This document shows, in pieces, positions 1 through 60,668 of a DNA stretch of 60,668 nt. Where the stretch lies: positions 1 to 60,668 of the forward strand of contig JAUWKI010000006.1 in NCBI GenBank assembly GCA_030614255.1. The letters run 5' to 3'. Below the pieces are notes generated by a model. The model saw only the letters and a list, made by a program, of their open reading frames with translations, was not told the DNA's origin and ran no database searches. Position 1 is the stretch's first letter; every line of letters starts with the position of its first letter. The stretch comes from Actinomycetes bacterium. Its GTDB lineage: Bacteria; Actinomycetota; Aquicultoria; UBA3085; Oleimmundimicrobiaceae. The position numbers and the translations under genes were made by a program.

Positions 1-94
1 AGAAGACAAGCCCACTGTGTTTATAGGTGTCAGTATCATATTGTTTGGATATCAAGAGAAAGAAGACTTAGGACAAGCGAAGCTTGAAATGTAG
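1..94 (+). pseudogene. Remnant of IS200/IS605 TnpA transposase
   Basis: Two pieces of a Y1 (HUH) transposase appear in different frames. Bases 1-48 read RRQAHCVYRCQYHIVW, the typical start of IS200-type TnpA. It lines up with the TnpA start at the right edge of the window (AH-x-VY-x-x-QYH). From about base 50 the next frame reads YQEKEDLGQAKLEM and stops with TAG at 92-94, which looks like the usual TnpA C-terminus. The central part, including the HUH motif and catalytic Tyr, is missing and the two ends are out of frame. I infer an internally deleted, inactive copy. The window starts inside it, so the left boundary is unknown. Confidence 0.6.
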
Positions 95-135
95 GAAACC
101 ACGGACGTAAGTCCGTGGTAGTTCATTATTTTTGG
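95..135 (+). mobile_element. Putative right-end hairpin of the IS200/IS605 remnant
   Basis: Immediately after the TnpA stop lies a perfect 9-bp stem, bases 98-106 pairing with 111-119 around a GTAA loop, followed by TAGTTCATTATTTTT. A subterminal hairpin just beyond the transposase gene is how IS200/IS605 right ends are built. The T-rich tail means it may also act as a transcription terminator ahead of the hydrogenase operon. The exact cleavage site cannot be fixed from one copy. Confidence 0.5.
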
Positions 136-172
136 ACTAATTGTCTAATGACAAGCAGCATGGATAAACGAT

Positions 173-224
173 ACACTTTTTAAAACATCAGTTTAAGGCG
201 TAAGTTTATTTGTATAAAAAGTGT
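173..224. promoter_or_regulatory. 10-bp inverted repeat upstream of hydrogenase operon
   Basis: The arms ACACTTTTTA (173-182) and TAAAAAGTGT (215-224) are perfect inverted repeats 32 bases apart, in the 250-base leader before the hydrogenase genes. No clear -35/-10 pair was found nearby. The repeat could be an operator or a long-range RNA stem; the sequence alone does not decide. Confidence 0.3.
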
Positions 225-345
225 GTAAATTATTTCTCAAAAAGAGGGAGGTGATAAGAACTAGTAAGATAGTTTTTGGGAAAGATTGTTATTATTTGAT
301 CTTAAATTTCAAGAAGATTTAAAAATTAAGGAGGTGTTAGTTGTA

Positions 346-1446
346 GTGAGGGAAATTTTAAAAGGAATAAGCCGTAGGGATTTCATTAAACATTCAGCAA
401 GTATGGCTGCTCTACTTGGGCTCTCCGAGCTTTATGTCCCTCAGATAGCGGCTGCTTTAGAGAACGCTGCGAAGAAACCGGCAGTTCTTTGGTTAAATGG
501 TTCTGGCTGCACGGGCTGCACGGTTTCATTAATTAACTCCGAACATCCCACACCCGCTGAGATTGTCTTAGGTATCTTATCTATCCGTTATATGGAAACA
601 GTGATGGCTGCTTCCGGTCATGTTGCGGAAAAACAGTTTGAGGATACCGTTCACGAGGGTGGCTATGTCTTTGTTATGGAAGGAGCCATTCCTACCGCTG
701 AGAATGGAGCGTACTGCATGATTGGCGGAAAGTCTGTGATGGAAATCGCCAAAGAAGCTGCCGCAAACTCTGTATACAACGTAGCGGTTGGTAGCTGTGC
801 ATGTTATGGAGGCATTCCCGCGGGAGATCCAAATCCCACGGGATGCAAGGGTTTAAAAGATGTTGTCGGTGGCACGGTGGTAAATATTCCGGGTTGTCCG
901 GCTCATCCGGATTGGATGGTAGGGACCATAACTCACATCCTCTTATTTGGCGAGGTGCCTGAGCTAGATGAGCACGGTCGTCCCAAGATGTTCTTTGGTA
1001 AAGTGATTCACGAAAATTGTCAGCGTCGCACTGGTTACGAGCTCGGTCACTGGGTAAAGAATTTCGGCGAAGAGGAGACGGAGATGGATTACTGCATGGG
1101 TGGAAAGGGCTGTCGAGGCCCAGTTACTCACGCCGATTGTCCAAGTCGCCTCTGGAATAGCGGAACGAACTACTGCATAGCCGCAAGCGCTCCCTGCGCC
1201 GGTTGTGTGGAGCCCGATTTTCCTGATTTTAAAGATGCTGACGGAAAAATAATCTCGCTCTATGCGCCCATCCCGGAGGTTGCGAAGTATAAAGAAGCTC
1301 TTGAAGCAGAAGTAGAGCACAAAGAAGGTATGGGTGCAGGAACAGCCGCTGCTCTCGGTGCGGTCGTTGGAGCCGCCGCTGGTGTTGCGGGAGGATATGC
1401 AATTAGCGGCAAAACAAAATCAGAAGAGAAGGAGGGTGAGAAGTAA
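346..1446 (+). CDS. [NiFeSe]-type uptake hydrogenase, small subunit
   Basis: This electron-transfer subunit carries the three Fe-S clusters that take electrons from the Ni site. The GTG start at 346 is chosen because AAGGAGGTG lies 9 bases upstream and it gives a clean Tat signal with SRRDFIK at residues 9-15. The proximal cluster motif GCTGC is at 55-58, with further cluster Cys in GSCACYGG, NIPGCP and the C-terminal half. At residue 277 a Cys (NYCIAA) replaces the Pro that standard [NiFe] enzymes have beside the medial [3Fe-4S] cluster, predicting three [4Fe-4S] clusters as in NiFeSe enzymes. A Gly/Ala-rich membrane helix at about 329-354 should anchor the mature protein on the outer membrane face. 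The large subunit gene starts on the base after the stop. Confidence 0.93.
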   Translation: MREILKGISRRDFIKHSASMAALLGLSELYVPQIAAALENAAKKPAVLWLNGSGCTGCTVSLINSEHPTPAEIVLGILSIRYMETVMAASGHVAEKQFEDTVHEGGYVFVMEGAIPTAENGAYCMIGGKSVMEIAKEAAANSVYNVAVGSCACYGGIPAGDPNPTGCKGLKDVVGGTVVNIPGCPAHPDWMVGTITHILLFGEVPELDEHGRPKMFFGKVIHENCQRRTGYELGHWVKNFGEEETEMDYCMGGKGCRGPVTHADCPSRLWNSGTNYCIAASAPCAGCVEPDFPDFKDADGKIISLYAPIPEVAKYKEALEAEVEHKEGMGAGTAAALGAVVGAAAGVAGGYAISGKTKSEEKEGEK

Positions 1447-3033
1447 ATGGGAGAAAGAATCACAGTTGATCCGGTTACCAGGATTGAAGGTCACCTGGCA
1501 ATCGAAGTTGAAGTTGAAAACGGTGTCGTAAAGGACGCTTGGAGCAAAGGAACCCTCTTCAGAGGAATCGAGCTCATCCTCCAAGGTAGAGATCCCAGAG
1601 ATGCCGCCATAATCACCCAAAGGATTTGCGGCGTATGTCCCGCTGAGCACATGCTCGCTTCTGTTCAGAACTTAGACAGCGCTTTCGGAGCCGAGGTTCC
1701 CAACAACGGAAGAATCATTAGAAACTTAGTTGCGGGAGCGAACTTCGTTCAATCTGCTATTTTGCACTTTTATCATCTGGCGGCCTTGGATTACTTAGAC
1801 ATAATGGCCGTGGCGAATTATGCTGGAAATGATGAGTATCTTCTCGAGGTAAAGAGAAAAATCGTAGGGCTTGTACAAGCCGGCGATACCGCTCCCCTTA
1901 CTCCCCGATATGAGCCGGACGAGTTTTGCGTAAGCGACCCGAATATCGTCACCGCGGCGGTTGGGCATTATCTGCAGGGGCTTGAGACGAGGAAGAGGAC
2001 TCAGGAGATGTTAGCTATCTTCGGAGGGAAGATGCCTCACCACGCAACCTATGTGCCCGGTGGAGTCACGGTGCAGGTTACCGCCGACAGGATATCGAGG
2101 TTCAAAGGATATTTAGATGAGATAACCGAGTGGGTAAGAAGGATTTACCTAAATGACGTTCTAACCCTTGGCACCGGTCCGCTGAAACCTTTGCATGACT
2201 TGAAGGTCGGCTTCGGTACCGGTAACTTTATCTCCTACGGAATGTTTGACCTCGGTGAGTCTGGCGACTATAACAACAGGTACTTAAGGTCCGGGCACAT
2301 TGCCGGTGGAGAATTGAAGCACATCCCGTTCGATCCCGAGAAGATAAGAGAAAATGTCAAGTATTCGAAATATACCGATGAGTGCACAGATAGGCATCCT
2401 TCTGAAGGAAAAACTATTCTTGATATCAACAAAGAAGGCGCTTACTCGTTCATCAAGGCGCCGAGATACGATGGGCGTTCCTCTGAGGCAGGCGCTTTGG
2501 CTAGGATGCTCGTTACTACCGCGGAAGGGAAAGACCCGGGGGTTACGTTGGCTGATGGGTCTAAGAAGACGTTGGCTCAAATCATTACCCCAATCGGGGT
2601 TCATCCGTCGGCGGTTGCTCGTCATGCGGCCAGGGCCTACGAATGCCTGCTGGTTTGCGAGGGTATGCAACAGTGGCTGCTTGAGCTTAAGCCAGGTGAG
2701 CTGGTATGTAATGACATAGCTGTTCCAAAGAGTGGAAAGGGCGCCGGTTTAGTTGAAGCTCACCGCGGAGCGTTGGGGCACTGGATTGAGATAGAGGACG
2801 GTAAAATCAAGAATTACCAGTGCGTCCCCGGTACTATTTGGAATGCTAACCCAAGAGATGATAACGAAGTTCGCGGTCCAATAGAGGAAGCGCTCGTTGG
2901 AACTCCTGTTCCAGACCCGCACAACCCAATCAATTTAGTAAGGGTCGTGCGGTCTTTTGACCCGTGAATTGGTTGCGCGGTGCACGTTGTGCATCCAGAG
3001 ACCAATGAAATCCTTAAGTTCAAGGTAACCTAA
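1447..3033 (+). CDS. [NiFeSe] hydrogenase large subunit with in-frame TGA (selenocysteine 507)
   Basis: This is the catalytic H2-oxidising subunit. The N-terminal Ni ligand motif RICGVCPAEH (Cys61, Cys64) is intact. A conventional reading frame ends at 2967 with ...RSFDP-TGA, exactly where the family motif DPCxxCxxH needs its first Cys. The same frame continues without interruption for 22 codons, IGCAVH then VVHPETNEILKFKVT, and stops with TAA at 3031-3033. This gives Sec507, Cys510 and His513, followed by a 15-residue tail of the size normally removed by the maturation protease after His. A hairpin of the expected geometry follows the TGA. I infer selenocysteine insertion; the sel genes are not in this window. 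Standard gene calling would truncate the protein and remove half its Ni ligands. Confidence 0.93.
2965..3006 (+). promoter_or_regulatory. SECIS-like element downstream of UGA in the hydrogenase gene
   Basis: TGA at 2965-2967 is followed directly by a two-part hairpin. The lower stem is ATTGGT (2968-2973) with ACCAAT (3001-3006), 6 bp. The upper stem is 2979-2985 with 2989-2995, 7 bp including one G-U pair, capped by the loop GTT. The loop begins 19 bases after the TGA and its first base is G, both within what is known for bacterial SECIS elements bound by SelB. The fold was made by eye, not by an energy program. Confidence 0.8.
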
Positions 3034-3036
3034 TTA

Positions 3037-3555
3037 ATGTTTGCCGAAGATATTAGGGATAGCGACTCCCAAAAGAAGATAGTTGTTCTCGGGGTAGGAA
3101 ATGTCCTACTCCGGGATGAGGGAGTTGGGATTTATGTCGTAAATGAACTAGCAAAAGAGATTTTGCCAGAAAACGTGGAAGTGGTCGACGGAGGATTGGT
3201 GGGACGCGATTTTCTGCCCCTTTTAGAAAGGGCCGATAAGCTCATCATAGTCAATATCTTAAAGAGGGACGATAAGCCAGGGGCGTGTTTAAAACCGGAT
3301 TTAAGCGAGGTTGAGAGGGCGCTCAAGGTTGAAGATACCTCGATAGATCAGCTGGCTCTCTTTAGCGCCCTAGACGATGTTAAAGTAAGGGGAAACTGTC
3401 CTGAAATTGTTGTGATAAGCGTTGTTCCCAAGGAAGTAGACGTCGGAATGGAATTAAGTAGAGAGCTTGAAGAAGCTATTCCCGCCATAATAGAGAGGAT
3501 AAGAGAAGAGTTCGATCACGGGTCAAATATGGGAGATTTCCAAAGAAAGGAGTGA
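3037..3555 (+). CDS. Hydrogenase maturation protease, operon-linked, with altered metal ligands
   Basis: HyaD/HybD/HycI-family endopeptidase (172 aa), expected to trim the C-terminal tail of the large subunit after nickel insertion. The N-terminal motif GVGNVLLRDEGVG (residues 19-31) is intact, including the Glu that binds Ni. Compared with the paralogue at 5484, two other metal-binding positions differ: the Asp of VVDA is Asn73 (IVNI), and the His of SLHE is Asp104 (SIDQ). Its position between the hydrogenase genes argues that it serves this enzyme, perhaps adapted to the Sec-containing site, or that it has become non-catalytic and the paralogue does the cutting. The gene begins 3 bases after the large subunit stop. 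Confidence 0.88.
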   Translation: MFAEDIRDSDSQKKIVVLGVGNVLLRDEGVGIYVVNELAKEILPENVEVVDGGLVGRDFLPLLERADKLIIVNILKRDDKPGACLKPDLSEVERALKVEDTSIDQLALFSALDDVKVRGNCPEIVVISVVPKEVDVGMELSRELEEAIPAIIERIREEFDHGSNMGDFQRKE

Positions 3556-3564
3556 GGATACAAA

Positions 3565-4401
3565 GTGAAGATAACTCGAAAGAGTTTTCTAAAAGCAGCT
3601 GGTTTGGGTCTTGCCTCCACAACAGGTGTCGTTACCGGTCTGGGCGAGCTAACGAAGGCTTTTGCCGAATCGAAGGGAAAGCACGCCTGTCTGGTTGAGC
3701 CCGGTCTTTGTGCGGGTTGTCTATCTTGCGCTATTGCTTGCAAGAAGACGAACGAAAATCCGGGTACATATGACTATTCTCCCGATTTGGGGGGAGATAC
3801 TTTCACCACGGTAAAGTTTAAAAACCTTGGAACCGAAGACGAGCCCAACTGGCTAAAGACCAAAGTGCAGTGTTTCCACTGTGCCGAGGCAAGTTGCATT
3901 GATGTTTGTGCCGCCGGGGCCATAAAACGAGAAGGAGATATCGTAAAGATAGATAAGGATATCTGCATAGGCTGCAAAAACTGTCACTATGCCTGTCCTT
4001 TTGGGGTGCCGAGGTTCGACCCCGAATTGGGGATAATGAAAAAGTGTCACTTCTGCAGTCACAGGGTGCCTGAGGGCTTACCTCCTGCTTGTGCGGAGAT
4101 ATGTCCGACCGACGCAGTCTTTTACGGAACCAAGGAAGAGGTTCTAAGGAGGGCTGAAGAAAGAATGGCAATTGTAGGAGGCAAGGCAAGAATTTACGGA
4201 AAAGATATTTTGGGTGGAACCGCCTGGATCTACCTTTTGGAAGATGAGCCCGAAGTCTATGGTTTCCCCAACGAGCCCAAATTCTCCTCAGCCTCCATGC
4301 CCGCAAAGTGGTTAACTGCTTTGATTGCCGCCGGAGGTCTTACCATCGTTCCCTACTGGTTGATTGCAAAGGAAGCTAAGGAAAAAGGAGGTGGCAAGTG
4401 A
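3565..4401 (+). CDS. HybA-like four-cluster ferredoxin subunit of hydrogenase
   Basis: Periplasmic-side iron-sulfur protein (278 aa) that passes electrons from the small subunit to the membrane subunit. The start is GTG with AAAGGAG upstream. The N-terminus looks like a Tat signal but reads TRKSFLK, with Arg-Lys instead of the Arg-Arg pair. Four Cys groups follow: C49-C52-C55-C59; CFHC with ASCIDVC; CIGCKNCHYAC; and CHFC with ACAEIC, in line with four [4Fe-4S] clusters of the HybA/DmsB/NrfC family. A hydrophobic C-terminal helix at about 250-270 resembles the HybA membrane anchor. Its stop overlaps the start of the next gene by one base. Confidence 0.9.
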   Translation: MKITRKSFLKAAGLGLASTTGVVTGLGELTKAFAESKGKHACLVEPGLCAGCLSCAIACKKTNENPGTYDYSPDLGGDTFTTVKFKNLGTEDEPNWLKTKVQCFHCAEASCIDVCAAGAIKREGDIVKIDKDICIGCKNCHYACPFGVPRFDPELGIMKKCHFCSHRVPEGLPPACAEICPTDAVFYGTKEEVLRRAEERMAIVGGKARIYGKDILGGTAWIYLLEDEPEVYGFPNEPKFSSASMPAKWLTALIAAGGLTIVPYWLIAKEAKEKGGGK

Positions 4402-5312
4402 TGGAAGGAACGCACTATTGGCACCATCTTTTGGCGGTCTATCTCTTCTTGGGAGGTTTGGCCGGCGCCTGCTTCTACACAGGGGCGCTGTTTGAACTCT
4501 TTGGCGGAAGCCGCATGAAGAGGGTTGCTAAGATAGGTTCATTTTGTGTTTTGCCAATTATTATAGTAAGTCTTATTATTCTAGTTTTAGATTTGGCAAG
4601 ACCCTTGTATTTCTGGCATTTCATCATCACAATTGAACCGACATCTCTTATGAGTCATGGAACCTGGTTACTTACCCTATTTTCGATAGTGGGCGGGGTA
4701 ATCGTTCCGGCCTTCTTCCTCTCTGAGGAGGAGAAGACAAAAAATTTACCGGTAATAAAGAACTTGGCGGGAAAAGATAACATCCGAAAGATCTTCTCGG
4801 TAATTGGTGTTATCTTAGGGTTTTTGGTCGCTGGATATACGGGAGTTCTTTTAGCGGTTACAACTGTTCCCTTGTGGTCGACGGTAAACTGGCTGCCCGT
4901 GGTCTTTTTGGCTTCGGCTTCATCCACCGGTCTTGCCCTGATCCTTCTCATCCTTTCTCTTTCCAAGAAGAAGGATGAGCTCTCCATGGGATTGCTTGAG
5001 AAGGCGGACTCGATAGTTATCGTCATCGAGATATTAGCTTTTGCTATTCTTCTCATAACATTAAACGCTGCAGGTGGAAGGGCGGCTGAAGCTGCCTCTG
5101 TTCTTTTAAGTGGAGCTTATGCTATCCCCTTCTGGATAGGCATAGTTGCAATTGGTCTTGTCATTCCTCTGACAATAGAGTTAAAAGGATTGACATCTAA
5201 AGAGGCTCATGGGAAGGGAACGGGTATGGCTGCCATCGCTTCCATCTTGGTGCTTCTTGGAGGATTCATGGTCAGATGGGTCTTTCTCTATGGAGGCCAG
5301 GTTGTGAGGTAG
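4401..5312 (+). CDS. HybB/NrfD-like integral membrane subunit
   Basis: Polytopic membrane protein (303 aa, about 8-9 hydrophobic segments) of the polysulfide reductase NrfD/HybB family. These subunits exchange electrons with the quinone pool and may couple this to proton movement. The start of the sequence, HYWHHLLAVYLFLGGLAGAC, is typical of the family. ATG at 4401 is preferred to the overlapping GTG at 4398 because AAGGAGG lies at better spacing. It overlaps the ferredoxin gene by one base, so the two are probably translationally coupled. It is the last gene before a strong terminator and completes a small-large-protease-HybA-HybB set, placing the enzyme with respiratory uptake hydrogenases rather than H2-evolving ones. 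Confidence 0.9.
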   Translation: MEGTHYWHHLLAVYLFLGGLAGACFYTGALFELFGGSRMKRVAKIGSFCVLPIIIVSLIILVLDLARPLYFWHFIITIEPTSLMSHGTWLLTLFSIVGGVIVPAFFLSEEEKTKNLPVIKNLAGKDNIRKIFSVIGVILGFLVAGYTGVLLAVTTVPLWSTVNWLPVVFLASASSTGLALILLILSLSKKKDELSMGLLEKADSIVIVIEILAFAILLITLNAAGGRAAEAASVLLSGAYAIPFWIGIVAIGLVIPLTIELKGLTSKEAHGKGTGMAAIASILVLLGGFMVRWVFLYGGQVVR

Positions 5313-5335
5313 TTTAGTTGTAGTTAGATTTTATC

Positions 5336-5370
5336 ATATATAGGCCCCCCACTTCGGGGGGTCTATATAT
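5336..5370 (+). terminator. Rho-independent terminator of the hydrogenase operon
   Basis: A 15-bp stem, 5336-5350 pairing with 5356-5370 with one G-U pair and six consecutive C-G pairs at the top, closes a five-base loop ACTTC. The tail TTGGTTATTTTT follows. It lies 23 bases after the HybB-like gene and separates the structural genes from the second protease and hypAB. Confidence 0.88.
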
Positions 5371-5483
5371 TTGGTTATTTTTAATTTTAAACTCAATCAT
5401 CTCTTAAAAATTTTTTTAAATTATATTAAAATGGTAACATCATGTAATATTATCTAAAAATTAAATACAACGAAAGGTTAATT

Positions 5484-5963
5484 TTGACGAAAAAAAAGAT
5501 AGTTATTTTGGGTGTCGGAAACATTCTTCTTAGAGATGAAGGTATTGGTGTAAGGGTTATCCAAGAGATGGAGAAGATGGATTTACCAAATGACATCGAG
5601 CTAATTGATGGGGGCACAGCTGGTTTTGATTTGCTTTATCCCGTTCAAGAAGCAGATAAACTGATTGTTGTCGATGCTATTGAAGCCGATTCTGAGCCGG
5701 GTGATATATTTAAATTTACTCCGCGAGATGTAAAACTTAAGTCAAAGGAAAAAGTCTCCCTTCATGAAATTGAAATTTTGGAAGTCTTAAAAATGGCCGA
5801 GCATCTTGGAAAATGCCCGGAGACGGTGATTTTTGGGATACAGCCGAAGGAGATAAATTTGGGTTTGGAACTAACCTCTGAGTTGCAAGAGAAAATTCCA
5901 AGGATAATAGAGTTAGTTTTGGAAGAGATTGAAAAGCTTAAAAGCAACGTAGCAGATGACTGA
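5484..5963 (+). CDS. Hydrogenase maturation protease, second copy, canonical ligands
   Basis: HyaD/HybD-family endopeptidase (159 aa) starting with TTG after GAAAGG. It keeps all three expected Ni-binding residues: Glu19 in GVGNILLRDEG, Asp64 in VVDA, and His94 in SLHE. It is clearly a paralogue of the protease at 3037; both share the frame IVxLGVGNxLLRDEGxG and the C-terminal PKExxxGxEL. It stands apart from the structural operon, after a terminator and just before hypA and hypB. It could process this large subunit or that of another [NiFe] hydrogenase elsewhere in the genome. Confidence 0.9.
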   Translation: MTKKKIVILGVGNILLRDEGIGVRVIQEMEKMDLPNDIELIDGGTAGFDLLYPVQEADKLIVVDAIEADSEPGDIFKFTPRDVKLKSKEKVSLHEIEILEVLKMAEHLGKCPETVIFGIQPKEINLGLELTSELQEKIPRIIELVLEEIEKLKSNVADD

Positions 5964-5965
5964 TG

Positions 5966-5988
5966 CCTGGCCCGCCGCTGGCGGGGCT
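5966..5988. repeat. GC-rich palindrome between protease and hypA
   Basis: CCCGCC (5971-5976) pairs with GGCGGG (5980-5985) around GCT, in an otherwise AT-leaning neighbourhood. The same CCCGCCGCTGGC core occurs at about 28690-28705, so it belongs to a dispersed palindromic family. There is no T-run, so it is unlikely to be a terminator. Confidence 0.5.
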
Positions 5989-6023
5989 TATAGGGTAGCT
6001 AGAGACTGGGGGGTTATTTAAAC

Positions 6024-6359
6024 GTGCATGAAATGGCGATAACTGAAAGTATTTTGTCTATAGTTCTTGCTGAAGCAGAAAAAAGGGATGCAACGAGAGT
6101 AAAGACGGTAAAAATCGAGGTGGGGGAGCTTACAAACATAGTTGGGGACTGTGTTCAATTTTATTTCGAATTAATGAGCAAAGACACTCTCGCTAGTGGT
6201 GCTGAAGTGGAAATAGAGGAAGTGCCGCTTCAGGCTCGTTGTCCCAGTTGCGGGAGTGTTAAAAAGATAGAAAATCTTGATTTTCTTTGTGAGTGTGGCG
6301 GGGTCATGAAGATAATTGCGGGCAAAGAATTGGCAATTTCGGCTATCGAAATTGAGTAA
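6024..6359 (+). CDS. hypA: Hydrogenase nickel incorporation protein HypA
   Basis: HypA (111 aa) delivers nickel to the hydrogenase large subunit together with HypB. The GTG start gives MHEMAITESIL, with the N-terminal His2-Glu3 nickel site. The zinc domain near the C-terminus has CPSC and then CECGG, so the second pair is CxC rather than the common CxxC; this is a modest variant. hypB follows 17 bases later, as in most hyp operons. hypC, D, E and F, needed for the Fe(CN)2CO group, are absent from the window and must lie elsewhere if the enzyme is made. Confidence 0.93.
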   Translation: MHEMAITESILSIVLAEAEKRDATRVKTVKIEVGELTNIVGDCVQFYFELMSKDTLASGAEVEIEEVPLQARCPSCGSVKKIENLDFLCECGGVMKIIAGKELAISAIEIE

Positions 6360-6376
6360 AGGGAGATTGAAAGCAA

Positions 6377-7039
6377 ATGGAGATTAAGCTTCAGCAAAAT
6401 ATTTTAGCGGCCAACGATAAAATCGCTGTCGATTTGGCGAAGATTTTTAAAGATAAGGGCATCTATGTAATAAACTTAATGGCTTCTCCCGGGGCCGGGA
6501 AGACGAGCTTTATTCTGCATACTATTGAGGCTTTAAAAAATAAGTTAAGTGTTGCTGTAATTGAAGGAGATATTGCTTCTAAGGTGGATGCTGAGAAGGT
6601 TCGTGAGCATGGTGTTTCGACAATTCAGATAAACACAGGCGGGGCTTGTCACCTTGATGCAAATATGATTCGCGGTGCTTTAAATTTCCTCAATTTGGAC
6701 GAAACGGACTTAATCATCATCGAAAATGTTGGAAATCTAGTTTGCCCCGTGGAATTTGATTTAGGTGAAACTGTTAAGGTAGTTATATTAAGTGTTCCGG
6801 AAGGAGACGACAAGCCACTTAAGTACCCTCGCATATTTGCGGATTCTCAGGTTCTTATCGTGAATAAAATGGATTTATTGGATTATACTGACTTTAATGT
6901 AGATGGGCTTAAGAGAACCGTAAATAATTTGAATCCAGGTATTAATATCTTTGAGATTTCCTGTAAATCTGCTGACGGAATCGATAACTGGATATCATGG
7001 TTGAAAGATAAGACCGACAAGTTTCTCAAACTTAAGTAA
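6377..7039 (+). CDS. hypB: Hydrogenase nickel incorporation GTPase HypB
   Basis: GTPase (220 aa) that drives nickel transfer into the hydrogenase. The P-loop SPGAGKT is at residues 37-43, the metal-binding CHLDANM starts at Cys91-His92, and the NKMD guanine-specificity motif is present. It lacks the His-rich N-terminal nickel store found in some HypB proteins and starts directly with the GTPase core, which is a common short form. It sits directly after hypA on the same strand. Confidence 0.94.
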   Translation: MEIKLQQNILAANDKIAVDLAKIFKDKGIYVINLMASPGAGKTSFILHTIEALKNKLSVAVIEGDIASKVDAEKVREHGVSTIQINTGGACHLDANMIRGALNFLNLDETDLIIIENVGNLVCPVEFDLGETVKVVILSVPEGDDKPLKYPRIFADSQVLIVNKMDLLDYTDFNVDGLKRTVNNLNPGINIFEISCKSADGIDNWISWLKDKTDKFLKLK

Positions 7040-7202
7040 AGTAGAACTACTCATCTATTCTCGATTTTTCCATCCACATCAATAAATTTGTGAAATTTTT
7101 TATCTTTTAGAAGGAGTTTATGAATAAAAAGCAAAAAACTATATATGTATATATAATTAATTAGAGGTATATGTCCTTAGTGTAAGAAAGGTTTTGGGGC
7201 AA

Positions 7203-7679
7203 GTGAGATTTGTTAAGTTTAACAAAAAGACTTGCTATGCGATTAAAATAATGGTTGATTTAGCTAGTCAGCCCGATAGGGCACTTGTCTCATCGCAAAA
7301 AATTGCAGAAAGACGCAAAATCCCTAAGAGGTTTATGGCTCAAATTACTTCGTGTTTAGCCAAAGAGGGTTTTTTATCGAGTACTAGGGGTTCAAAGGGC
7401 GGGATTGTAATATCGTGTGATCCTGCAGAGGTATGTATCGCAGACTTTGTAGAAAAACTTGAGAGTCCTTTGGTGCTCAATCCCTGTGTTCTTGGAAGAG
7501 AAAAATGCGAGGTGAAGAAAGGTTGTTTTATCGAAGGAATTAAATGCCCTATTCGAAGTGCTTGGGTGAGGGCACAGAGAGAGATGTTGAGTGCTCTTGA
7601 AAGCACCACTTTGGAAGATTTGGTCAATTTAGAAAGAGAAACCGCTTTAGAATACCAGGATGTTCTTTTAAAAAAATGA
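7203..7679 (+). CDS. Rrf2-family Fe-S transcription regulator
   Basis: Winged-helix regulator (about 158 aa) of the Rrf2/IscR/NsrR family. The N-terminal half shows the usual Rrf2 helix-turn-helix region (CYAIKIMVDLA, then KIPKRFMAQI). A Cys-rich loop CVLGREKCEVKKGC, followed by another Cys, is suited to hold an Fe-S cluster, so it probably senses redox state, oxygen, NO or Fe-S supply. The GTG at 7203 is preferred to the TTG at 7194 because that TTG is too close to AAAGG; either is possible. Standing just downstream of hypAB, it could control hydrogenase genes, but no operator could be matched. Confidence 0.85.
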   Translation: MRFVKFNKKTCYAIKIMVDLASQPDRALVSSQKIAERRKIPKRFMAQITSCLAKEGFLSSTRGSKGGIVISCDPAEVCIADFVEKLESPLVLNPCVLGREKCEVKKGCFIEGIKCPIRSAWVRAQREMLSALESTTLEDLVNLERETALEYQDVLLKK

Positions 7680-7787
7680 AATAGCCTTAGCAAATGAAGT
7701 TACTTTAGGTATCTCGCTTTTAAAAATTATAAATGACCTTAAATTTTTTTGACTAAAAGAAAGCTTTTGGTGCCGAAGTAAAATTTT

Positions 7788-8687
7788 TTAGAAAATCTTC
7801 ATGGTTTTACGCCCCACGTTTATGGCTTTGTAATTTAAATGGTAGGCAAGTGATAGTTCCGTATGAGCAGTAAGTCCGCAAATCTTACATGGGTCTTCAT
7901 AAGGAGTTCTGTTCTTTAAATAGCATCCCTGCTCAACCGTTCCATCTCTTTCAACGCAAGTAACCATCCACGGCTCGCATTTCCATGTATTTTTTTTGAG
8001 AGCTTCTAAAGCGGTAAAGCTGTCTATCACGGGCCACCCTTCTTTTTTAAGTTTCAATAGCTCATCGAGTACTTTCTCCCTTTTCTCCCAAGGCAAGGCC
8101 AGATCTTCACTCTCAGGGTAGGGGAAAAAGAACTGGATTGTCATTCCTTTTACGATACCGGAGAGAAACTTCACAACTTCTGGTACCTCTTGATAGTTTA
8201 AATGATTGATTACTATATTTGAAAAGAGATTTGGATGTTGTGATTTTTTGATGTTATCGATGACCTTATCGAAAGAGTTGCTTCTCAAGTAGTTATGGGT
8301 ATCTCTTAAGCCATCGATGCTTACCCAGACAACGTCGGTTTTTACGTCTATAGGAAGGGTGCCATTTGTGGTTACACCGACACAGTAGAAATATTTTTTT
8401 GCCTCTGCGACTAAATCATGGATGTTTAACTGTCCATCTCTCCAAAGAAGAGGCTCGCCACCCTCCATCAACCATATTCTTACACCCTGTTGATATAGGT
8501 CTTTCATGATTTTTCTAAGGTCGGCAAATTTAATATCATCTCCCGGCCTTTGCCAGAAAGGACACTGACGGCATTTTAGGGTACAACGATGTGTTAACTT
8601 TACTCCGGCTAGAATCGGTCTTTTCTTATTCAGAAATTTTGCGTTTGTATAGTACCTCGCCAGATACAAAAATTGTCCTAATTTCAT
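7788..8687 (-). CDS. Radical SAM protein
   Basis: Radical S-adenosylmethionine enzyme (299 aa). The CX3CX2C motif CTLKCRQC near residues 33-40 binds the catalytic [4Fe-4S] cluster, and EGGEP is the GGE-type SAM-binding motif. The C-terminal third has more Cys (CEPW, TCVERDG, QGCY, CKICG) arranged like a SPASM/twitch domain that would bind an extra cluster. Substrate unknown. It is a lone gene on the minus strand, divergent from the diguanylate cyclase gene, so its neighbours do not suggest a pathway. Confidence 0.82.
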   Translation of the reverse strand: MKLGQFLYLARYYTNAKFLNKKRPILAGVKLTHRCTLKCRQCPFWQRPGDDIKFADLRKIMKDLYQQGVRIWLMEGGEPLLWRDGQLNIHDLVAEAKKYFYCVGVTTNGTLPIDVKTDVVWVSIDGLRDTHNYLRSNSFDKVIDNIKKSQHPNLFSNIVINHLNYQEVPEVVKFLSGIVKGMTIQFFFPYPESEDLALPWEKREKVLDELLKLKKEGWPVIDSFTALEALKKNTWKCEPWMVTCVERDGTVEQGCYLKNRTPYEDPCKICGLTAHTELSLAYHLNYKAINVGRKTMKIF

Positions 8688-8874
8688 TTTGAATCACTCT
8701 CTTGTGTCTATTATATTATACGCTTTAATGATAAAAATATTTTAGTAAATTTGAACTCAATTGGAGGATTTGTTCCTCTTTCCGTGAATAATTCCAGTAT
8801 ACTTATCTATTGGTTGTATATACCGGCATGCGGGTTGGGCAGGTAGACACGGAAAACTGAAGGAGATGATTTCT

Positions 8875-9699
8875 TTGCGAAGATCTATTTCGAAGCCGTT
8901 TGTTTTACTGGTGACGATTGTAAGCTTTGGTTCAGTTGGTCTTATAAATGCAATCGTAAAAGATTTTACGCTTTTCGCTCTATTTTACTTACCCCTTATC
9001 TTGGCTGCAATCTATTTTGATGTGCGCGGGGGAGCGCTGGTTCCTCTGGGAGCTGCCGTTATTCTTCTCTTTGTGAGTGAGGCTTCTTTTGCCCAAATAG
9101 GAATCGAAATCCTTGTTATGTTTGCGGTAGGATTAGCTTTAGGTCAGATGTCGAAAAGACATAAAGAAGTTCACGAGAGATTAATGCATCTCTCGATGGT
9201 CGATAAACTTACGGGACTTCACAATTACGGGTATTTCATCGATAGGATTGAAGAGGAGAGAGAAAGAGCCGACAGGTTCGGAAGCAAATTATCTTTAATC
9301 ATGTTGGATATAGATTTCTTCAAATCGTTTAATGATAAGTTTGGTCACGCAAAAGGAAATGAACTATTAAAAAAGGTGACCAGGATCATTAATGAACAAG
9401 TAAGAGTTGTTGATATAGTAGCGAGATATGGGGGAGAGGAGTTCGCAATCATTTTGCCGAACACGAGCGGCGAAGCCGCGGAAGTTGCCGAGAGAATAAG
9501 AAGAACCGTTGAAAAAGAGGATTTTGAGGGTAAAAAGATGACAATAAGTGTGGGTGTGGCTACTTATCCTACGGATGCACCTAATGACCTTGAGCTTATT
9601 GATAGGGCAGATCAAGCTTTAGGTTTTGCAAAAAAGCAAGGAAGAAACCGAGTTTCTGTCTATTCCAAAGATTTGACAGATAGTGCGAGGAGCAATTGA
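8875..9699 (+). CDS. Membrane diguanylate cyclase (GGDEF)
   Basis: Makes cyclic di-GMP from two GTP. The N-terminal 100 residues hold about four hydrophobic helices, a membrane sensor or anchor. The GGDEF domain then has GGEEF at about residues 186-190, and RVVD nine residues upstream forms an intact inhibitory I-site, so the enzyme should be active and feedback-controlled. TTG at 8875 is preferred to ATG at 8866 because the strong GAAGGAG site ends right against the ATG but is well spaced from the TTG. The stop overlaps the next gene's TTG start (TTGA), suggesting coupled translation. The window also encodes an EAL phosphodiesterase at 58394. Confidence 0.9.
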   Translation: MRRSISKPFVLLVTIVSFGSVGLINAIVKDFTLFALFYLPLILAAIYFDVRGGALVPLGAAVILLFVSEASFAQIGIEILVMFAVGLALGQMSKRHKEVHERLMHLSMVDKLTGLHNYGYFIDRIEEERERADRFGSKLSLIMLDIDFFKSFNDKFGHAKGNELLKKVTRIINEQVRVVDIVARYGGEEFAIILPNTSGEAAEVAERIRRTVEKEDFEGKKMTISVGVATYPTDAPNDLELIDRADQALGFAKKQGRNRVSVYSKDLTDSARSN

Positions 9700-10733
9700 A
9701 CTCCGTGTTTACTGATAGACAGGCAAAGAATGATATGTCGGATAACAATTTTGTAATAGGAGTTGACATAGGAGGGACGAAGACCACCGTTGCTCTGCTG
9801 GATAGGAAAGAAAGTATTGTTTGTGAACTTGTTGAGCCGACTCCCAAAGTGGACTTCACCGAATCCCAACGGGGAAGCGAGCGGATTTTAAAGCTCGTAG
9901 TCTCTCTTATCGAGAAGATTTTTGATATTACCGGTACTGCTTTAAGTAACGTCGGAGGAATTGGTATAGGGGTAGCGGGAACGGTTGATTTCAAGAGTGG
10001 CACAGTTATTCTTTCTCCAAACCTTCCTTTTAGAAACTTTGGCTTAAGAGATGCCATGTATCAACATTTTAAAATCCCCATTTTTTTGGACAATGATGCA
10101 AATGCAGCTGCCTGGGGAGAAAAATGTTTTGGTGCCGGGAGAGGAATTTCTGAGGCAATTTGTGTGACGATAGGTACGGGAATAGGTGGCGGTTTAATTA
10201 TTAACAATAAAATTTATCGAGGTTCTATTGGTTGTGCGGCTGAGATAGGGCACATGATAATTGATAAGAACGGTCCCCGTTGTGGTTGTGGTAATTATGG
10301 TTGTTTTGAGGTGATGGCAGCGGGGCCGGCCATTGCAAAAAGAGCACAGGCAGCTATAGCGAAAAAACCGAATACCCTGGTTCTAAAAATGGCCGGGGGG
10401 GACATGGATAGAGTTAATGGCGAATCTCTTGCGCTGGCTGCTGCCGAGGGGGACGAGTTAGCGTTAAAAGTTTTGCGAGAAGTTGGTGAGATTGTCGGGA
10501 TAGCTTTTGCGAGCTTGGTAAATATCATCAATCCCGAGTTAATAATCGTCGGTGGTGGCGTGGCAGAAACCGGTGATTTAATTTTAAAATTTGCCGAGGA
10601 TACGGTCAGAAATTGTGCTATTAAACCCAATTCGGAAATGGTAAAAATTGTAAAGGCTCAACTAGGCAACAGAGCTGGTCTTATGGGAGCTGCGGCTCTA
10701 ATTAGAGAGGAGATTAAAAGCCGTAATGACTGA
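9696..10733 (+). CDS. ROK-family sugar kinase, probably glucokinase
   Basis: ATP-dependent sugar kinase (345 aa) of the ROK group, likely phosphorylating glucose or an N-acetylated hexosamine. DIGGTKTTVAL is the phosphate-binding motif, GTGIGGG the second ATP motif, and CGCGNYGCFE (Cys196, Cys198, Cys203) the zinc-binding ROK signature. There is no N-terminal helix-turn-helix, so it is an enzyme rather than a ROK repressor. The TTG start overlaps the cyclase stop with GAGGAG just upstream; an internal ATG at 9735 is an alternative. The end overlaps the DUF362 start by 8 bases. Confidence 0.88.
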   Translation: MNSVFTDRQAKNDMSDNNFVIGVDIGGTKTTVALLDRKESIVCELVEPTPKVDFTESQRGSERILKLVVSLIEKIFDITGTALSNVGGIGIGVAGTVDFKSGTVILSPNLPFRNFGLRDAMYQHFKIPIFLDNDANAAAWGEKCFGAGRGISEAICVTIGTGIGGGLIINNKIYRGSIGCAAEIGHMIIDKNGPRCGCGNYGCFEVMAAGPAIAKRAQAAIAKKPNTLVLKMAGGDMDRVNGESLALAAAEGDELALKVLREVGEIVGIAFASLVNIINPELIIVGGGVAETGDLILKFAEDTVRNCAIKPNSEMVKIVKAQLGNRAGLMGAAALIREEIKSRND

Positions 10734-11829
10734 GGTTTATTTTTCAAATATGAGGGCTGAGAAGAAACGAAGTCTACTTGACAAAATAGAAACCCTCTTT
10801 GACAAAGCAGGTTTTAGTCATCTTATAAAAAAGGGCGATATGGTTGCGGTGAAAGTTCACTTTGGCGAACGAGGAAACACTGCCTTTATATCGCCAATCT
10901 TTATTCGTCGGATTGTTGACAAAGTAAAGAAGTGTGGGGGAAAACCTTTTCTTATTGATACAAGTACACTTTATGTTGGTTCCAGAGCAAATGCTGTGGA
11001 GCATCTCATAACCGCCATAGAAAATGGTTTTGACTATAGTGTGGTGGGGGCACCTCTAATCATTGCCGATGGCCTAAATGGAAAGGATTATTTTGAAGTT
11101 AAAATTGAGGGTAAACATTTTAAGAAGGTTAAGATTGCAAGCGCTGCCTATCTAGCCGATTGCTTGATTGCTGTTTCCCATTTTAAGGGCCATGAACTCA
11201 CAGGTTTTGGGGGAGCGCTTAAAAACATCGGGATGGGTTTGGGATGTCGGAGCGCAAAACAGGAGATGCATTCGGATGTTCTTCCTGAAGTTGATTCAAC
11301 GATATGTACCGGCTGTCAAAAGTGTATTCATTGGTGCCCCGCAGGGGCAATTAAAATAAATGTCATGGGGAAGGCCGAGATAGATCACAAAAAATGCATG
11401 GGTTGTGGTGAATGTACTGTGACCTGTCCGCTCTCGGCGATAAAGATACATTGGGAAACGGAACCTGACGTTATTCAGGAAAAAATTGTGGAGTATGCGT
11501 TAGGTGCTATGAAAAATAAAGTCAATAAAGTCGGATTTTTTAATTTTGTGATAAATATTACACCTGATTGTGATTGTTGGGGTTGGAGTGATGCTCCAAT
11601 TGCAAGGGACATCGGCATACTTGCTTCAACTGACCCTGTTGCCATTGACCAGGCCAGCGTTGATTTGGTCAATTCCGCGCAAGGCATAGAGCAAAGTCGA
11701 TTAAAAAATTCTTCTGTAAAAGATAAATTTCGTGCCATTTTCCCCTCTGTCGACTGGAACGTTCAGCTCGATTACGGGAAAAAGGTGGGGCTTGGTAAAA
11801 GAGCGTATAACTTAATTGAAGTGGAGTGA
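10726..11829 (+). CDS. DUF362 iron-sulfur protein with two [4Fe-4S] motifs
   Basis: Protein of 367 aa with an N-terminal DUF362 domain (GFGGALKNIGMG is characteristic) and a central bacterial-ferredoxin insert. The insert has CTGCQKCIHWC and CMGCGECTVTC, each followed by a Pro, giving two [4Fe-4S] clusters. DUF362 proteins are common in anaerobes, but their reaction is not established. The gene is the third in an overlapping operon with a cyclase and a sugar kinase, which gives little functional clue. A ferredoxin gene follows about 100 bases later and could be its partner. Confidence 0.85.
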   Translation: MTEVYFSNMRAEKKRSLLDKIETLFDKAGFSHLIKKGDMVAVKVHFGERGNTAFISPIFIRRIVDKVKKCGGKPFLIDTSTLYVGSRANAVEHLITAIENGFDYSVVGAPLIIADGLNGKDYFEVKIEGKHFKKVKIASAAYLADCLIAVSHFKGHELTGFGGALKNIGMGLGCRSAKQEMHSDVLPEVDSTICTGCQKCIHWCPAGAIKINVMGKAEIDHKKCMGCGECTVTCPLSAIKIHWETEPDVIQEKIVEYALGAMKNKVNKVGFFNFVINITPDCDCWGWSDAPIARDIGILASTDPVAIDQASVDLVNSAQGIEQSRLKNSSVKDKFRAIFPSVDWNVQLDYGKKVGLGKRAYNLIEVE

Positions 11830-11926
11830 TTCCCCCCGGTATCCATACTTATGCGACGTTGGTCTTTACAAATCTTTAGTCCTCAGCTATGATTCTTGCA
11901 ATTATTTTTAAATGGAGGTGTGGTTT

Positions 11927-12097
11927 GTGGCTTATAAGATTACAGATGATTGTCTAAACTGTGGTACTTGTGCGGATGAGTGTCCTTCCGATGCTATCAC
12001 CGAAGAGGAGGATGTCTACGAGATTAATCAGGATAAATGCACCGAGTGTGGTACCTGCGTCGAAGTGTGTCCAGGTGAGGCGATAATAGAAGAGTAG
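11927..12097 (+). CDS. 2[4Fe-4S] ferredoxin
   Basis: Small clostridial-type ferredoxin (56 aa), a soluble low-potential electron carrier. Both cluster motifs are complete: CLNCGTCADEC followed by P, and CTECGTCVEVC followed by P, with the usual internal symmetry. The GTG at 11927 is chosen over ATG 11912 because GGAGGTG lies between them at ideal spacing and MAYKI is the normal N-terminus. It is followed directly by a terminator, so it is expressed alone or at the end of the DUF362 operon. Confidence 0.93.
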   Translation: MAYKITDDCLNCGTCADECPSDAITEEEDVYEINQDKCTECGTCVEVCPGEAIIEE

Positions 12098-12126
12098 TTT
12101 TTATGTGATAATTGAGTGAATTAACG

Positions 12127-12155
12127 AAAGGCCCTCTTTGGGCCTTTTTCTTTTT
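12127..12155 (+). terminator. Rho-independent terminator after ferredoxin gene
   Basis: AAAGGCCC (12127-12134) pairs perfectly with GGGCCTTT (12140-12147) around TCTTT, and the T-rich tail TTCTTTTTTT follows. It closes the unit ending in the ferredoxin gene. Confidence 0.9.
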
Positions 12156-12309
12156 TTAGCAGGAAAAATTGTTGAGTAACAGAAGTTAGTGTTTAAGATG
12201 AAAGCGTAACAACCAGTGCCAAAAGGGGATGGAGAAAAAGAAAGTAAGCCGATAATAAACTTATAATCCTCATTGTTTCAGATTTACATGGCGCTTACTT
12301 GGAGGAAAA

Positions 12310-13230
12310 ATGGACTACGCCGGTATATTAATGAAATCTGCGAAGATGACGTGGAAGCATAAGTCCATGTGGTTTTTCGGGATTCTTCTCGGTATTTTAA
12401 ACGGGGGCTTCAACTTCCAATACGTTTTCAGAGGCGAAGATTTTGGTTATTATAATGCTGGAGAACTTGCTCAACAAATGGAGAGTTTTTTTAAATTTTT
12501 CACGCCCCAGATTATTGTGATGCTTTTTTTGGTTTTTTTGGTTTTTATGATGGCGAGTATCATCTTGCAATATTTGTGTCGCGGGGCTTTAATCAGCATG
12601 GTAGATGATATTGAGAATAGCGGTGAAACCCAGATAGGACGGGGATCCAAGCACGGTTGGTCCAACTGGTTTCGGCTCTTTGGCATCTCAGTCTTCATCT
12701 GGATTCCCTTTACAGTCGGCTTGCTCTTACTCTTTGGGCTCTTATCTTTGCCCGTGATTTTAGCTTTTGTTAAACAAAGGGAAGTTATTGGTTTTGTTCT
12801 TATTTTTCTGTCGATTTTGGTCTTTGTGATTTTAATCATAGTTGTGGTAATACCACTTAGTCTTACTCATTCTTTTGCAGAAAGGTTCGGTGTTATAGAG
12901 AATAAGAAGCTTTCTGAATCTATAAGTGAAGGTTACCGACTATTTAGGTCAAATCTGGGGAGCACCCTTTTGATGTGGTTGTTAATGGTTGCGGTCAATA
13001 TGGGATTTGCTATGGTTACAGGGATTTTTAGTGTCATTTTCTTACTCCCGATTATGTTTAGTTTCTCCACCAATGTTCTGCTGATTACTGTCCTATTGAT
13101 TCCCGGTGTCATCGTATTTGTATTTGTCGGAGGGCTTTATAAAACATTTGTTTTCACCGTCTGGACCCTTTTCTTCAAGGAGCTTAGAAACAAGGTTGCT
13201 AATTCTGCAAAAGGATTTGTCTGCAGTTAA
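12310..13230 (+). CDS. Integral membrane protein of unknown function
   Basis: A 306-residue protein with about six hydrophobic segments, starting at ATG after GGAGG. A short hydrophilic N-terminus (KMTWKHKSMWFFG) precedes the first helix. The segments pair around loops of 20-60 residues, and one loop carries SESISEGYRLFRSN. The layout resembles the membrane domains found in bacterial DUF4013-like and glycerophosphodiesterase-associated proteins, but no catalytic motif is visible. It is followed 8 bases later by another small membrane protein, so the two probably form an operon. No function is proposed. Confidence 0.7.
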   Translation: MDYAGILMKSAKMTWKHKSMWFFGILLGILNGGFNFQYVFRGEDFGYYNAGELAQQMESFFKFFTPQIIVMLFLVFLVFMMASIILQYLCRGALISMVDDIENSGETQIGRGSKHGWSNWFRLFGISVFIWIPFTVGLLLLFGLLSLPVILAFVKQREVIGFVLIFLSILVFVILIIVVVIPLSLTHSFAERFGVIENKKLSESISEGYRLFRSNLGSTLLMWLLMVAVNMGFAMVTGIFSVIFLLPIMFSFSTNVLLITVLLIPGVIVFVFVGGLYKTFVFTVWTLFFKELRNKVANSAKGFVCS

Positions 13231-13238
13231 TAATCGAG

Positions 13239-13661
13239 ATGATGGTGCGAATGGAGCAAAGAAGAAGTGATAGGCGCGAAAAAGAAATAAATATTTTCAT
13301 TGATCGTCGTATTGAACCACGGCGTTTTGGTGATCTTCCTTATACTATGAAGATGTCTCCTATCCTTAGAAGAAAAAGAACGCTTGTTTTTGTCGGGGTC
13401 ATAACTTTTTTTCTTTTGTTAAATATTTTAAATCTTTTTCTAACCGGTAGAGAGATTTCTATGGAAGCCCTGAAGTCAAGTACCATTATTCTAACTTTAC
13501 CCGGATTCTCATTCACTCAGGCAGCTATGGTTAAATTTCTTCTGGCGACAATTGGAGCGGTGATCTTATTTAAGCTCAGGTATCTCTGGTCAGTTTTTAC
13601 AGTCACCCTTTTCGTTACTCTTTTTTATCTGGTGGTAATTATATACCAACTTCTTTTTTAA
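13239..13661 (+). CDS. Small membrane protein of unknown function
   Basis: A 140-residue protein. The first 40 residues are rich in Arg, Lys and Asp/Glu (EQRRSDRREKE, IDRRIEPRRFG), suggesting a cytosolic, possibly nucleic-acid or lipid-head-group binding face. Three hydrophobic helices follow (about 48-66, 83-107 and 113-138). No known family was recognised. It starts 8 bases after the preceding membrane protein and ends 45 bases before rsmI, so it may be co-transcribed with the housekeeping block. Confidence 0.62.
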   Translation: MMVRMEQRRSDRREKEINIFIDRRIEPRRFGDLPYTMKMSPILRRKRTLVFVGVITFFLLLNILNLFLTGREISMEALKSSTIILTLPGFSFTQAAMVKFLLATIGAVILFKLRYLWSVFTVTLFVTLFYLVVIIYQLLF

Positions 13662-13706
13662 TAACTTTAAGCTTTAAATTCATCTTAAAAAAGTTATTAT
13701 TAGTCT

Positions 13707-14561
13707 ATGGCGAAAGGAAAACTTTTAATCTGTGCTACTCCCATAGGCAATCTTAAGGATATTACACTGCGTGTTTTAAAGACGCTAAAAGAGGTTGACC
13801 TCATTGCTGCCGAAGATACTCGTCATACGAGGAAACTTCTTTCACATTACGGTATTCAAAATAAGCTCATAAGTTATCACGAGCATAATGAGGTAACTAA
13901 AACCAAAGAACTTTTGCGCAAGCTGATTGATGGTTTCCATGTAGCGCTCGTATCCGATGCGGGTACACCTGGACTGTCGGATCCGGGTTACCGTTTGATA
14001 AAAGCATGCATTGAAAATAAAATTGATACCGAAGTTTTGCCGGGGCCCTCGGCTGCGATTTCTGCCCTGGTTATATCCGGTCTTCCTACGGACAGTTTTA
14101 TTTTTCAAGGTTTCCTTCCGCGAAAAAAGAGAGAACGGCAAAAGATTTTGGATGAATTGGCCTTAAACAGAAGGACATTAGTGTTTTATGAGTCACCTCA
14201 TAGAATCGAAGCTTCTCTCGAGAGTTTCCTCGAAGCTTTTGGGGACAGAAAGATGGCGTTGGCAAGAGAACTTACTAAAAAGTTTGAGGAGATTATAAGG
14301 GGAACTATCGGCGAAGTTTTAACGAAAGTTAAAGAAAAGAGACCCCTAGGAGAGATTGTTATTGTAATTGAGGGGATTAAGAAAGCTAAAAAAGAGTTGG
14401 GGCTTAATGAGAAAGCAGTCCGAGAGGAAGTTATAAACTTGATGAATCAAGGATTTGCCAAAAAGGAAGCGATTCAAATTATTTCAAAGGAATTTAAGTT
14501 GCCCAAACGGATAGTTTATGAAGCGGTAAAAGATATTTCAGCCAAATATGTTAAAAATTAA
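13707..14561 (+). CDS. rsmI: 16S rRNA (cytidine1402-2'-O)-methyltransferase
   Basis: SAM-dependent enzyme (284 aa) that 2'-O-methylates C1402 in the decoding centre of 16S rRNA. The tetrapyrrole-methylase fold is clear: ATPIGNLKDIT at the N-terminus, EDTRHTRKLL, SDAGTPGLSDPG and LPGPSAAI, all hallmark motifs of RsmI. Full family length with the usual Lys-rich C-terminal region. Its 3' end overlaps the convergent abrB-like gene by 4 bases. This is the first gene of a block whose order closely follows Bacillus subtilis yabC-abrB-metS-yabD. Confidence 0.95.
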   Translation: MAKGKLLICATPIGNLKDITLRVLKTLKEVDLIAAEDTRHTRKLLSHYGIQNKLISYHEHNEVTKTKELLRKLIDGFHVALVSDAGTPGLSDPGYRLIKACIENKIDTEVLPGPSAAISALVISGLPTDSFIFQGFLPRKKRERQKILDELALNRRTLVFYESPHRIEASLESFLEAFGDRKMALARELTKKFEEIIRGTIGEVLTKVKEKRPLGEIVIVIEGIKKAKKELGLNEKAVREEVINLMNQGFAKKEAIQIISKEFKLPKRIVYEAVKDISAKYVKN

Positions 14562-14800
14562 GTTTTATTGATACTCTTTTTACAACTATCGCAAATAAAT
14601 TTCTCTTTGAAGCTCGTGATGTTATCTTCACATCCACAAAAGGTGCATGCGTTCTTGCATTTGGTTAAGATTATTTTGTTTCCCTCTATAAAAATTTCAA
14701 GGGGGTCTTTGGTTCCAATATCAAAGCCTCGTCGAATCTCCATGGGAATAACGATTCTTCCAAGATCATCAATGTTTCTAACTATTCCTGTAGCTTTCAA
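14558..14800 (-). CDS. AbrB-family transition-state regulator
   Basis: DNA-binding regulator (about 80 aa) with the swapped-hairpin AbrB fold: ATGIVRNIDDLGRIVIPMEIRR is almost the family consensus. TTG at 14800-14798 is taken as start because it follows AAAGGAG and yields the standard MKATGIV N-terminus; an upstream ATG would add 13 unlikely residues. The C-terminus carries CTFCG and CDSC, a probable zinc-binding knuckle seen in clostridial-type AbrB proteins. Its place on the opposite strand between rsmI and metG is the same as abrB in Bacillus, which supports orthology. Confidence 0.9.
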   Translation of the reverse strand: MKATGIVRNIDDLGRIVIPMEIRRGFDIGTKDPLEIFIEGNKIILTKCKNACTFCGCEDNITSFKEKFICDSCKKSINKT

Positions 14801-14969
14801 TTCATTCTCCTTTGATTTCTTGACAATAGACAGTTTCAATTATATGGTTGTGAAGAATATCAGTCAAGGTAGATATAGGCGTAAGAGTACTAGACTTAAA
14901 AGAATGCAGTTGCAATGTTTAAGCATAAAGGCATTAAGAATTTGATGGATTTTTCTTCGGGGTGATTTT

Positions 14970-16547
14970 TTGTCAAAAAAAAGTTTTTTTGTAACAACTC
15001 CCATATACTATGTAAATGATGTACCTCACATCGGTCATTCTTACACAACGATTGCCGCGGATGTGTTGACTCGTTATCACAAGCTTTGCGGCCATGATGT
15101 TTTCTTCTTGACAGGCACAGATGAACATGGCATTAAAATTCAACAGACCGCCGAGAAAGCTACCAAATCTCCCAAGGAATTCTGCGATGAGGTTGCGGAG
15201 AAATTCAAAGGGGCCTGGCGAAGTTTGAATATTGAATATGACAATTTCATACGCACGACCGACCATCATCACGAAGAAGCCGTAAAGAAAGTTTTACAGA
15301 TACTATATGATAAAGGGTATATTTATAAGGGGAGATACGAGGCACTTTATTGTGTGGGCTGTGAGCAATTTAAAACAAAGAGTGACCTTGTCGAGGGAAA
15401 GTGCCCGGACCACAAAATAGAACCGGAAGAACGTTCTGAAGAATGTTATCTTTTCAAACTTTCAGCTTTTCAAGATAGGTTATACGAGCAGATAAAAAAC
15501 GACAAGTTTAAAATACTGCCCTTGGAGCGCAAAAATGAGGTACTCTCATTTATAGAAAACGAGGGTCTTCAAGATATATCTATATCGCGAGAGAAGGCCC
15601 AAGTTTACTGGGGAGTTTCTCTTCCCTTCGACCCTTCGCATACCACATACGTTTGGGTCGATGCTTTTCTAAACTATTTAACGGGTCTTGGCTGGCCGGA
15701 AGATAAGGACAGTTTTGCGATGTTTTGGCCACCGACTGTTCAGTTGATGGCCAAGGATATTTTGAGGGTCCACGCAACGATTTGGCTTGCGATAGTAATG
15801 GCTCTCGATATTGAGCTTCCCAGGATGTATTTCATTCATGGTTATTTCACTGTGAACGGCCAAAAAATGAGCAAGTCTTTGAAGAATGTTATTGATCCCG
15901 TTGCTCTTTCGGAGAAGTATGGGGCGGATGTAATACGATACTTTATACTCTCAGAATTTCCCTTCGGCACCGATGGCAACTTTTCAATCAAAAGATTAGA
16001 AGAATCCTACAACTCGGATCTCGCAAACGATTTTGGGAATTTGATTCATCGGACCATTCCGATGATGAATAAGTATTGTAATGGAGTAGTTCTTGAGCCG
16101 AAAGAGGAAGATACAATCGATGAGGAGTTAAAAAGGATTGCCGAAGATTCCGTGAGTGTTTTAGGAGAGCTTTTTGATGGGCTTAAGTTTCGAGAGATTT
16201 TAGCTGAAATATGGAAGATTGTAAAAAGGGCCAATAAGTATATAGATGAAGCAGCTCCCTGGATACTTTTTAAAGAAGAAAACAGTGGGCGCTTAAGTAC
16301 GGTTATGTATAACATCTTGGAAAGCATCCGCATAATTACCATCCTGGTTTATCCTTTTATGCCCGAGACATCTCAAAAAATATGGGAACAATTGGGGATG
16401 ACTGAAGACCTTGATTCTCAGAGAATTCCCCAGGATGTGGTGTGGGGTGGGCTCAAAGTGGGCACTGAGATTAAGAAAGGAGTGCCGCTCTTCCCACGGA
16501 TTGAGTTAAATAAGGAAAATCAGAGCGAGTCATTAAATTGCTTATAG
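14970..16547 (+). CDS. metG: Methionyl-tRNA synthetase
   Basis: Class I aminoacyl-tRNA synthetase (525 aa) charging tRNA-Met and initiator tRNA. HIGH is present as HIGHSYTT, and the KMSKS loop as KMSKSLKN. The connective peptide carries CVGC and CPDH, a possible metal site with a His in place of one Cys. The protein ends after the anticodon-binding domain and lacks the C-terminal EMAP/tRNA-binding extension found in longer bacterial forms. It starts with TTG after a GGGGTGA site. Its end overlaps the TatD gene by 10 bases. Confidence 0.95.
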   Translation: MSKKSFFVTTPIYYVNDVPHIGHSYTTIAADVLTRYHKLCGHDVFFLTGTDEHGIKIQQTAEKATKSPKEFCDEVAEKFKGAWRSLNIEYDNFIRTTDHHHEEAVKKVLQILYDKGYIYKGRYEALYCVGCEQFKTKSDLVEGKCPDHKIEPEERSEECYLFKLSAFQDRLYEQIKNDKFKILPLERKNEVLSFIENEGLQDISISREKAQVYWGVSLPFDPSHTTYVWVDAFLNYLTGLGWPEDKDSFAMFWPPTVQLMAKDILRVHATIWLAIVMALDIELPRMYFIHGYFTVNGQKMSKSLKNVIDPVALSEKYGADVIRYFILSEFPFGTDGNFSIKRLEESYNSDLANDFGNLIHRTIPMMNKYCNGVVLEPKEEDTIDEELKRIAEDSVSVLGELFDGLKFREILAEIWKIVKRANKYIDEAAPWILFKEENSGRLSTVMYNILESIRIITILVYPFMPETSQKIWEQLGMTEDLDSQRIPQDVVWGGLKVGTEIKKGVPLFPRIELNKENQSESLNCL

Positions 16548-17305
16548 ATACGCATATTCACCTCGATTTATACAAAAATATTAATATAGATGAGTTAATT
16601 GATAGAGCTTTACAGAAAGACGTGAGGACTCTAATAGATGTGGGAATAAACATTTCTTCCTCCCGTTTAGCCATTGAGTTTGCCAAAAAATATCCAAACG
16701 TCTACGCGGTTGTAGGCGTTCATCCTCACGAAGCAAAATCCGTTGATAAAAAACTGTTGGAGGAGCTTAAAGTTCTTGCGCATGAGCCAAAAGTTGTTGC
16801 AATTGGGGAAATTGGATTGGACTACTATAGAGATTTATCGCCCAGAGATGTTCAGAGAAGAGCATTTTTGTTGCAGTTAGATTTGGCTAAAGAGCTGGGG
16901 CTTCCAGTAGTAGTTCACAATCGAGACGCGCATGAAGATGTAATGGAGATACTTGAAAAAGCCGATTTACCGTCAAAAAAGGTTCTTATACATTGTTTTT
17001 CAGGCAATACTGCTTTTTTGGATAAGGTTATGGAAAAAGGCCATTACATCTCCATAGGTGGCCCGGTTACGTTCAAAAATGCAACAAAAACGGTTGAAGC
17101 TATCAAAAGAGTTTCTTTAGACAAACTCATTTTAGAGACCGATGGTCCTTTTCTTGCCCCTCATCCCCATAGAGGAAAGTTAAATGAGTCCGCCTTACTC
17201 CCATTGGTTGCTCAAAAAATTGCTGAAGTCAGGGGAACTTCCTTTGCTAATATTGCGATGACAACCTCCAATAATGCTCTGGAGTTCTTTGGTATTGAAA
17301 TTTAA
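16538..17305 (+). CDS. TatD-family metal-dependent deoxyribonuclease
   Basis: TIM-barrel metallohydrolase (255 aa) of the TatD/YabD family, implicated in 3'-5' DNA repair degradation. The metal-binding THIHLD is at residues 5-10. EIGLDYYRD, VVHNRDAH, HCFSG and ETDGPFLAP give the remaining metal and catalytic residues. TTG start gives MLIDTHIHLD; it overlaps metG by 10 bases, so translation is probably coupled. The adjacency metG-tatD is a conserved bacterial pair. Confidence 0.94.
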   Translation: MLIDTHIHLDLYKNINIDELIDRALQKDVRTLIDVGINISSSRLAIEFAKKYPNVYAVVGVHPHEAKSVDKKLLEELKVLAHEPKVVAIGEIGLDYYRDLSPRDVQRRAFLLQLDLAKELGLPVVVHNRDAHEDVMEILEKADLPSKKVLIHCFSGNTAFLDKVMEKGHYISIGGPVTFKNATKTVEAIKRVSLDKLILETDGPFLAPHPHRGKLNESALLPLVAQKIAEVRGTSFANIAMTTSNNALEFFGIEI

Positions 17306-17372
17306 TTTCTGTTAAAATATCGCAGAAATGACTTCAGAAAAGGAGGTTATCCTACTTAAACCCCGATTAAAC

Positions 17373-17401
17373 TTGCCAATCCTTAAAAAATATGATAAAC
17401 T
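17373..17401 (+). promoter_or_regulatory. Sigma-70-type promoter for the G5/3D gene
   Basis: TTGCCA at 17373-17378 and TAAACT at 17396-17401 are separated by 17 bases. Transcription would start near 17408 and give a leader of about 64 bases before the ATG at 17472. The site lies in the 166-base gap after the TatD gene, consistent with the cell-wall gene having its own promoter. Confidence 0.6.
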
Positions 17402-17471
17402 ACCTGAGTTTTGTCTTTAAGAGCAAGTGCAGCTCTTATATCAAGAATACTTATTTATGAGGAGTGATTTG

Positions 17472-18503
17472 ATGAAAGAGAAGATGTTAAAGTTCTGAAA
17501 GAAGATTGGAGCCAAGAAAGTTATTCTTGGCATAGTGGCAGCAATTGCCGTTCTTGTCCTAACTAGCGCTGCGTTAGCCAGGACGAGTATTGCTCTTTCT
17601 GTTGATGGCCGCACCACAAAAGTTTCGACTTATGCGGAGACGGTCGAAGGATTGTTAAAAGAGAATGAAATTGAATTTAAATCCTACGATTCTATCACCC
17701 CGAGTTTGTCCTCTCATTTAGAGGAAGGAATGACAATCACTGTTAAACATGCTAAATCGGTAGTGTTGGATGTTGATGGTGTGGAAAAATCCATTGTATC
17801 TCTCGCCAATAATGTTGGTGAATTTTTGGATATGAATGGGGTGGAATTTAACTCTCTTGATACGGTCTCTCCCAACTTAGACAAATTGCTTGAAGATGGT
17901 ATGAGAATAAGTGTTATTCATGCGAAAGGGAGATTGGAAATCTCGGAGAAGCCCATATCTTATAAGGTTATTACTTTAAATGATAAAAACCTTTCCAAGG
18001 GAGTAAAAAAGGTTGTAGTCACCGGAAAGAACGGTGTTTTGGAGGTTGTCTACGAAGTCTTTTATAAGGGCGGCCTTATAGTAAAAAAGGAAAAGAAAGA
18101 GGAAAGAGTGGCTGTTGAAGCCGTGGATCAGATTGTTAAGGTCGGAACAAAACAATTGTCATCTACTACTAGCCATACTGTTAGCAGGAGTTCTGGCTCA
18201 ACTTCGAACTCGGCGAATACTGGCGAAAAGGTTTTAAGAATGGTGGCGACTGCTTATACTCCTGGTCATGGTTGCGGATTTCGTACAGCAACCGGGGCAA
18301 GAGCTCAATATGGAATAGTGGCGGTTGATCCGCGTGTAATACCGCTAGGGACCCATCTGTATATTGAAGGTTACGGAAATGCCATAGCCGCCGATACGGG
18401 TGGGGCAATTAAAGGTAACCGCATCGATTTGTGTTTTAATACGTTACAAGAGGCGATAAATTTTGGTAGACGAACCGTTGTGGTCCACATTCTAGGCAAG
18501 TAG
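17472..18503 (+). CDS. G5/3D-domain cell-wall protein (YabE-like) with in-frame TGA at codon 9
   Basis: Secreted peptidoglycan-active protein of the YabE/resuscitation-factor-like group. Domains after the signal segment: two DUF348 repeats (VDGRTTKVSTYAETVEGLL and VDGVEKSIVSLANNVGEFL), a G5 domain, a Ser/Thr-rich linker, and a 3D domain with DPRVIPLGTHLYI and AADTGG. The ATG at 17472 has a good GAGGAG site, but codon 9 is TGA (17496-17498). The same frame then runs KKIGAKKVILGIVAAIAVLVL, a perfect continuation of a signal peptide, to the stop at 18503. A TGG-to-TGA change would explain it; so would recoding, since a perfect 8-bp hairpin follows. A non-recoded start could only be GTG 17535, which lacks a ribosome site. 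Confidence 0.8.
17511..17531 (+). promoter_or_regulatory. Hairpin 12 bases after the in-frame TGA
   Basis: GCCAAGAA (17511-17518) pairs perfectly with TTCTTGGC (17524-17531) around AGTTA. The loop begins 20 bases after the TGA and carries G at its second position, a spacing and loop content compatible with a bacterial SECIS. It also ends 3 bases before GTG 17535, so it could instead affect re-initiation. Function is not established. Confidence 0.45.
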
Positions 18504-18551
18504 CAATATAAGACGTATCAGATATTGAACAATTCCAGATGCTAGTCTGGC

Positions 18552-18585
18552 AAAGCCCCGCAGTAATTCTGCGGGGCTTTTTACT
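18552..18585 (+). terminator. Rho-independent terminator after the G5/3D gene
   Basis: A 12-bp perfect stem, AAAGCCCCGCAG (18552-18563) with CTGCGGGGCTTT (18569-18580), closes a TAATT loop and runs into TTTTTA. It separates the cell-wall gene from ksgA. Confidence 0.93.
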
Positions 18586-18594
18586 ACAAATTTT

Positions 18595-18629
18595 TAAGTC
18601 TAACAGAAATTTATTTTCTGTTAGACTTA
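18595..18629. promoter_or_regulatory. Perfect 15-bp inverted repeat upstream of ksgA
   Basis: TAAGTCTAACAGAAA (18595-18609) is the exact reverse complement of TTTCTGTTAGACTTA (18615-18629), with a TTTAT loop. It lies 10 bases after the previous terminator and 30 bases before the ksgA start. It has no GC-rich core or T-run, so it is not a standard terminator; an operator, RNase-processing stem or small mobile remnant are possible. Confidence 0.5.
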
Positions 18630-18658
18630 GGGTAATTTAGTGAAAGGTTTGGGACGAA

Positions 18659-19507
18659 ATGATGCCGATTGTTAATCCGACAAGGACAATAGAGATATTA
18701 AGAAAGCATAATATAAGATTAACAAAGGGTCTTGGGCAACATTTCTTAGTTGATAGGAATATTTTAAGAAAGATAGTAGATGCATCGAATCTTACGTTGG
18801 ATGATGTTGTTCTTGAAATCGGAACGGGAATAGGTACCTTGACAGAAGCTCTTGTTGAGAGAGCGGGTATGGTTTTGGCGGTTGAGTATGATTCAAAGTT
18901 CTTCCCTGTACTTGAAGAAAATTTTAAAGGGTTGAGTAATTTTCATTTGATAAAAGCCGATGCGTTGAAGATTACTCCCGAAAGTCTTCCTGTAAAGCCA
19001 AACAAAGTGGTATCCAACTTGCCCTACAACATCGCATCTCCATTAATTATAAATCTTCTTGAAGATTTTTTTGAAATTGAGGAGCTTGTTGTCATGATTC
19101 AAAAGGAGGTTGCAAAACGCATTACAGCTAAGCCCGGAACAAAAGATTACGGGTTTCTTACCTTAAAAATTAACTATTATGCTGAGCCCAAAGTGCTCTT
19201 TGGGGTATCAAGAAACGTTTTTTTACCACCTCCCAAGGTAGACTCGGCGGTTATCCGCATAGAGAGACCATCTTCTCCACGAGTAAAAGTGAACGATTCA
19301 CAAGTTTTGTTTGAATTGGTTTCTGCAGTTTTTGGTCAGAGAAGAAAAACAATTGCAAACGCACTCTCATCGGTTTTATGCGACAAAAGTGAGGCAATAA
19401 AGGTCTTGTCAGAGGCGGGAATTGATTCAAAAAGCAGAGGAGAGACCCTGGGCCTTCTCGATTTTTCGAGATTGAGCAATATTGTTGGGAAATTGAATTC
19501 TAAGTAG
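18659..19507 (+). CDS. ksgA: 16S rRNA dimethyladenosine transferase KsgA/RsmA
   Basis: Dimethylates A1518 and A1519 near the 3' end of 16S rRNA during 30S maturation (282 aa). GQHFLVD is the family N-terminus, EIGTGIGTLTE the SAM-binding motif I, and NLPYNIASPL the catalytic NLPY motif. Two adjacent ATGs (18659, 18662) are possible starts. Position between the G5/3D gene and veg is the Bacillus yabE-...-ksgA-...-veg order, although the primase-like rnmV and yabG found there are missing here. Confidence 0.96.
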   Translation: MMPIVNPTRTIEILRKHNIRLTKGLGQHFLVDRNILRKIVDASNLTLDDVVLEIGTGIGTLTEALVERAGMVLAVEYDSKFFPVLEENFKGLSNFHLIKADALKITPESLPVKPNKVVSNLPYNIASPLIINLLEDFFEIEELVVMIQKEVAKRITAKPGTKDYGFLTLKINYYAEPKVLFGVSRNVFLPPPKVDSAVIRIERPSSPRVKVNDSQVLFELVSAVFGQRRKTIANALSSVLCDKSEAIKVLSEAGIDSKSRGETLGLLDFSRLSNIVGKLNSK

Positions 19508-19576
19508 AGTTAAGCTTGATTTAATCCTCTGTCTGGGTTATCATCAGCTTAAATCACTGAAAGGGATTTTCTATTA

Positions 19577-19864
19577 ATGAAAGCTTCTGAACTACCCAAA
19601 GCAGAAATCGTATCCAAAATTAAGCTGGACCTAGAGTCTTATTTGGGTGAAAAAATGAAGCTTCGAGCCAATATAGGTCGATGTAAAATAATTGAGCGGG
19701 AAGGAATCCTCAAAGAGACCCACCCGAATTTGTTTATTATAACAGTTGAGGAGGAAGAAGAGAGGACTAGGTTAGTTTCCTATAGTTACGTTGATGTTTT
19801 AACAAAAACAGTCGAGCTTACTAACCCGGCTAATGGAGAAAATATAGTTTCTTGGCTTCAATAA
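19577..19864 (+). CDS. veg: Veg family protein
   Basis: Small protein (95 aa) of the Veg/DUF1021 family, which in Bacillus is highly expressed and influences biofilm genes through an unclear mechanism. Recognisable family features are ANIGRCKIIEREGIL, where Bacillus has a similar Gly-Arg segment, followed by ETHPNLFII and VSYSYVDVLTKTVEL. Its location between ksgA and ispE is the same as in Bacillus, which strengthens the call. Confidence 0.88.
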   Translation: MKASELPKAEIVSKIKLDLESYLGEKMKLRANIGRCKIIEREGILKETHPNLFIITVEEEEERTRLVSYSYVDVLTKTVELTNPANGENIVSWLQ

Positions 19865-19944
19865 AAGATGTATCGCAAAATATCTTAATCGCGCGGATAA
19901 TTTAATTTTTTATAATAGGCACAGTTAGAAACTGTGTTTTTTTT

Positions 19945-20829
19945 ATGGCAAAGGAAAAGTTGATGAGAAGAGTTAAGCTTAAAGCATATGCCAAAATCAA
20001 CCTCTACCTCGATGTTATTGGCAAAAGAGATGATGGCTATCATGATATCCGCTCTATCATGCAGAGTGTTTTACTTGCGGATGAACTTGCAATCTCGGAT
20101 GCTGATGGTTTGGAGCTAACCCTTTCAGGCAAGTTCAAAGTATCTCCCAAAGACAACCTTGTTTTGAAGGCGGCACGGGCTCTGCAAGATTTTACTGAGA
20201 AAGAACGTGGAGCTTCCATTGTTTTAGAGAAAAAAATCCCGGTTGCTGCGGGGCTTGGAGGCGGAAGCGCGGATGCTGCTGCTACACTTATTGGTCTGAA
20301 TATATTATGGGACCTCAATCTATCTTTAGACAATCTGCAGACCATAGGCGAAAAAATAGGTGCTGATGTTCCGTTTTGTCTTCGAGGTGGAACGTGTTTG
20401 GTTGAAGGCAAAGGGGAGAGGGTCTCTTCTTTAACTGATAATTTTGTGGCCGATATTGTAATTATAAAACTACCTTTTAATCTTTCGACCTCACGGGTTT
20501 ACTCGGATTTCGATAAGGTTAAATCATCTTGTGTATCTCCTATCGAGGGAATAATCGCTGCTTTACATAACGGGAGACTGAACGATGTTTCATCATCGCT
20601 AGCGAATGTATTGGAGGAGACAGTGATTTCAAAAAATCCGATGATTAAAGAGATTAAAGAGAGGGTTCTTCGAGAGGGCGCGCTGGGTGTCTTGATGTCC
20701 GGTAGCGGCTCAAGCGTGTTTGCTATAGCTGAGTCGAAAAAGACTGCACTTAAAATTGCGGATTCTCTAAAGAATTTTTACGAAGATGTTATTGTGACCG
20801 CGACTTCCCCAAAAGGGGTCGATGTTTAA
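19945..20829 (+). CDS. ispE: 4-diphosphocytidyl-2-C-methyl-D-erythritol kinase
   Basis: GHMP kinase (294 aa) phosphorylating CDP-methylerythritol in the MEP route to isoprenoids. AYAKINLYLDV and the Gly-rich ATP loop PVAAGLGGGSADAA are diagnostic, and SGSGSSVFAI is motif 3. The ATG at 19945 lacks a clear ribosome site; an internal ATG at 19963 would give a slightly shorter N-terminus. Shows that the organism uses the MEP rather than the mevalonate route. Confidence 0.95.
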   Translation: MAKEKLMRRVKLKAYAKINLYLDVIGKRDDGYHDIRSIMQSVLLADELAISDADGLELTLSGKFKVSPKDNLVLKAARALQDFTEKERGASIVLEKKIPVAAGLGGGSADAAATLIGLNILWDLNLSLDNLQTIGEKIGADVPFCLRGGTCLVEGKGERVSSLTDNFVADIVIIKLPFNLSTSRVYSDFDKVKSSCVSPIEGIIAALHNGRLNDVSSSLANVLEETVISKNPMIKEIKERVLREGALGVLMSGSGSSVFAIAESKKTALKIADSLKNFYEDVIVTATSPKGVDV

Positions 20830-20917
20830 CGGGTATCGGCTTAACAATTTATAAACCAGGAAGGATTTTTGATTGTGATGAAGAAAGTCTTTATTCACAA
20901 GCAAAAGGAGAATCGAA

Positions 20918-21673
20918 ATGGGTTTTGATGCTTTGGTTCTGGCCGGAGGAAGTCTAAAGAGTATTAGTGTTAAAAATGTCTTCACAAAAGGGATGCTAGA
21001 GATAGATGGTAAACCTATGGTGGAGTATACAATAGATGCTCTTAGGGATTGTCCCGAAATCGAAAGGGTGGCTGTTATCATCCCTTCTTCTGTTTCTCCG
21101 GGAGAGTGGGCTAAAAAAGTAGATAAAGTTTTGATTGGAGATAAGTCTTTAACGGAAAACACCCACACGGGAGCAGTCTACTTGGAGCCGGATGGTCTTT
21201 TTTTGGTAATATCGGCCGATGTGCCTCTTATAACAGGCTCGGCTATAGAGAAATTTTTGAAAAAGTGCAGAAAAATGGAGGCTGATTTATACTATCCTAT
21301 AATTTCGCGAGAGGAGATGGACAGAAAATTCCCAGGAACAAAAAGAACTTACGCTCACTTGAAAGAGGGCGACTTTACGGGCGGGAACTTAGTACTTGTT
21401 GATTCAGGGACATTTGAAAAAAATAGGGAATTTTTCGAGAATTTGTATTCTCTAAGAAAAAGTCCCTTTATGTTAGCCAAGGTTCTTGGTTTTAGGTTTG
21501 TTTTGAGATTTTTACTTGGCCTTGCTACGATTTCCGAAGCCGAGGAAAAATTATCAACTCTAATCAACGCGAAAGGTATTACAGTTGTATCCGATGCTGA
21601 AATGGGAATTGATGTGGATAAAGATGCTGATTTAATCTATGTTAAAGAGGCGATTCACAAAAGAAGGGGGTGA
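20918..21673 (+). CDS. MobA-like nucleotidyltransferase
   Basis: NTP-transferase of 251 aa. The N-terminus VLAGGSLK resembles the LAGGxSxRxG signature of MobA/IspD-type enzymes, but with less of the Arg-Met-Gly part. KGMLEIDGKPMVEYTI and SADVPLIT are the other family motifs. Target nucleotide and acceptor are unknown. It takes the position occupied by purR in Bacillus, between ispE and ridA, and ends 4 bases before the ridA start. That suggests an operon and perhaps a cell-envelope or cofactor role, as its neighbour glmU is also a nucleotidyltransferase. Confidence 0.78.
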   Translation: MGFDALVLAGGSLKSISVKNVFTKGMLEIDGKPMVEYTIDALRDCPEIERVAVIIPSSVSPGEWAKKVDKVLIGDKSLTENTHTGAVYLEPDGLFLVISADVPLITGSAIEKFLKKCRKMEADLYYPIISREEMDRKFPGTKRTYAHLKEGDFTGGNLVLVDSGTFEKNREFFENLYSLRKSPFMLAKVLGFRFVLRFLLGLATISEAEEKLSTLINAKGITVVSDAEMGIDVDKDADLIYVKEAIHKRRG

Positions 21674-21677
21674 AGGA

Positions 21678-22058
21678 ATGTCCGTTGCCATAATAACAGA
21701 AGAAGCCCCTCTCCCTACGGGACATTATTCCCAAGCAATAAAAGCCGGAGATTTTATCTTTGTTTCAGGACAAATACCAATAAATCCTCTTACAGATGAG
21801 TTAATTGAGGGTGACATAAAAACCAAGACAAGATTAATTTTTCGTAACATAGATGCTATATTAAAGGCTGGGAGTAGCTCAATTTCAAAGGTGGTGAAGC
21901 TAACAGTATATATTCGAAATCTTTCAGATTTTTCTGCAGTTAATTCAGTTTTTGCAGAATTTTTTGTCGGTGAGCCCCCTGCAAGGGAAACGGTCGAAGT
22001 CAATAAACTTCCCAAGGGTGCTGAAATTGAAATTTCGGTGATTGCTTTGGTAAACTAA
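21678..22058 (+). CDS. ridA: RidA family reactive enamine/imine deaminase
   Basis: YjgF/YabJ/RidA protein (126 aa) that hydrolyses reactive 2-aminoacrylate and similar enamines from pyridoxal enzymes. [22 protein letters not shown] and [21 protein letters not shown] are nearly consensus, including the Arg that binds substrate carboxylates. The ATG at 21678 with GGTGAAGGA upstream gives the standard N-terminus. It precedes spoVG, as yabJ precedes spoVG in Bacillus. Confidence 0.95.
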
Positions 22059-22080
22059 CAAGAAAAGGGTGATAAGCAAA

Positions 22081-22464
22081 ATGGAAATTACAAGAGTAGT
22101 GGTGAGACTGGTTGATATGAACAAAGTTCAGGCTATTGCAAGTGTCACGTTTGATGAGGAGTTTGTGGTACATAACCTTAGAATTGTGGAAGGTGACAAG
22201 GGATTATTTGTGGCGATGCCAAGTCGCAAGTTACCTAATGGCGAATATAGAGATGTTGCCCATCCTATTAATACTGAAACGAGGGAGCGCATACAGAATG
22301 CTGTTTTAGAAGAATACAAACAAGTTAAAGAGGGAGCAAAGGAATCTTCAAGCAGTAAGAGTAGCGCAAAACCTGTAAGCGATAAAGAAGAAAAAGAAGA
22401 GAGTGGTTCTGCGGATAAAGAAGAAAAAGAAGAGAGTGGTTCTGCGGATAAAGAGGAGGAATAG
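22081..22464 (+). CDS. spoVG: SpoVG family RNA/DNA-binding regulator with acidic repeat tail
   Basis: SpoVG (127 aa) is a conserved nucleic-acid-binding protein affecting septation, virulence or sporulation genes in different phyla; it does not imply spore formation. The core [27 protein letters not shown] and [17 protein letters not shown] is typical. ATG 22081 gives the conserved start. The C-terminus departs from the family: about 38 residues of Ser, Lys, Glu and Asp encoded partly by two exact 33-base repeats. The tail is probably disordered. Confidence 0.94.
22381..22446 (+). repeat. Two 33-base tandem repeats within spoVG
   Basis: Bases 22381-22413 are repeated exactly at 22414-22446, followed by a partial third copy. 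Each unit encodes [11 protein letters not shown], so copy changes keep the frame and only vary the acidic tail length. Confidence 0.95.
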
Positions 22465-22478
22465 CTTACCGAGCGAAC

Positions 22479-22507
22479 TTGACACCCCAAAGCTCATAAA
22501 CTATACT
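22479..22507 (+). promoter_or_regulatory. Promoter of tRNA-Gln
   Basis: TTGACA (22479-22484) and TATACT (22502-22507) with exactly 17 bases between them form a near-perfect sigma-70-type promoter. Transcription would begin near 22514, 25 bases before the tRNA, and may read into glmU. Confidence 0.9.
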
Positions 22508-22538
22508 CGCACAGTATTTTTGCTTTATGAAGGCAGTT

Positions 22539-22613
22539 TGGGGCGTCGCCAAGCGGTAAGGCACGGGATTTTGGTTCCCGCATTCGGAGGTTCGAATCCT
22601 CCCGCCCCAGCCA
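22539..22613 (+). tRNA. tRNA-Gln (anticodon TTG)
   Basis: A full cloverleaf is seen: acceptor TGGGGCG with CGCCCCA, D arm with AAGCGGTAAGGC, anticodon stem CGGGA/TCCCG around TTTTGGT giving anticodon TTG, T arm GGAGG-TTCGAAT-CCTCC, and discriminator G. The 3' CCA (22611-22613) is encoded. It sits between spoVG and glmU with its own promoter. Confidence 0.97.
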
Positions 22614-22692
22614 TTCGGCTCCTCAGTTATTAAGCGGAGTCGCTCATGGCTTGTCATGAGTTTGTCGAAGGGTAAATAATAGGAGGGCTGAG

Positions 22693-24078
22693 ATGGATCT
22701 GGCAGTAGTTGTACTCGCGGCGGGCGAGGGAACCAGGATGAAGTCGTCTCTTCCGAAGGTTCTTCATAAAATATGTGGTCGGCCAATCATCTCGTATATC
22801 ATAAATGCGGTGCAAAATCTCAATCCTGTTAAACTTATTATTGTTGTTGGGCATCAAAAAGAAAAAGTAATGGAAAATCTTGATGATGGAATAGAGGTAG
22901 TTGCTCAAGAAAGCCAGCTGGGAACAGGTCATGCTGTTCTTGTGGTAGAGCAATATTTAAGTGATTACGAGGGAAGCGTTCTTGTTCTATCGGGCGATTC
23001 TCCGCTTATTAAAAGTGAAACGTTACTAGAACTTGTTCGGTTACGTGAAAACAGTATGGCAACAGCAGCTATACTTACTGCTAAACTGAAAGACCCCGGC
23101 GGTTATGGTCGAATAATTCGTCATGGTAATGAAATCATTCGCATAGTTGAAGAAAAAGATGCCACCGTCGATGAAGTGAAAAATGACGAGGTAAATAGTG
23201 GAATTTATTGTTTTGACAACGTTAAATTGTTCGATTTTCTTAAAGACGTTAAGAACGAGAACCAGCAAAAGGAATATTATTTGACCGATGTTATCGGAGT
23301 TATAAAAGATAATGGGGAAAAAGTTGTTAGCATGATGGTCGAAGATGAGGACGAGATTTTAGGAATAAACTCCAGAAGACAGCAGGCTAAGGTCGATGAA
23401 ATTATGAGAAAAAGAATAAATTATCGTTTGATGGATGAAGGAGTTACATTTATAGATCCCGATCTTTCTTTTGTGGGGCCCGATGTTATTGTGGGAAAGG
23501 ATACTGTCATATACCCTCTAACATTTTTAGAAGGGAAAACATCGATTGGGGAAGGGTGTGAGATAGGTCCTTCCGCAAGACTTGTGAATGCGACCATTGG
23601 TAAAGATGTTAAAATTCAAAATTCTGTAATAAGTGAAAGTATTGTTGGAGATGGTGCGAGCATCGGTCCGTTCTGCTCGCTAAGAAAGGGTACCGAGATA
23701 AAAAAGAGAGCAAAAGTAGGAACCTTCGTGGAAATTAAAAAGAGCGAAGTGGGAGTGAATAGCAAAGTTCCTCACTTGAGTTACATAGGAGACGCTACCA
23801 TAGGAGACAATGTAAACATTGGAGCCGGTAGCATAACATGTAATTACGATGGGATTGAAAAACATAGGACAATTATCGAAGATGATGTCTTTATCGGTAG
23901 CGATACCATGTTGGTTGCTCCTCTCAGAGTTCACAAGGGGGCGATGACCGGGGCGGGTTCCACCATAACTTTAGATGTTCCCGCTGAGAGTTTAGCTGTT
24001 GAGCGCTCTGAACAGAGGATGGTTAAGGATTATCTCAAGAAAAAATTGAAGAAGAATAATAAAGGCGAGAATGATTAA
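22693..24078 (+). CDS. glmU: Bifunctional GlmU (GlcN-1-P acetyltransferase/UDP-GlcNAc pyrophosphorylase)
   Basis: Makes UDP-GlcNAc for peptidoglycan (461 aa). The N-terminal pyrophosphorylase domain has LAAGEGTRMKSSLPKVLH and GDSPLI. The C-terminal half is a left-handed beta-helix with repeated hexapeptides and the acetyltransferase features SYIGDATIG, GAGSITCNYDG and GSDTMLVAP. Full length for the family. Start ATG follows AGGAGG. The glmU-prs-ctc-pth run is shared with Bacillus. Confidence 0.97.
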   Translation: MDLAVVVLAAGEGTRMKSSLPKVLHKICGRPIISYIINAVQNLNPVKLIIVVGHQKEKVMENLDDGIEVVAQESQLGTGHAVLVVEQYLSDYEGSVLVLSGDSPLIKSETLLELVRLRENSMATAAILTAKLKDPGGYGRIIRHGNEIIRIVEEKDATVDEVKNDEVNSGIYCFDNVKLFDFLKDVKNENQQKEYYLTDVIGVIKDNGEKVVSMMVEDEDEILGINSRRQQAKVDEIMRKRINYRLMDEGVTFIDPDLSFVGPDVIVGKDTVIYPLTFLEGKTSIGEGCEIGPSARLVNATIGKDVKIQNSVISESIVGDGASIGPFCSLRKGTEIKKRAKVGTFVEIKKSEVGVNSKVPHLSYIGDATIGDNVNIGAGSITCNYDGIEKHRTIIEDDVFIGSDTMLVAPLRVHKGAMTGAGSTITLDVPAESLAVERSEQRMVKDYLKKKLKKNNKGEND

Positions 24079-24093
24079 GGGGTTCTGGTTAAC

Positions 24094-25059
24094 ATGAATA
24101 AGAATTCAAAAGGGAAGTTAATGGTTTTTACGGGGCGCGCAAACCCTGAATTAAGCAAAGAGATTACCAATTATTTAGGAACAGAGCTTGGGAAAGTTAA
24201 AATATCAACTTTTAGAAACGGGGAGATTTACGCCAAGTACCTTGAGAGCGTGAGGGGCTCAGATGCCTTTGTGATACAGTCGCTTTGTGAGCCCGTAAAC
24301 GATAATTTAATGGAATTATTAATAATGGTTGATGCCTTAAAACGTGCTTCTGCTGCTAGGATTTCTGCTGTTATTCCGTATTATGCGTATGCCAGGCAAG
24401 ACAAAAAAACCGAACCCAGAGAACCTATCTCTGCCAAGCTTATTGCGGATCTTTTAATTGTAGCGGGTGTTGATAGGGTGCTCACCATGGATTTACACGC
24501 TGGGCAGATACAAGGTTTCTTCGATGTTCCGGTGGATCACTTAACGGCTTTGCCAATCCTTGCCCACTATTTTAAGGAACGTGACGTAGGTGACTTAATT
24601 GTTGTCTCTCCAGATGTGGGAAGGGTTAAAATTGCCAAAAGGTGTGCTGACAGGATTGGAGTTTCCATCGCTGTTTTACATAAAAGTCGACTGGCTCATA
24701 ATGTGACCGAGATAACTCAATTGGTTGGTGATGTTAAAGGAAAATGTGCTTTAATAATCGATGATATGATAGATACAGGTGGTACTATTGTCTATGGGGC
24801 TGAAGCTTTATTGAAAAATGGTGCGAAAGAGGTTTATGTCTGCGCAACTCACCCCATTTTTTCTGGTTCAGCGGTAGAGAAGCTAAGAAAATCTCCAATT
24901 AAGGAAGTTGTAGTGACGAACACTGTACCTGTACCTTCAGAGAAGAGGTTCGAGAAACTTAAAGTGTTATCGATAGCCTCACTTTTTGGTCAAGTTATAT
25001 TGAACGTTCACGAGGATGAATCGGTGAGTGAGATTTTTCAAGGAGATAATACTGTATAA
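24094..25059 (+). CDS. prs: Ribose-phosphate pyrophosphokinase
   Basis: Makes PRPP from ribose-5-phosphate and ATP (321 aa) for nucleotide, His and Trp synthesis. YYAYARQDKK is the ATP-binding loop, VSPDVGRVKIAKR the flexible catalytic region, and DDMIDTGGT the PRPP-binding motif. Class I bacterial form by sequence. Starts 15 bases after glmU. Confidence 0.97.
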   Translation: MNKNSKGKLMVFTGRANPELSKEITNYLGTELGKVKISTFRNGEIYAKYLESVRGSDAFVIQSLCEPVNDNLMELLIMVDALKRASAARISAVIPYYAYARQDKKTEPREPISAKLIADLLIVAGVDRVLTMDLHAGQIQGFFDVPVDHLTALPILAHYFKERDVGDLIVVSPDVGRVKIAKRCADRIGVSIAVLHKSRLAHNVTEITQLVGDVKGKCALIIDDMIDTGGTIVYGAEALLKNGAKEVYVCATHPIFSGSAVEKLRKSPIKEVVVTNTVPVPSEKRFEKLKVLSIASLFGQVILNVHEDESVSEIFQGDNTV

Positions 25060-25076
25060 ATAAGGAGTGTAAGTAC

Positions 25077-25754
25077 ATGGATTTTGTGGAATTGAGTGTC
25101 AAGTTAAGGGAAGAAACAGGGAAGGAGAGAGTAAAAAAATTAAGAGCTAAAGGGGAAATTCCTGCGGTGATTTATGGTTCAAAGTCAAAGCATAAATTAC
25201 TTGTAGTTGATGCGAGGAACTTTAGTTATTTAGAACAACATGGTGGGACAGGTGGTATCTTAAAGTTTAAGATAGAGGGCGATAGTCAGACTCAAAATGT
25301 GATAGTTAAAGATATCCAAAGGAACCCAATCAGTGACGAAATCTTGCACATCGATTTTCTTAAAATAGCTATGGACGAAGCTATAACTACCGTTGTTCCC
25401 ATTGCGCTTTCAGGGGAAGCGCCCGGTGTTGAGACTGGAGGGGTGCTTCAGCATGGTGCTTGGGAGTTAAACGTAAAGGCGTTGCCCAAGAATTTACCAT
25501 CCAGCATCAAAGTAGATGTTGGCACTTTGGAAATAGGCGATTTGGTTAGGGTGACGGATTTATCATTACCTGAAGGAGTCGAAATTCTTAATTCGCCGGA
25601 GGAAGTCATAGTTTCAGTTGTCCCGCCGACGAAGATTGAAGAACCGGAAGAAGTTCTAGAGGAAGAGGAAATTACTGAACCTGAACTAATTGGTGAAGAA
25701 AGAGAAGAAGAGGCAGGGGAAGAAGGGAAAGAAAAGAAAGAAAAAGAGGAATAA
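25077..25754 (+). CDS. rplY: 50S ribosomal protein L25/general stress protein Ctc
   Basis: 5S rRNA-binding protein (225 aa) of the long TL5/Ctc type: an N-terminal L25 domain (ELSVKLREETGKERVKKLRAKGEIPAVIYG) followed by the C-terminal beta domain (VVPIALSGEAPGV) and a strongly acidic tail of about 40 residues rich in Glu. The tail is longer than usual but tails of this kind are common in this family. Located between prs and pth as in Bacillus (ctc). Confidence 0.95.
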   Translation: MDFVELSVKLREETGKERVKKLRAKGEIPAVIYGSKSKHKLLVVDARNFSYLEQHGGTGGILKFKIEGDSQTQNVIVKDIQRNPISDEILHIDFLKIAMDEAITTVVPIALSGEAPGVETGGVLQHGAWELNVKALPKNLPSSIKVDVGTLEIGDLVRVTDLSLPEGVEILNSPEEVIVSVVPPTKIEEPEEVLEEEEITEPELIGEEREEEAGEEGKEKKEKEE

Positions 25755-25755
25755 A

Positions 25756-26163
25756 CTAATATTCTTTTAGCGTTTTTTTGGTATGTGGGCTCGGTGTAAC
25801 TTCATTAAAGATTGGATTCACAAAAAAGATGAACTCTTCAACCAATGTCTCTTTTACAATGAGTTCATCTTTTTTTGTCCCCCAAACTTCCGCTTTATAG
25901 TAATCTATGACTACCTTGGTGTTTAAAATATCTGGAGGCTCTCTCATCTCTCTTAATCTTGCTGGTCTAATTGCAATATAACTCTTTGCTCCGGGGGAGT
26001 TTTGCAGTCTCCATGTCTCCATTTTTTCTCCGTACTTTTTTTCAACAAGGGCACCTGAACTGTTTATTCGCCACATACCTATGTTGTTTCCAAAAAAGGT
26101 AAAAGTGAGTATGATAAAAGTCACAAAAAATAGATATAAGGTTGTTTTCAAAACGTTTTTCAT
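25756..26163 (-). CDS. Hypothetical membrane-anchored protein
   Basis: A 135-residue protein on the minus strand between rplY and pth. One N-terminal hydrophobic helix (about 8-28) is followed by a soluble region with no recognised motif; it could be an exported, membrane-tethered protein. It interrupts an otherwise plus-strand conserved run, and its stop lies 2 bases from the rplY stop. The plain N-terminal anchor and open frame make it a believable gene, but its function is unknown. Confidence 0.55.
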   Translation of the reverse strand: MKNVLKTTLYLFFVTFIILTFTFFGNNIGMWRINSSGALVEKKYGEKMETWRLQNSPGAKSYIAIRPARLREMREPPDILNTKVVIDYYKAEVWGTKKDELIVKETLVEEFIFFVNPIFNEVTPSPHTKKTLKEY

Positions 26164-26256
26164 ACTTACCCCTTTAAAGGTAATTATATATTTATTTTAT
26201 TATTTATTTTATACTTTTAAGTTAAATCCCTTTATTATTTTTAGCTGGAGGCGTCT

Positions 26257-26826
26257 ATGTTGGTAGTTGGTTTGGGTAACCCCGGAATTGGATATGAAGA
26301 GACTCGCCACAATGTGGGCTTCAAGGTGATTGAAACCCTGGCCGATATTTTAGAGATTTCTATTTGGGAGAAAAGCTATAGGTCTTTATGGGGGGAGGGA
26401 AGCGTAGGCGACAAAAAAGTTTTTCTTGCCAAGCCACAAACGTTTGTTAATTTGAGTGGGAGAAGTGTTTCAGCTCTATTGAAGGGTTTAAACTTGGATG
26501 TTTCCTCGCTTTTAGTTGTTCACGACGATATGGATTTGCCTCTAGGGGAAATCAGGGTTAAAAGAACAGGGGGGAGCGGAGGGCATAATGGTCTAAGGTC
26601 GGTAATTGAGACTTTAGGGACCGAAGATTTTGGCAGGATAAAGGTCGGAATTGGTCGTCCTCCCGGGCGGCAAGACCCCACTGTTTATGTGCTTAAATCT
26701 TTTGCTAAAGCTCAGAAAGAGGAGGTAGAATTCGCTATTGGGAGAGCTGCGGAAGCGGTTCTTTCGGTCATAAAAGATGATTATGAAGTTGCGATGAATG
26801 AGTTTAATAGAGGACAAATAGCATAG
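26257..26826 (+). CDS. pth: Peptidyl-tRNA hydrolase
   Basis: Releases tRNA from stalled peptidyl-tRNA (189 aa). GLGNPGIGYEETRHNVGF holds the catalytic His and Asn, HDDMDLPLG the catalytic Asp, and GGSGGHNGLRS the tRNA-binding loop. Full length. It is separated from rplY by a minus-strand gene, which is unusual because ctc and pth are normally adjacent. Confidence 0.97.
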   Translation: MLVVGLGNPGIGYEETRHNVGFKVIETLADILEISIWEKSYRSLWGEGSVGDKKVFLAKPQTFVNLSGRSVSALLKGLNLDVSSLLVVHDDMDLPLGEIRVKRTGGSGGHNGLRSVIETLGTEDFGRIKVGIGRPPGRQDPTVYVLKSFAKAQKEEVEFAIGRAAEAVLSVIKDDYEVAMNEFNRGQIA

Positions 26827-26951
26827 AAAAATTTGAGATTGGACTTGCTCCAACCAATCAGCAACTGGTGGCGAAGTAGTTGCTAATTGTTTAATAAAGC
26901 TTAATAATCTGAAAATACGGATGTACGAAAACTAAAAATAGAATAGCGAGG

Positions 26952-27875
26952 ATGATTAGGTTGAAAAGATTTCTTCTGGTGGGTTTGCTCATTGTGGGTT
27001 TGTTATTGTTGGTTGGCTGTGGAGATAAGGTGGCGGCTACCGTAAATGGCAAGAAGATCTATGGAAATGAAGTAGAAAAGGGATTAAAAACCTTAATTAA
27101 TCAATATCCTCAGATGGTTGAGGATATTACAAGCGATATTGAAGGGGAATTCAGGGAGATGGTTTTGGATAACTTGATTATCGAGGTTTTAGTTGCTGAG
27201 GAGGCGGCAAAAGAGGGGGTCGAGATTTCAAAGGATGAAATTGATTCCGAAATTGAGAAGGTTAAGAAAGATTTTCCGGATGAGCAAGCATTTTTAGAAG
27301 CTTTGAAGAAAAACGATATGGCCTTGGAGAACCTTGAGGAGGAGATCGAAAAATTTCTAATTCAACAAAAAATGATAGAAAAAGTGACGGCGAGTATCGA
27401 AGCGACTGATAAAGAAGTCGAGGAATACTACGAGAAAAACAAGGAGAGTTTCATGGAGCCTGAGCAGGTCCATGCCAAACACATTCTTCTTGAGGACGAG
27501 GAGACGGCCAAAAAAGTTTTGACTGCCCTTGAAGATGGCTCTGATTTTGCGGAACTTGCTAGCGAGCATTCAACCGATCCTGGTTCCAAAGATAAAGGCG
27601 GAGATCTTGATTGGATGAGTCGTGACCAACTTGTGCCGGAATTTGCCGAAGCGGCCTTCAATCTCTCAATAGGACAATTGAGTGATTTGGTGAAGAGTCA
27701 ATTTGGATATCATATCATCGTCGTTGAAGAGAGAAAAGAAGCGTTACAAAAGAGCTTTGAGGATGTTAAGGAAGAGATTGAACAAATTATACTTGAAGAA
27801 AAAAGAAGCGAAAAATTTCAGGACTGGATAGAAGACCTAAAAGAAAAAGCGGATATTGAGAAAAACATTTCGTAA
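26952..27875 (+). CDS. PrsA/SurA-like peptidyl-prolyl isomerase lipoprotein
   Basis: Extracytoplasmic folding factor (307 aa). A lipoprotein signal ends in LLLVGC, so it is predicted to be lipid-anchored outside the membrane. A SurA-N-like helical part precedes the parvulin domain: EQVHAKHILL, FAELASEHSTDPGSKDKGGDL, FGYHIIVVEE. The C-terminus is helical and charged. Helps fold secreted proteins. mazG starts 11 bases after its stop. Confidence 0.92.
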   Translation: MIRLKRFLLVGLLIVGLLLLVGCGDKVAATVNGKKIYGNEVEKGLKTLINQYPQMVEDITSDIEGEFREMVLDNLIIEVLVAEEAAKEGVEISKDEIDSEIEKVKKDFPDEQAFLEALKKNDMALENLEEEIEKFLIQQKMIEKVTASIEATDKEVEEYYEKNKESFMEPEQVHAKHILLEDEETAKKVLTALEDGSDFAELASEHSTDPGSKDKGGDLDWMSRDQLVPEFAEAAFNLSIGQLSDLVKSQFGYHIIVVEERKEALQKSFEDVKEEIEQIILEEKRSEKFQDWIEDLKEKADIEKNIS

Positions 27876-27886
27876 GGGAAATTTAA

Positions 27887-28666
27887 ATGTCTGAGTGTTT
27901 AGGATTTGAAAAATTGGTTGAAATAATGGCCATTTTAAGGGGGCCTTCCGGTTGTCCTTGGGATAAAGAGCAGACCTATAAATCGCTTACTCCTCATCTT
28001 ATTGAGGAATCATACGAAGTGTTGGATGCAGTTGATCGACAAGACTTTGATCACCTTAGAGAAGAATTGGGAGACCTTTTACTTCAGATTGTTTTTTATG
28101 CTCAGATGGCTTCAGAGGAAGAAAAATTCGATGTCAATGATGTAATTGGAGATATTGTTGAGAAATTGAAACGTCGCCACCCTCATATTTTTGCCGATGA
28201 GATAGTATCTAATTCAAATGATGTGTTGAAGAGTTGGGAGCGAATAAAAAAGGAAGAGAAGGGAAATTCTTCATGTTTTGCAGAGACTCTGAGTGTTTTT
28301 CCATCGCTTATATATGCATCTAAATTGCAAACTAAAGCTTCACGGTTGGGTTTTGATTGGCCATTTGTCGAAGATATATTCGACAAACTTGATGAGGAAG
28401 TTGGAGAGTTTAGGGAGGAATATCGCGAAGGTGGAAATATCGAAGAAGAAATTGGTGATATTTTGTTTACGATAGTAAACATAGCTCGTCGCCTGAGCAT
28501 AGATTCTGAGATTGCACTGAGGAAAGTTGCAAATAAATTTCATGAGCGTTTTAATTTTATGGAGAGAAAGGCCGAAGAAAAAGGACTCGATTTTGAAACT
28601 TTATCTCTGGAAGATAAAGACAAATTATGGGAAGAAGCTAAAGGGTTGATGGCGGATAGTAAATAG
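27887..28666 (+). CDS. mazG: Nucleoside triphosphate pyrophosphohydrolase MazG
   Basis: House-cleaning NTP pyrophosphatase (259 aa) with two MazG domains. Domain one has GPSGCPWDKEQTYKSL and EELGDLLLQIVFYA; domain two has EEIGDILFTIVNIARR. These EExxD helices bind Mg2+. mazG lies two genes after pth and directly before eno, where Bacillus has mazG (yabN) and actinobacteria have mazG-eno, so it marks the overlap between the two gene orders. Confidence 0.93.
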   Translation: MSECLGFEKLVEIMAILRGPSGCPWDKEQTYKSLTPHLIEESYEVLDAVDRQDFDHLREELGDLLLQIVFYAQMASEEEKFDVNDVIGDIVEKLKRRHPHIFADEIVSNSNDVLKSWERIKKEEKGNSSCFAETLSVFPSLIYASKLQTKASRLGFDWPFVEDIFDKLDEEVGEFREEYREGGNIEEEIGDILFTIVNIARRLSIDSEIALRKVANKFHERFNFMERKAEEKGLDFETLSLEDKDKLWEEAKGLMADSK

Positions 28667-28671
28667 CAGAT

Positions 28672-28708
28672 GCCTGTCCGCTTTTGGCGGGCTTGCCCGC
28701 CGCTGGCA
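28672..28708. repeat. GC-rich palindromic repeat after mazG
   Basis: GCCTGTCCGCTTTTGGCGGGC is followed by TTGCCCGCCGCTGGCAG. The core CCCGCCGCTGGC matches the repeat at 5966-5988. The rest of the 193-base gap before eno is AT-rich with repeated AAAATGAAAAATGAA-like stretches and shows no gene. Confidence 0.55.
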
Positions 28709-28844
28709 GATAGCAAACAACTAAATGAAAAATGTAAAATGAAAAATGAAGAACCATAATGTAGAATTAAAAATGTTTTTAAATCTTTTTTCATTCTTCT
28801 ATATAGTTCTGCATTTATATATTTTAATTCTTCACTTTAACTAG

Positions 28845-30149
<1,305 letters not shown>

Positions 30150-30176
30150 AATCTTGCTCCAATAAAGGAGAAATAC

Positions 30177-31589
30177 ATGCGCCGCACTAAGATAGTTTGC
30201 ACAATAGGTCCTGCTAGTGAAGATGCTGTGATCTTAAAAGAGCTGGTAAATGTGGGAATGAATGTTGCTAGACTCAACTTTTCTCATGGCAGCCACGAAG
30301 AACACGCAAGAAATATTTCCAAAATACGAGAAATATCGACTGACCTGAATACGCCCATTGGAATACTGTTGGATTTATCGGGCCCCAAGCTCAGAGTCGG
30401 CGAAATCGCCGGAGGCAGTGTAACTCTTAAGTCTGGTCAAGACTTCATTTTGACAACATCATCTCTGCGAGGAGATGAAAATGAGGCTTCCGTAAATTTT
30501 TTAGAACTTCCGAGCGATGCGTCTCCGGGGGATACCATTCTTCTCAATGAGGGTCTCATTGAGCTAAAAGTTAAATTGATAAAGGAAAGCAAGGTTATTA
30601 CCGAGGTGATAAGTGGCGGCAAACTCTTGTCTCACAAAGGTATCAACTTGCCGAATGTTTCTACGAGTGTCGAAGCTATCACAGAAAAAGATGTTGAGGA
30701 CTTAAAATTTGGCCTCAAGCACGAAGTTGATTGGGTCGCAATGTCTTTTGTCAGGTCCCCGGACGATATCAAAAAATTAAGGTCGCTGATGCATGATTTT
30801 GGAAAAGAAGTTCCTATAATTGCTAAGATAGAAAAACATGAAGCTGCGGGAAGAATGGACGAGATTATTGATGTGGCCGATGGCATAATGGTAGCGCGTG
30901 GAGACCTCGGGGTTGAAATGTCTCCCGAGGAAGTACCCATCATTCAAAAAAAGGCAATTGGCAAGGCGATGAGAAAAGGCAAACCTGTTATTACCGCGAC
31001 GCAGATGTTGAGCTCGATGATTGAAAACTTACGTCCAACTAGGGCCGAAGTAAGCGATGTTGCAAATGCTATATTTGACGGAACAGACGCGGTGATGCTC
31101 TCGGGAGAAACGGCTATTGGGAACTATCCGGTTGAGTCGGTTGAGATGATGGCAAGAGTTATTGAAAAGACTGAAGATTACATAGATTATGCTGGTGAAC
31201 TAGGAAACAAGAGAAAATGGGCCCAAAAAAACGTTACCGATGCTATCGGTTTCGCGGCATGTGAACTGGCCAGAGGATTGAAAGCAAAGGTCATTATCAC
31301 CTCAACACAGTCAGGGAATACGGCCAGGAGAGTGTCAAAATACAGATCTGCGGAGCAAATAGCGGCTGTTACTCCTGAGAATGAGGTCGCGAGACAATTG
31401 ACTGTATCCTGGGGAGTTGTGCCCCTGCATATAACACCAAGTCGAGATACCGATGAAATGATTAAAAAGGCCGTGGATAAAGTGGTTGAAGCGGGATTGG
31501 TAAAAAAGGGTGATAATGTTGTTATTACGGCGGGTGTTATTGTAAACATTCCGGGGACCACTAACTTAATAAAAGTTCATAAAGTCTAA
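30177..31589 (+). CDS. pyk: Pyruvate kinase
   Basis: Makes pyruvate and ATP from phosphoenolpyruvate (470 aa). RRTKIVCTIGPAS, ARLNFSHGSHE, KIEKHEA, VARGDLGVE and ATQMLSSMI are all present, with a C-terminal regulatory domain (VIITSTQSGNTARRVSKYR). It lacks the extra PEP-utiliser domain seen in bacillar enzymes. Its place between eno and ftsB is not the usual actinobacterial order, where eno and ftsB adjoin. Confidence 0.97.
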   Translation: MRRTKIVCTIGPASEDAVILKELVNVGMNVARLNFSHGSHEEHARNISKIREISTDLNTPIGILLDLSGPKLRVGEIAGGSVTLKSGQDFILTTSSLRGDENEASVNFLELPSDASPGDTILLNEGLIELKVKLIKESKVITEVISGGKLLSHKGINLPNVSTSVEAITEKDVEDLKFGLKHEVDWVAMSFVRSPDDIKKLRSLMHDFGKEVPIIAKIEKHEAAGRMDEIIDVADGIMVARGDLGVEMSPEEVPIIQKKAIGKAMRKGKPVITATQMLSSMIENLRPTRAEVSDVANAIFDGTDAVMLSGETAIGNYPVESVEMMARVIEKTEDYIDYAGELGNKRKWAQKNVTDAIGFAACELARGLKAKVIITSTQSGNTARRVSKYRSAEQIAAVTPENEVARQLTVSWGVVPLHITPSRDTDEMIKKAVDKVVEAGLVKKGDNVVITAGVIVNIPGTTNLIKVHKV

Positions 31590-31601
31590 AAAGGATGCGA
31601 C

Positions 31602-32072
31602 ATGAGACCTCAAGCTCGCAAAGCAAAGCTATCCACCAAATCAACGAGCAAAAAAAATAGAGATTTGAGGAAGAAAAAGAGAAAAAGTTTTAGGTTGAAT
31701 CCACAATGGTTTATATGTGGTGTTTTATTAATTGTGGTAGGACTTTGGCTGTCTCGGCCAGTTATGCAAGGGATTGTGGAGAGAAAAGAAATTTTTGTGT
31801 TGCAGGATGAAATAGTTGAGTTACAGAAAGAAAACGAGGCCCTAGAGAGGGAAGTATCGGCATTAAATTCTGATGATGATATAGAAATAATTGCAAGGCA
31901 AGATCTTGGTCTGATAAAACCGGGCGAAGAATCTTATATAGTAATTTCTGAGGACGAAGAGGAAAAAGAGGTGGGCTCTCAGGTAATAAACGAAAGTTAT
32001 GAGGAGAAAGAGTCGAACGAATCAATTTGGCAACAGTTTCTGGAGTTCATTGCGAATCTTTTAAACAGGTAA
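31602..32072 (+). CDS. FtsB/DivIC-family septum formation protein
   Basis: Single-pass division protein (156 aa). A basic cytosolic N-terminus (about 35 residues, rich in Lys/Arg/Ser) precedes one membrane helix (about 44-60), then a coiled coil (LQDEIVELQKENEALEREV) and the conserved IIARQDLGLIKPGEESYIV end of DivIC proteins. The C-terminus is acidic. Part of the FtsB-FtsL-FtsQ divisome complex. Location between glycolytic genes and DUF501 is the actinobacterial setting; Bacillus also has divIC downstream of mazG. Confidence 0.9.
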   Translation: MRPQARKAKLSTKSTSKKNRDLRKKKRKSFRLNPQWFICGVLLIVVGLWLSRPVMQGIVERKEIFVLQDEIVELQKENEALEREVSALNSDDDIEIIARQDLGLIKPGEESYIVISEDEEEKEVGSQVINESYEEKESNESIWQQFLEFIANLLNR

Positions 32073-32122
32073 CCGAAACGTGGTTTAAACTTTTCTTTTA
32101 CTCCGGTTTTAACTTTAAAGAT

Positions 32123-32632
32123 ATGAGAATTAGCGGAGCGGATATTCAATTAATCGAAAAACAACTCGGGCGGAAACCTCGTGGTTTGCTGAGGGTGATC
32201 AAGAGATGCAATGGGGGATATCCTAAGGTTATTTTAAATTCCCCTGTTTTGGATGATGGCACCCCTTTCCCCACAATTTTCTGGTTGACGTGTCCGTTTT
32301 TGGTTAAAGAGATTTCGCGTCTAGAAGGAAAAGGCTGGATAAAACACCTTCAAACGCAACTTGCTAAAGATAGTTTTTTCAAGCTGAAACTAGAGGAAGC
32401 TCACGACGATTATCGCCAAAGGCGAGCATCTTTGATGAGTTCCCAAGGGGCTGAGCGTAATGGTATCGGTGGAGCATCTAACTCAGAGGGACTGAAGTGT
32501 TTACATGCTCACTATGCTCATTATCTTGCGACCGGTTGTAATCCCGTTGGAGAATTAGTTGATGAGCATATTGGTGAAATCGGTGAGTGTGATATATGCG
32601 GGAAGTGGATTGATGAAATTAGCATCGATTGA
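32123..32632 (+). CDS. DUF501 protein
   Basis: Family typical of Actinomycetota (169 aa), function unknown. ATG 32123 gives the standard start MRISGADIQLIEKQLGRKPRG. DDGTPFPTIFWLTCPFLVKEISRLE is the conserved core. The C-terminal part has CLHAHYAHYLATGCNPVGE and CDICG, with His and Cys residues that could bind metal. Overlaps the ppx gene by 20 bases, so the two are probably co-translated. Best single pointer to the phylum in this window. Confidence 0.9.
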   Translation: MRISGADIQLIEKQLGRKPRGLLRVIKRCNGGYPKVILNSPVLDDGTPFPTIFWLTCPFLVKEISRLEGKGWIKHLQTQLAKDSFFKLKLEEAHDDYRQRRASLMSSQGAERNGIGGASNSEGLKCLHAHYAHYLATGCNPVGELVDEHIGEIGECDICGKWIDEISID

Positions 32633-33527
32633 TATTGGAACGAACTCTGTTCGTCTGATGATTGCTGAAAAAGAGGAGAATTGCCTAAAGACTCTTTATC
32701 GTGGAACCAAAATTACTAGGTTGGGTGAAGCGGTTAACGAGAAGCAAGTTCTGCTGGATTCGGCCACTCGGCGCACTCTCTTAGCATTAAAAAAATACAA
32801 AGAGGTTGTCGAGGGTTATAAGGTGGATAAGGTTAGAGTTGTTGCAACGAGTGCTGTGCGGGATGCAAAAAACGCACCCGTATTCATCGATGAGATAAAA
32901 GAAAAAATTGGTTTTCATGTGGAGATTCTAACGGGAGAAAGGGAAGCCGAACTATCTTTTCTAGGGGCTACATATGATTTTAGCGAGGATTCTCAGCCAA
33001 TTTTAGTTATCGACATAGGTGGAGGCAGCACGGAAATTATTCTTGGAGAAGCTGGTTTTATCGAAAATTTTTTCAGTTTGGACATCGGGAGCGTGCGTTT
33101 AACTGAGATGTTTGTTAAGAACGATCCACCTCTTGAATCCGAGATTTGGTCAATTGAAAATTGTGTTCATTCCGTCGGAAGGATGATTTTTAAAAAAATC
33201 GAGGTGGGAAAAGATTTGCTTTGTCTGGGCTTAGCCGGCACGATAACTACGTTGTCGGCAATTTCTCAGCGGATGGAGGTTTATGATTCCGAGAGAATTC
33301 ATGGTTCGATGCTTTCACTTTCTGAGATTGAGCGTATTTTAAATTATCTTTTGAGCAAAAATTTTTCTGAACGAAGACAAGTTACAGGACTTGAAAGAGA
33401 GCGGGCCGATATAGTAATTGCGGGCGCGGTTATTTTGAAAGAGATAATGAAAGCCCTTAATTTAAAAGAGATTATTGTGAGCGAGCATGATATTTTAGAC
33501 GGTCTTATTCTTTCGATAGATACTTAA
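32613..33527 (+). CDS. Ppx/GppA phosphatase family protein
   Basis: Exopolyphosphatase or pppGpp phosphatase (304 aa) of the actin-like ATPase superfamily. LASIDIGTNSVRLMIAE is the phosphate-1 motif, ATSAVRDAKN and LTGEREAELSFLGA follow, VIDIGGGSTEII is phosphate-2, and GLAGTITTLSAI the adenosine motif. Single catalytic half without the C-terminal HD-like extension, as is usual for actinobacterial Ppx. ATG 32613 lies inside the end of DUF501. Confidence 0.92.
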   Translation: MKLASIDIGTNSVRLMIAEKEENCLKTLYRGTKITRLGEAVNEKQVLLDSATRRTLLALKKYKEVVEGYKVDKVRVVATSAVRDAKNAPVFIDEIKEKIGFHVEILTGEREAELSFLGATYDFSEDSQPILVIDIGGGSTEIILGEAGFIENFFSLDIGSVRLTEMFVKNDPPLESEIWSIENCVHSVGRMIFKKIEVGKDLLCLGLAGTITTLSAISQRMEVYDSERIHGSMLSLSEIERILNYLLSKNFSERRQVTGLERERADIVIAGAVILKEIMKALNLKEIIVSEHDILDGLILSIDT

Positions 33528-33572
33528 TACTAGTGACTGCTAATTACCCTTCACTATCAACTGTCCGATAAG

Positions 33573-33815
33573 CCCTGCCTACCGGCAGGCAGGGCAGGCA
33601 GGGGTTGACTCTTGACTTTCCCTTGCACCCTTTCCCCTGTTAGTCGGGAGTCTAATTTTAATTTAAAATGAAAAAAGTTTTAACCAAAGGATAACCCTTT
33701 AGTTAAACACCTGGGAACTTTATCTTTCATTGGATGGTTTTCAGTTTTAAATTTTTCTATACCGTGCCTACCGCCGTGCCTACCGCCGTGCCTACCGGCA
33801 GGCACGGCAGGCAGG
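33573..33815. repeat. Cluster of CCTACCGGCAGG-type palindromes
   Basis: The 426-base gap between ppx and tRNA-Leu has no gene. It holds a perfect 9-bp palindrome, GCCCTGCCT/AGGCAGGGC (33573-33581 approx. with 33587-33595), and at 33762-33797 three tandem copies of CCGTGCCTACCG followed by the inverted sequence to 33815. Similar sequence recurs near 52643-52687. REP-like intergenic repeats are the likely explanation. Confidence 0.75.
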
Positions 33816-33903
33816 TCGTTTTTATATCTTCATTCTCCATTTTTCATTTACTTATCAGTCCCGCCAGTAGTGGGCAAGCATAAGCCATTTGCCTTTTTCA
33901 TTC

Positions 33904-33932
33904 TTGAATTAAAACAACTGCTTTGTTATATT
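33904..33932 (+). promoter_or_regulatory. Promoter of tRNA-Leu
   Basis: TTGAAT (33904-33909) and TATATT (33927-33932) are 17 bases apart. Initiation near 33939 would be 15 bases before the tRNA. Confidence 0.75.
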
Positions 33933-33953
33933 AAATTCGCCTTATGAAAAAGT

Positions 33954-34041
33954 GCCCGAGTGGCGGAACAGGCAGACGCAACGGACTTAAAATCCGTTGT
34001 CCCTTGTGGACGTGTCGGTTCGACTCCGACCTCGGGCACCA
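33954..34041 (+). tRNA. tRNA-Leu (anticodon TAA)
   Basis: Class II tRNA with a long variable arm. Acceptor GCCCGAG pairs with CTCGGGC, the anticodon stem ACGGA/TCCGT encloses CTTAAAA with anticodon TAA, the variable arm is TGTCCCTTGTGGACG, and the T arm GTCGG-TTCGACT-CCGAC. Discriminator A and encoded CCA (34039-34041). Confidence 0.96.
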
Positions 34042-34258
34042 GTTTGAGCAAATTTGTTAATTTTTTCACGAATTTGATTGATAAAAAAGAAAAAACGGTG
34101 TAAATTTGGGAATGTTTAAATTATAGCAAGAGGTAATTTTTCAAAGATTTTGATTAAAAAAATAGGATTTTATAGATAAAAAGCGTATTTAAATAAAATT
34201 ATATAGGCAGGTATGACTGAGATGTTAAATTTTTCTTAAAAAAGAAAGGTGAACAGAG

Positions 34259-34567
34259 GTGCCGGAGAGATTAAAAAAAATTCGTGAAGCTGAAATCCAA
34301 GCTTCGAAAATTATAGAAGAGGCAAAACAGCAGTCAGAAAAAGTTATTGAACAAAGCAAAAAAAAGAGTCAGGAGCTTATTGGGAAAACTGTCGAGGAAG
34401 CAGAAGCTGAGGGCAAGATCCTAAAAGAAAAGATGCTAAAGGAGAGCGAAAAAGAGGCCAAAAGACTTAAAGCTGATGCTGAAAGACAAAAAGCCGATAT
34501 CTCTCAGAAAGCAAAGGTCAATTTTGACTCTTCAGTAAAGATTGTTGTCAAGGAGTTGGTTGATTAA
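34259..34567 (+). CDS. ntpF: V-type ATPase subunit F/H (peripheral stalk, NtpF-like)
   Basis: A 102-residue, almost wholly helical coiled-coil protein starting with GTG after GAACAGAGG. Alternating Lys/Glu heptads (EEAKQQSEKVIEQSKKKSQ) fit the stalk subunit that pairs with subunit E in V/A-type ATPases. It is the first gene of the nine-gene operon, matching NtpF of Enterococcus in position and size. The 217 bases upstream are AT-rich and must contain the operon promoter, but no convincing -35/-10 pair was fixed. Confidence 0.85.
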   Translation: MPERLKKIREAEIQASKIIEEAKQQSEKVIEQSKKKSQELIGKTVEEAEAEGKILKEKMLKESEKEAKRLKADAERQKADISQKAKVNFDSSVKIVVKELVD

Positions 34568-34569
34568 AG

Positions 34570-36591
34570 ATGGCCGTGGCCAAAGTTGAAAAAGTTTATT
34601 TGGTGGCTCACGACTCTGTAAGAGAAGCATTGGTTGAGGCCTTGCAGAAGAAGGGCCTAGTTCATATCGTCAACTTACGGAAAGAATTGTCTCAGACGGA
34701 ACTGGAAGAATTGATTGAAGAGTTCGAACCCGATTCCAAAGATGCTGATTTTATGCTGTCTAGGGTCAACTTTGTTCTGGATTTCTTAAATAAATTTCTT
34801 GAGAAAAAGGGCGGATTTCTTTCAGGCTTAATGGGCGAAAAAACGGAGGTCGAGTTCTCCAAGTTTGAAAGAATTCGAGATAAGGTAGACTTGGATGGTA
34901 TTTATGAAGAATGTGAAAGCCTCGAAGACCGTTTAAACGCGATAGAGACTGAACTTGGCAAGTTAGAGAATGTCCGCGAAGAGTTAAGCCCATGGATGCC
35001 GCTGGATATAAAATTTATCGACATTGGCGAAACCGAAAAGACAATTTTTGCTATAGGGCAGTTTTCCCACTTAAACTTCGACAAAGTGGAACGCGAATTG
35101 AAAGATTCCGTAGTCGAGTCATCTCTGGATATGATAAATAAAGATTCCCAGTTTGCGTACGTTCTCGTCATTTTTCATAAGGAGTGCTCGGCTGAAGTAA
35201 ACCAAATTTTAAGCAAATATGGATTTCAGCCCACTTCATTTGCGAACCTAGATGATGCACCAGAAGAAGAAGCGGCCGAAATTGCTGAGCGAATTTGCAA
35301 ACTTCAAGAGGAGAAGGAGGCGGTTGTTAAGAAGGCGAAAGACCTGGTTTCCCTACGGTCTAACCTTATCGTCCTCAAAGATTACTTGGAGAATATGAAA
35401 AGTAGAGCAATGGTTCAATTTAACTTTGCTAAAACCGAAAGGGTCTTTATGTTGGAAGGCTGGGTCCAGGGAGAAGATGTGGCGCGTTTTAAGGACGAAG
35501 TTTCCAAATTATCTACTGAAATCGATTTGACTTTCGCAAAACCGAGAGAAGATGATAGCCCTCCGGTTATGTTGAGAAATAGTAAATGGTTTGCCCCGTT
35601 TGAAATTGTCACGAAACTTTATGGATTTCCCAAATATGAGGAGCTGGATCCGACGGCTTACTTTGCCCCATTTTTCATCATCTTTTTCGGTATCTGTATA
35701 GGGGATGTCGGTTATGGTCTAATTTTGGTTCTTGCATCGCTGTGGCTTAGGAAAAAGTTTCAAACCAAAGAGACCATGAAGAACTTCATGGTGTTATTTA
35801 TTTGGGGGGGATTGGCCTCCATGATTGTGGGAGCTCTTATGGGTAGCTGGTTCACCATGGAAACCGAATCTTTACCGTCGATTTTAAGAAAAATGATAAT
35901 TTTAGAACCTTTGAAGGATCCTGTTACATTCTTAGTCTTTTGTTTTCTTTTTGGCTTTACCCATTTGCTCTTCGGAGTAGTTCTAGAGATGTACGATAAC
36001 ATAAGAAATGGTAGATGGGTTGAGGGTGTCTTTAGAGAAGGCGGAAAACTGATATTTCTCCCAGGTATCGCGCTCCTTATTGTACAAATGCTTTCAACAG
36101 GAGGAGAAGTTATCCCCGCAACACTGCTGTCTGTGGCAAAATGGATGGCCATAATCGGTGTCGTTTTGATTGTTTGGTTTACTGAGCCAGGCGCCAAGAG
36201 CATTTTTGGCAGAATAGGCAACGGTGTGTACGGGCTCTACGGAATGAGCTCTTTCATTGGTGATACCATATCTTACTCACGTTTGATGGCTTTGGGTTTG
36301 GCGACCTTTCTCATCGGTTGGGGAATTAACATCATAGGCGGTATCGCCAATGATATGATTCCTTTTGTAGGGTTTGTCGTCATGGCCATAATTCTTGTGA
36401 TAGGACACCTTTTCAATTTGGTTATCAACTTAATAAGTGCGTTTGTCCATCCCGCTCGATTGCAGTACGTTGAGTTTTTTGGGAAATTCTTTGAAGGTGG
36501 TGGACAGCCATTTAAGCCTTTTGCCATAGAGGCGAAGGATTTAGTGTTTAAAGAGTCGGAGTTATCGAAAGATACTTCGGCTGGAGGATAA
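34570..36591 (+). CDS. ntpI: V-type ATPase subunit I (membrane stator)
   Basis: Stator subunit (673 aa), homologue of the eukaryotic a subunit. The N-terminal half is soluble with long coiled coils (about 90-125 and 230-300). From about residue 370 there are seven or eight membrane helices. DTISYSRLMALGLATFLI contains the conserved Arg that faces the rotating K ring and is needed for ion transfer. It starts two bases after the ntpF stop. Confidence 0.95.
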   Translation: MAVAKVEKVYLVAHDSVREALVEALQKKGLVHIVNLRKELSQTELEELIEEFEPDSKDADFMLSRVNFVLDFLNKFLEKKGGFLSGLMGEKTEVEFSKFERIRDKVDLDGIYEECESLEDRLNAIETELGKLENVREELSPWMPLDIKFIDIGETEKTIFAIGQFSHLNFDKVERELKDSVVESSLDMINKDSQFAYVLVIFHKECSAEVNQILSKYGFQPTSFANLDDAPEEEAAEIAERICKLQEEKEAVVKKAKDLVSLRSNLIVLKDYLENMKSRAMVQFNFAKTERVFMLEGWVQGEDVARFKDEVSKLSTEIDLTFAKPREDDSPPVMLRNSKWFAPFEIVTKLYGFPKYEELDPTAYFAPFFIIFFGICIGDVGYGLILVLASLWLRKKFQTKETMKNFMVLFIWGGLASMIVGALMGSWFTMETESLPSILRKMIILEPLKDPVTFLVFCFLFGFTHLLFGVVLEMYDNIRNGRWVEGVFREGGKLIFLPGIALLIVQMLSTGGEVIPATLLSVAKWMAIIGVVLIVWFTEPGAKSIFGRIGNGVYGLYGMSSFIGDTISYSRLMALGLATFLIGWGINIIGGIANDMIPFVGFVVMAIILVIGHLFNLVINLISAFVHPARLQYVEFFGKFFEGGGQPFKPFAIEAKDLVFKESELSKDTSAGG

Positions 36592-36618
36592 TTTTAGACA
36601 GAAAGGAGGTAAAGGCAT

Positions 36619-37113
36619 ATGGGTGAAACTTTTTTGGGGTTTAATGGTTATCAATGGGCTGTTTTTGCAGCTAGTCTTTCGGTGATATTTGGTGGCATCG
36701 GCTCCTGTGTAGGAATAGCGTCTGCCGCTAAAATGTCGGCTGGGGTATTAGCAGAAGACCCCGATAAGTTCGGTGGGCTTCTTGTTTTATCCATTCTTCC
36801 GGGTACCCAGGGTATTTATGGTTTTATAACTGGCCTCTTGGTAGTCGTATTTTTTGGTTTGCTCGAAGGAGACGGCAAGAGCATTGTCCTTGCTCAAGGT
36901 GTGAGAATCTTTTTAGGTTGCTTGCCTGTAATGATTATGTGCCTGGTATCAGGTATATTTCAAGGCATGGTTTCAACGGCAGGAGTAAGCTTGGTTGCCA
37001 AAAGAGGAGAAGCAGCTGGCCAGGGCATGATTCTCTCGGCTCTAGTAGAGACATACGCCGTTTTGTCTCTAGTTGTCTCTCTCTTCTTGATTATGGCAGC
37101 TCAAAGTGGATAA
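36619..37113 (+). CDS. ntpK: V-type ATPase subunit K (rotor ring), Na+-type ligands
   Basis: Rotor-ring proteolipid of 164 aa with four membrane helices, a doubled hairpin. The ion-binding carboxylate is the Glu of VETYA in the last helix; the first hairpin has Gln at the matching place. The residues that hold Na+ in Enterococcus hirae NtpK all appear: Leu, Thr and Gln in LPGTQGIYGF, Gln in SGIFQGM, and Glu in VETYAVL. This suggests Na+ rather than H+ transport, an inference from side chains. Good AGGAGG site before ATG. Confidence 0.95.
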   Translation: MGETFLGFNGYQWAVFAASLSVIFGGIGSCVGIASAAKMSAGVLAEDPDKFGGLLVLSILPGTQGIYGFITGLLVVVFFGLLEGDGKSIVLAQGVRIFLGCLPVMIMCLVSGIFQGMVSTAGVSLVAKRGEAAGQGMILSALVETYAVLSLVVSLFLIMAAQSG

Positions 37114-37145
37114 TCGCTAACTAACCTTTGGATAGGGTGTGTTAA

Positions 37146-37751
37146 ATGGCACTTGAAGATATTGTCAACCGAGTAGTCGGTGACGCAAAAAAGACGGCTG
37201 ATGAGATTCGAGATAAAGCGAGGACCGAAGTTGCTCAAGCAACGGCCGAGGCAAAGAAGAAAGCAGAGTCTGTAAAAGCTAACGTCCTCGCTGAGGCAAA
37301 AGCCGAGGCAAAAAGAGAAGAAAAAAGAGTGCTTTCGCTTGCCAGATTGGAAGCGAGAAATATCGTGCTTTCTCAAAAAAGAACTGTGATAGATGCCGTT
37401 TTTGACGAAGTTATCGAGAAGCTTAAATCTTTCTCTGATAATGAATATCGTGACTTAATAAAGAGAATGATTCTTAAGGTTGCTTCTGAGGGAGACGAGG
37501 AGCTAATCTTGTCTTCTATTGATAAAAAGAGGGTCGGAAATGGTTTTGTTGACGAGGTGAATGCCGTTCTAAAAGCTCAAGGCAAAAAAGGTGAGCTCGC
37601 ACTTTCCAAGGAAACGAGGGAGATAGAGGGTGGCTTTATTCTTAAGAAGGGTAAGGTTGAATTGAACAACTCTTTCTCGGCCTTAACCGAAATGGCCCGA
37701 GAAAATTTAGAACCAAAGATTATTGGTATTCTATTTGAATCCAAGGAGTGA
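37146..37751 (+). CDS. ntpE: V-type ATPase subunit E (peripheral stalk)
   Basis: Stalk subunit (201 aa). The N-terminal half is a long helix rich in Ala, Lys and Glu (ADEIRDKARTEVAQATAEAKKK), which pairs with NtpF. The C-terminal globular part has IEGGFILKKGKVELNNSFSALTE, the conserved region that docks on the A3B3 head. Starts 32 bases after ntpK. Confidence 0.93.
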   Translation: MALEDIVNRVVGDAKKTADEIRDKARTEVAQATAEAKKKAESVKANVLAEAKAEAKREEKRVLSLARLEARNIVLSQKRTVIDAVFDEVIEKLKSFSDNEYRDLIKRMILKVASEGDEELILSSIDKKRVGNGFVDEVNAVLKAQGKKGELALSKETREIEGGFILKKGKVELNNSFSALTEMARENLEPKIIGILFESKE

Positions 37752-37760
37752 GAGACAAAC

Positions 37761-38771
37761 TTGTTAAATGCTTTAAGAGACCCGTTAAAGTATGGGTTCG
37801 CTGTAGGTAGAATCAAAGTCCGCGAAACAAAAATGCTGGGCCTAAATCGTATAGATAGATTGGTTAGCGCAAGTAATTTTGCAGACCAAAAGCGTATTCT
37901 TGCCGAAACGGACTACGGTAGTTTTTTTCAAGAGGCCACGACTCCTGAGGACGTTGAGAAAGCTTTAAATGATTATCTCGCGATTGTTTATGAATTTTTG
38001 GAAGAAGTATATCCTGATAAACAGATATTATCTTACTTCCGATCTCGTTATGATTTTCACAACTTAAAAGTTTTGCTTAAAGCAAAATACGGAGAGAAAA
38101 CTGCCGAGCAAATATGGTCGAAACTTGGCATGCTAGAAACCGAGGAAGTCAAAAAAGCAATCGAGGAAGGCGAACTTGAAGGAATTGCGGAGCCCTATAG
38201 GTCTGCTTTGTATGAGGCCATGGAGAGGTTCGAGCAGGATAAGAATTCTCAGCAAATTGATATAGTTTTAGACAAAGCTTTATATAAACATCTTTACGAG
38301 GCCGCGAAAAAACAGAAGAACAAGTTCTTTACAGGTTTTGTTCGAAGCTCAATCGACCTGGTTAATTTGAAGGTCTTTTTGAGGGCGAAGAGCTTGAATA
38401 GAGAGTCAAAATTTATTGAAGACGCTTTTCTGGATAGAGGTTTCTTGGAGAAGGAAAAGTTGGTTTCAATCTATTATGATTCTTTGGATATAGCGGTAAA
38501 CATGTTAAAAGAAACCTCTTACGCCGCCATAGTTCAGGAGAGCATAGTTGGGCAAGAGTTTGACCCCGATCTTTTTGATAAGAAGGTGGACGATTTTCTG
38601 GTTCGCTATCTCCAACCGGCAAAGTATATTCCGGTTGGGCTGGAACCGCTAATAAGTTATATAATTGCCAAAGAAAATGAGGTCAAGGTGTTAAGGGTTA
38701 TTTTAATTGGGAAACTTAGCGGTCTTTCCGCTCAAACTATCAAAGAAAGAGTTCGTGTGCAATATGTCTAA
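37761..38771 (+). CDS. ntpC: V-type ATPase subunit C (d-type rotor cap)
   Basis: All-helical subunit (336 aa) that joins the central stalk to the K ring. YGFAVGRIKVRETKMLGLNRIDRLV is the typical N-terminus, and YFRSRYDFHNLKVLLKAKY and IAKENEVKVLRVILIGKLSGL are conserved family segments. Start TTG follows AAGGAGTGAG. Overlaps ntpG by 8 bases. Confidence 0.93.
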   Translation: MLNALRDPLKYGFAVGRIKVRETKMLGLNRIDRLVSASNFADQKRILAETDYGSFFQEATTPEDVEKALNDYLAIVYEFLEEVYPDKQILSYFRSRYDFHNLKVLLKAKYGEKTAEQIWSKLGMLETEEVKKAIEEGELEGIAEPYRSALYEAMERFEQDKNSQQIDIVLDKALYKHLYEAAKKQKNKFFTGFVRSSIDLVNLKVFLRAKSLNRESKFIEDAFLDRGFLEKEKLVSIYYDSLDIAVNMLKETSYAAIVQESIVGQEFDPDLFDKKVDDFLVRYLQPAKYIPVGLEPLISYIIAKENEVKVLRVILIGKLSGLSAQTIKERVRVQYV

Positions 38772-39090
38772 AGTAGCGATGATAGGTGATAAAACTTCGG
38801 TTTTGGGGTTTCAGGCATTGGGGTTTGATGCCTATCCGGTTATTGAACTCCATGAAGCCCAAGATGTTTGGTTCAAAATAAAAGACGGCAATTACACGGT
38901 GATTATAGTAACTGAAGAGGTTTATCGAGAGATCGATGATTTAATCACCGAGTTTGCTGAGAGTTTTACTCCGGTGGTGTTGATTATTCCTCCTGCCAAA
39001 GGGGGCAAAGGGGTAGGGTTTCAACGAATGAAAAAAATTGTCGAAAAAGCGGTAGGCATGGATATTTTAAGTGAAGAAGGGAAGAGCTAA
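38764..39090 (+). CDS. ntpG: V-type ATPase subunit F (NtpG-like)
   Basis: Central-stalk subunit (108 aa), called F in archaeal and G in Enterococcus naming. [24 protein letters not shown] opens the Rossmann-like fold and VIIVTEEVY follows, both typical. ATG 38764 within the end of ntpC is chosen because it gives the family N-terminus. Its TAA shares one base with the ATG of ntpA. Confidence 0.92.
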
Positions 39091-40850
39091 TGGAGCAGGG
39101 CATGATAAGCAAAGTGTCGGGCCCCTTGGTAGTTGCAGAGGGTCTGACAAATGCAAAGATGTATGACCTGGTTAGAGTGGGCAAAGAGAGGTTGATGGGA
39201 GAGGTCATCGAACTTAGGGGCAAAACCGCTTCTATCCAGGTATATGAGGAGACCATTGGGCTTGGCCCCGGCGATCCTGTATATGCGACAGGAGAAGCTC
39301 TTAGCGTTGAGCTTGGACCCGGTCTACTCGAGTCGATTTATGACGGGGTACAGAGACCCTTGGACGTAATCAGGGATAAAGTCGGGGACTTTATTGCACG
39401 TGGTGTTGAGGCACCTGGTTTGGACAGGGAGAAGAAGTGGGATTTTAAACCGGTTGCAAAAGTTGGAGATAAGGTCTCAACAGGCGACATTTTAGGGACG
39501 GTACAGGAAACTACTATTATTGAGCATAAAGTAATGGTTCCGCCGGATGTTGAAGGTGAGCTGAAAGAGATCTACTCCGGTGAGTTTACGGTTGAAGAAC
39601 CCATCGCCATTTTGGAAAAGGATGGTAAGAAACACGAAATAACTATGCTTCAAAAGTGGCCGGTTCGTTGTGGGAGACCTTATAAGAAAAAAACTCCACC
39701 TAGCGTGCCTCTTTTAAGTGGCCAGCGGGTTATAGATACATTTTTTCCGGTGGCGAAAGGTGGAACAGCTTGTGTTCCTGGGCCATTCGGTTCAGGAAAA
39801 ACGGTAATCCAGCACCAGCTTGCCAAGTGGGCAAATGCTGAGATAATAATATTTATCGGTTGTGGTGAGCGAGGGAACGAGATGACAGATGTTCTTATGG
39901 AGTTCCCTAAGCTTAAAGACCCATATTCGGGTGATCCTCTAATGAGACGAACCGTGCTTATCGCCAATACTTCAAATATGCCGGTTGCTGCGAGAGAAGC
40001 TTCGGTTTATACCGGAATAACGATAGGCGAGTACTTTAGAGATATGGGTTATAGCGTGGCCCTTCAGGCGGACTCGACTTCCCGTTGGGCTGAGGCATTG
40101 AGAGAGATTTCTGGAAGATTAGAAGAGATGCCTGGTGAGGAAGGATATCCTGCATATCTTGGTTCACGTGCCGCAGCTTTTTACGAAAGAGCGGGCAGAA
40201 CCATTTGTCTTGGAAAAGACGAAAGAGAAGGTAGCTTGACTGTCGTTGGAGCGGTTTCTCCTCCTGGCGGGGACCTCTCGGAACCGGTTACTCAAAATAC
40301 TTTAAGAATTGTAAAGGTATTTTGGGGTCTTGAGGACCAGCTTGCTTACCAGAGACACTTCCCTGCCATCAATTGGCTTCAAAGTTACTCTCTCTACATG
40401 AATGAAACAGAGGAGTACTGGACCAAAGAAGTTGACCCGGAGTTTAAAAAATTAAGGGCGGATGCGATGGCTATCTTACAGCGGGAGGCCGAATTAAAAG
40501 AGATAGTAAGACTTGTTGGTGTTGAGGCGCTCTCGACAAACGAGAGAATATTGATGGAGACTGCGCGGTCAATCAGAGAAGACTTCTTGCAGCAGAACGC
40601 TTTTCATGAGGTCGATACGTTCTCCTCATTAAAGAAGCAGTTTTTGATGCTTAAGACGATAATGCGTTTCCACGATACGGCCTTAGAAGCTATCGAGAAA
40701 GGTATTAATATTAAAGATATTTTGGATGCTCCTATAAGGGAAAAGATATCCAGAGCTAAATTTATCAAAGAAGAAGAGATTGAAAAATTGGAAGATTTAC
40801 TGAAAGATATATCGTCTCAGTTTAAAGCTTCCAGAATGGGAGGCGAGTAA
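39090..40850 (+). CDS. ntpA: V-type ATPase catalytic subunit A
   Basis: Catalytic subunit (586 aa). The P-loop GPFGSGKT is at residues 231-238, the catalytic Glu region in [13 protein letters not shown], and the long non-homologous insert of A/V-type A subunits lies ahead of the P-loop (about 110-195). [39 protein letters not shown] is near-identical across the family; short pieces of it alone are diagnostic. ATG overlaps the preceding stop. Confidence 0.98.
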
Positions 40851-40851
40851 T

Positions 40852-42267
40852 ATGCCCAAGGAGTATATGACGATACGGGATGTTATTGGGCCGCTTTTGC
40901 TTGTTGAAAAAGTAACCGATGTAAAATATGGTGAGCTTGTTGAGCTACAGTTCCCGGATGGCTCTATGGGTCGCGGCAATGTTTTGGAGATAACCAAAGA
41001 CACTGCGCTTATTCAGTCGTTTGAGGGAACAAGGGGTATTAACACGACACAGACCCGGGTAAGATTCGTCGGGAAAGGTATGGAAGTCGGGGTTTCAAAA
41101 GATATTTTAGGTAGGGTTTTTGATGGCCTCGGCCATACGATTGACGGAGGGCCTGAAATTATTCCCGAAAAACGTCTTAGCATCTACGGTGAGCCGATGA
41201 ATCCATACGCAAGGGATTATCCGGAAGATTTCATCCAGACGGGCATCTCAGCCATTGATGGATTGAATCCATTGGTTAGAGGGCAGAAGCTGCCAATATT
41301 CTCGGGGGCAGGTCTCCCTCACCCACAAGTAGCTGCGCAGATAGCAAGGCAAAGCCGGGTTTTGGGCAAGGAAGAAGAGTTAGCAATCGTCTTCTGTGCG
41401 ATGGGGATAACTTTCGAGGAAGCTGAGTATTTCATCAGTGAATTTAAGAGAACCGCTGCAATTGAAAAAGCTGTCATATTTATTAATCTTGCGGATGACC
41501 CTGCCGTTGAGCGAATTGCGACACCGAGAGTCGCTCTTACGACCGCCGAGTATTTGGCTTACGATTTGGGTATGCATGTTTTGGTAATTTTGACCGATAT
41601 GACCTACTACTGTGAAGCTCTCCGCGAGGTCTCCGCGGCGAGGAAGGAAGTTCCCGGAAGAAGGGGTTATCCGGGATATCTATACACTGACCTTGCTACG
41701 ATTTATGAGAGAGCCGGAAAAATTAAGGACAAGAAGGGGTCGATTACCCAGATTCCAATCCTATCTATGCCGGAGGATGATAAAACTCATCCCATTCCCG
41801 ACCTTACCGGATATATTACCGAGGGGCAGATTATTTTAAGTCGTGACTTGCATCGCAAAGGAATATATCCACCCATAGATGTTCTGCCTTCTCTTTCCAG
41901 ACTAAAAGAAAAAGGAATAGGTACGGGCAAGACCAGAGAAGACCATTCTAGTGTCTCTAACCAGCTCTTTGCTGCGTATGCTCGAGGGAAAGAAGCGAAG
42001 GAGCTTGCTATCATTCTCGGTGAAGCTGCACTATCAGATATTGATAAGAAGTTTGCAAAATTTTCCGAGGAGTTTGAGACGCGTTTTATACAACAGGGTG
42101 GTTTTGAGAACAGAACTATCGAGCAGACTCTTGATCTTGGCTGGGAGCTTCTCTCTTATTTGCCGAAAGCGGAACTTAAGAGGGTAAGTGAAGAGCAGAT
42201 AGAAAAATATATGTCCCGGTTTGTAAAAGAGGAAGCGGAAGAAGAATTGGAAGAAGTAAAAGCTTAA
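40852..42267 (+). CDS. ntpB: V-type ATPase subunit B
   Basis: Non-catalytic nucleotide-binding subunit (471 aa). The P-loop is degenerate, with [16 protein letters not shown] in its place, as expected for V/A-type B subunits. [32 protein letters not shown] is the characteristic interface region. Acidic C-terminus ([12 protein letters not shown]). Starts one base after ntpA. Confidence 0.98.
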
Positions 42268-42327
42268 GGTAGCGTTTTAAGATAATAAAAATTCGTAATT
42301 TGTAATATCTGGAGGATGATTTAGAAG

Positions 42328-42957
42328 GTGGCTATTTTAAAAGTAAACCCGAACAGAATGGAGTTATTGAAACTTCGAAAGCGTCGGGCTATTGCTCAAA
42401 GGGGCCACAAATTGCTTAAAGATAAACTTGATGAGTTAATGAAGCAGTTTCTGGAACAAGTGCGGAAAAACCGAAAACTTCGCAAAGAGATTGAAGAGAA
42501 ACTCGCGAAAGCTTATCAAATTTTTGCGATTGCTCGTTCGGAATCATCAGCTGAGATTATTGAGGAAGCACTTCTCTATCCACACATGATTACGACTGTT
42601 AAAATTTCAGAGAAGAGATTAATGGGGGTGAGGGTCCCTGAGTTTGAGACTGAGCAAGAAGGGACCTTTGATTGTTATGGTTTATCAACTACGCCTGCGA
42701 TTCTTGACAAGGCACTTCTTTCGTTGAATGAAATCGTGCCTCTTTTGATAAAGTTATCGGAAGCCGAAAAGGCAGTAGAACTTATTGCGGTTGAAATAGA
42801 AAAAACTCGTCGTCGCGTGAATGCTCTAGAGCATGTTTTAATCCCCCAACTAAACGAAACCGTAAAGTATATAAATATGAAGCTCGATGAAGCAGAAAGA
42901 GAGAATAGAACCAGGTTAATGAAGATAAAAGAGATAGTTGCTCAAGGTTCGATTTAG
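42328..42957 (+). CDS. ntpD: V-type ATPase subunit D (central rotor shaft)
   Basis: Shaft subunit (209 aa), mostly coiled coil. PNRMELLKLRKRRAIAQRGHKLLKDK at the N-terminus and RRRVNALEHVLIPQL in the C-terminal helix are family hallmarks. GTG start with GGAGG upstream. Last gene of the operon, followed by a terminator; the NtpH and NtpJ genes that end the Enterococcus operon are absent. Confidence 0.95.
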   Translation: MAILKVNPNRMELLKLRKRRAIAQRGHKLLKDKLDELMKQFLEQVRKNRKLRKEIEEKLAKAYQIFAIARSESSAEIIEEALLYPHMITTVKISEKRLMGVRVPEFETEQEGTFDCYGLSTTPAILDKALLSLNEIVPLLIKLSEAEKAVELIAVEIEKTRRRVNALEHVLIPQLNETVKYINMKLDEAERENRTRLMKIKEIVAQGSI

Positions 42958-43059
42958 TTCAACCCCTCATGTTATCCAAGCTTTTTTTCATTTTTTTGAG
43001 AAAAATCTCTAAAGAAAATTTATGGAGTTCCGATATATTGAGTAGCCCAGTAAATGGGT

Positions 43060-43108
43060 AACTAGCTCTTTCATTGGGGCCCCTCTAATGAAAGAGCTAG
43101 TTTTTTTA
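43060..43108 (+). terminator. Strong terminator of the V-ATPase operon
   Basis: A perfect 16-bp stem, AACTAGCTCTTTCATT (43060-43075) with AATGAAAGAGCTAGTT (43087-43102), closes an 11-base loop and is followed by seven T on the plus strand. It ends inside the stop of the convergent tldE-like gene. The minus-strand flank has no T-run, so it works mainly for the V-ATPase operon. Confidence 0.94.
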
Positions 43109-44443
43109 AAATTCGGTTACGCCGGTGAAATTGAAGTCGTCTATCTTAAGTGTGGGAGTTCGGCAAAGACCGAAGAAGGTCTGCTTCAGCTCGGTTTTAT
43201 TTGAAATCATTTCTACGTTTGATAATGCTGTGAGGATGTTTTGAGTAAATCGTAAATTTTTTACTCCACATATTATCTCGCCGTTTTCAATCAAAAAAGT
43301 TCCATCCCGTGTCATTCCTGTAAGTATTGTTTTTAGCGGGTCCTCAATATTTGTATAGTGAAATCTTGTAACTAGGATGCCTTTTTTGGTGGAGGCAATC
43401 ATCTCATCAGTTGAACAACCTCCATTTTTAAGAAAAAGGTTGGAAGCTTGAGGGCCGTAAACATTCGGGGCGGGAAGTGCGTGCCCTGTCGATTCTTTAT
43501 CTTCTTTGTGGGCTGTATACGAATCATAAACAACGTTTTTTGCGAGTCCGTTTTCAATTAAGATTATCTTTTGTTTGGGAGTTCCCTCAAAGTCAAAGGG
43601 CAATCCCAGGTTATCGGGACTTGTTCCGTCATCCCAGATTGTAATATTCTCTCCGGTAATTTTTTGACCGAGTTTTCCACTCATAAAACTTCGTCTTTCC
43701 TGATAAGCCAATGCTCCAAAGCCGCAAAAAGCAAGATACATGAGCATATCAGCCACGGCCGCTGGCTCTAGAATTACTTTGTAAGACCCCGGTTTTATTG
43801 CTACGGGCTCTATGCTTTTTAGGGCTTTACACGCGGCCAGGTCGGCTAATCTATGACAGTTGATGTTTTTAACGTCTTTTTCGTAGGAGTCAGCATACCC
43901 CGAGCTACTAGGTGACATAAATACTGTATTTATGCTTGCCTCTGTTAAGGAAGCAGTTTTAAAAATTCCTAAAGAATTGGTTATTCCAATTGTAAGAGAA
44001 CCTGTGTCGAAGGCACCTGCAGCTGTAAGGTCTTCTCGATTTGCTTTGGAGATTAAGATAGAAATCTCTTTAGCTCTGTCTATTGGTTGATATTCGGCGG
44101 TGTTTTTGGAGAAAAGACTCATCTCTTTATGTTGTTTCTTTTTGGGAAGAGATTTAAAATCCGGGTCAGGCGAAGTACTGTTAGCTATTTCAAGAGCTCT
44201 TTTCAGTGCGTCCTCGATTGATTTATCACTCAAAATGTTGGTCGAAGTGGTGCCAGTTCTTTTATTATCAATGACCCTTATAGAGAGTTTTACATTTTTT
44301 TCAGCGACGTTTTGATGTATTTGATTATTTGCAAATCTGGTTAATGCCGAATCTTGAGAGATTAAAAGTACTTCTGTTTGGTCGGCAGGTGATAGATTTA
44401 GAATCTTTTTTGAGATTTTTTCTATTTCTTTATGGGTCATCAT
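43106..44443 (-). CDS. TldE/PmbA-family metalloprotease subunit
   Basis: Partner of TldD (445 aa). The TldD/TldE complex degrades unfolded peptides and matures some modified peptides. This chain lacks the HExxxH zinc motif, as TldE proteins do. ILEPAAVADMLMYLA and FEGTPKQKIILIENG are family segments. Its ATG overlaps the TldD stop by 4 bases (ATGA), so the pair is co-translated. No precursor peptide gene was recognised nearby. Confidence 0.9.
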   Translation of the reverse strand: MMTHKEIEKISKKILNLSPADQTEVLLISQDSALTRFANNQIHQNVAEKNVKLSIRVIDNKRTGTTSTNILSDKSIEDALKRALEIANSTSPDPDFKSLPKKKQHKEMSLFSKNTAEYQPIDRAKEISILISKANREDLTAAGAFDTGSLTIGITNSLGIFKTASLTEASINTVFMSPSSSGYADSYEKDVKNINCHRLADLAACKALKSIEPVAIKPGSYKVILEPAAVADMLMYLAFCGFGALAYQERRSFMSGKLGQKITGENITIWDDGTSPDNLGLPFDFEGTPKQKIILIENGLAKNVVYDSYTAHKEDKESTGHALPAPNVYGPQASNLFLKNGGCSTDEMIASTKKGILVTRFHYTNIEDPLKTILTGMTRDGTFLIENGEIICGVKNLRFTQNILTALSNVEMISNKTELKQTFFGLCRTPTLKIDDFNFTGVTEF

Positions 44444-45882
44444 TTTCCCACACCAACTTGAATGTTTCGAAATCTTGCGGGAGACGCGCCATGTCCTGTT
44501 TGAGCAACTTGCATAGGTTCTCCTTTGCCGCAGTTGGGAGTTCCCCAGATTATCCAGGAATCTTTGTTGGAGATTGCATCACAGGCGTTCCAAAATTCAG
44601 GGGTGATTCCTGTATAATTGGGATTTTTTAGCATCCCTTTGATTTTGCCGTTCTTTATTTCCCATCCGATTTCAGTACCAAACTGAAAATTCAGTCTTTT
44701 ATCATCGATGCTCCAGCTCTTGTTAGTTTCTAGATATATTCCGTCTTTGGTGTCCGCTATCAATTCCTTAAAGGAAGGTTCTCCTGGCAATAGGTTTATG
44801 TTGGTCATTCGAATAAGAGGAATTCGATTCCATCCATCGGCCCTCATGGTTCCATTACAGGATTGGCCGGTTTCTGCGGCCGTCTCTCGAGAGTTTATAT
44901 ATCCAATAAATAATCCATTTCTTACAATATCAACTTTTTTGGCTGGGATACCTTCATCGTCATAGCCAAAAGTGCCAAGTCCCTGGGGTATCGTTGCGTC
45001 TGCGGTGATATTGACTATATCCGAGCCGATTTTTAAGTGGTTGAGCTTATCGGGCGTAAGAAAACTTGTTCCTGCGAGACTTACCTCAGTCCCCAGGACT
45101 CTGTCGAGCTCAATCGGATGTCCTATCGATTCATGAACTTGCAAGGCGAGCTGAGAACCACCCAAAACTACAGTTGTAATTTTAGAAGGGCACTCCTCTG
45201 CTTTAAGCAGGGCCACTGCTTCACCTGCAATCTTTTCTGCGTTATCTTTTAACCGCAATTTGTCTATAAGCTCATATCCAGAAGTAGTAAATTGACCGCC
45301 ATGGGAATTTGGATAGCTTCTTATCTGTACATCACTTTCGCCGATTGCCGTTGCCGCAATTCCCGCGCCACTCATCATTATTTTCTGCTTGATCCAGGTT
45401 CCTTCAGTACTTGCGAACGTCTTGTCTTTGAATATAAAATTCATCGAAGCCTGAGATATTTTTATATCTCTTTCCTTACGTAGTATCTCTTCGGCCTCAT
45501 AAAGGGTGGAAAGCTTTTTTTCCAAAGAAACAGTGAAGGGATTAATCTCTACCGGAGTTTCATAGTTTTCCTTTATTGGTTCAACAGGAGAGAGGACTAC
45601 GTCTTTTTTTTTGAGGAAAGCACTTGCTTTGGCGATTTCACACGATAAAGCAACAATTTTTTGTACTTCTTCTTCATTGACCTTGGAGCTACTTGCAAAT
45701 CCCCATCTACCATTAACTAGAGTTCGTATCCCAAAACCATAACTTTCTGAGTCTGAAATTTCCTCTGCCTTGCCATTTTTAATTGCAATTGATTGGATTT
45801 TAACTTTTTCAACTCGAACGTCTGCATATGTAACTCCGCAAGTTTTTGCGACATCAAGTCCAAAATTTATAAGTTCCCGCAT
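44440..45882 (-). CDS. TldD-family zinc metalloprotease
   Basis: Catalytic subunit (480 aa). HESIGHPIELDR gives the HExxxH zinc motif, and GTFGYDDEGIPA and PNCGKGEPMQVAQTGHGASPARF are conserved TldD regions with a further Cys ligand. ATG at 45882 is preferred to the upstream ATG at 45906 because GTGGAG is correctly placed only for the former. Downstream tldE overlaps it. In E. coli the complex matures microcin B17 and counters CcdA; the role here is unknown. Confidence 0.92.
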   Translation of the reverse strand: MRELINFGLDVAKTCGVTYADVRVEKVKIQSIAIKNGKAEEISDSESYGFGIRTLVNGRWGFASSSKVNEEEVQKIVALSCEIAKASAFLKKKDVVLSPVEPIKENYETPVEINPFTVSLEKKLSTLYEAEEILRKERDIKISQASMNFIFKDKTFASTEGTWIKQKIMMSGAGIAATAIGESDVQIRSYPNSHGGQFTTSGYELIDKLRLKDNAEKIAGEAVALLKAEECPSKITTVVLGGSQLALQVHESIGHPIELDRVLGTEVSLAGTSFLTPDKLNHLKIGSDIVNITADATIPQGLGTFGYDDEGIPAKKVDIVRNGLFIGYINSRETAAETGQSCNGTMRADGWNRIPLIRMTNINLLPGEPSFKELIADTKDGIYLETNKSWSIDDKRLNFQFGTEIGWEIKNGKIKGMLKNPNYTGITPEFWNACDAISNKDSWIIWGTPNCGKGEPMQVAQTGHGASPARFRNIQVGVGK

Positions 45883-45975
45883 CTTTTCTCCACTTCCAAA
45901 GAGCATAAAAGAACTTTATTAGATTACTAAAATTGGGAAGATAATGCAAAATTTCTTTCAGGACTTTAAGGGGTT

Positions 45976-47028
45976 TTAAGAGTTACCATAGCGCCGTGCG
46001 CCGGCATAGTCATTCCGCTCATTTAAGGGTGTAATTTTTACGACATCACCGGTTTGAGGAGCATGGATAAAGCGGCCACTACCTATATAGATGCCTACAT
46101 GATGGACGGGGTTACCAAAAAAGACGGCATCTGCGGGTTTTAAGCTTCCAGCTGAAATCGGGTCTCCAAGATTAAATTGAGATGCGCTGTGATGTGGAAG
46201 GTTAATATTGTGTTGGGCAAATACATATTTAACCAGGCCTGAGCAATCAAATCCCTTGGGAGTTTCTCCTCCCCAAACATAAGGGACTCCCAGATAAAGA
46301 AGGGCTGTGCTCACAATCGTTCCGGGTTCTACATCGACGTTTATATCTCCAAGATTGCTTTCTATCTGCCGAATTAATTCTGCCTGTTCACGGGCCTCTC
46401 TCTCCTCCTCTTTTTGCATCAGCTCTTTGGTTTCGTCGCTTAAGTTTTTAAGGCGATTGTTTCTTCCCGTTATCGTTCTTTCAACCTCTTTCTTTTTTGC
46501 TTCAATCTTTTCTTTATTTTGAACTTGCTCGCTTTGGAGTTTTTCGAGTTCTGCTTCTAAGGTTTCAATATTTTCCTTGCTTCGTTGGAATTTATAGACT
46601 AGGTCAGCGTCTTGCTCTCCGATTCTCCTTAAGAAGTCTATTGTTGTAATTAGATCATTGAAGTCTTTTATGTCCAAGAGGAATTCAACAAATGTGATAT
46701 CGCCATTTTTGTAAATATTGGATGCTCTTTGATTCAGGGTTTCTCTCTGTCCGTCAAGTTTATTTTCTGCATGGGAGAGGCGTATACGGGTATCCCTTAA
46801 TCTCTGCTGGGTTTTTTGGAGTTCCAACCGTGCAAGGTTATATTCTTCCACGATTACCTCGAGGTCTTTGTCGAGAGCTTCTAACTCCTCTTGGACATTC
46901 TGTGTCTCAGTTTGTTTTTTGTTAATTTCTTCGACATAAGAAGGCTCTGCCAGAACAGGAACCACTATTCCTGCTGACAAGATAAATATGAGATAAGTTA
47001 CTAGCAGAAGACGCATTTTTTTATTCAT
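45976..47028 (-). CDS. Secreted NlpC/P60 peptidoglycan endopeptidase with coiled coil
   Basis: Cell-wall hydrolase (350 aa). ATG at 47028 gives MNKKMRLLLVTYLIF, a clean signal peptide ending near VLAEP; the upstream ATG at 47139 would add 37 residues without a ribosome site. A long coiled coil (about 35-225, PcsB/RipA-like) precedes the NlpC/P60 domain with catalytic Cys262 in GFDCSGLVKYV, His310 in HHVGIYIG and His322 in FIHAPQ. Such proteins cut D-Glu-(meso)DAP links during division and are activated at the septum. Single gene after a 93-base gap from tldD. Confidence 0.93.
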   Translation of the reverse strand: MNKKMRLLLVTYLIFILSAGIVVPVLAEPSYVEEINKKQTETQNVQEELEALDKDLEVIVEEYNLARLELQKTQQRLRDTRIRLSHAENKLDGQRETLNQRASNIYKNGDITFVEFLLDIKDFNDLITTIDFLRRIGEQDADLVYKFQRSKENIETLEAELEKLQSEQVQNKEKIEAKKKEVERTITGRNNRLKNLSDETKELMQKEEEREAREQAELIRQIESNLGDINVDVEPGTIVSTALLYLGVPYVWGGETPKGFDCSGLVKYVFAQHNINLPHHSASQFNLGDPISAGSLKPADAVFFGNPVHHVGIYIGSGRFIHAPQTGDVVKITPLNERNDYAGARRYGNS

Positions 47029-47361
47029 TTTTACACCTAAAAGTATTCTACTAGCTTTATCGACACATTTAAATGAAATGTTTACACTTGGGACCCGGGT
47101 CAAGCTTTCCAAATATATTACAGGGTGGGTAATTACCAAAAGAATGGAAAGTATCTACGCGGAGTTCGTTTAATATAACCAAGACTTGGTCAAACTTAGG
47201 AGCAAATGCTGTTTTCGTGGATGCTGTGGAGCTGCTAACACAATGTTTGATTTAATATAATTGATGGCAGGGTAGGTACGGCGAAGCGATCTCTTAATCG
47301 TTTTGCAAAGGCCTGCTAATTGTGTTAACATACTCTCTGCTGAAAAATTAAATAATTTGAT
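47029..47361. other. Intergenic region before initiator tRNA
   Basis: No gene is seen in these 333 bases. The segment around 47274-47294, GGTACGGCGAAGCGATCTC, matches 52460-52478, GGCATGGCGAAGCAATCTC, with three base changes. It is therefore part of a dispersed repeat. The tRNA promoter lies at its right end, and the promoter of the minus-strand hydrolase gene should be near the left end. Confidence 0.5.
47303..47331 (+). promoter_or_regulatory. Promoter of initiator tRNA
   Basis: TTGCAA (47303-47308) and TAACAT (47326-47331) with a 17-base spacer lie 30 bases before the tRNA. Confidence 0.65.
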
Positions 47362-47438
<77 letters not shown>

Positions 47439-47576
47439 AGTAAAAACTCGGCAGTACCTCGCTTATCTGGTGCAGCCGTTTTTTTTGTGGATTTTAGCAA
47501 CTCGAGTTGATATATTATTTTAAGCGGATAAATTTAGAATTTGGCGAAATCCATAAAACAATCGAGGAGGTGTAAG

Positions 47577-47975
47577 ATGTATTGTCCGAAATGCGGAACT
47601 GAAAACGACGATAATGCTTGGAAATGTGTTAAATGCGGAAACAATCTTCATCCAGATGCCCCACAAAAGGCTCCAGCACCCCAGCAGCCACCACGGCCAT
47701 TAGAGGAAATTCCCAACTATTTGGTGCAAGCTATCTTATGTACTATTTTTGGTTTACCACTGGTGATACCGGGAGTACTTGGGATACCGGCAATAGTTTT
47801 TGCGGCTCAGGTTGATGGCAAAATGGCTAGGGGCGATATAGAAGGGGCAAGGAATTACTCTAATATTGCTAAGACTTTTTGTTGGATTTCTTTTGGCCTA
47901 ATTTTACTCTTTATAGTTTTCTATGGTCTTATGTTTATTATATCTTTCCTTTTTGCTGCTACAAGTTCGTATTAG
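47577..47975 (+). CDS. Zinc-ribbon plus CD225/dispanin membrane protein
   Basis: Protein of 132 aa. ATG 47577 follows GAGGAGGTG. An N-terminal zinc ribbon (CPKCG and CVKCG) is joined by a Pro/Ala/Gln linker to a CD225/dispanin-like domain: NYLVQAILCTIFG, then FAAQVDGKMARGDIEGARNYSNIAKTFCW, then a second hydrophobic helix. In animals this fold includes the IFITM proteins; bacterial roles are not known. The next gene is a DUF2752 protein, a pairing I recall from other bacteria. Confidence 0.85.
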   Translation: MYCPKCGTENDDNAWKCVKCGNNLHPDAPQKAPAPQQPPRPLEEIPNYLVQAILCTIFGLPLVIPGVLGIPAIVFAAQVDGKMARGDIEGARNYSNIAKTFCWISFGLILLFIVFYGLMFIISFLFAATSSY

Positions 47976-48000
47976 TTCTATAATTTTTTTTGGGGCAAAT

Positions 48001-48393
48001 GTGAAGTATTTAAAACTAACAGTGGTATCGGGAATAATTGCTACCGCTTTGGTATATCTGTTCTTTTACGATGCCATATCTTCTTTTATTGCCCCTTGTC
48101 CATTTTACGCGGCAACCGGTTTATATTGTCCTGGCTGCGGGACGTTGCGTGCTTTGCGTCAATTGATTCATGGTAACCTTTTAGGAGCATTTAGATTAAA
48201 TCCCTTGATGGTATTGCTACTGCCATTTGTAGGGTATGCTCTTATATCTCAAGCTTTGCTTAAGGTAATAGGGCGGTCTTTGCCCGGCGTCTTTATAAAG
48301 CCTTTTTGGATTTGGGCGCTGCTGGGAATCATTCTTTTATATTGGATTCTAAGGAACGTTCCCTTTTATCCATTCTGTTGGTTGGCACCGTAA
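48001..48393 (+). CDS. DUF2752 membrane protein
   Basis: Small membrane protein (130 aa) with three hydrophobic segments. CPGCGTLRALRQLIHGNLLGAFRLNPL is the family core, with CPxCG and the NP motif. GTG at 48001 with GGGGC upstream gives a compact N-terminus; an earlier in-frame start at 47923 would overlap the CD225 gene by 53 bases. Function unknown; it probably works with the preceding membrane protein. Confidence 0.8.
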   Translation: MKYLKLTVVSGIIATALVYLFFYDAISSFIAPCPFYAATGLYCPGCGTLRALRQLIHGNLLGAFRLNPLMVLLLPFVGYALISQALLKVIGRSLPGVFIKPFWIWALLGIILLYWILRNVPFYPFCWLAP

Positions 48394-48441
48394 AAAAATT
48401 GGCATCTTTTGAGTTTGTCTCTATGTTAAACTTTGTAAACT

Positions 48442-48585
48442 ATGGATGAAGCCAAGAGGGAGACAAACCTGGAAGCCATCTTTTTTGACTTGGGTGGGGT
48501 CCTCATTGGTATAAGTTTTGATAATTCTTTTCCACTCTACCTGTTTTCAATGCGCTTACCGATAGGCACGGCTACGGTAACGTGA
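48442..48585 (+). pseudogene. Truncated HAD-like hydrolase fragment
   Basis: A 47-codon open frame begins with residues EAIFFDLGGVLI, the HAD motif I with nucleophile Asp and following hydrophobic residues. The rest of the HAD domain (motifs II-IV) is missing. About 50 bases further the frame shifts to HGYGNVKKLSEILGETRVF before TGA, which looks like the tail of another coding sequence. I infer gene debris after a deletion. Confidence 0.5.
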
Positions 48586-48627
48586 AAAAATTATCAGAGA
48601 TTTTAGGAGAGACAAGGGTGTTTTGAT

Positions 48628-48921
48628 ATGGAAAAATATATTATTATCGCTCTTTTGATTTTTGGATTTGCCATAGCCGTTTTCGAAATTTATTATGTGC
48701 TTAGATGGAGGAAGGGCTCCGTTCAGCAACGAATCGTGGTTAGAAGTTTTCTTGTCATGGGAGCGGTGCTTGTGTTGTTTGTGGGCTTGCCTCTCACTCT
48801 TTATATTATGGGCTTAATTCCCGGTGGGCTATACTGGTTGATGCTCGGATTAGCGATGGTTGTTACCGTTTTTATTAATATCTGGGCAAACAGGGATCTG
48901 AAGAAGGTGAAGAAGAAATAA
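48628..48921 (+). CDS. Small membrane protein
   Basis: A 97-residue protein with three predicted membrane helices (about 4-23, 36-57, 65-86) and a basic C-terminus (NRDLKKVKKK). No family was recognised. Its stop is next to the ABC transporter ATPase gene, so it may be an accessory membrane part of that exporter. Confidence 0.6.
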   Translation: MEKYIIIALLIFGFAIAVFEIYYVLRWRKGSVQQRIVVRSFLVMGAVLVLFVGLPLTLYIMGLIPGGLYWLMLGLAMVVTVFINIWANRDLKKVKKK

Positions 48922-48926
48922 GAGAG

Positions 48927-49910
48927 ATAATAGTTCTTAAAAGTTTAACGAAAAGATTTAACGGTCTTACGGCTGTCGGTAACGTCAGTTTCACGGTTAA
49001 GGAAGGGGAGGTGTTTGGGTTTTTGGGGCCGAACGGAGCCGGGAAAACCACCACCATATCGATGCTTGCGACCCTTCTTAAACCAACCTCTGGAGAGGCG
49101 AGTGTCAACGGTTTTAACATAAAAACCCAGAAGGATAATGTCAGAAAATCCATTGGAATCGTCTTTCAAGACCCCAGCTTAGACGAGGAGCTTACTGCTT
49201 ATGAGAACATGGATTTTCACGGACGGCTTTATCGTATTCCAAGAGTTATAAGGACCGAGAAGATTAAAGAACTTTTAAAATTAGTGGAGTTAAATGAGAG
49301 GAAAAATGACCTCGTCAAAAAATTTTCCGGTGGGATGAGGAGGCGCCTAGAGATTGCAAGGGGCCTGATGCATGAGCCAAAAGCGCTGTTTTTGGACGAG
49401 CCGACTCTCGGACTGGACCCTCAAACAAGGAACCATATTTGGGAATACATCCAGAGGTTAAGCAAGGAAAAGAATGTCACCATAATTCTTACGACCCATT
49501 ATATGGAAGAGGCGGATAAGCTCTGTGACAGGGTGGCGATTATCGATAAGGGTAAAATCATCGCGCTCAATACACCAAGAAATTTAAAAGATGGTATAGG
49601 TGGTGACCTGATAACGGTAGAAACTCCCGATGCTGAATCATTGCGTTCTCGTATTGAAGAATTTCCATGGTTTAAATCCTCCAAACAACACGACAGTTTT
49701 ATTACAGTTAACGTAGTTGATGCGGAAAAACACGTGGCAAAAATTGCCAAGATATCGTGCGATAGTGATATTGAAATAAAATCAATTACGGTTCACAAGC
49801 CGACTCTTGAGGATGTCTTCTTGCATTTTACGGGTAGAACCATAAGGGAAGAAGAGGCGGGTTCTGGGGAACACATACGTATGGTGCACAGGGCGAGGAA
49901 GAGAAGGTAA
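48927..49910 (+). CDS. DrrA-type ABC transporter ATP-binding protein (start uncertain)
   Basis: ATPase of a drug or lipid exporter. The frame is homologous from about IIVLKSLTKRFNGLTAVGNV, with Walker A GPNGAGKT, signature FSGGMRRRLEIARGL, Walker B ALFLDEPTLGLD and the C-terminal extension of DrrA proteins. There is no ATG, GTG or TTG in frame between the upstream stop at 48876 and GTG 49011, and starting at 49011 would remove the first beta strands and the aromatic A-loop. The 48927 start used here is an ATA and only marks where similarity begins. The permease follows 2 bases after the stop. Confidence 0.88.
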   Translation: MIVLKSLTKRFNGLTAVGNVSFTVKEGEVFGFLGPNGAGKTTTISMLATLLKPTSGEASVNGFNIKTQKDNVRKSIGIVFQDPSLDEELTAYENMDFHGRLYRIPRVIRTEKIKELLKLVELNERKNDLVKKFSGGMRRRLEIARGLMHEPKALFLDEPTLGLDPQTRNHIWEYIQRLSKEKNVTIILTTHYMEEADKLCDRVAIIDKGKIIALNTPRNLKDGIGGDLITVETPDAESLRSRIEEFPWFKSSKQHDSFITVNVVDAEKHVAKIAKISCDSDIEIKSITVHKPTLEDVFLHFTGRTIREEEAGSGEHIRMVHRARKRR

Positions 49911-49912
49911 AA

Positions 49913-50662
49913 ATGGATGTAATTTATACCATTTGGTTGAGAAACGTAAAACGTTATCTGCGTTCAAAAAGCAGGATTATAGGCAGCTTGGGCATGCCTA
50001 TCTTTTTTCTTTTGACTCTTGGGTTTGGTCTTAACTCCGTTATTAGCGTTCCTGGAATGGAACATGATTACATCAGGTTTCTCATTCCGGGAATTGTTGC
50101 CATGAGCGTCTTATTTACTTCAGTCTTTTCTGGAATACAGATAATTTGGGATAAGCAGTTTGGATTTTTAAAGGAGACGCTGGTGGCACCCGTTTCAAGG
50201 GTGGAGATAATGTTGGGTCAAACATTGGGAGGGGCCACCACCGCGCTCATTCAGGGACTCATAATTTTGGTGTTCTCTCTATTTTTAGGCGGGAGCGTTT
50301 CCAGCGTGACAGGGTTTTTGGTTGCAATATTGTTTATGGTGCTAATTGGCCTCTCTTTTACCGCCTTGGGAATTGCTTTTGCCTCGCCGATGGAAGATAT
50401 GCATGGTTTTCAGCTCATCATGAACTTTGTAATCTTTCCGGTTTTCGGACTTTCCGGTGCGGTGTTTCCAATAAGTACTCTGCCTCCTTTTTTAAGGTAT
50501 CTTACCTATATAGATCCCCTCACATATGGCGTTGAGGGAATAAGGGCCGGCCTGTTGGGAACTTCACAAATAAATCCTCTTGTATGCTTTTTTGCCTTGG
50601 TCGGGTTCGCGACCTTTATGATATTTTTGGGAGGGTATTTGTTTAAAAAGATGAAGGTTTAG
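49913..50662 (+). CDS. ABC-2 type transporter permease
   Basis: Membrane half of the exporter (249 aa, six helices). It has the ABC-2 layout: an N-terminal cytosolic part (IYTIWLRNVKRYLRSKSRI), FLIPGIVAMSVLFTSVFSG, KETLVAPVSRVEIMLGQ and the C-terminal YIDPLTYGVEGIRAGL motif. Pairs with the ATPase just upstream. Substrate unknown; DrrAB-type pairs export drugs, antibiotics or lipids. Confidence 0.92.
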   Translation: MDVIYTIWLRNVKRYLRSKSRIIGSLGMPIFFLLTLGFGLNSVISVPGMEHDYIRFLIPGIVAMSVLFTSVFSGIQIIWDKQFGFLKETLVAPVSRVEIMLGQTLGGATTALIQGLIILVFSLFLGGSVSSVTGFLVAILFMVLIGLSFTALGIAFASPMEDMHGFQLIMNFVIFPVFGLSGAVFPISTLPPFLRYLTYIDPLTYGVEGIRAGLLGTSQINPLVCFFALVGFATFMIFLGGYLFKKMKV

Positions 50663-50693
50663 GTAAAAGCCCCTGAACTTATGGAGAGCCCTT

Positions 50694-51692
50694 ATGAATT
50701 CTCTTTCAGTTTCTTTGCTTCAATTTATCCTGGTGAGTTTGGTCATAGTTTTTTCAGGTTCAAGACTGGCTAAATACGGCGATGTGATAGCCGAGAAAGT
50801 TGGTCTTGGAAGAATTTGGGTAGGAGTCATTCTTCTGGCGACGGTGACCTCATTGCCTGAGCTAATAAGCGGAATAAGCGCTGTGGCCATCATAGATGTC
50901 CCAAATATTGCCATAGGAGGAATTATCGGTTCCTGCCTTTTTAACCTGCTTTTAATTACTCTAATCGATATATGGTATGAACCTGGGCCAGTCTTATCTG
51001 ATATTGAAAAAGGGCACATAATTTCGGCCTCTTTTGGGGTAATTTTGCTTGGGGTGGTCGTACTCGGCATCTTCATTGAGAGGACTTTCTCCTTATTTTC
51101 TATCTTTTGGATTGGCGTATACACCCCTTTGATTTTCGTCATTTATCTTCTTGGGGTGAGGATTATCTTTCTTTTTCAGAAAGGTAAGTTTGTTGAGTTT
51201 AAAGGAGAGACCTATAAAAAAATTCCGCTTGATAAGGCCTACCTTTCTTTTGGAATTCACGCGACTATCATTGTCGTTCTTTCACTGCTCCTTCCTCAGG
51301 TCGGAAAGAACCTTGTTGTCTTAAGTGGTTTAAGCGAAACTTTTGTGGGGAGTTTATTCATTGCGTTAGCGACATCTTTGCCGGAGGCGACCATATCTAT
51401 TGCGGCAGTTAAGCTTGGGGCCATTGATTTGGCAATTGGGAATATTTTAGGAAGCAATCTCTTTAACATCTTCGTTTTAGGAATTGAGGATATCTTTTAC
51501 ACAAGAGCGCCACTTTTTTCAGTCGCCGACCCCCAGCAGATAATAAGTTCTCTTGTAGCGATTATTATGACGGTTGTTGTTGTAGTTGGCATGATATATG
51601 AATCAAAGGTAAAAAGAAGAGTGGGCTGGACAACTATCCTTTTAATATTTTTATTCGTTTTTAATTATGTTTTGCTCTTTTTCTTAAAGTGA
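50694..51692 (+). CDS. CaCA-family sodium/calcium antiporter
   Basis: Cation antiporter (332 aa, about ten membrane helices) with two inverted alpha repeats: ATVTSLPELISGI with GSCLFNLLLI, and ALATSLPEATISI with GNILGSNLFNIFVLG. The Glu in each TSLPE is the Ca2+ ligand in the family. Exchanges Ca2+ or similar cations for Na+ or H+. If the V-ATPase pumps Na+, the gradient would power it. Confidence 0.88.
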   Translation: MNSLSVSLLQFILVSLVIVFSGSRLAKYGDVIAEKVGLGRIWVGVILLATVTSLPELISGISAVAIIDVPNIAIGGIIGSCLFNLLLITLIDIWYEPGPVLSDIEKGHIISASFGVILLGVVVLGIFIERTFSLFSIFWIGVYTPLIFVIYLLGVRIIFLFQKGKFVEFKGETYKKIPLDKAYLSFGIHATIIVVLSLLLPQVGKNLVVLSGLSETFVGSLFIALATSLPEATISIAAVKLGAIDLAIGNILGSNLFNIFVLGIEDIFYTRAPLFSVADPQQIISSLVAIIMTVVVVVGMIYESKVKRRVGWTTILLIFLFVFNYVLLFFLK

Positions 51693-51735
51693 GGGTTTGA
51701 GCTCCAAGAAATGGATAAAGGTTGGGTAATGTAAT

Positions 51736-52245
51736 TTGAAGGAATTTAAAAAAGTTATTTTTCTTCTCTTGATTATAATACTTCTTACGGCCATCTTCTG
51801 GACATGCTCACTATTTACTCCCAAGGGATTGGAATCTTTTTTACCCAGCAAAGTCGATGAACTTGTGCTAAGAAGGATTGTTGCTGGAGAAGAAGCTGTT
51901 GCCACTGCCGTGCGCTCCCATCAAGGCAAGGTTAAAAATGCCGATAATATGATTATTGGATATTACGATGGGGGTTTAAGTATTTGGATTACCGAGTACT
52001 CCGATTCGAGTACTTGCGGTGAAGAGACCATAAAGATGATAGACGCAATGAAAAAATTTGAGGAGGGGTTTGAGAAAATTGAATCCAACAAAATTAAGGA
52101 TGTGCAAGTTTATACAACCGAACCCGGCGGAGGAAGACAGTATTTTTGGGCACAGAATAGGTTTATGGTTTACGTGGTTCCAGGGGAGCTCTCTGAGGGC
52201 AAGTCAAGAGAGCTCATTTCTGAATTAACAGATAGTCTTAGATAG
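51736..52245 (+). CDS. Hypothetical exported protein
   Basis: A 169-residue protein with one N-terminal hydrophobic helix (about 6-23) and a soluble remainder. TTG start after GTAATTT, without a good ribosome site. A Cys (WTC) lies at the end of the helix but does not fit a lipobox well. GYYDGGLSIWITEYSD and QYFWAQNRFMVYV suggest a compact beta-rich domain. Family not recognised. A short lipoprotein-like frame follows. Confidence 0.65.
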   Translation: MKEFKKVIFLLLIIILLTAIFWTCSLFTPKGLESFLPSKVDELVLRRIVAGEEAVATAVRSHQGKVKNADNMIIGYYDGGLSIWITEYSDSSTCGEETIKMIDAMKKFEEGFEKIESNKIKDVQVYTTEPGGGRQYFWAQNRFMVYVVPGELSEGKSRELISELTDSLR

Positions 52246-52254
52246 GAGAAGAAA

Positions 52255-52379
52255 TGAAAAAATTTTTTGTAATTTTTTTGGTCATGTTTTTGATGATTGG
52301 AATCATCGGCTGTCAAAATGAAAAAGAAGAGCCGAAGGGAGAATCGACAAAGACGGAGCAAAGCTCCGAATGTGGTTGA
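52255..52379 (+). pseudogene. Small lipoprotein gene with apparent 1-base frameshift
   Basis: AGGAGA precedes ATG 52255, but that frame stops after five codons. One extra A in the A5 run after ATG would give MKKFFVIFLVMFLMIGIIGC, a textbook lipoprotein signal with lipobox Cys, then a Lys/Glu-rich peptide of about 21 residues ending in ECG-TGA. Homopolymer slippage in the genome or a sequencing error are both possible. A TTG at 52278 could start a shorter version without a ribosome site. Confidence 0.45.
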
Positions 52380-52936
52380 GAGTAAGCTTACGTGCCCGTT
52401 GGGCATGAGCGATAGTGCTCTAAACCACCGTTTACCCGGTGTTTACTTGTCTGTCATTAGGCATGGCGAAGCAATCTCGTTTTTAAACGTAACAGCTGAT
52501 TTATTTTTGTTTGTTTAATTGGTTACTTCTTTTTTGTGGGTTGCTCTGAGGCTCTGGTTTGCCAGGTACTGGTCTTATGACCTCCCTACTCATTCGACTC
52601 TCTCATTGCGAAATCGCTATTTGTCCTTTGGACACGCAATTTCTGCCTGCCATGTCTGCCGACAGGCACGGCGGTAGGCAGGGCGCCTAAAAATGATATG
52701 GCAACTAGCGAATAGCAGATGGCTTATGGCTGATGGCAGATGGAGTATGTAGTATGGAGTATGGAAAAACCATCCAACCAGCTGATCAACCAACTAGCTA
52801 GTTTTGGACTGATGGTTTATGGTTTGAGCTATCGGCTATTGAGCGAACGGTAGTGAGCGAGCCATAAGCTATCGAGGCCGTAGGCCGGGCTATTTGGCTA
52901 ATGGCTGTTTACAGAAAATTTGGTGTAAATGCTTTA
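52380..52936. repeat. Gene-free region with several dispersed repeats
   Basis: No credible gene in 557 bases. It contains the GGCATGGCGAAGCAATCTC-type repeat (about 52460-52478), a palindrome of the CCTACCGGCAGG family (52643-52687), short near-repeats of the type ATGGCTGATGGCAGATGG, and an imperfect palindrome at about 52828-52876 with GAGCGAAC and GAGCGAGCC arms. This mixture is typical of accumulated REP-like and decayed mobile sequence. Confidence 0.65.
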
Positions 52937-53860
52937 TTAATTTGTTTCTGCTGGAACTTGTTTTGATTGCTCTTTTTTAGTTGAAAATTTTATGAAGGAT
53001 AGAGCGAGCAGCAGAATCCCGACTCCCACTATGATGATGTTATACATATTGACGGGGGCAAGTATGTCTGAGAAAAGTCCCAGGACGACTTCCTTTTCAA
53101 GCGTGGGAGGTAACTCAGCTTTTTGTATCCCTGAAGCAAAAGAAAATTTTGTAAAAGTGTTCATTATAAACAAAATGATTCCCGCCGCCAGGTAATTTCC
53201 TCCTAAGAATCTAAATATGTTTTTTGCTTTGCGAAGCACGAGCACCATCAGCACGACCAAGAAGGCCTTGAAGGCGATGAGTCCATAAAAAGATAGATTA
53301 AAGAGATAGACATAGTTTTTAATCGTGCTGAGTGCTTGGACGTCATTTTGACCGTCTCCAAACAGGTTAATTTCATCAGGTAATTTTGTGTCAATATCTT
53401 CGATAATTTGGGTTTCAAAGTCTGATTTAAACAACTCAACTTCTTGAGGGTTGTCTTTTATTTCCGGCGGAACAAGGTTATCTATCTCGCTCAGCAAGTT
53501 GTTTTTTATTTCGGGCTTAATTTCAGAAAAAGATATTTTTAGATTGGTGTCCTTGTTTTTTCCGTTAATATAATCGTAAAAGTTTGATAAAACCAAATTT
53601 GATTGAACCCTTACCCATTCTTCTGAAATTGAAGCGCGTATAACCTCTTCCACCTTTTTATCCTCGTCTGTTCTTCCCTCGTCTCTTCTGATGATGGAAT
53701 TTCTTAAGGTGGGATAGAAGTTATATTGCTCCAATTCTTTCTCCACAAATCGTTGATTTAGGAGGGTGGATTTAATTGACGCTGAGAACACTAAAGAAAG
53801 AAGGCTACCTATCAGAAGAATTGCTATTAGAAACATCGAAAAAATTTTTAAAAGTTTCAT
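52937..53860 (-). CDS. Membrane protein of unknown function
   Basis: A 307-residue protein with an N-terminal membrane helix (about 7-28), an exported soluble region of about 150 residues rich in charged residues (about 30-185), then three helices (about 190-210, 220-240, 275-293) and a basic tail. The layout, an external loop held between membrane helices, suits a sensor or an assembly factor, but no family was recognised. It lies 46 bases downstream of sbcC on the same strand, so it may be in the sbcDC transcript. Confidence 0.68.
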   Translation of the reverse strand: MKLLKIFSMFLIAILLIGSLLSLVFSASIKSTLLNQRFVEKELEQYNFYPTLRNSIIRRDEGRTDEDKKVEEVIRASISEEWVRVQSNLVLSNFYDYINGKNKDTNLKISFSEIKPEIKNNLLSEIDNLVPPEIKDNPQEVELFKSDFETQIIEDIDTKLPDEINLFGDGQNDVQALSTIKNYVYLFNLSFYGLIAFKAFLVVLMVLVLRKAKNIFRFLGGNYLAAGIILFIMNTFTKFSFASGIQKAELPPTLEKEVVLGLFSDILAPVNMYNIIIVGVGILLLALSFIKFSTKKEQSKQVPAETN

Positions 53861-53906
53861 CTTGCCTCCTTGGTCTGTTTTTCCAGACTTTGTCCTGCTA
53901 CGTTTT

Positions 53907-56300
53907 TTATTCGAGTCGAGCTTGGCTTAGGCCGCTCTCATCTTCCCAGACGTTTATGACATGCTCCAGAGAGTTTTTTATGCTTTCTACGTGGGTTATT
54001 ATAAATATTTGCCTAAACTGATTTGCCAATTTGGCCAGTGCTCTCATTATATTTTCTTGACGTAAACTATCCTGGCTGCCAAAGATTTCGTCTAGCACGA
54101 TGAAACTAAAGTTTTGTTCACTTCCCTCGGTCATCACCTGTGAAATGGCGATTCTTAAACAAAGATTGGCCAAATCTTTCTCTCCGCCCGAGTATCTTTC
54201 TATGGGAAACTTTTCCCCGTTATCATATACCTGAAGCTCATAGTTTTCGTCCAATTCAACTTTGCTGTATTTCCCCTCCGTTAGCTCCTGAAATAGGTCG
54301 CTTGCTTTTTGAGAAAGGGCGGGGCGGATTCGTCCAATTAAGTGTTTTCTGAAGTTTAAAAAGATTTTTCTCAATTCTTCCAAATAAATTCTCTTTTTGC
54401 TTAATTCCTTAATTTCCTCTCGTTTATCTTTATTTTCCTCAAAGCTCTTTTTAATTTTCTCAATTTCCATATCTATTATTTTGCAATCGTGTTCCATATC
54501 CTTTAATTTGATCTCAATGTTGTGATATTTTTCCTGTGTTGCTTCAAGATCTTTTTGGAGCTCTTGGTAAGCATCTTCTGAAAATGAGAGATTTTTTCCA
54601 GCTTTTTTTATTTTATCTATATCTTCATTTAGAACTTTTTCTTTCTGTTTAAGGTCCACGATTTCTTTTTCAATCTTTGGCAACCTTTTTATATCTGCTT
54701 CATACCGGAGAGCTGCATTCCGTTTTTTTTCGAGTTCGCTTAGTCTTTCTTTTAAGGTCAAATGTTCTCTTTCGTTGTAAACGAAACGGCCAATTCTTTC
54801 GAGTTTTTTTTCTGTTTCGTCCAGACTATTCTTTAATTGCTCCATTTTTTGTGTAAGATGGGATGCTTCTTTTGCTTTTAATTCCAGGTTGTTTCTCTCT
54901 TTTTCGAAGGTTTCTTTTCTTTCTCTTAGCGCTTTTACCTTGACAAATTTATCTTCTTGGATTTTTTCGAGACTTAAGATTGCTTCTTTGTGTTTTAAAA
55001 GGTCTTCTTCTAAGACAGCAATCTTGTTTGAAAGTTGTTTTTCAATGGAAGAGAAGTCTTCTTTGAGAGGACGGAGGCAGGTTGGACACTTGCTTTCCGG
55101 CCCAAGTTTTTCTATCGCCTCTTTTTGTTTTTTTAGTTTTTTAATCTCGGGCTCAATACGTGCAAACGAGATTTTTGAATTATGTAGTTTTTCCCTCACT
55201 TCTTCGAGCAAGTTCTCATATTTTTCTAATGCTAGTTTAGTTTCTTCAATTAAATCTACTTTATTCTTCAAAGTCTCGGAGACGTTCTTAAACTCTCTCG
55301 TTTTTTCCTTTAAGTTTTTAAGTTCATTTTGAAGATGATTTTTGCGGTCTGTAAGTTCGTTTACAAGTTTTTGTTCCCCTTTTAATTTCATCATCTCTTC
55401 TGATATTTTTTTGATTTCTTCATATTCCGCGATAGATTTCTCAAGTTTTTGAAGTTCGGCTTTTTTGCTTAAAAGCTCCCCCCGCTCATCAAGGTATTTT
55501 ACCAGGTTTTCCTGCGTGCTCTTCAGTTCACTCTGTTTAATTGAGTATGTTTGTAAAAGACATGTATGCTCATTCTTTCTCTCCCATTCTCTTTCGATGC
55601 TTGATTTTAAGTTTTTGAGGTCAATCTCAAAAACATCTCTCTTTTCTTTCTTTTCCATCCTTCTCTTTTCTGAGGATTCTCTCTCTTTAAGTTTACTTTC
55701 AAGTTCAACCTTAAGGACGTTTTCGTCGAACACTCTTTCTTTAAGTACCTCAATTTTGGTAGCGACATCTCTCATGTCAAGTCTTATTAGCTCGGTTGCT
55801 TTATCAATGTCATCTATTCCAAGCATCTTTATTATCAGGTTTTTTCGTTCAGCGGGTTGTAGGTCGGAAAGGGCGTTCAGCTCCTTTTGTTTAGCAAAGA
55901 AGCTGGTGAAAAAAGCCTCTCTGTCTAATCCCAGTATTTTGGTTATATATTCCAATGTAGCCCTTATGCCTCTTGCCGCAATTTTTTTGTTTACAAATAC
56001 GGATGCATCCGATGAGAGATTTGCTCCCTTCATCTCTCTTACAACTTGGTAATGGTCGTTTGAAATTTCAAATTCGAGAATTGTCCGACAAATTTCATTT
56101 GTGGATGAGCTTTGCCTTTTTATCTGTTCTTTTGAGGTTCTTGCGGCTGCGTTTCCATAAAGAGTCCAGGCTATTGTCTCCATGAGAGAAGATTTCCCGG
56201 CGCCGTTTGTTCCAATTACACCGGTTAGCCCTTCGGGAAAATCTACTTCCGCGGTCTTATAGTTTCTAAAATTATCAAGTTTTAGATTAACCAGCTTCAT
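53907..56300 (-). CDS. sbcC: SbcC/Rad50-like DNA repair ATPase
   Basis: SMC-type ATPase (797 aa) acting with SbcD to open hairpins and process double-strand breaks. NLKLDNFRNYKTAEVDFPEGLTGVIG leads to the Walker A GTNGAGKS at about 30-37; the zinc hook CPTC is at 405-408 between two long coiled coils; RYSGGEKDLANLCLRIAIS is the signature and FIVLDEIFGSQD the Walker B. Shorter than E. coli SbcC and closer to archaeal Rad50 in size. Overlaps sbcD by 14 bases. Confidence 0.95.
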   Translation of the reverse strand: MKLVNLKLDNFRNYKTAEVDFPEGLTGVIGTNGAGKSSLMETIAWTLYGNAAARTSKEQIKRQSSSTNEICRTILEFEISNDHYQVVREMKGANLSSDASVFVNKKIAARGIRATLEYITKILGLDREAFFTSFFAKQKELNALSDLQPAERKNLIIKMLGIDDIDKATELIRLDMRDVATKIEVLKERVFDENVLKVELESKLKERESSEKRRMEKKEKRDVFEIDLKNLKSSIEREWERKNEHTCLLQTYSIKQSELKSTQENLVKYLDERGELLSKKAELQKLEKSIAEYEEIKKISEEMMKLKGEQKLVNELTDRKNHLQNELKNLKEKTREFKNVSETLKNKVDLIEETKLALEKYENLLEEVREKLHNSKISFARIEPEIKKLKKQKEAIEKLGPESKCPTCLRPLKEDFSSIEKQLSNKIAVLEEDLLKHKEAILSLEKIQEDKFVKVKALRERKETFEKERNNLELKAKEASHLTQKMEQLKNSLDETEKKLERIGRFVYNEREHLTLKERLSELEKKRNAALRYEADIKRLPKIEKEIVDLKQKEKVLNEDIDKIKKAGKNLSFSEDAYQELQKDLEATQEKYHNIEIKLKDMEHDCKIIDMEIEKIKKSFEENKDKREEIKELSKKRIYLEELRKIFLNFRKHLIGRIRPALSQKASDLFQELTEGKYSKVELDENYELQVYDNGEKFPIERYSGGEKDLANLCLRIAISQVMTEGSEQNFSFIVLDEIFGSQDSLRQENIMRALAKLANQFRQIFIITHVESIKNSLEHVINVWEDESGLSQARLE

Positions 56301-57459
56301 CTTCGTTTATCGCCTTTTTGAGATATTTTTTTCCCATTTCAAGTATCATTTTTTTATCCAACTTCTCAATCACCGTTTTTGTTAGGTAGTTTTCAAACTC
56401 CATGGATAAGTTTCCGATTGAATCGGTCGAAATTTGAGCAAAATCATCTTCATTATCTCTGTCATATCTGATGTTGAAATGAAGTGCCGGAGAAGTTAAT
56501 TGTTTGATTTGTTTAAAATCGAGGGTATTGTAGGTTGAACTTGAAATGTTATTTACTCTGAGTCTTACTATTTTCTCATTGATCCTATTTTCTTCGACTC
56601 TTTCCTCAATTTTTTTCATTACAAATTCTGCATCTTTTCCAAAAGCGTCAATAGGGGAAATTTCAATCATCGGTCGAATTTTAAGCGGATGAAAAGTGAT
56701 GTTGTTTGTCTTTCTTGTTCCCGGTGTGGGCGGTAAATCAACTTCTGAAAACCCCTTTTCTTGGCCTACCTCATTAAAGGAAAATCTCTCGGTTGAACCG
56801 GAATAATAAGCATTCTCGGCGAGCTGGACGTATTTATGATAGTGACCCAATGCGATGTAATTAAATTCGGGCTTAAAGTAGCTTGTCTCCACCACTTGCT
56901 CATTGAACTCATCCATCGAGAACTCCTTTATTCCTTTGGTGGCGGCATGGAGCATCAACACGTTATACTCGCTGTCTTGGTCGATTCTTATCATATTTAA
57001 GTTGTTTTCAAATTCTTCTTTTGTCAGACAGTGAGGTATGGCGTGGACAACTAACTCTTCCTGCTTGTTGGCACGGTCTTTAAAATTAAGTTTTTCATAT
57101 TTTCCTTCGTAAATTGGGTAAAGGCCGGGAAATAAATTGAACAATTTAAATATGCTTCCCACATCTCGCATTCTAGGCATTGAGTGATTACCGGCGATTA
57201 ATACTACGGGAATATTTGCGGATTGCAGGCGAAGCAGTTGTTCTAAAGCAAATGTTAAAGTTCGATTACTTGGGCGAACGTTATCAAAAAGATCTCCGCA
57301 GTGAAGCACGACGTCCGGGTCAATCTCAATTATTTTATCGATAGCTTGCTTAAATGCCTTGTAGACATCAATTTTCCTCTGCTTTATTCCCAGCTCTTTG
57401 TCCAAGGCACTATAAGCGGTGTATCCAAGATGTGTATCAGATATATGGACTATTCTCAT
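56287..57459 (-). CDS. sbcD: SbcD/Mre11-like nuclease
   Basis: Mn2+-dependent calcineurin-like nuclease (390 aa). Phosphoesterase motifs are complete: HISDTHLGY, HCGDLFDNVRPS, AGNHSMPRM, MLHAATKG and ALGHYHKY. The C-terminal half carries the capping domain and a helical tail for SbcC binding. sbcD precedes sbcC in the minus direction with a 14-base overlap, the standard co-translated order. Confidence 0.95.
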   Translation of the reverse strand: MRIVHISDTHLGYTAYSALDKELGIKQRKIDVYKAFKQAIDKIIEIDPDVVLHCGDLFDNVRPSNRTLTFALEQLLRLQSANIPVVLIAGNHSMPRMRDVGSIFKLFNLFPGLYPIYEGKYEKLNFKDRANKQEELVVHAIPHCLTKEEFENNLNMIRIDQDSEYNVLMLHAATKGIKEFSMDEFNEQVVETSYFKPEFNYIALGHYHKYVQLAENAYYSGSTERFSFNEVGQEKGFSEVDLPPTPGTRKTNNITFHPLKIRPMIEISPIDAFGKDAEFVMKKIEERVEENRINEKIVRLRVNNISSSTYNTLDFKQIKQLTSPALHFNIRYDRDNEDDFAQISTDSIGNLSMEFENYLTKTVIEKLDKKMILEMGKKYLKKAINEDEAG

Positions 57460-57756
57460 TTATTCTCACGCTCATCGACAGTTTTATTTTCTGACCTTAT
57501 GTTGATTCCTACCCGGTCCTTGACGCGCAGGTAAATTTTCACACTTTATTTGGTGCGACAGGATTTTAGTTATAAGAATAATCGATTAGAGCGGCAATTA
57601 AAAGAAATCAAGAACAATTCAATAGAATATATTTTGATTGAAGAGAAAGGGTGGAAGAAGTAGTGTATTATTTATTTAGAGAATCAAAGATGTTTAAGAC
57701 ATGGCCAGAACCGTAAGAAATTTTCATAATCTCTAGGATTAAAGGGAGTGATACAT
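57460..57756. other. Divergent intergenic region between sbcD and mgtC-like gene
   Basis: No convincing gene in these 297 bases. They should hold the promoters for sbcDC (minus strand) and the mgtC-like gene (plus strand). A 36-codon open frame at 57553-57663 is Lys/Asn-rich, but it has no ribosome site and no recognisable similarity. Confidence 0.4.
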
Positions 57757-58410
57757 ATGATTGGCTGGGAAACAGTTCTTATCAGACTGGTTTTAGCAGC
57801 TTTTTTTGGAGGAGTTGTCGGATACCAGCGCGAGAGGTCCGAAAAGCCGGCGGGTTTTAGGACACATGTTTTAGTCTGCATGAGCTCTGCTCTTTTGATG
57901 TTTATATCGTACTATCCGTTTTTTGATATGGGCAATGCCGATCCTTCTCGAATAGCTGCCGGGGCAATTACGGGCATAGGTTTTTTGGGCGCCGGTGCGA
58001 TTATAAGTCAAGGTGGGATAGTGAAGGGTTTGACTACTGCGGCGGGTATCTGGGCTATGGCGGCGATAGGACTTGCTGTTGGAGTTGGTCTTTACATCCC
58101 AGCATCAATTGGGACTATCTTAATTTTATTGGTTCTCACCATTTTTAAAACTATGGAGACGCGTCTTTTGGGCGGCTATTGTAATTTGGAGTTTATCTTG
58201 GAAGATCGCCCTGGAAAATTCGGCGAAGTTGTCTCTTGTTTAGGCGCTTTAAAGGTGGATATAAAGTGTGTTGATTTAGAGTGTAATGAAGAGTTAAAGA
58301 CGTGTACTACCAGAATGGCTCTTGATTTACCTCATAGAGTACACAAGGAGAACATAACCAAGAAAATTTTAAAGATAAAAGGGGTTAGTGGCCTTAAGTG
58401 GATTGAGTAA
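57757..58410 (+). CDS. MgtC/SapB family membrane protein
   Basis: Membrane protein of 217 aa. ATG 57757 is placed 9 bases after AAAGGGAG. Four or five helices hold the conserved motifs GGVVGYQRERSEKPAGFRTH and GAITGIGFLGAGAI, followed by GLTTAAGIWAMAAIG. The C-terminal 75 residues form an ACT-like domain. MgtC proteins affect Mg2+ homeostasis and survival under stress, in some cases by inhibiting F-type ATPase. Its end overlaps the convergent EAL gene by 17 bases. Confidence 0.9.
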   Translation: MIGWETVLIRLVLAAFFGGVVGYQRERSEKPAGFRTHVLVCMSSALLMFISYYPFFDMGNADPSRIAAGAITGIGFLGAGAIISQGGIVKGLTTAAGIWAMAAIGLAVGVGLYIPASIGTILILLVLTIFKTMETRLLGGYCNLEFILEDRPGKFGEVVSCLGALKVDIKCVDLECNEELKTCTTRMALDLPHRVHKENITKKILKIKGVSGLKWIE

Positions 58411-59758
58411 GTATTTGCTTTCTAATTTTTGGAAATGGCTCGCTCGGATACGCAAACACAAATCCCTGACCTATTTCAATGCCTATGTTTAACAAGGTTT
58501 TCAGCTCGGCTTTGGTCTCGATTCCCTCGGCTATCATTTTTACGCCTGTTTCTTTCCCGAAGTTGATTAATGCTTTTACCAACTGTTGTTTTATATTATC
58601 CGAGTCGATGTTTCGAATTAAGGACATATCAATTTTTATGAAGTCCGGTTTCAACTCGATTATAGATTGGAGAGATGCGTAACCCGCCCCGCCATCGTCA
58701 ATTGCTATTTTGAAACCTAGGGCCCTAAAGTATTCAAGGGCGTTTCTAAAAGCTGAAAAATCCATTATGGCAGAGCGCTCTGTAACCTCCAAAACGATGT
58801 GTTCAGGACCTAATCCTGAATTGAGCAGAAGAGCGGAAGCTGCCAACTGTCTTAGTTCAGGATCATTTACAGAGTCTGGTTCAATGTTTAAGAAAAGCAT
58901 GTGTTCGGGGTTCATATTGCTAGCGCTAGCTAGAGCTTTTTTTCTGCAAAGTCGTTCGAGCTCGATAACCAGGTTACTTTGATAAGCTATATTAAATAAT
59001 TTGTCAGGTCTTTCAAACTCCCCCTGACCGGGTCCTCTGCTCAGAGCCTCATATCCTATGATTTTATAGTTTGGAAGTTTGACTATGGGTTGAAAGAGAG
59101 TGTAAATTTCTTCTTCTTTGATTATCTTTTTAAGCTCTCGCATCCTTTTTTCAGCATCTTTGCTCTGGGCACTTGCTGAGTCTTCAAGCGCTTTTTCCAG
59201 AGCGGTATAAAGCTGGCGTTCGAGGCGGATGCTTTTATCGTAATTAAGGATTGCGCTTCCTACATAGCAGCCGAATTTTTTAAATAATGCGTAATCGAGA
59301 GAGCTACGAATGGCCTCGGTTATTTTCGAGTCTATCCTTTTCTTTATTTTTATTAGGTCCTCTTTTTGAAGTTCCGTTTTTTTGCGGGGAGGAGACAGAA
59401 GAATGGTAAACGTATTGCCGCTTATCATGAGTTGAGATATGACATCGGTTTCTCTGAGGGAACCCCCAAGAAATGATCTAAGAACATCGGCTACCATCTT
59501 CATTACTTTATCAAATGTTTGATAGCCGTAAATCTCTTCGATTTTACTGTATTTAACGATATCTACGCAGAGGATGCCCACCTGGGTGTGTTCTTTTAAT
59601 ATCTTTTCGATATCGTTTATAAGGAGGGGGATTGTAGGAAGGTCCGTGACTCTATCGCGAAGCAATTTCTCCAAATGTTTTTTTTCGCGTACGAGTCGAC
59701 CCAGTTCAATCCACGACTTTAAAATAGAGTAATTAGTTTTAGTTTGTTTCAATCTCAA
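58394..59758 (-). CDS. EAL-domain c-di-GMP phosphodiesterase with degenerate GGDEF
   Basis: A 454-residue protein. The N-terminal region (about 30-200) has the GGDEF fold (TDLPTIPLLINDIEKIL), but the catalytic signature is SGNTF, so no cyclase activity is expected. The C-terminal EAL domain (about 210-450) keeps the catalytic set: EALSR, FLNIEP, LEVTE, DDGGAG, KIDMSLI, AEGIET and GQGF. I infer an active phosphodiesterase whose dead GGDEF may bind GTP as a control. No membrane segment or sensor domain is visible. Opposes the cyclase at 8875. Confidence 0.92.
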   Translation of the reverse strand: MRLKQTKTNYSILKSWIELGRLVREKKHLEKLLRDRVTDLPTIPLLINDIEKILKEHTQVGILCVDIVKYSKIEEIYGYQTFDKVMKMVADVLRSFLGGSLRETDVISQLMISGNTFTILLSPPRKKTELQKEDLIKIKKRIDSKITEAIRSSLDYALFKKFGCYVGSAILNYDKSIRLERQLYTALEKALEDSASAQSKDAEKRMRELKKIIKEEEIYTLFQPIVKLPNYKIIGYEALSRGPGQGEFERPDKLFNIAYQSNLVIELERLCRKKALASASNMNPEHMLFLNIEPDSVNDPELRQLAASALLLNSGLGPEHIVLEVTERSAIMDFSAFRNALEYFRALGFKIAIDDGGAGYASLQSIIELKPDFIKIDMSLIRNIDSDNIKQQLVKALINFGKETGVKMIAEGIETKAELKTLLNIGIEIGQGFVFAYPSEPFPKIRKQILTQST

Positions 59759-59883
59759 TCTCCATTTAAGATAGAATTAATCATCCTTAATATATTTTCG
59801 TCAATTTTACGAATAACCTTTAGCATTATTAGTTGGAGCAAATAATTTACTTGGAGTGAGGTTTTTAAAAGGAGCGGATAGGA

Positions 59884-60327
59884 TTGGGTATTGAATATAT
59901 AGTAAGCGCGTGTCTTGTTGGAGTTAAATGCAGTTATGATGGAAAGTACAAGGTAAATGACAGAGTTATGCAACTTGTTAAGGATGGTAAGGCACTACCA
60001 ATCTGTCCGGAACAGTTGGGAGGGTTATCTACGCCACGCAAGTCAGCTGAGATTATTGGGGGCTCTGGAGAAGATGTTTTGGAAGGTAAAGCGTGTGTGA
60101 CAACAGAAGAAGGGGTTGAAGTAACTTCTCGGTTTATGAAAGGGGCACAAGAGTCTTTAAAATTAGCAAAGCTTGTGAATGCAAAGAAAGCTATTTTAAA
60201 ATCGAGGAGTCCGTCCTGCGGATGCGGCAAAATATATGATGGTAATTTTAGGGGTGAGCTTAAAGAGGGAAGCGGGGTAACGGCCGCCCTCTTTATGAGA
60301 GAAGGAATTGAAGTTGAAACAATATAA
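59884..60327 (+). CDS. DUF523 family protein
   Basis: A 147-residue protein with the DUF523 core: VSACLVGVKCSYDGKYK at the N-terminus, CPEQLGGLSTPRKSAEI, and ILKSRSPSCGCGKIYDG near the C-terminus. Conserved Cys residues (Cys10, Cys15 and those in SPSCGCG) could bind an Fe-S cluster or metal. Function not established; a desulfidase-type role has been suggested for relatives. TTG start after GGAGCGGATAGGA. Confidence 0.88.
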   Translation: MGIEYIVSACLVGVKCSYDGKYKVNDRVMQLVKDGKALPICPEQLGGLSTPRKSAEIIGGSGEDVLEGKACVTTEEGVEVTSRFMKGAQESLKLAKLVNAKKAILKSRSPSCGCGKIYDGNFRGELKEGSGVTAALFMREGIEVETI

Positions 60328-60619
60328 GGGTGATGGGGAAGGGGTAAAGTTCAGCTCCCAGCCTCCCCGATATCTGATACCTGATACAGGCCAGTACCTG
60401 GCAGCCATCAGCTCATAACAAAACCAAAAGAGTATGGGGTTATGAATGTGGCTAAGAGAGCGGAGAAATGAAAATTGCAAAATGCAAATTTTAAATTATA
60501 AATTTTTATTGAAACGCTTTTTTATTTTTCGGCTTTGAGATTTTTAATTCAGCGGGAAATCCCCGCCTGTAAGGGCGGGGCTGAGAGCATTTTCCTGCAT
60601 CTTCTTGTAAGATAAGAGC
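60328..60619 (+). mobile_element. Intergenic region with left end of an IS200/IS605 element
   Basis: About 230 bases without a gene precede the transposase start. At 60561-60580 CCCCGCC pairs with GGCGGGG around TGTAAG, a subterminal hairpin 40 bases before TnpA, where IS200/IS605 left ends have theirs. The stretch before it (about 60475-60510) is AT-rich with AAATGCAAATTTTAAATTAT-like sequence. The exact end of the element cannot be set from one side. Confidence 0.5.
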
Positions 60620-60668
60620 ATGAGAGCAAGAAAATCAGCTCATGCTGTATACAAAACTCAATATCACA
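60620..60668 (+). CDS. tnpA: IS200/IS605 transposase TnpA, 5' part
   Basis: Partial coding sequence cut by the window edge. ATG 60620 begins MRARKSAHAVYKTQYH, matching the usual N-terminus of Y1 TnpA proteins, with the strand-forming HxVYxxxYH. The rest of the gene, including HUH and the catalytic Tyr, lies beyond the window, so whether the copy is intact cannot be seen. The remnant at base 1 has a similar opening. Confidence 0.75.
   Translation, partial: MRARKSAHAVYKTQYH

Follow-up and report, generated by a model that had tools for sequence, protein, structure and literature searches.

The window analysed here, a 60,668-nucleotide stretch of contig JAUWKI010000006.1 from an actinomycete genome of the family Oleimmundimicrobiaceae (the source genome, G000), carries a NiFeSe hydrogenase operon in the order small subunit, large subunit, maturation protease, HybA, NrfD, second maturation protease, hypA, hypB (Table 1). 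For the small subunit, the longest open reading frame (ORF) begins at 286, but the start at 346 is favoured because the upstream extension carries an in-frame stop in a relative of the same genus (G001). In the large subunit, the TGA at 2965–2967 is read through as selenocysteine (Sec), yielding the C-terminus DPUIGCAVH plus a 15-residue tail, VVHPETNEILKFKVT. The hairpin directly downstream of this codon has a z-score of -1.59 against shuffled sequences, a signal that is weak taken alone; each of the five family genomes encodes SelB. PF00374 matches just this one large subunit in the source genome, which encodes exactly two PF01750 proteins. The ORF downstream of the second protease is taken from its sequence to encode HypA. 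Upstream of the operon, a short perfect inverted repeat, ccacggacgtaagtccgtggt, was spotted by eye at 95–120.

Table 1. Genes and features of the NiFeSe hydrogenase operon in the window
Feature	Coordinates	Strand	Evidence and remarks
Hydrogenase small subunit, Tat signal (SRRDF)	346..1446	+	PF01058, PF14720 and TIGR00391 matches; likely GTG start
NiFeSe hydrogenase large subunit	1447..3033	+	NF033181, 737.6 bits (cut-off 600)
Hairpin directly 3' of the Sec TGA, in SECIS-like position	2968..3006	+	Fold of -16.8 kcal/mol
HyaD/HybD-type protease paralogue, "E/N/D" copy (E28/N73/D104)	3037..3555	+	3 nt past the large-subunit stop
HybA-like Fe-S electron transfer subunit	3565..4401	+	Fer4_11 and HybA-type models
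NrfD/HybB-like membrane subunit	4398..5312	+	PF03916
Canonical protease paralogue (E19/D64/H94), first gene before hypA-hypB	5484..5963	+	PF01750, 107.8 bits
HypA (presumed), nickel insertion	6024..6359	+	ORF; tblastn orthologues in G001, G002, G004, G006 and G012
HypB, nickel GTPase	6377..7039	+	ORF; tblastn orthologues as for HypA

The operon-linked protease lacks two of three metal ligands

The ORF directly following the large subunit encodes a protein of 172 amino acids that belongs to the hydrogenase maturation protease family, with matches to PF01750 (E = 1.6e-20; 73.7 bits against a cut-off of 23) and TIGR00072 (111.6 bits against 47.45). Both proteases score below the cut-offs of the narrower models, namely TIGR00140 for the HyaD/HybD subfamily (99.2 bits for the E/N/D copy and 141.5 for the canonical copy; cut-off 151.8) and NF045519 for NiFeSe maturation proteases, which the E/N/D copy matches at a level far below the cut-off (95.3 and 134.3 bits, respectively; cut-off 190). 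The first-pass annotation had noted that, compared with the paralogue at 5484, the operon-linked protease has replaced two of its three nickel ligands, and this is borne out, also against Escherichia coli HybD: Glu28, Asn73 and Asp104 align opposite Glu19, Asp64 and His94 of the paralogue and opposite Glu16, Asp62 and His93 of HybD (1cfz), which are held to bind nickel (PMC2670836). Given that Asp at position 73 and His at position 104 (E/N/D copy numbering) are invariant in 33 of 33 aligned canonical proteases, both losses are real departures, and the protein does not carry the [E/D]-D-H ligand set of an active endopeptidase. Misalignment or a wrong reading frame as the source of the missing ligands was ruled out by several alignments and by the comparison with HybD. 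The open-access literature searched yielded no account of a hydrogenase maturation protease without its ligands.

The two paralogues are 40–43% identical and share the same predicted fold. They differ in ligands and in genomic coupling: the canonical copy keeps the Glu/Asp/His set and is coupled to hypA-hypB, whereas the E/N/D copy is coupled to the large subunit. With the HyaD/HybD endopeptidases as a whole, the E/N/D copy shares the sequence family, predicted fold, Glu ligand, loop glycines and operon context, but the equivalents of T54, Q/E130, G128 and L59 are replaced along with those of Asp62 and His93.

Predicted fold and substitutions around the cleft

The AlphaFold2 model of the E/N/D copy (mean pLDDT 84.4; 86.9 for the canonical copy) has HybD (1cfz) as its best PDB match in Foldseek (E = 9.3e-13), that is, a HybD-like fold. 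Among 17 positions that are at least 90% conserved in canonical proteases, 12 are retained in all three E/N/D proteins detected (see below), four are changed identically in all three (L59F, D73N, H104D and G128S), and one, G82, is lost only in the copy of a second genus (G004). Two further positions differ across the clade, with T54, which belongs to a D(G)GT stretch suggested to touch the substrate (PMC2670836), replaced by Leu or Met, and Q/E130 by Val or Met; R57, R77, D78, D113 and D114 have been gained and are shared by all three proteins of the clade. Placed by the secondary structure of the predicted model, most of the changed positions would be found round the cleft, where strands end and helices begin. 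Because cleft changes are fixed in the clade while other near-invariant positions are kept, the substitution pattern resembles remodelling more than random decay.

Distribution of the E/N/D protease among relatives

The E/N/D triad is present in three genomes from two genera of a single family: the source genome, G001, which has the same operon and an E/N/D copy of 89% identity, and G004, where the copy is about 54% identical and directly follows a Sec-containing large subunit of 83% identity. In all three, the E/N/D copy lies immediately 3' of a large subunit with the DPU motif, and each genome encodes one large subunit and two proteases; a second hydrogenase requiring a protease of its own was ruled out, given one PF00374 protein per genome. 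The canonical copies of G001, G002 and G004 lead hypAB; in G004 this protease and hypAB sit on a separate contig, and in G002 NrfD, the canonical protease and hypAB are located at a contig start, so that the upstream portion is absent from the contig. G003 yielded no match to the large-subunit or protease family.

In the tree, the three E/N/D proteins group together as a single clade (support 100/100) on a long stem among the group-1 proteases, which may derive from either an operon protease or a hypAB protease. All other PF01750 proteases read, dozens from Actinomycetota, Bacillota, Desulfobacterota and other phyla, carry [E/D]-D-H, and no E/N/D protein outside the family was found in 62 contig loci or among the best matches that 397 genomes of the phylum gave. 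Judged by these sequences, the E/N/D protease appears to be a new form of the known HyaD/HybD type of protein that is confined to this family.

The new conserved charged residues might indicate that the protein has been neofunctionalised for another partner or metal, such as HybA and NrfD or a site for a hard metal, instead of the large-subunit precursor. We consider this very unlikely, as the E/N/D copy of G004 still adjoins the large subunit even though it has no HybA or NrfD gene next to it.

Selection on the two proteases

Between the window and G001, omega of the E/N/D copy is 0.187 (bootstrap 95% interval 0.086–0.327), significantly below 1 and indicative of purifying selection. The corresponding value for the canonical copy is 0.065 (0.027–0.111), with an interval that overlaps that of the E/N/D copy; omega is 0.134 for HypA and 0.051 for the large subunit. 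The two proteases differ little in dN (0.061 for the E/N/D copy and 0.049 for the canonical copy), and therefore part of the difference in omega stems from dS. In the comparison with G004, where dS is saturated, the E/N/D copy has a dN of 0.41, the canonical copy 0.28 and HypA 0.36. These comparisons show that the E/N/D copy is constrained, perhaps less so than the canonical copy, and its higher omega is compatible with partial relaxation.

The higher omega, together with the long branches within the E/N/D clade and the low identity to the G004 copy relative to that of the large subunit, would fit a relict: hypAB would have gained or kept a sufficient protease, and the operon copy, having lost its ligands in the family ancestor, would be decaying slowly with no dedicated function. 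Such a history seems quite improbable, however, given an omega significantly below 1, a reading frame intact in two genera, a dN to G004 similar to that of HypA, and the identity of Asn73, Asp104, Phe59 and Ser128 in all three copies, positions that would be free to vary under decay.

Proteases of other selenocysteine-containing hydrogenases

The first-pass annotation had suggested that a Sec site could require a modified recognition centre and that proteases adjacent to other NiFeSe hydrogenases be compared for the same Asn/Asp pattern. When this comparison was run, the pattern was not seen outside the family clade, the other proteases being [E/D]-D-H. Beyond the clade, this set is retained by at least 11 proteases whose genes are linked to DPU (NiFeSe) large subunits, either as E/D/H (G018 contig 6, G006, G021, L091 and L098) or as D/D/H (G013, G031, G018 contig 1, G035, G007 and G022). 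Moreover, G012, G017 and G021 each combine one Sec-containing large subunit with a single canonical protease; in G012 (Actinomycetota isolate Yes46-11), the Sec-containing large subunit, 71% identical to that of the window, has no adjoining protease, and the sole protease, E/D/H, is located at hypAB. The canonical enzyme therefore suffices for a Sec-containing large subunit, and a Sec-driven change of the recognition centre is not supported, given the canonical proteases beside other such subunits: Sec itself demands no altered protease. The annotation had also named, as counting against its reading, other NiFeSe-linked proteases that keep Asp and His, with the present one a lone degenerate copy; the former is what we found, whereas the latter is excluded by the triad common to three genomes in two genera.

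The Thermincola-type operons (L047–L053) and that of G018 (L037) have the same order of small subunit, large subunit, protease, HybA and NrfD, and their large subunits carry DPC in Thermincola and relatives and DPU in G018; their operon-linked proteases, in contrast to the E/N/D copy, are all E/D/H. That the E/N/D copy occupies the place of the protease in these operons, directly after the large subunit, that it retains one ligand and that its cleft substitutions are fixed in all three copies could also mean that it still cuts the NiFeSe large subunit, with a site (Glu/Asn/Asp plus the new Arg and Asp residues) adapted to recognise the Ni-Se centre or some other signal, possibly independently of nickel. 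The retention of Asp and His in proteases linked to other Sec-containing large subunits makes this unlikely, as do the use of the canonical enzyme by single-protease relatives and the fact that the canonical copy, although well conserved, would then have no large subunit left to process.

A candidate non-cutting accessory in NiFeSe hydrogenase maturation

Since the genome offers its two proteases just one substrate and relatives get by on one canonical protease alone, the copy at 5484 is likely the cutting enzyme. In the explanation towards which we lean, the E/N/D copy does not cut but binds the precursor as an accessory, or pseudo-protease, and leaves cutting to the canonical copy; the loss of cutting, the binding of the precursor and the order of events are what we infer. 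Of the two alternatives offered by the first-pass annotation, a modified recognition centre or a chaperone beside a canonical copy that cuts, the latter fits best and is plausible, because one large subunit is accompanied by two proteases, the triad is fixed in a monophyletic clade, selection is purifying and the fold is intact.

Under this accessory model, an old, family-specific HyaD/HybD paralogue would have kept the fold and Glu28 while replacing Asp with Asn73, His with Asp104 and other positions of the active cleft. Synthesised immediately after the large subunit, the E/N/D copy would no longer cut but would bind the unprocessed precursor and hold or guard it until nickel is in place; the canonical protease, coupled to hypA-hypB, would then take over, read the inserted nickel and remove the 15-residue tail. 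Published work leaves room for precursor binding by a ligand-poor paralogue: HybD recognises its own precursor outside the C-terminal tail (PMC6769069), and an uncleaved precursor can remain in stable complex with its protease (PMC5299533). As reported in PMC10362691, replacement of Sec by Cys in a Desulfovibrio enzyme lowers nickel incorporation, so that holding the precursor may matter; relatives have Sec enzymes without an E/N/D helper. Against the accessory model, Glu28, Asn73 and Asp104 could still coordinate a metal through oxygen, the clade is defined by three sequences, and NiFeSe relatives do without an E/N/D copy.

In current understanding, the protease reads nickel through its three ligands. 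A paralogue conserved in nature without two of them, in a genome that also has a normal copy and just one substrate, would set precursor binding apart from nickel-dependent cutting, and the E/N/D copy could serve to test whether such proteases also act as chaperones. More tentatively, NiFeSe maturation in this family may involve a dedicated nickel-blind, precursor-binding pseudo-protease beside a nickel-reading canonical protease, both acting on one large subunit.

Variation in related hydrogenase loci

By gene order, the closest operons are those of Thermincola and related Bacillota (L047–L053), with large subunits of about 65% identity that carry Cys in place of Sec, which suggests that Cys and Sec have been exchanged and that the operon may have passed between Bacillota and Actinomycetota. 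In L055 (7685–14625), identical to contig 8 of G012, a gene for a molybdopterin oxidoreductase (formate dehydrogenase-like) lies between the Sec-containing large subunit and HybA/NrfD, suggesting a hydrogenase-formate dehydrogenase cluster. Finally, the NiFeSe small subunit of G004 (L034:9307–10386) has CTGD where the window and the other relatives have CTGC, so that one Cys of the proximal cluster is replaced by Asp, reminiscent of the 3Cys1Asp cluster found in group-5 hydrogenases of actinobacteria.
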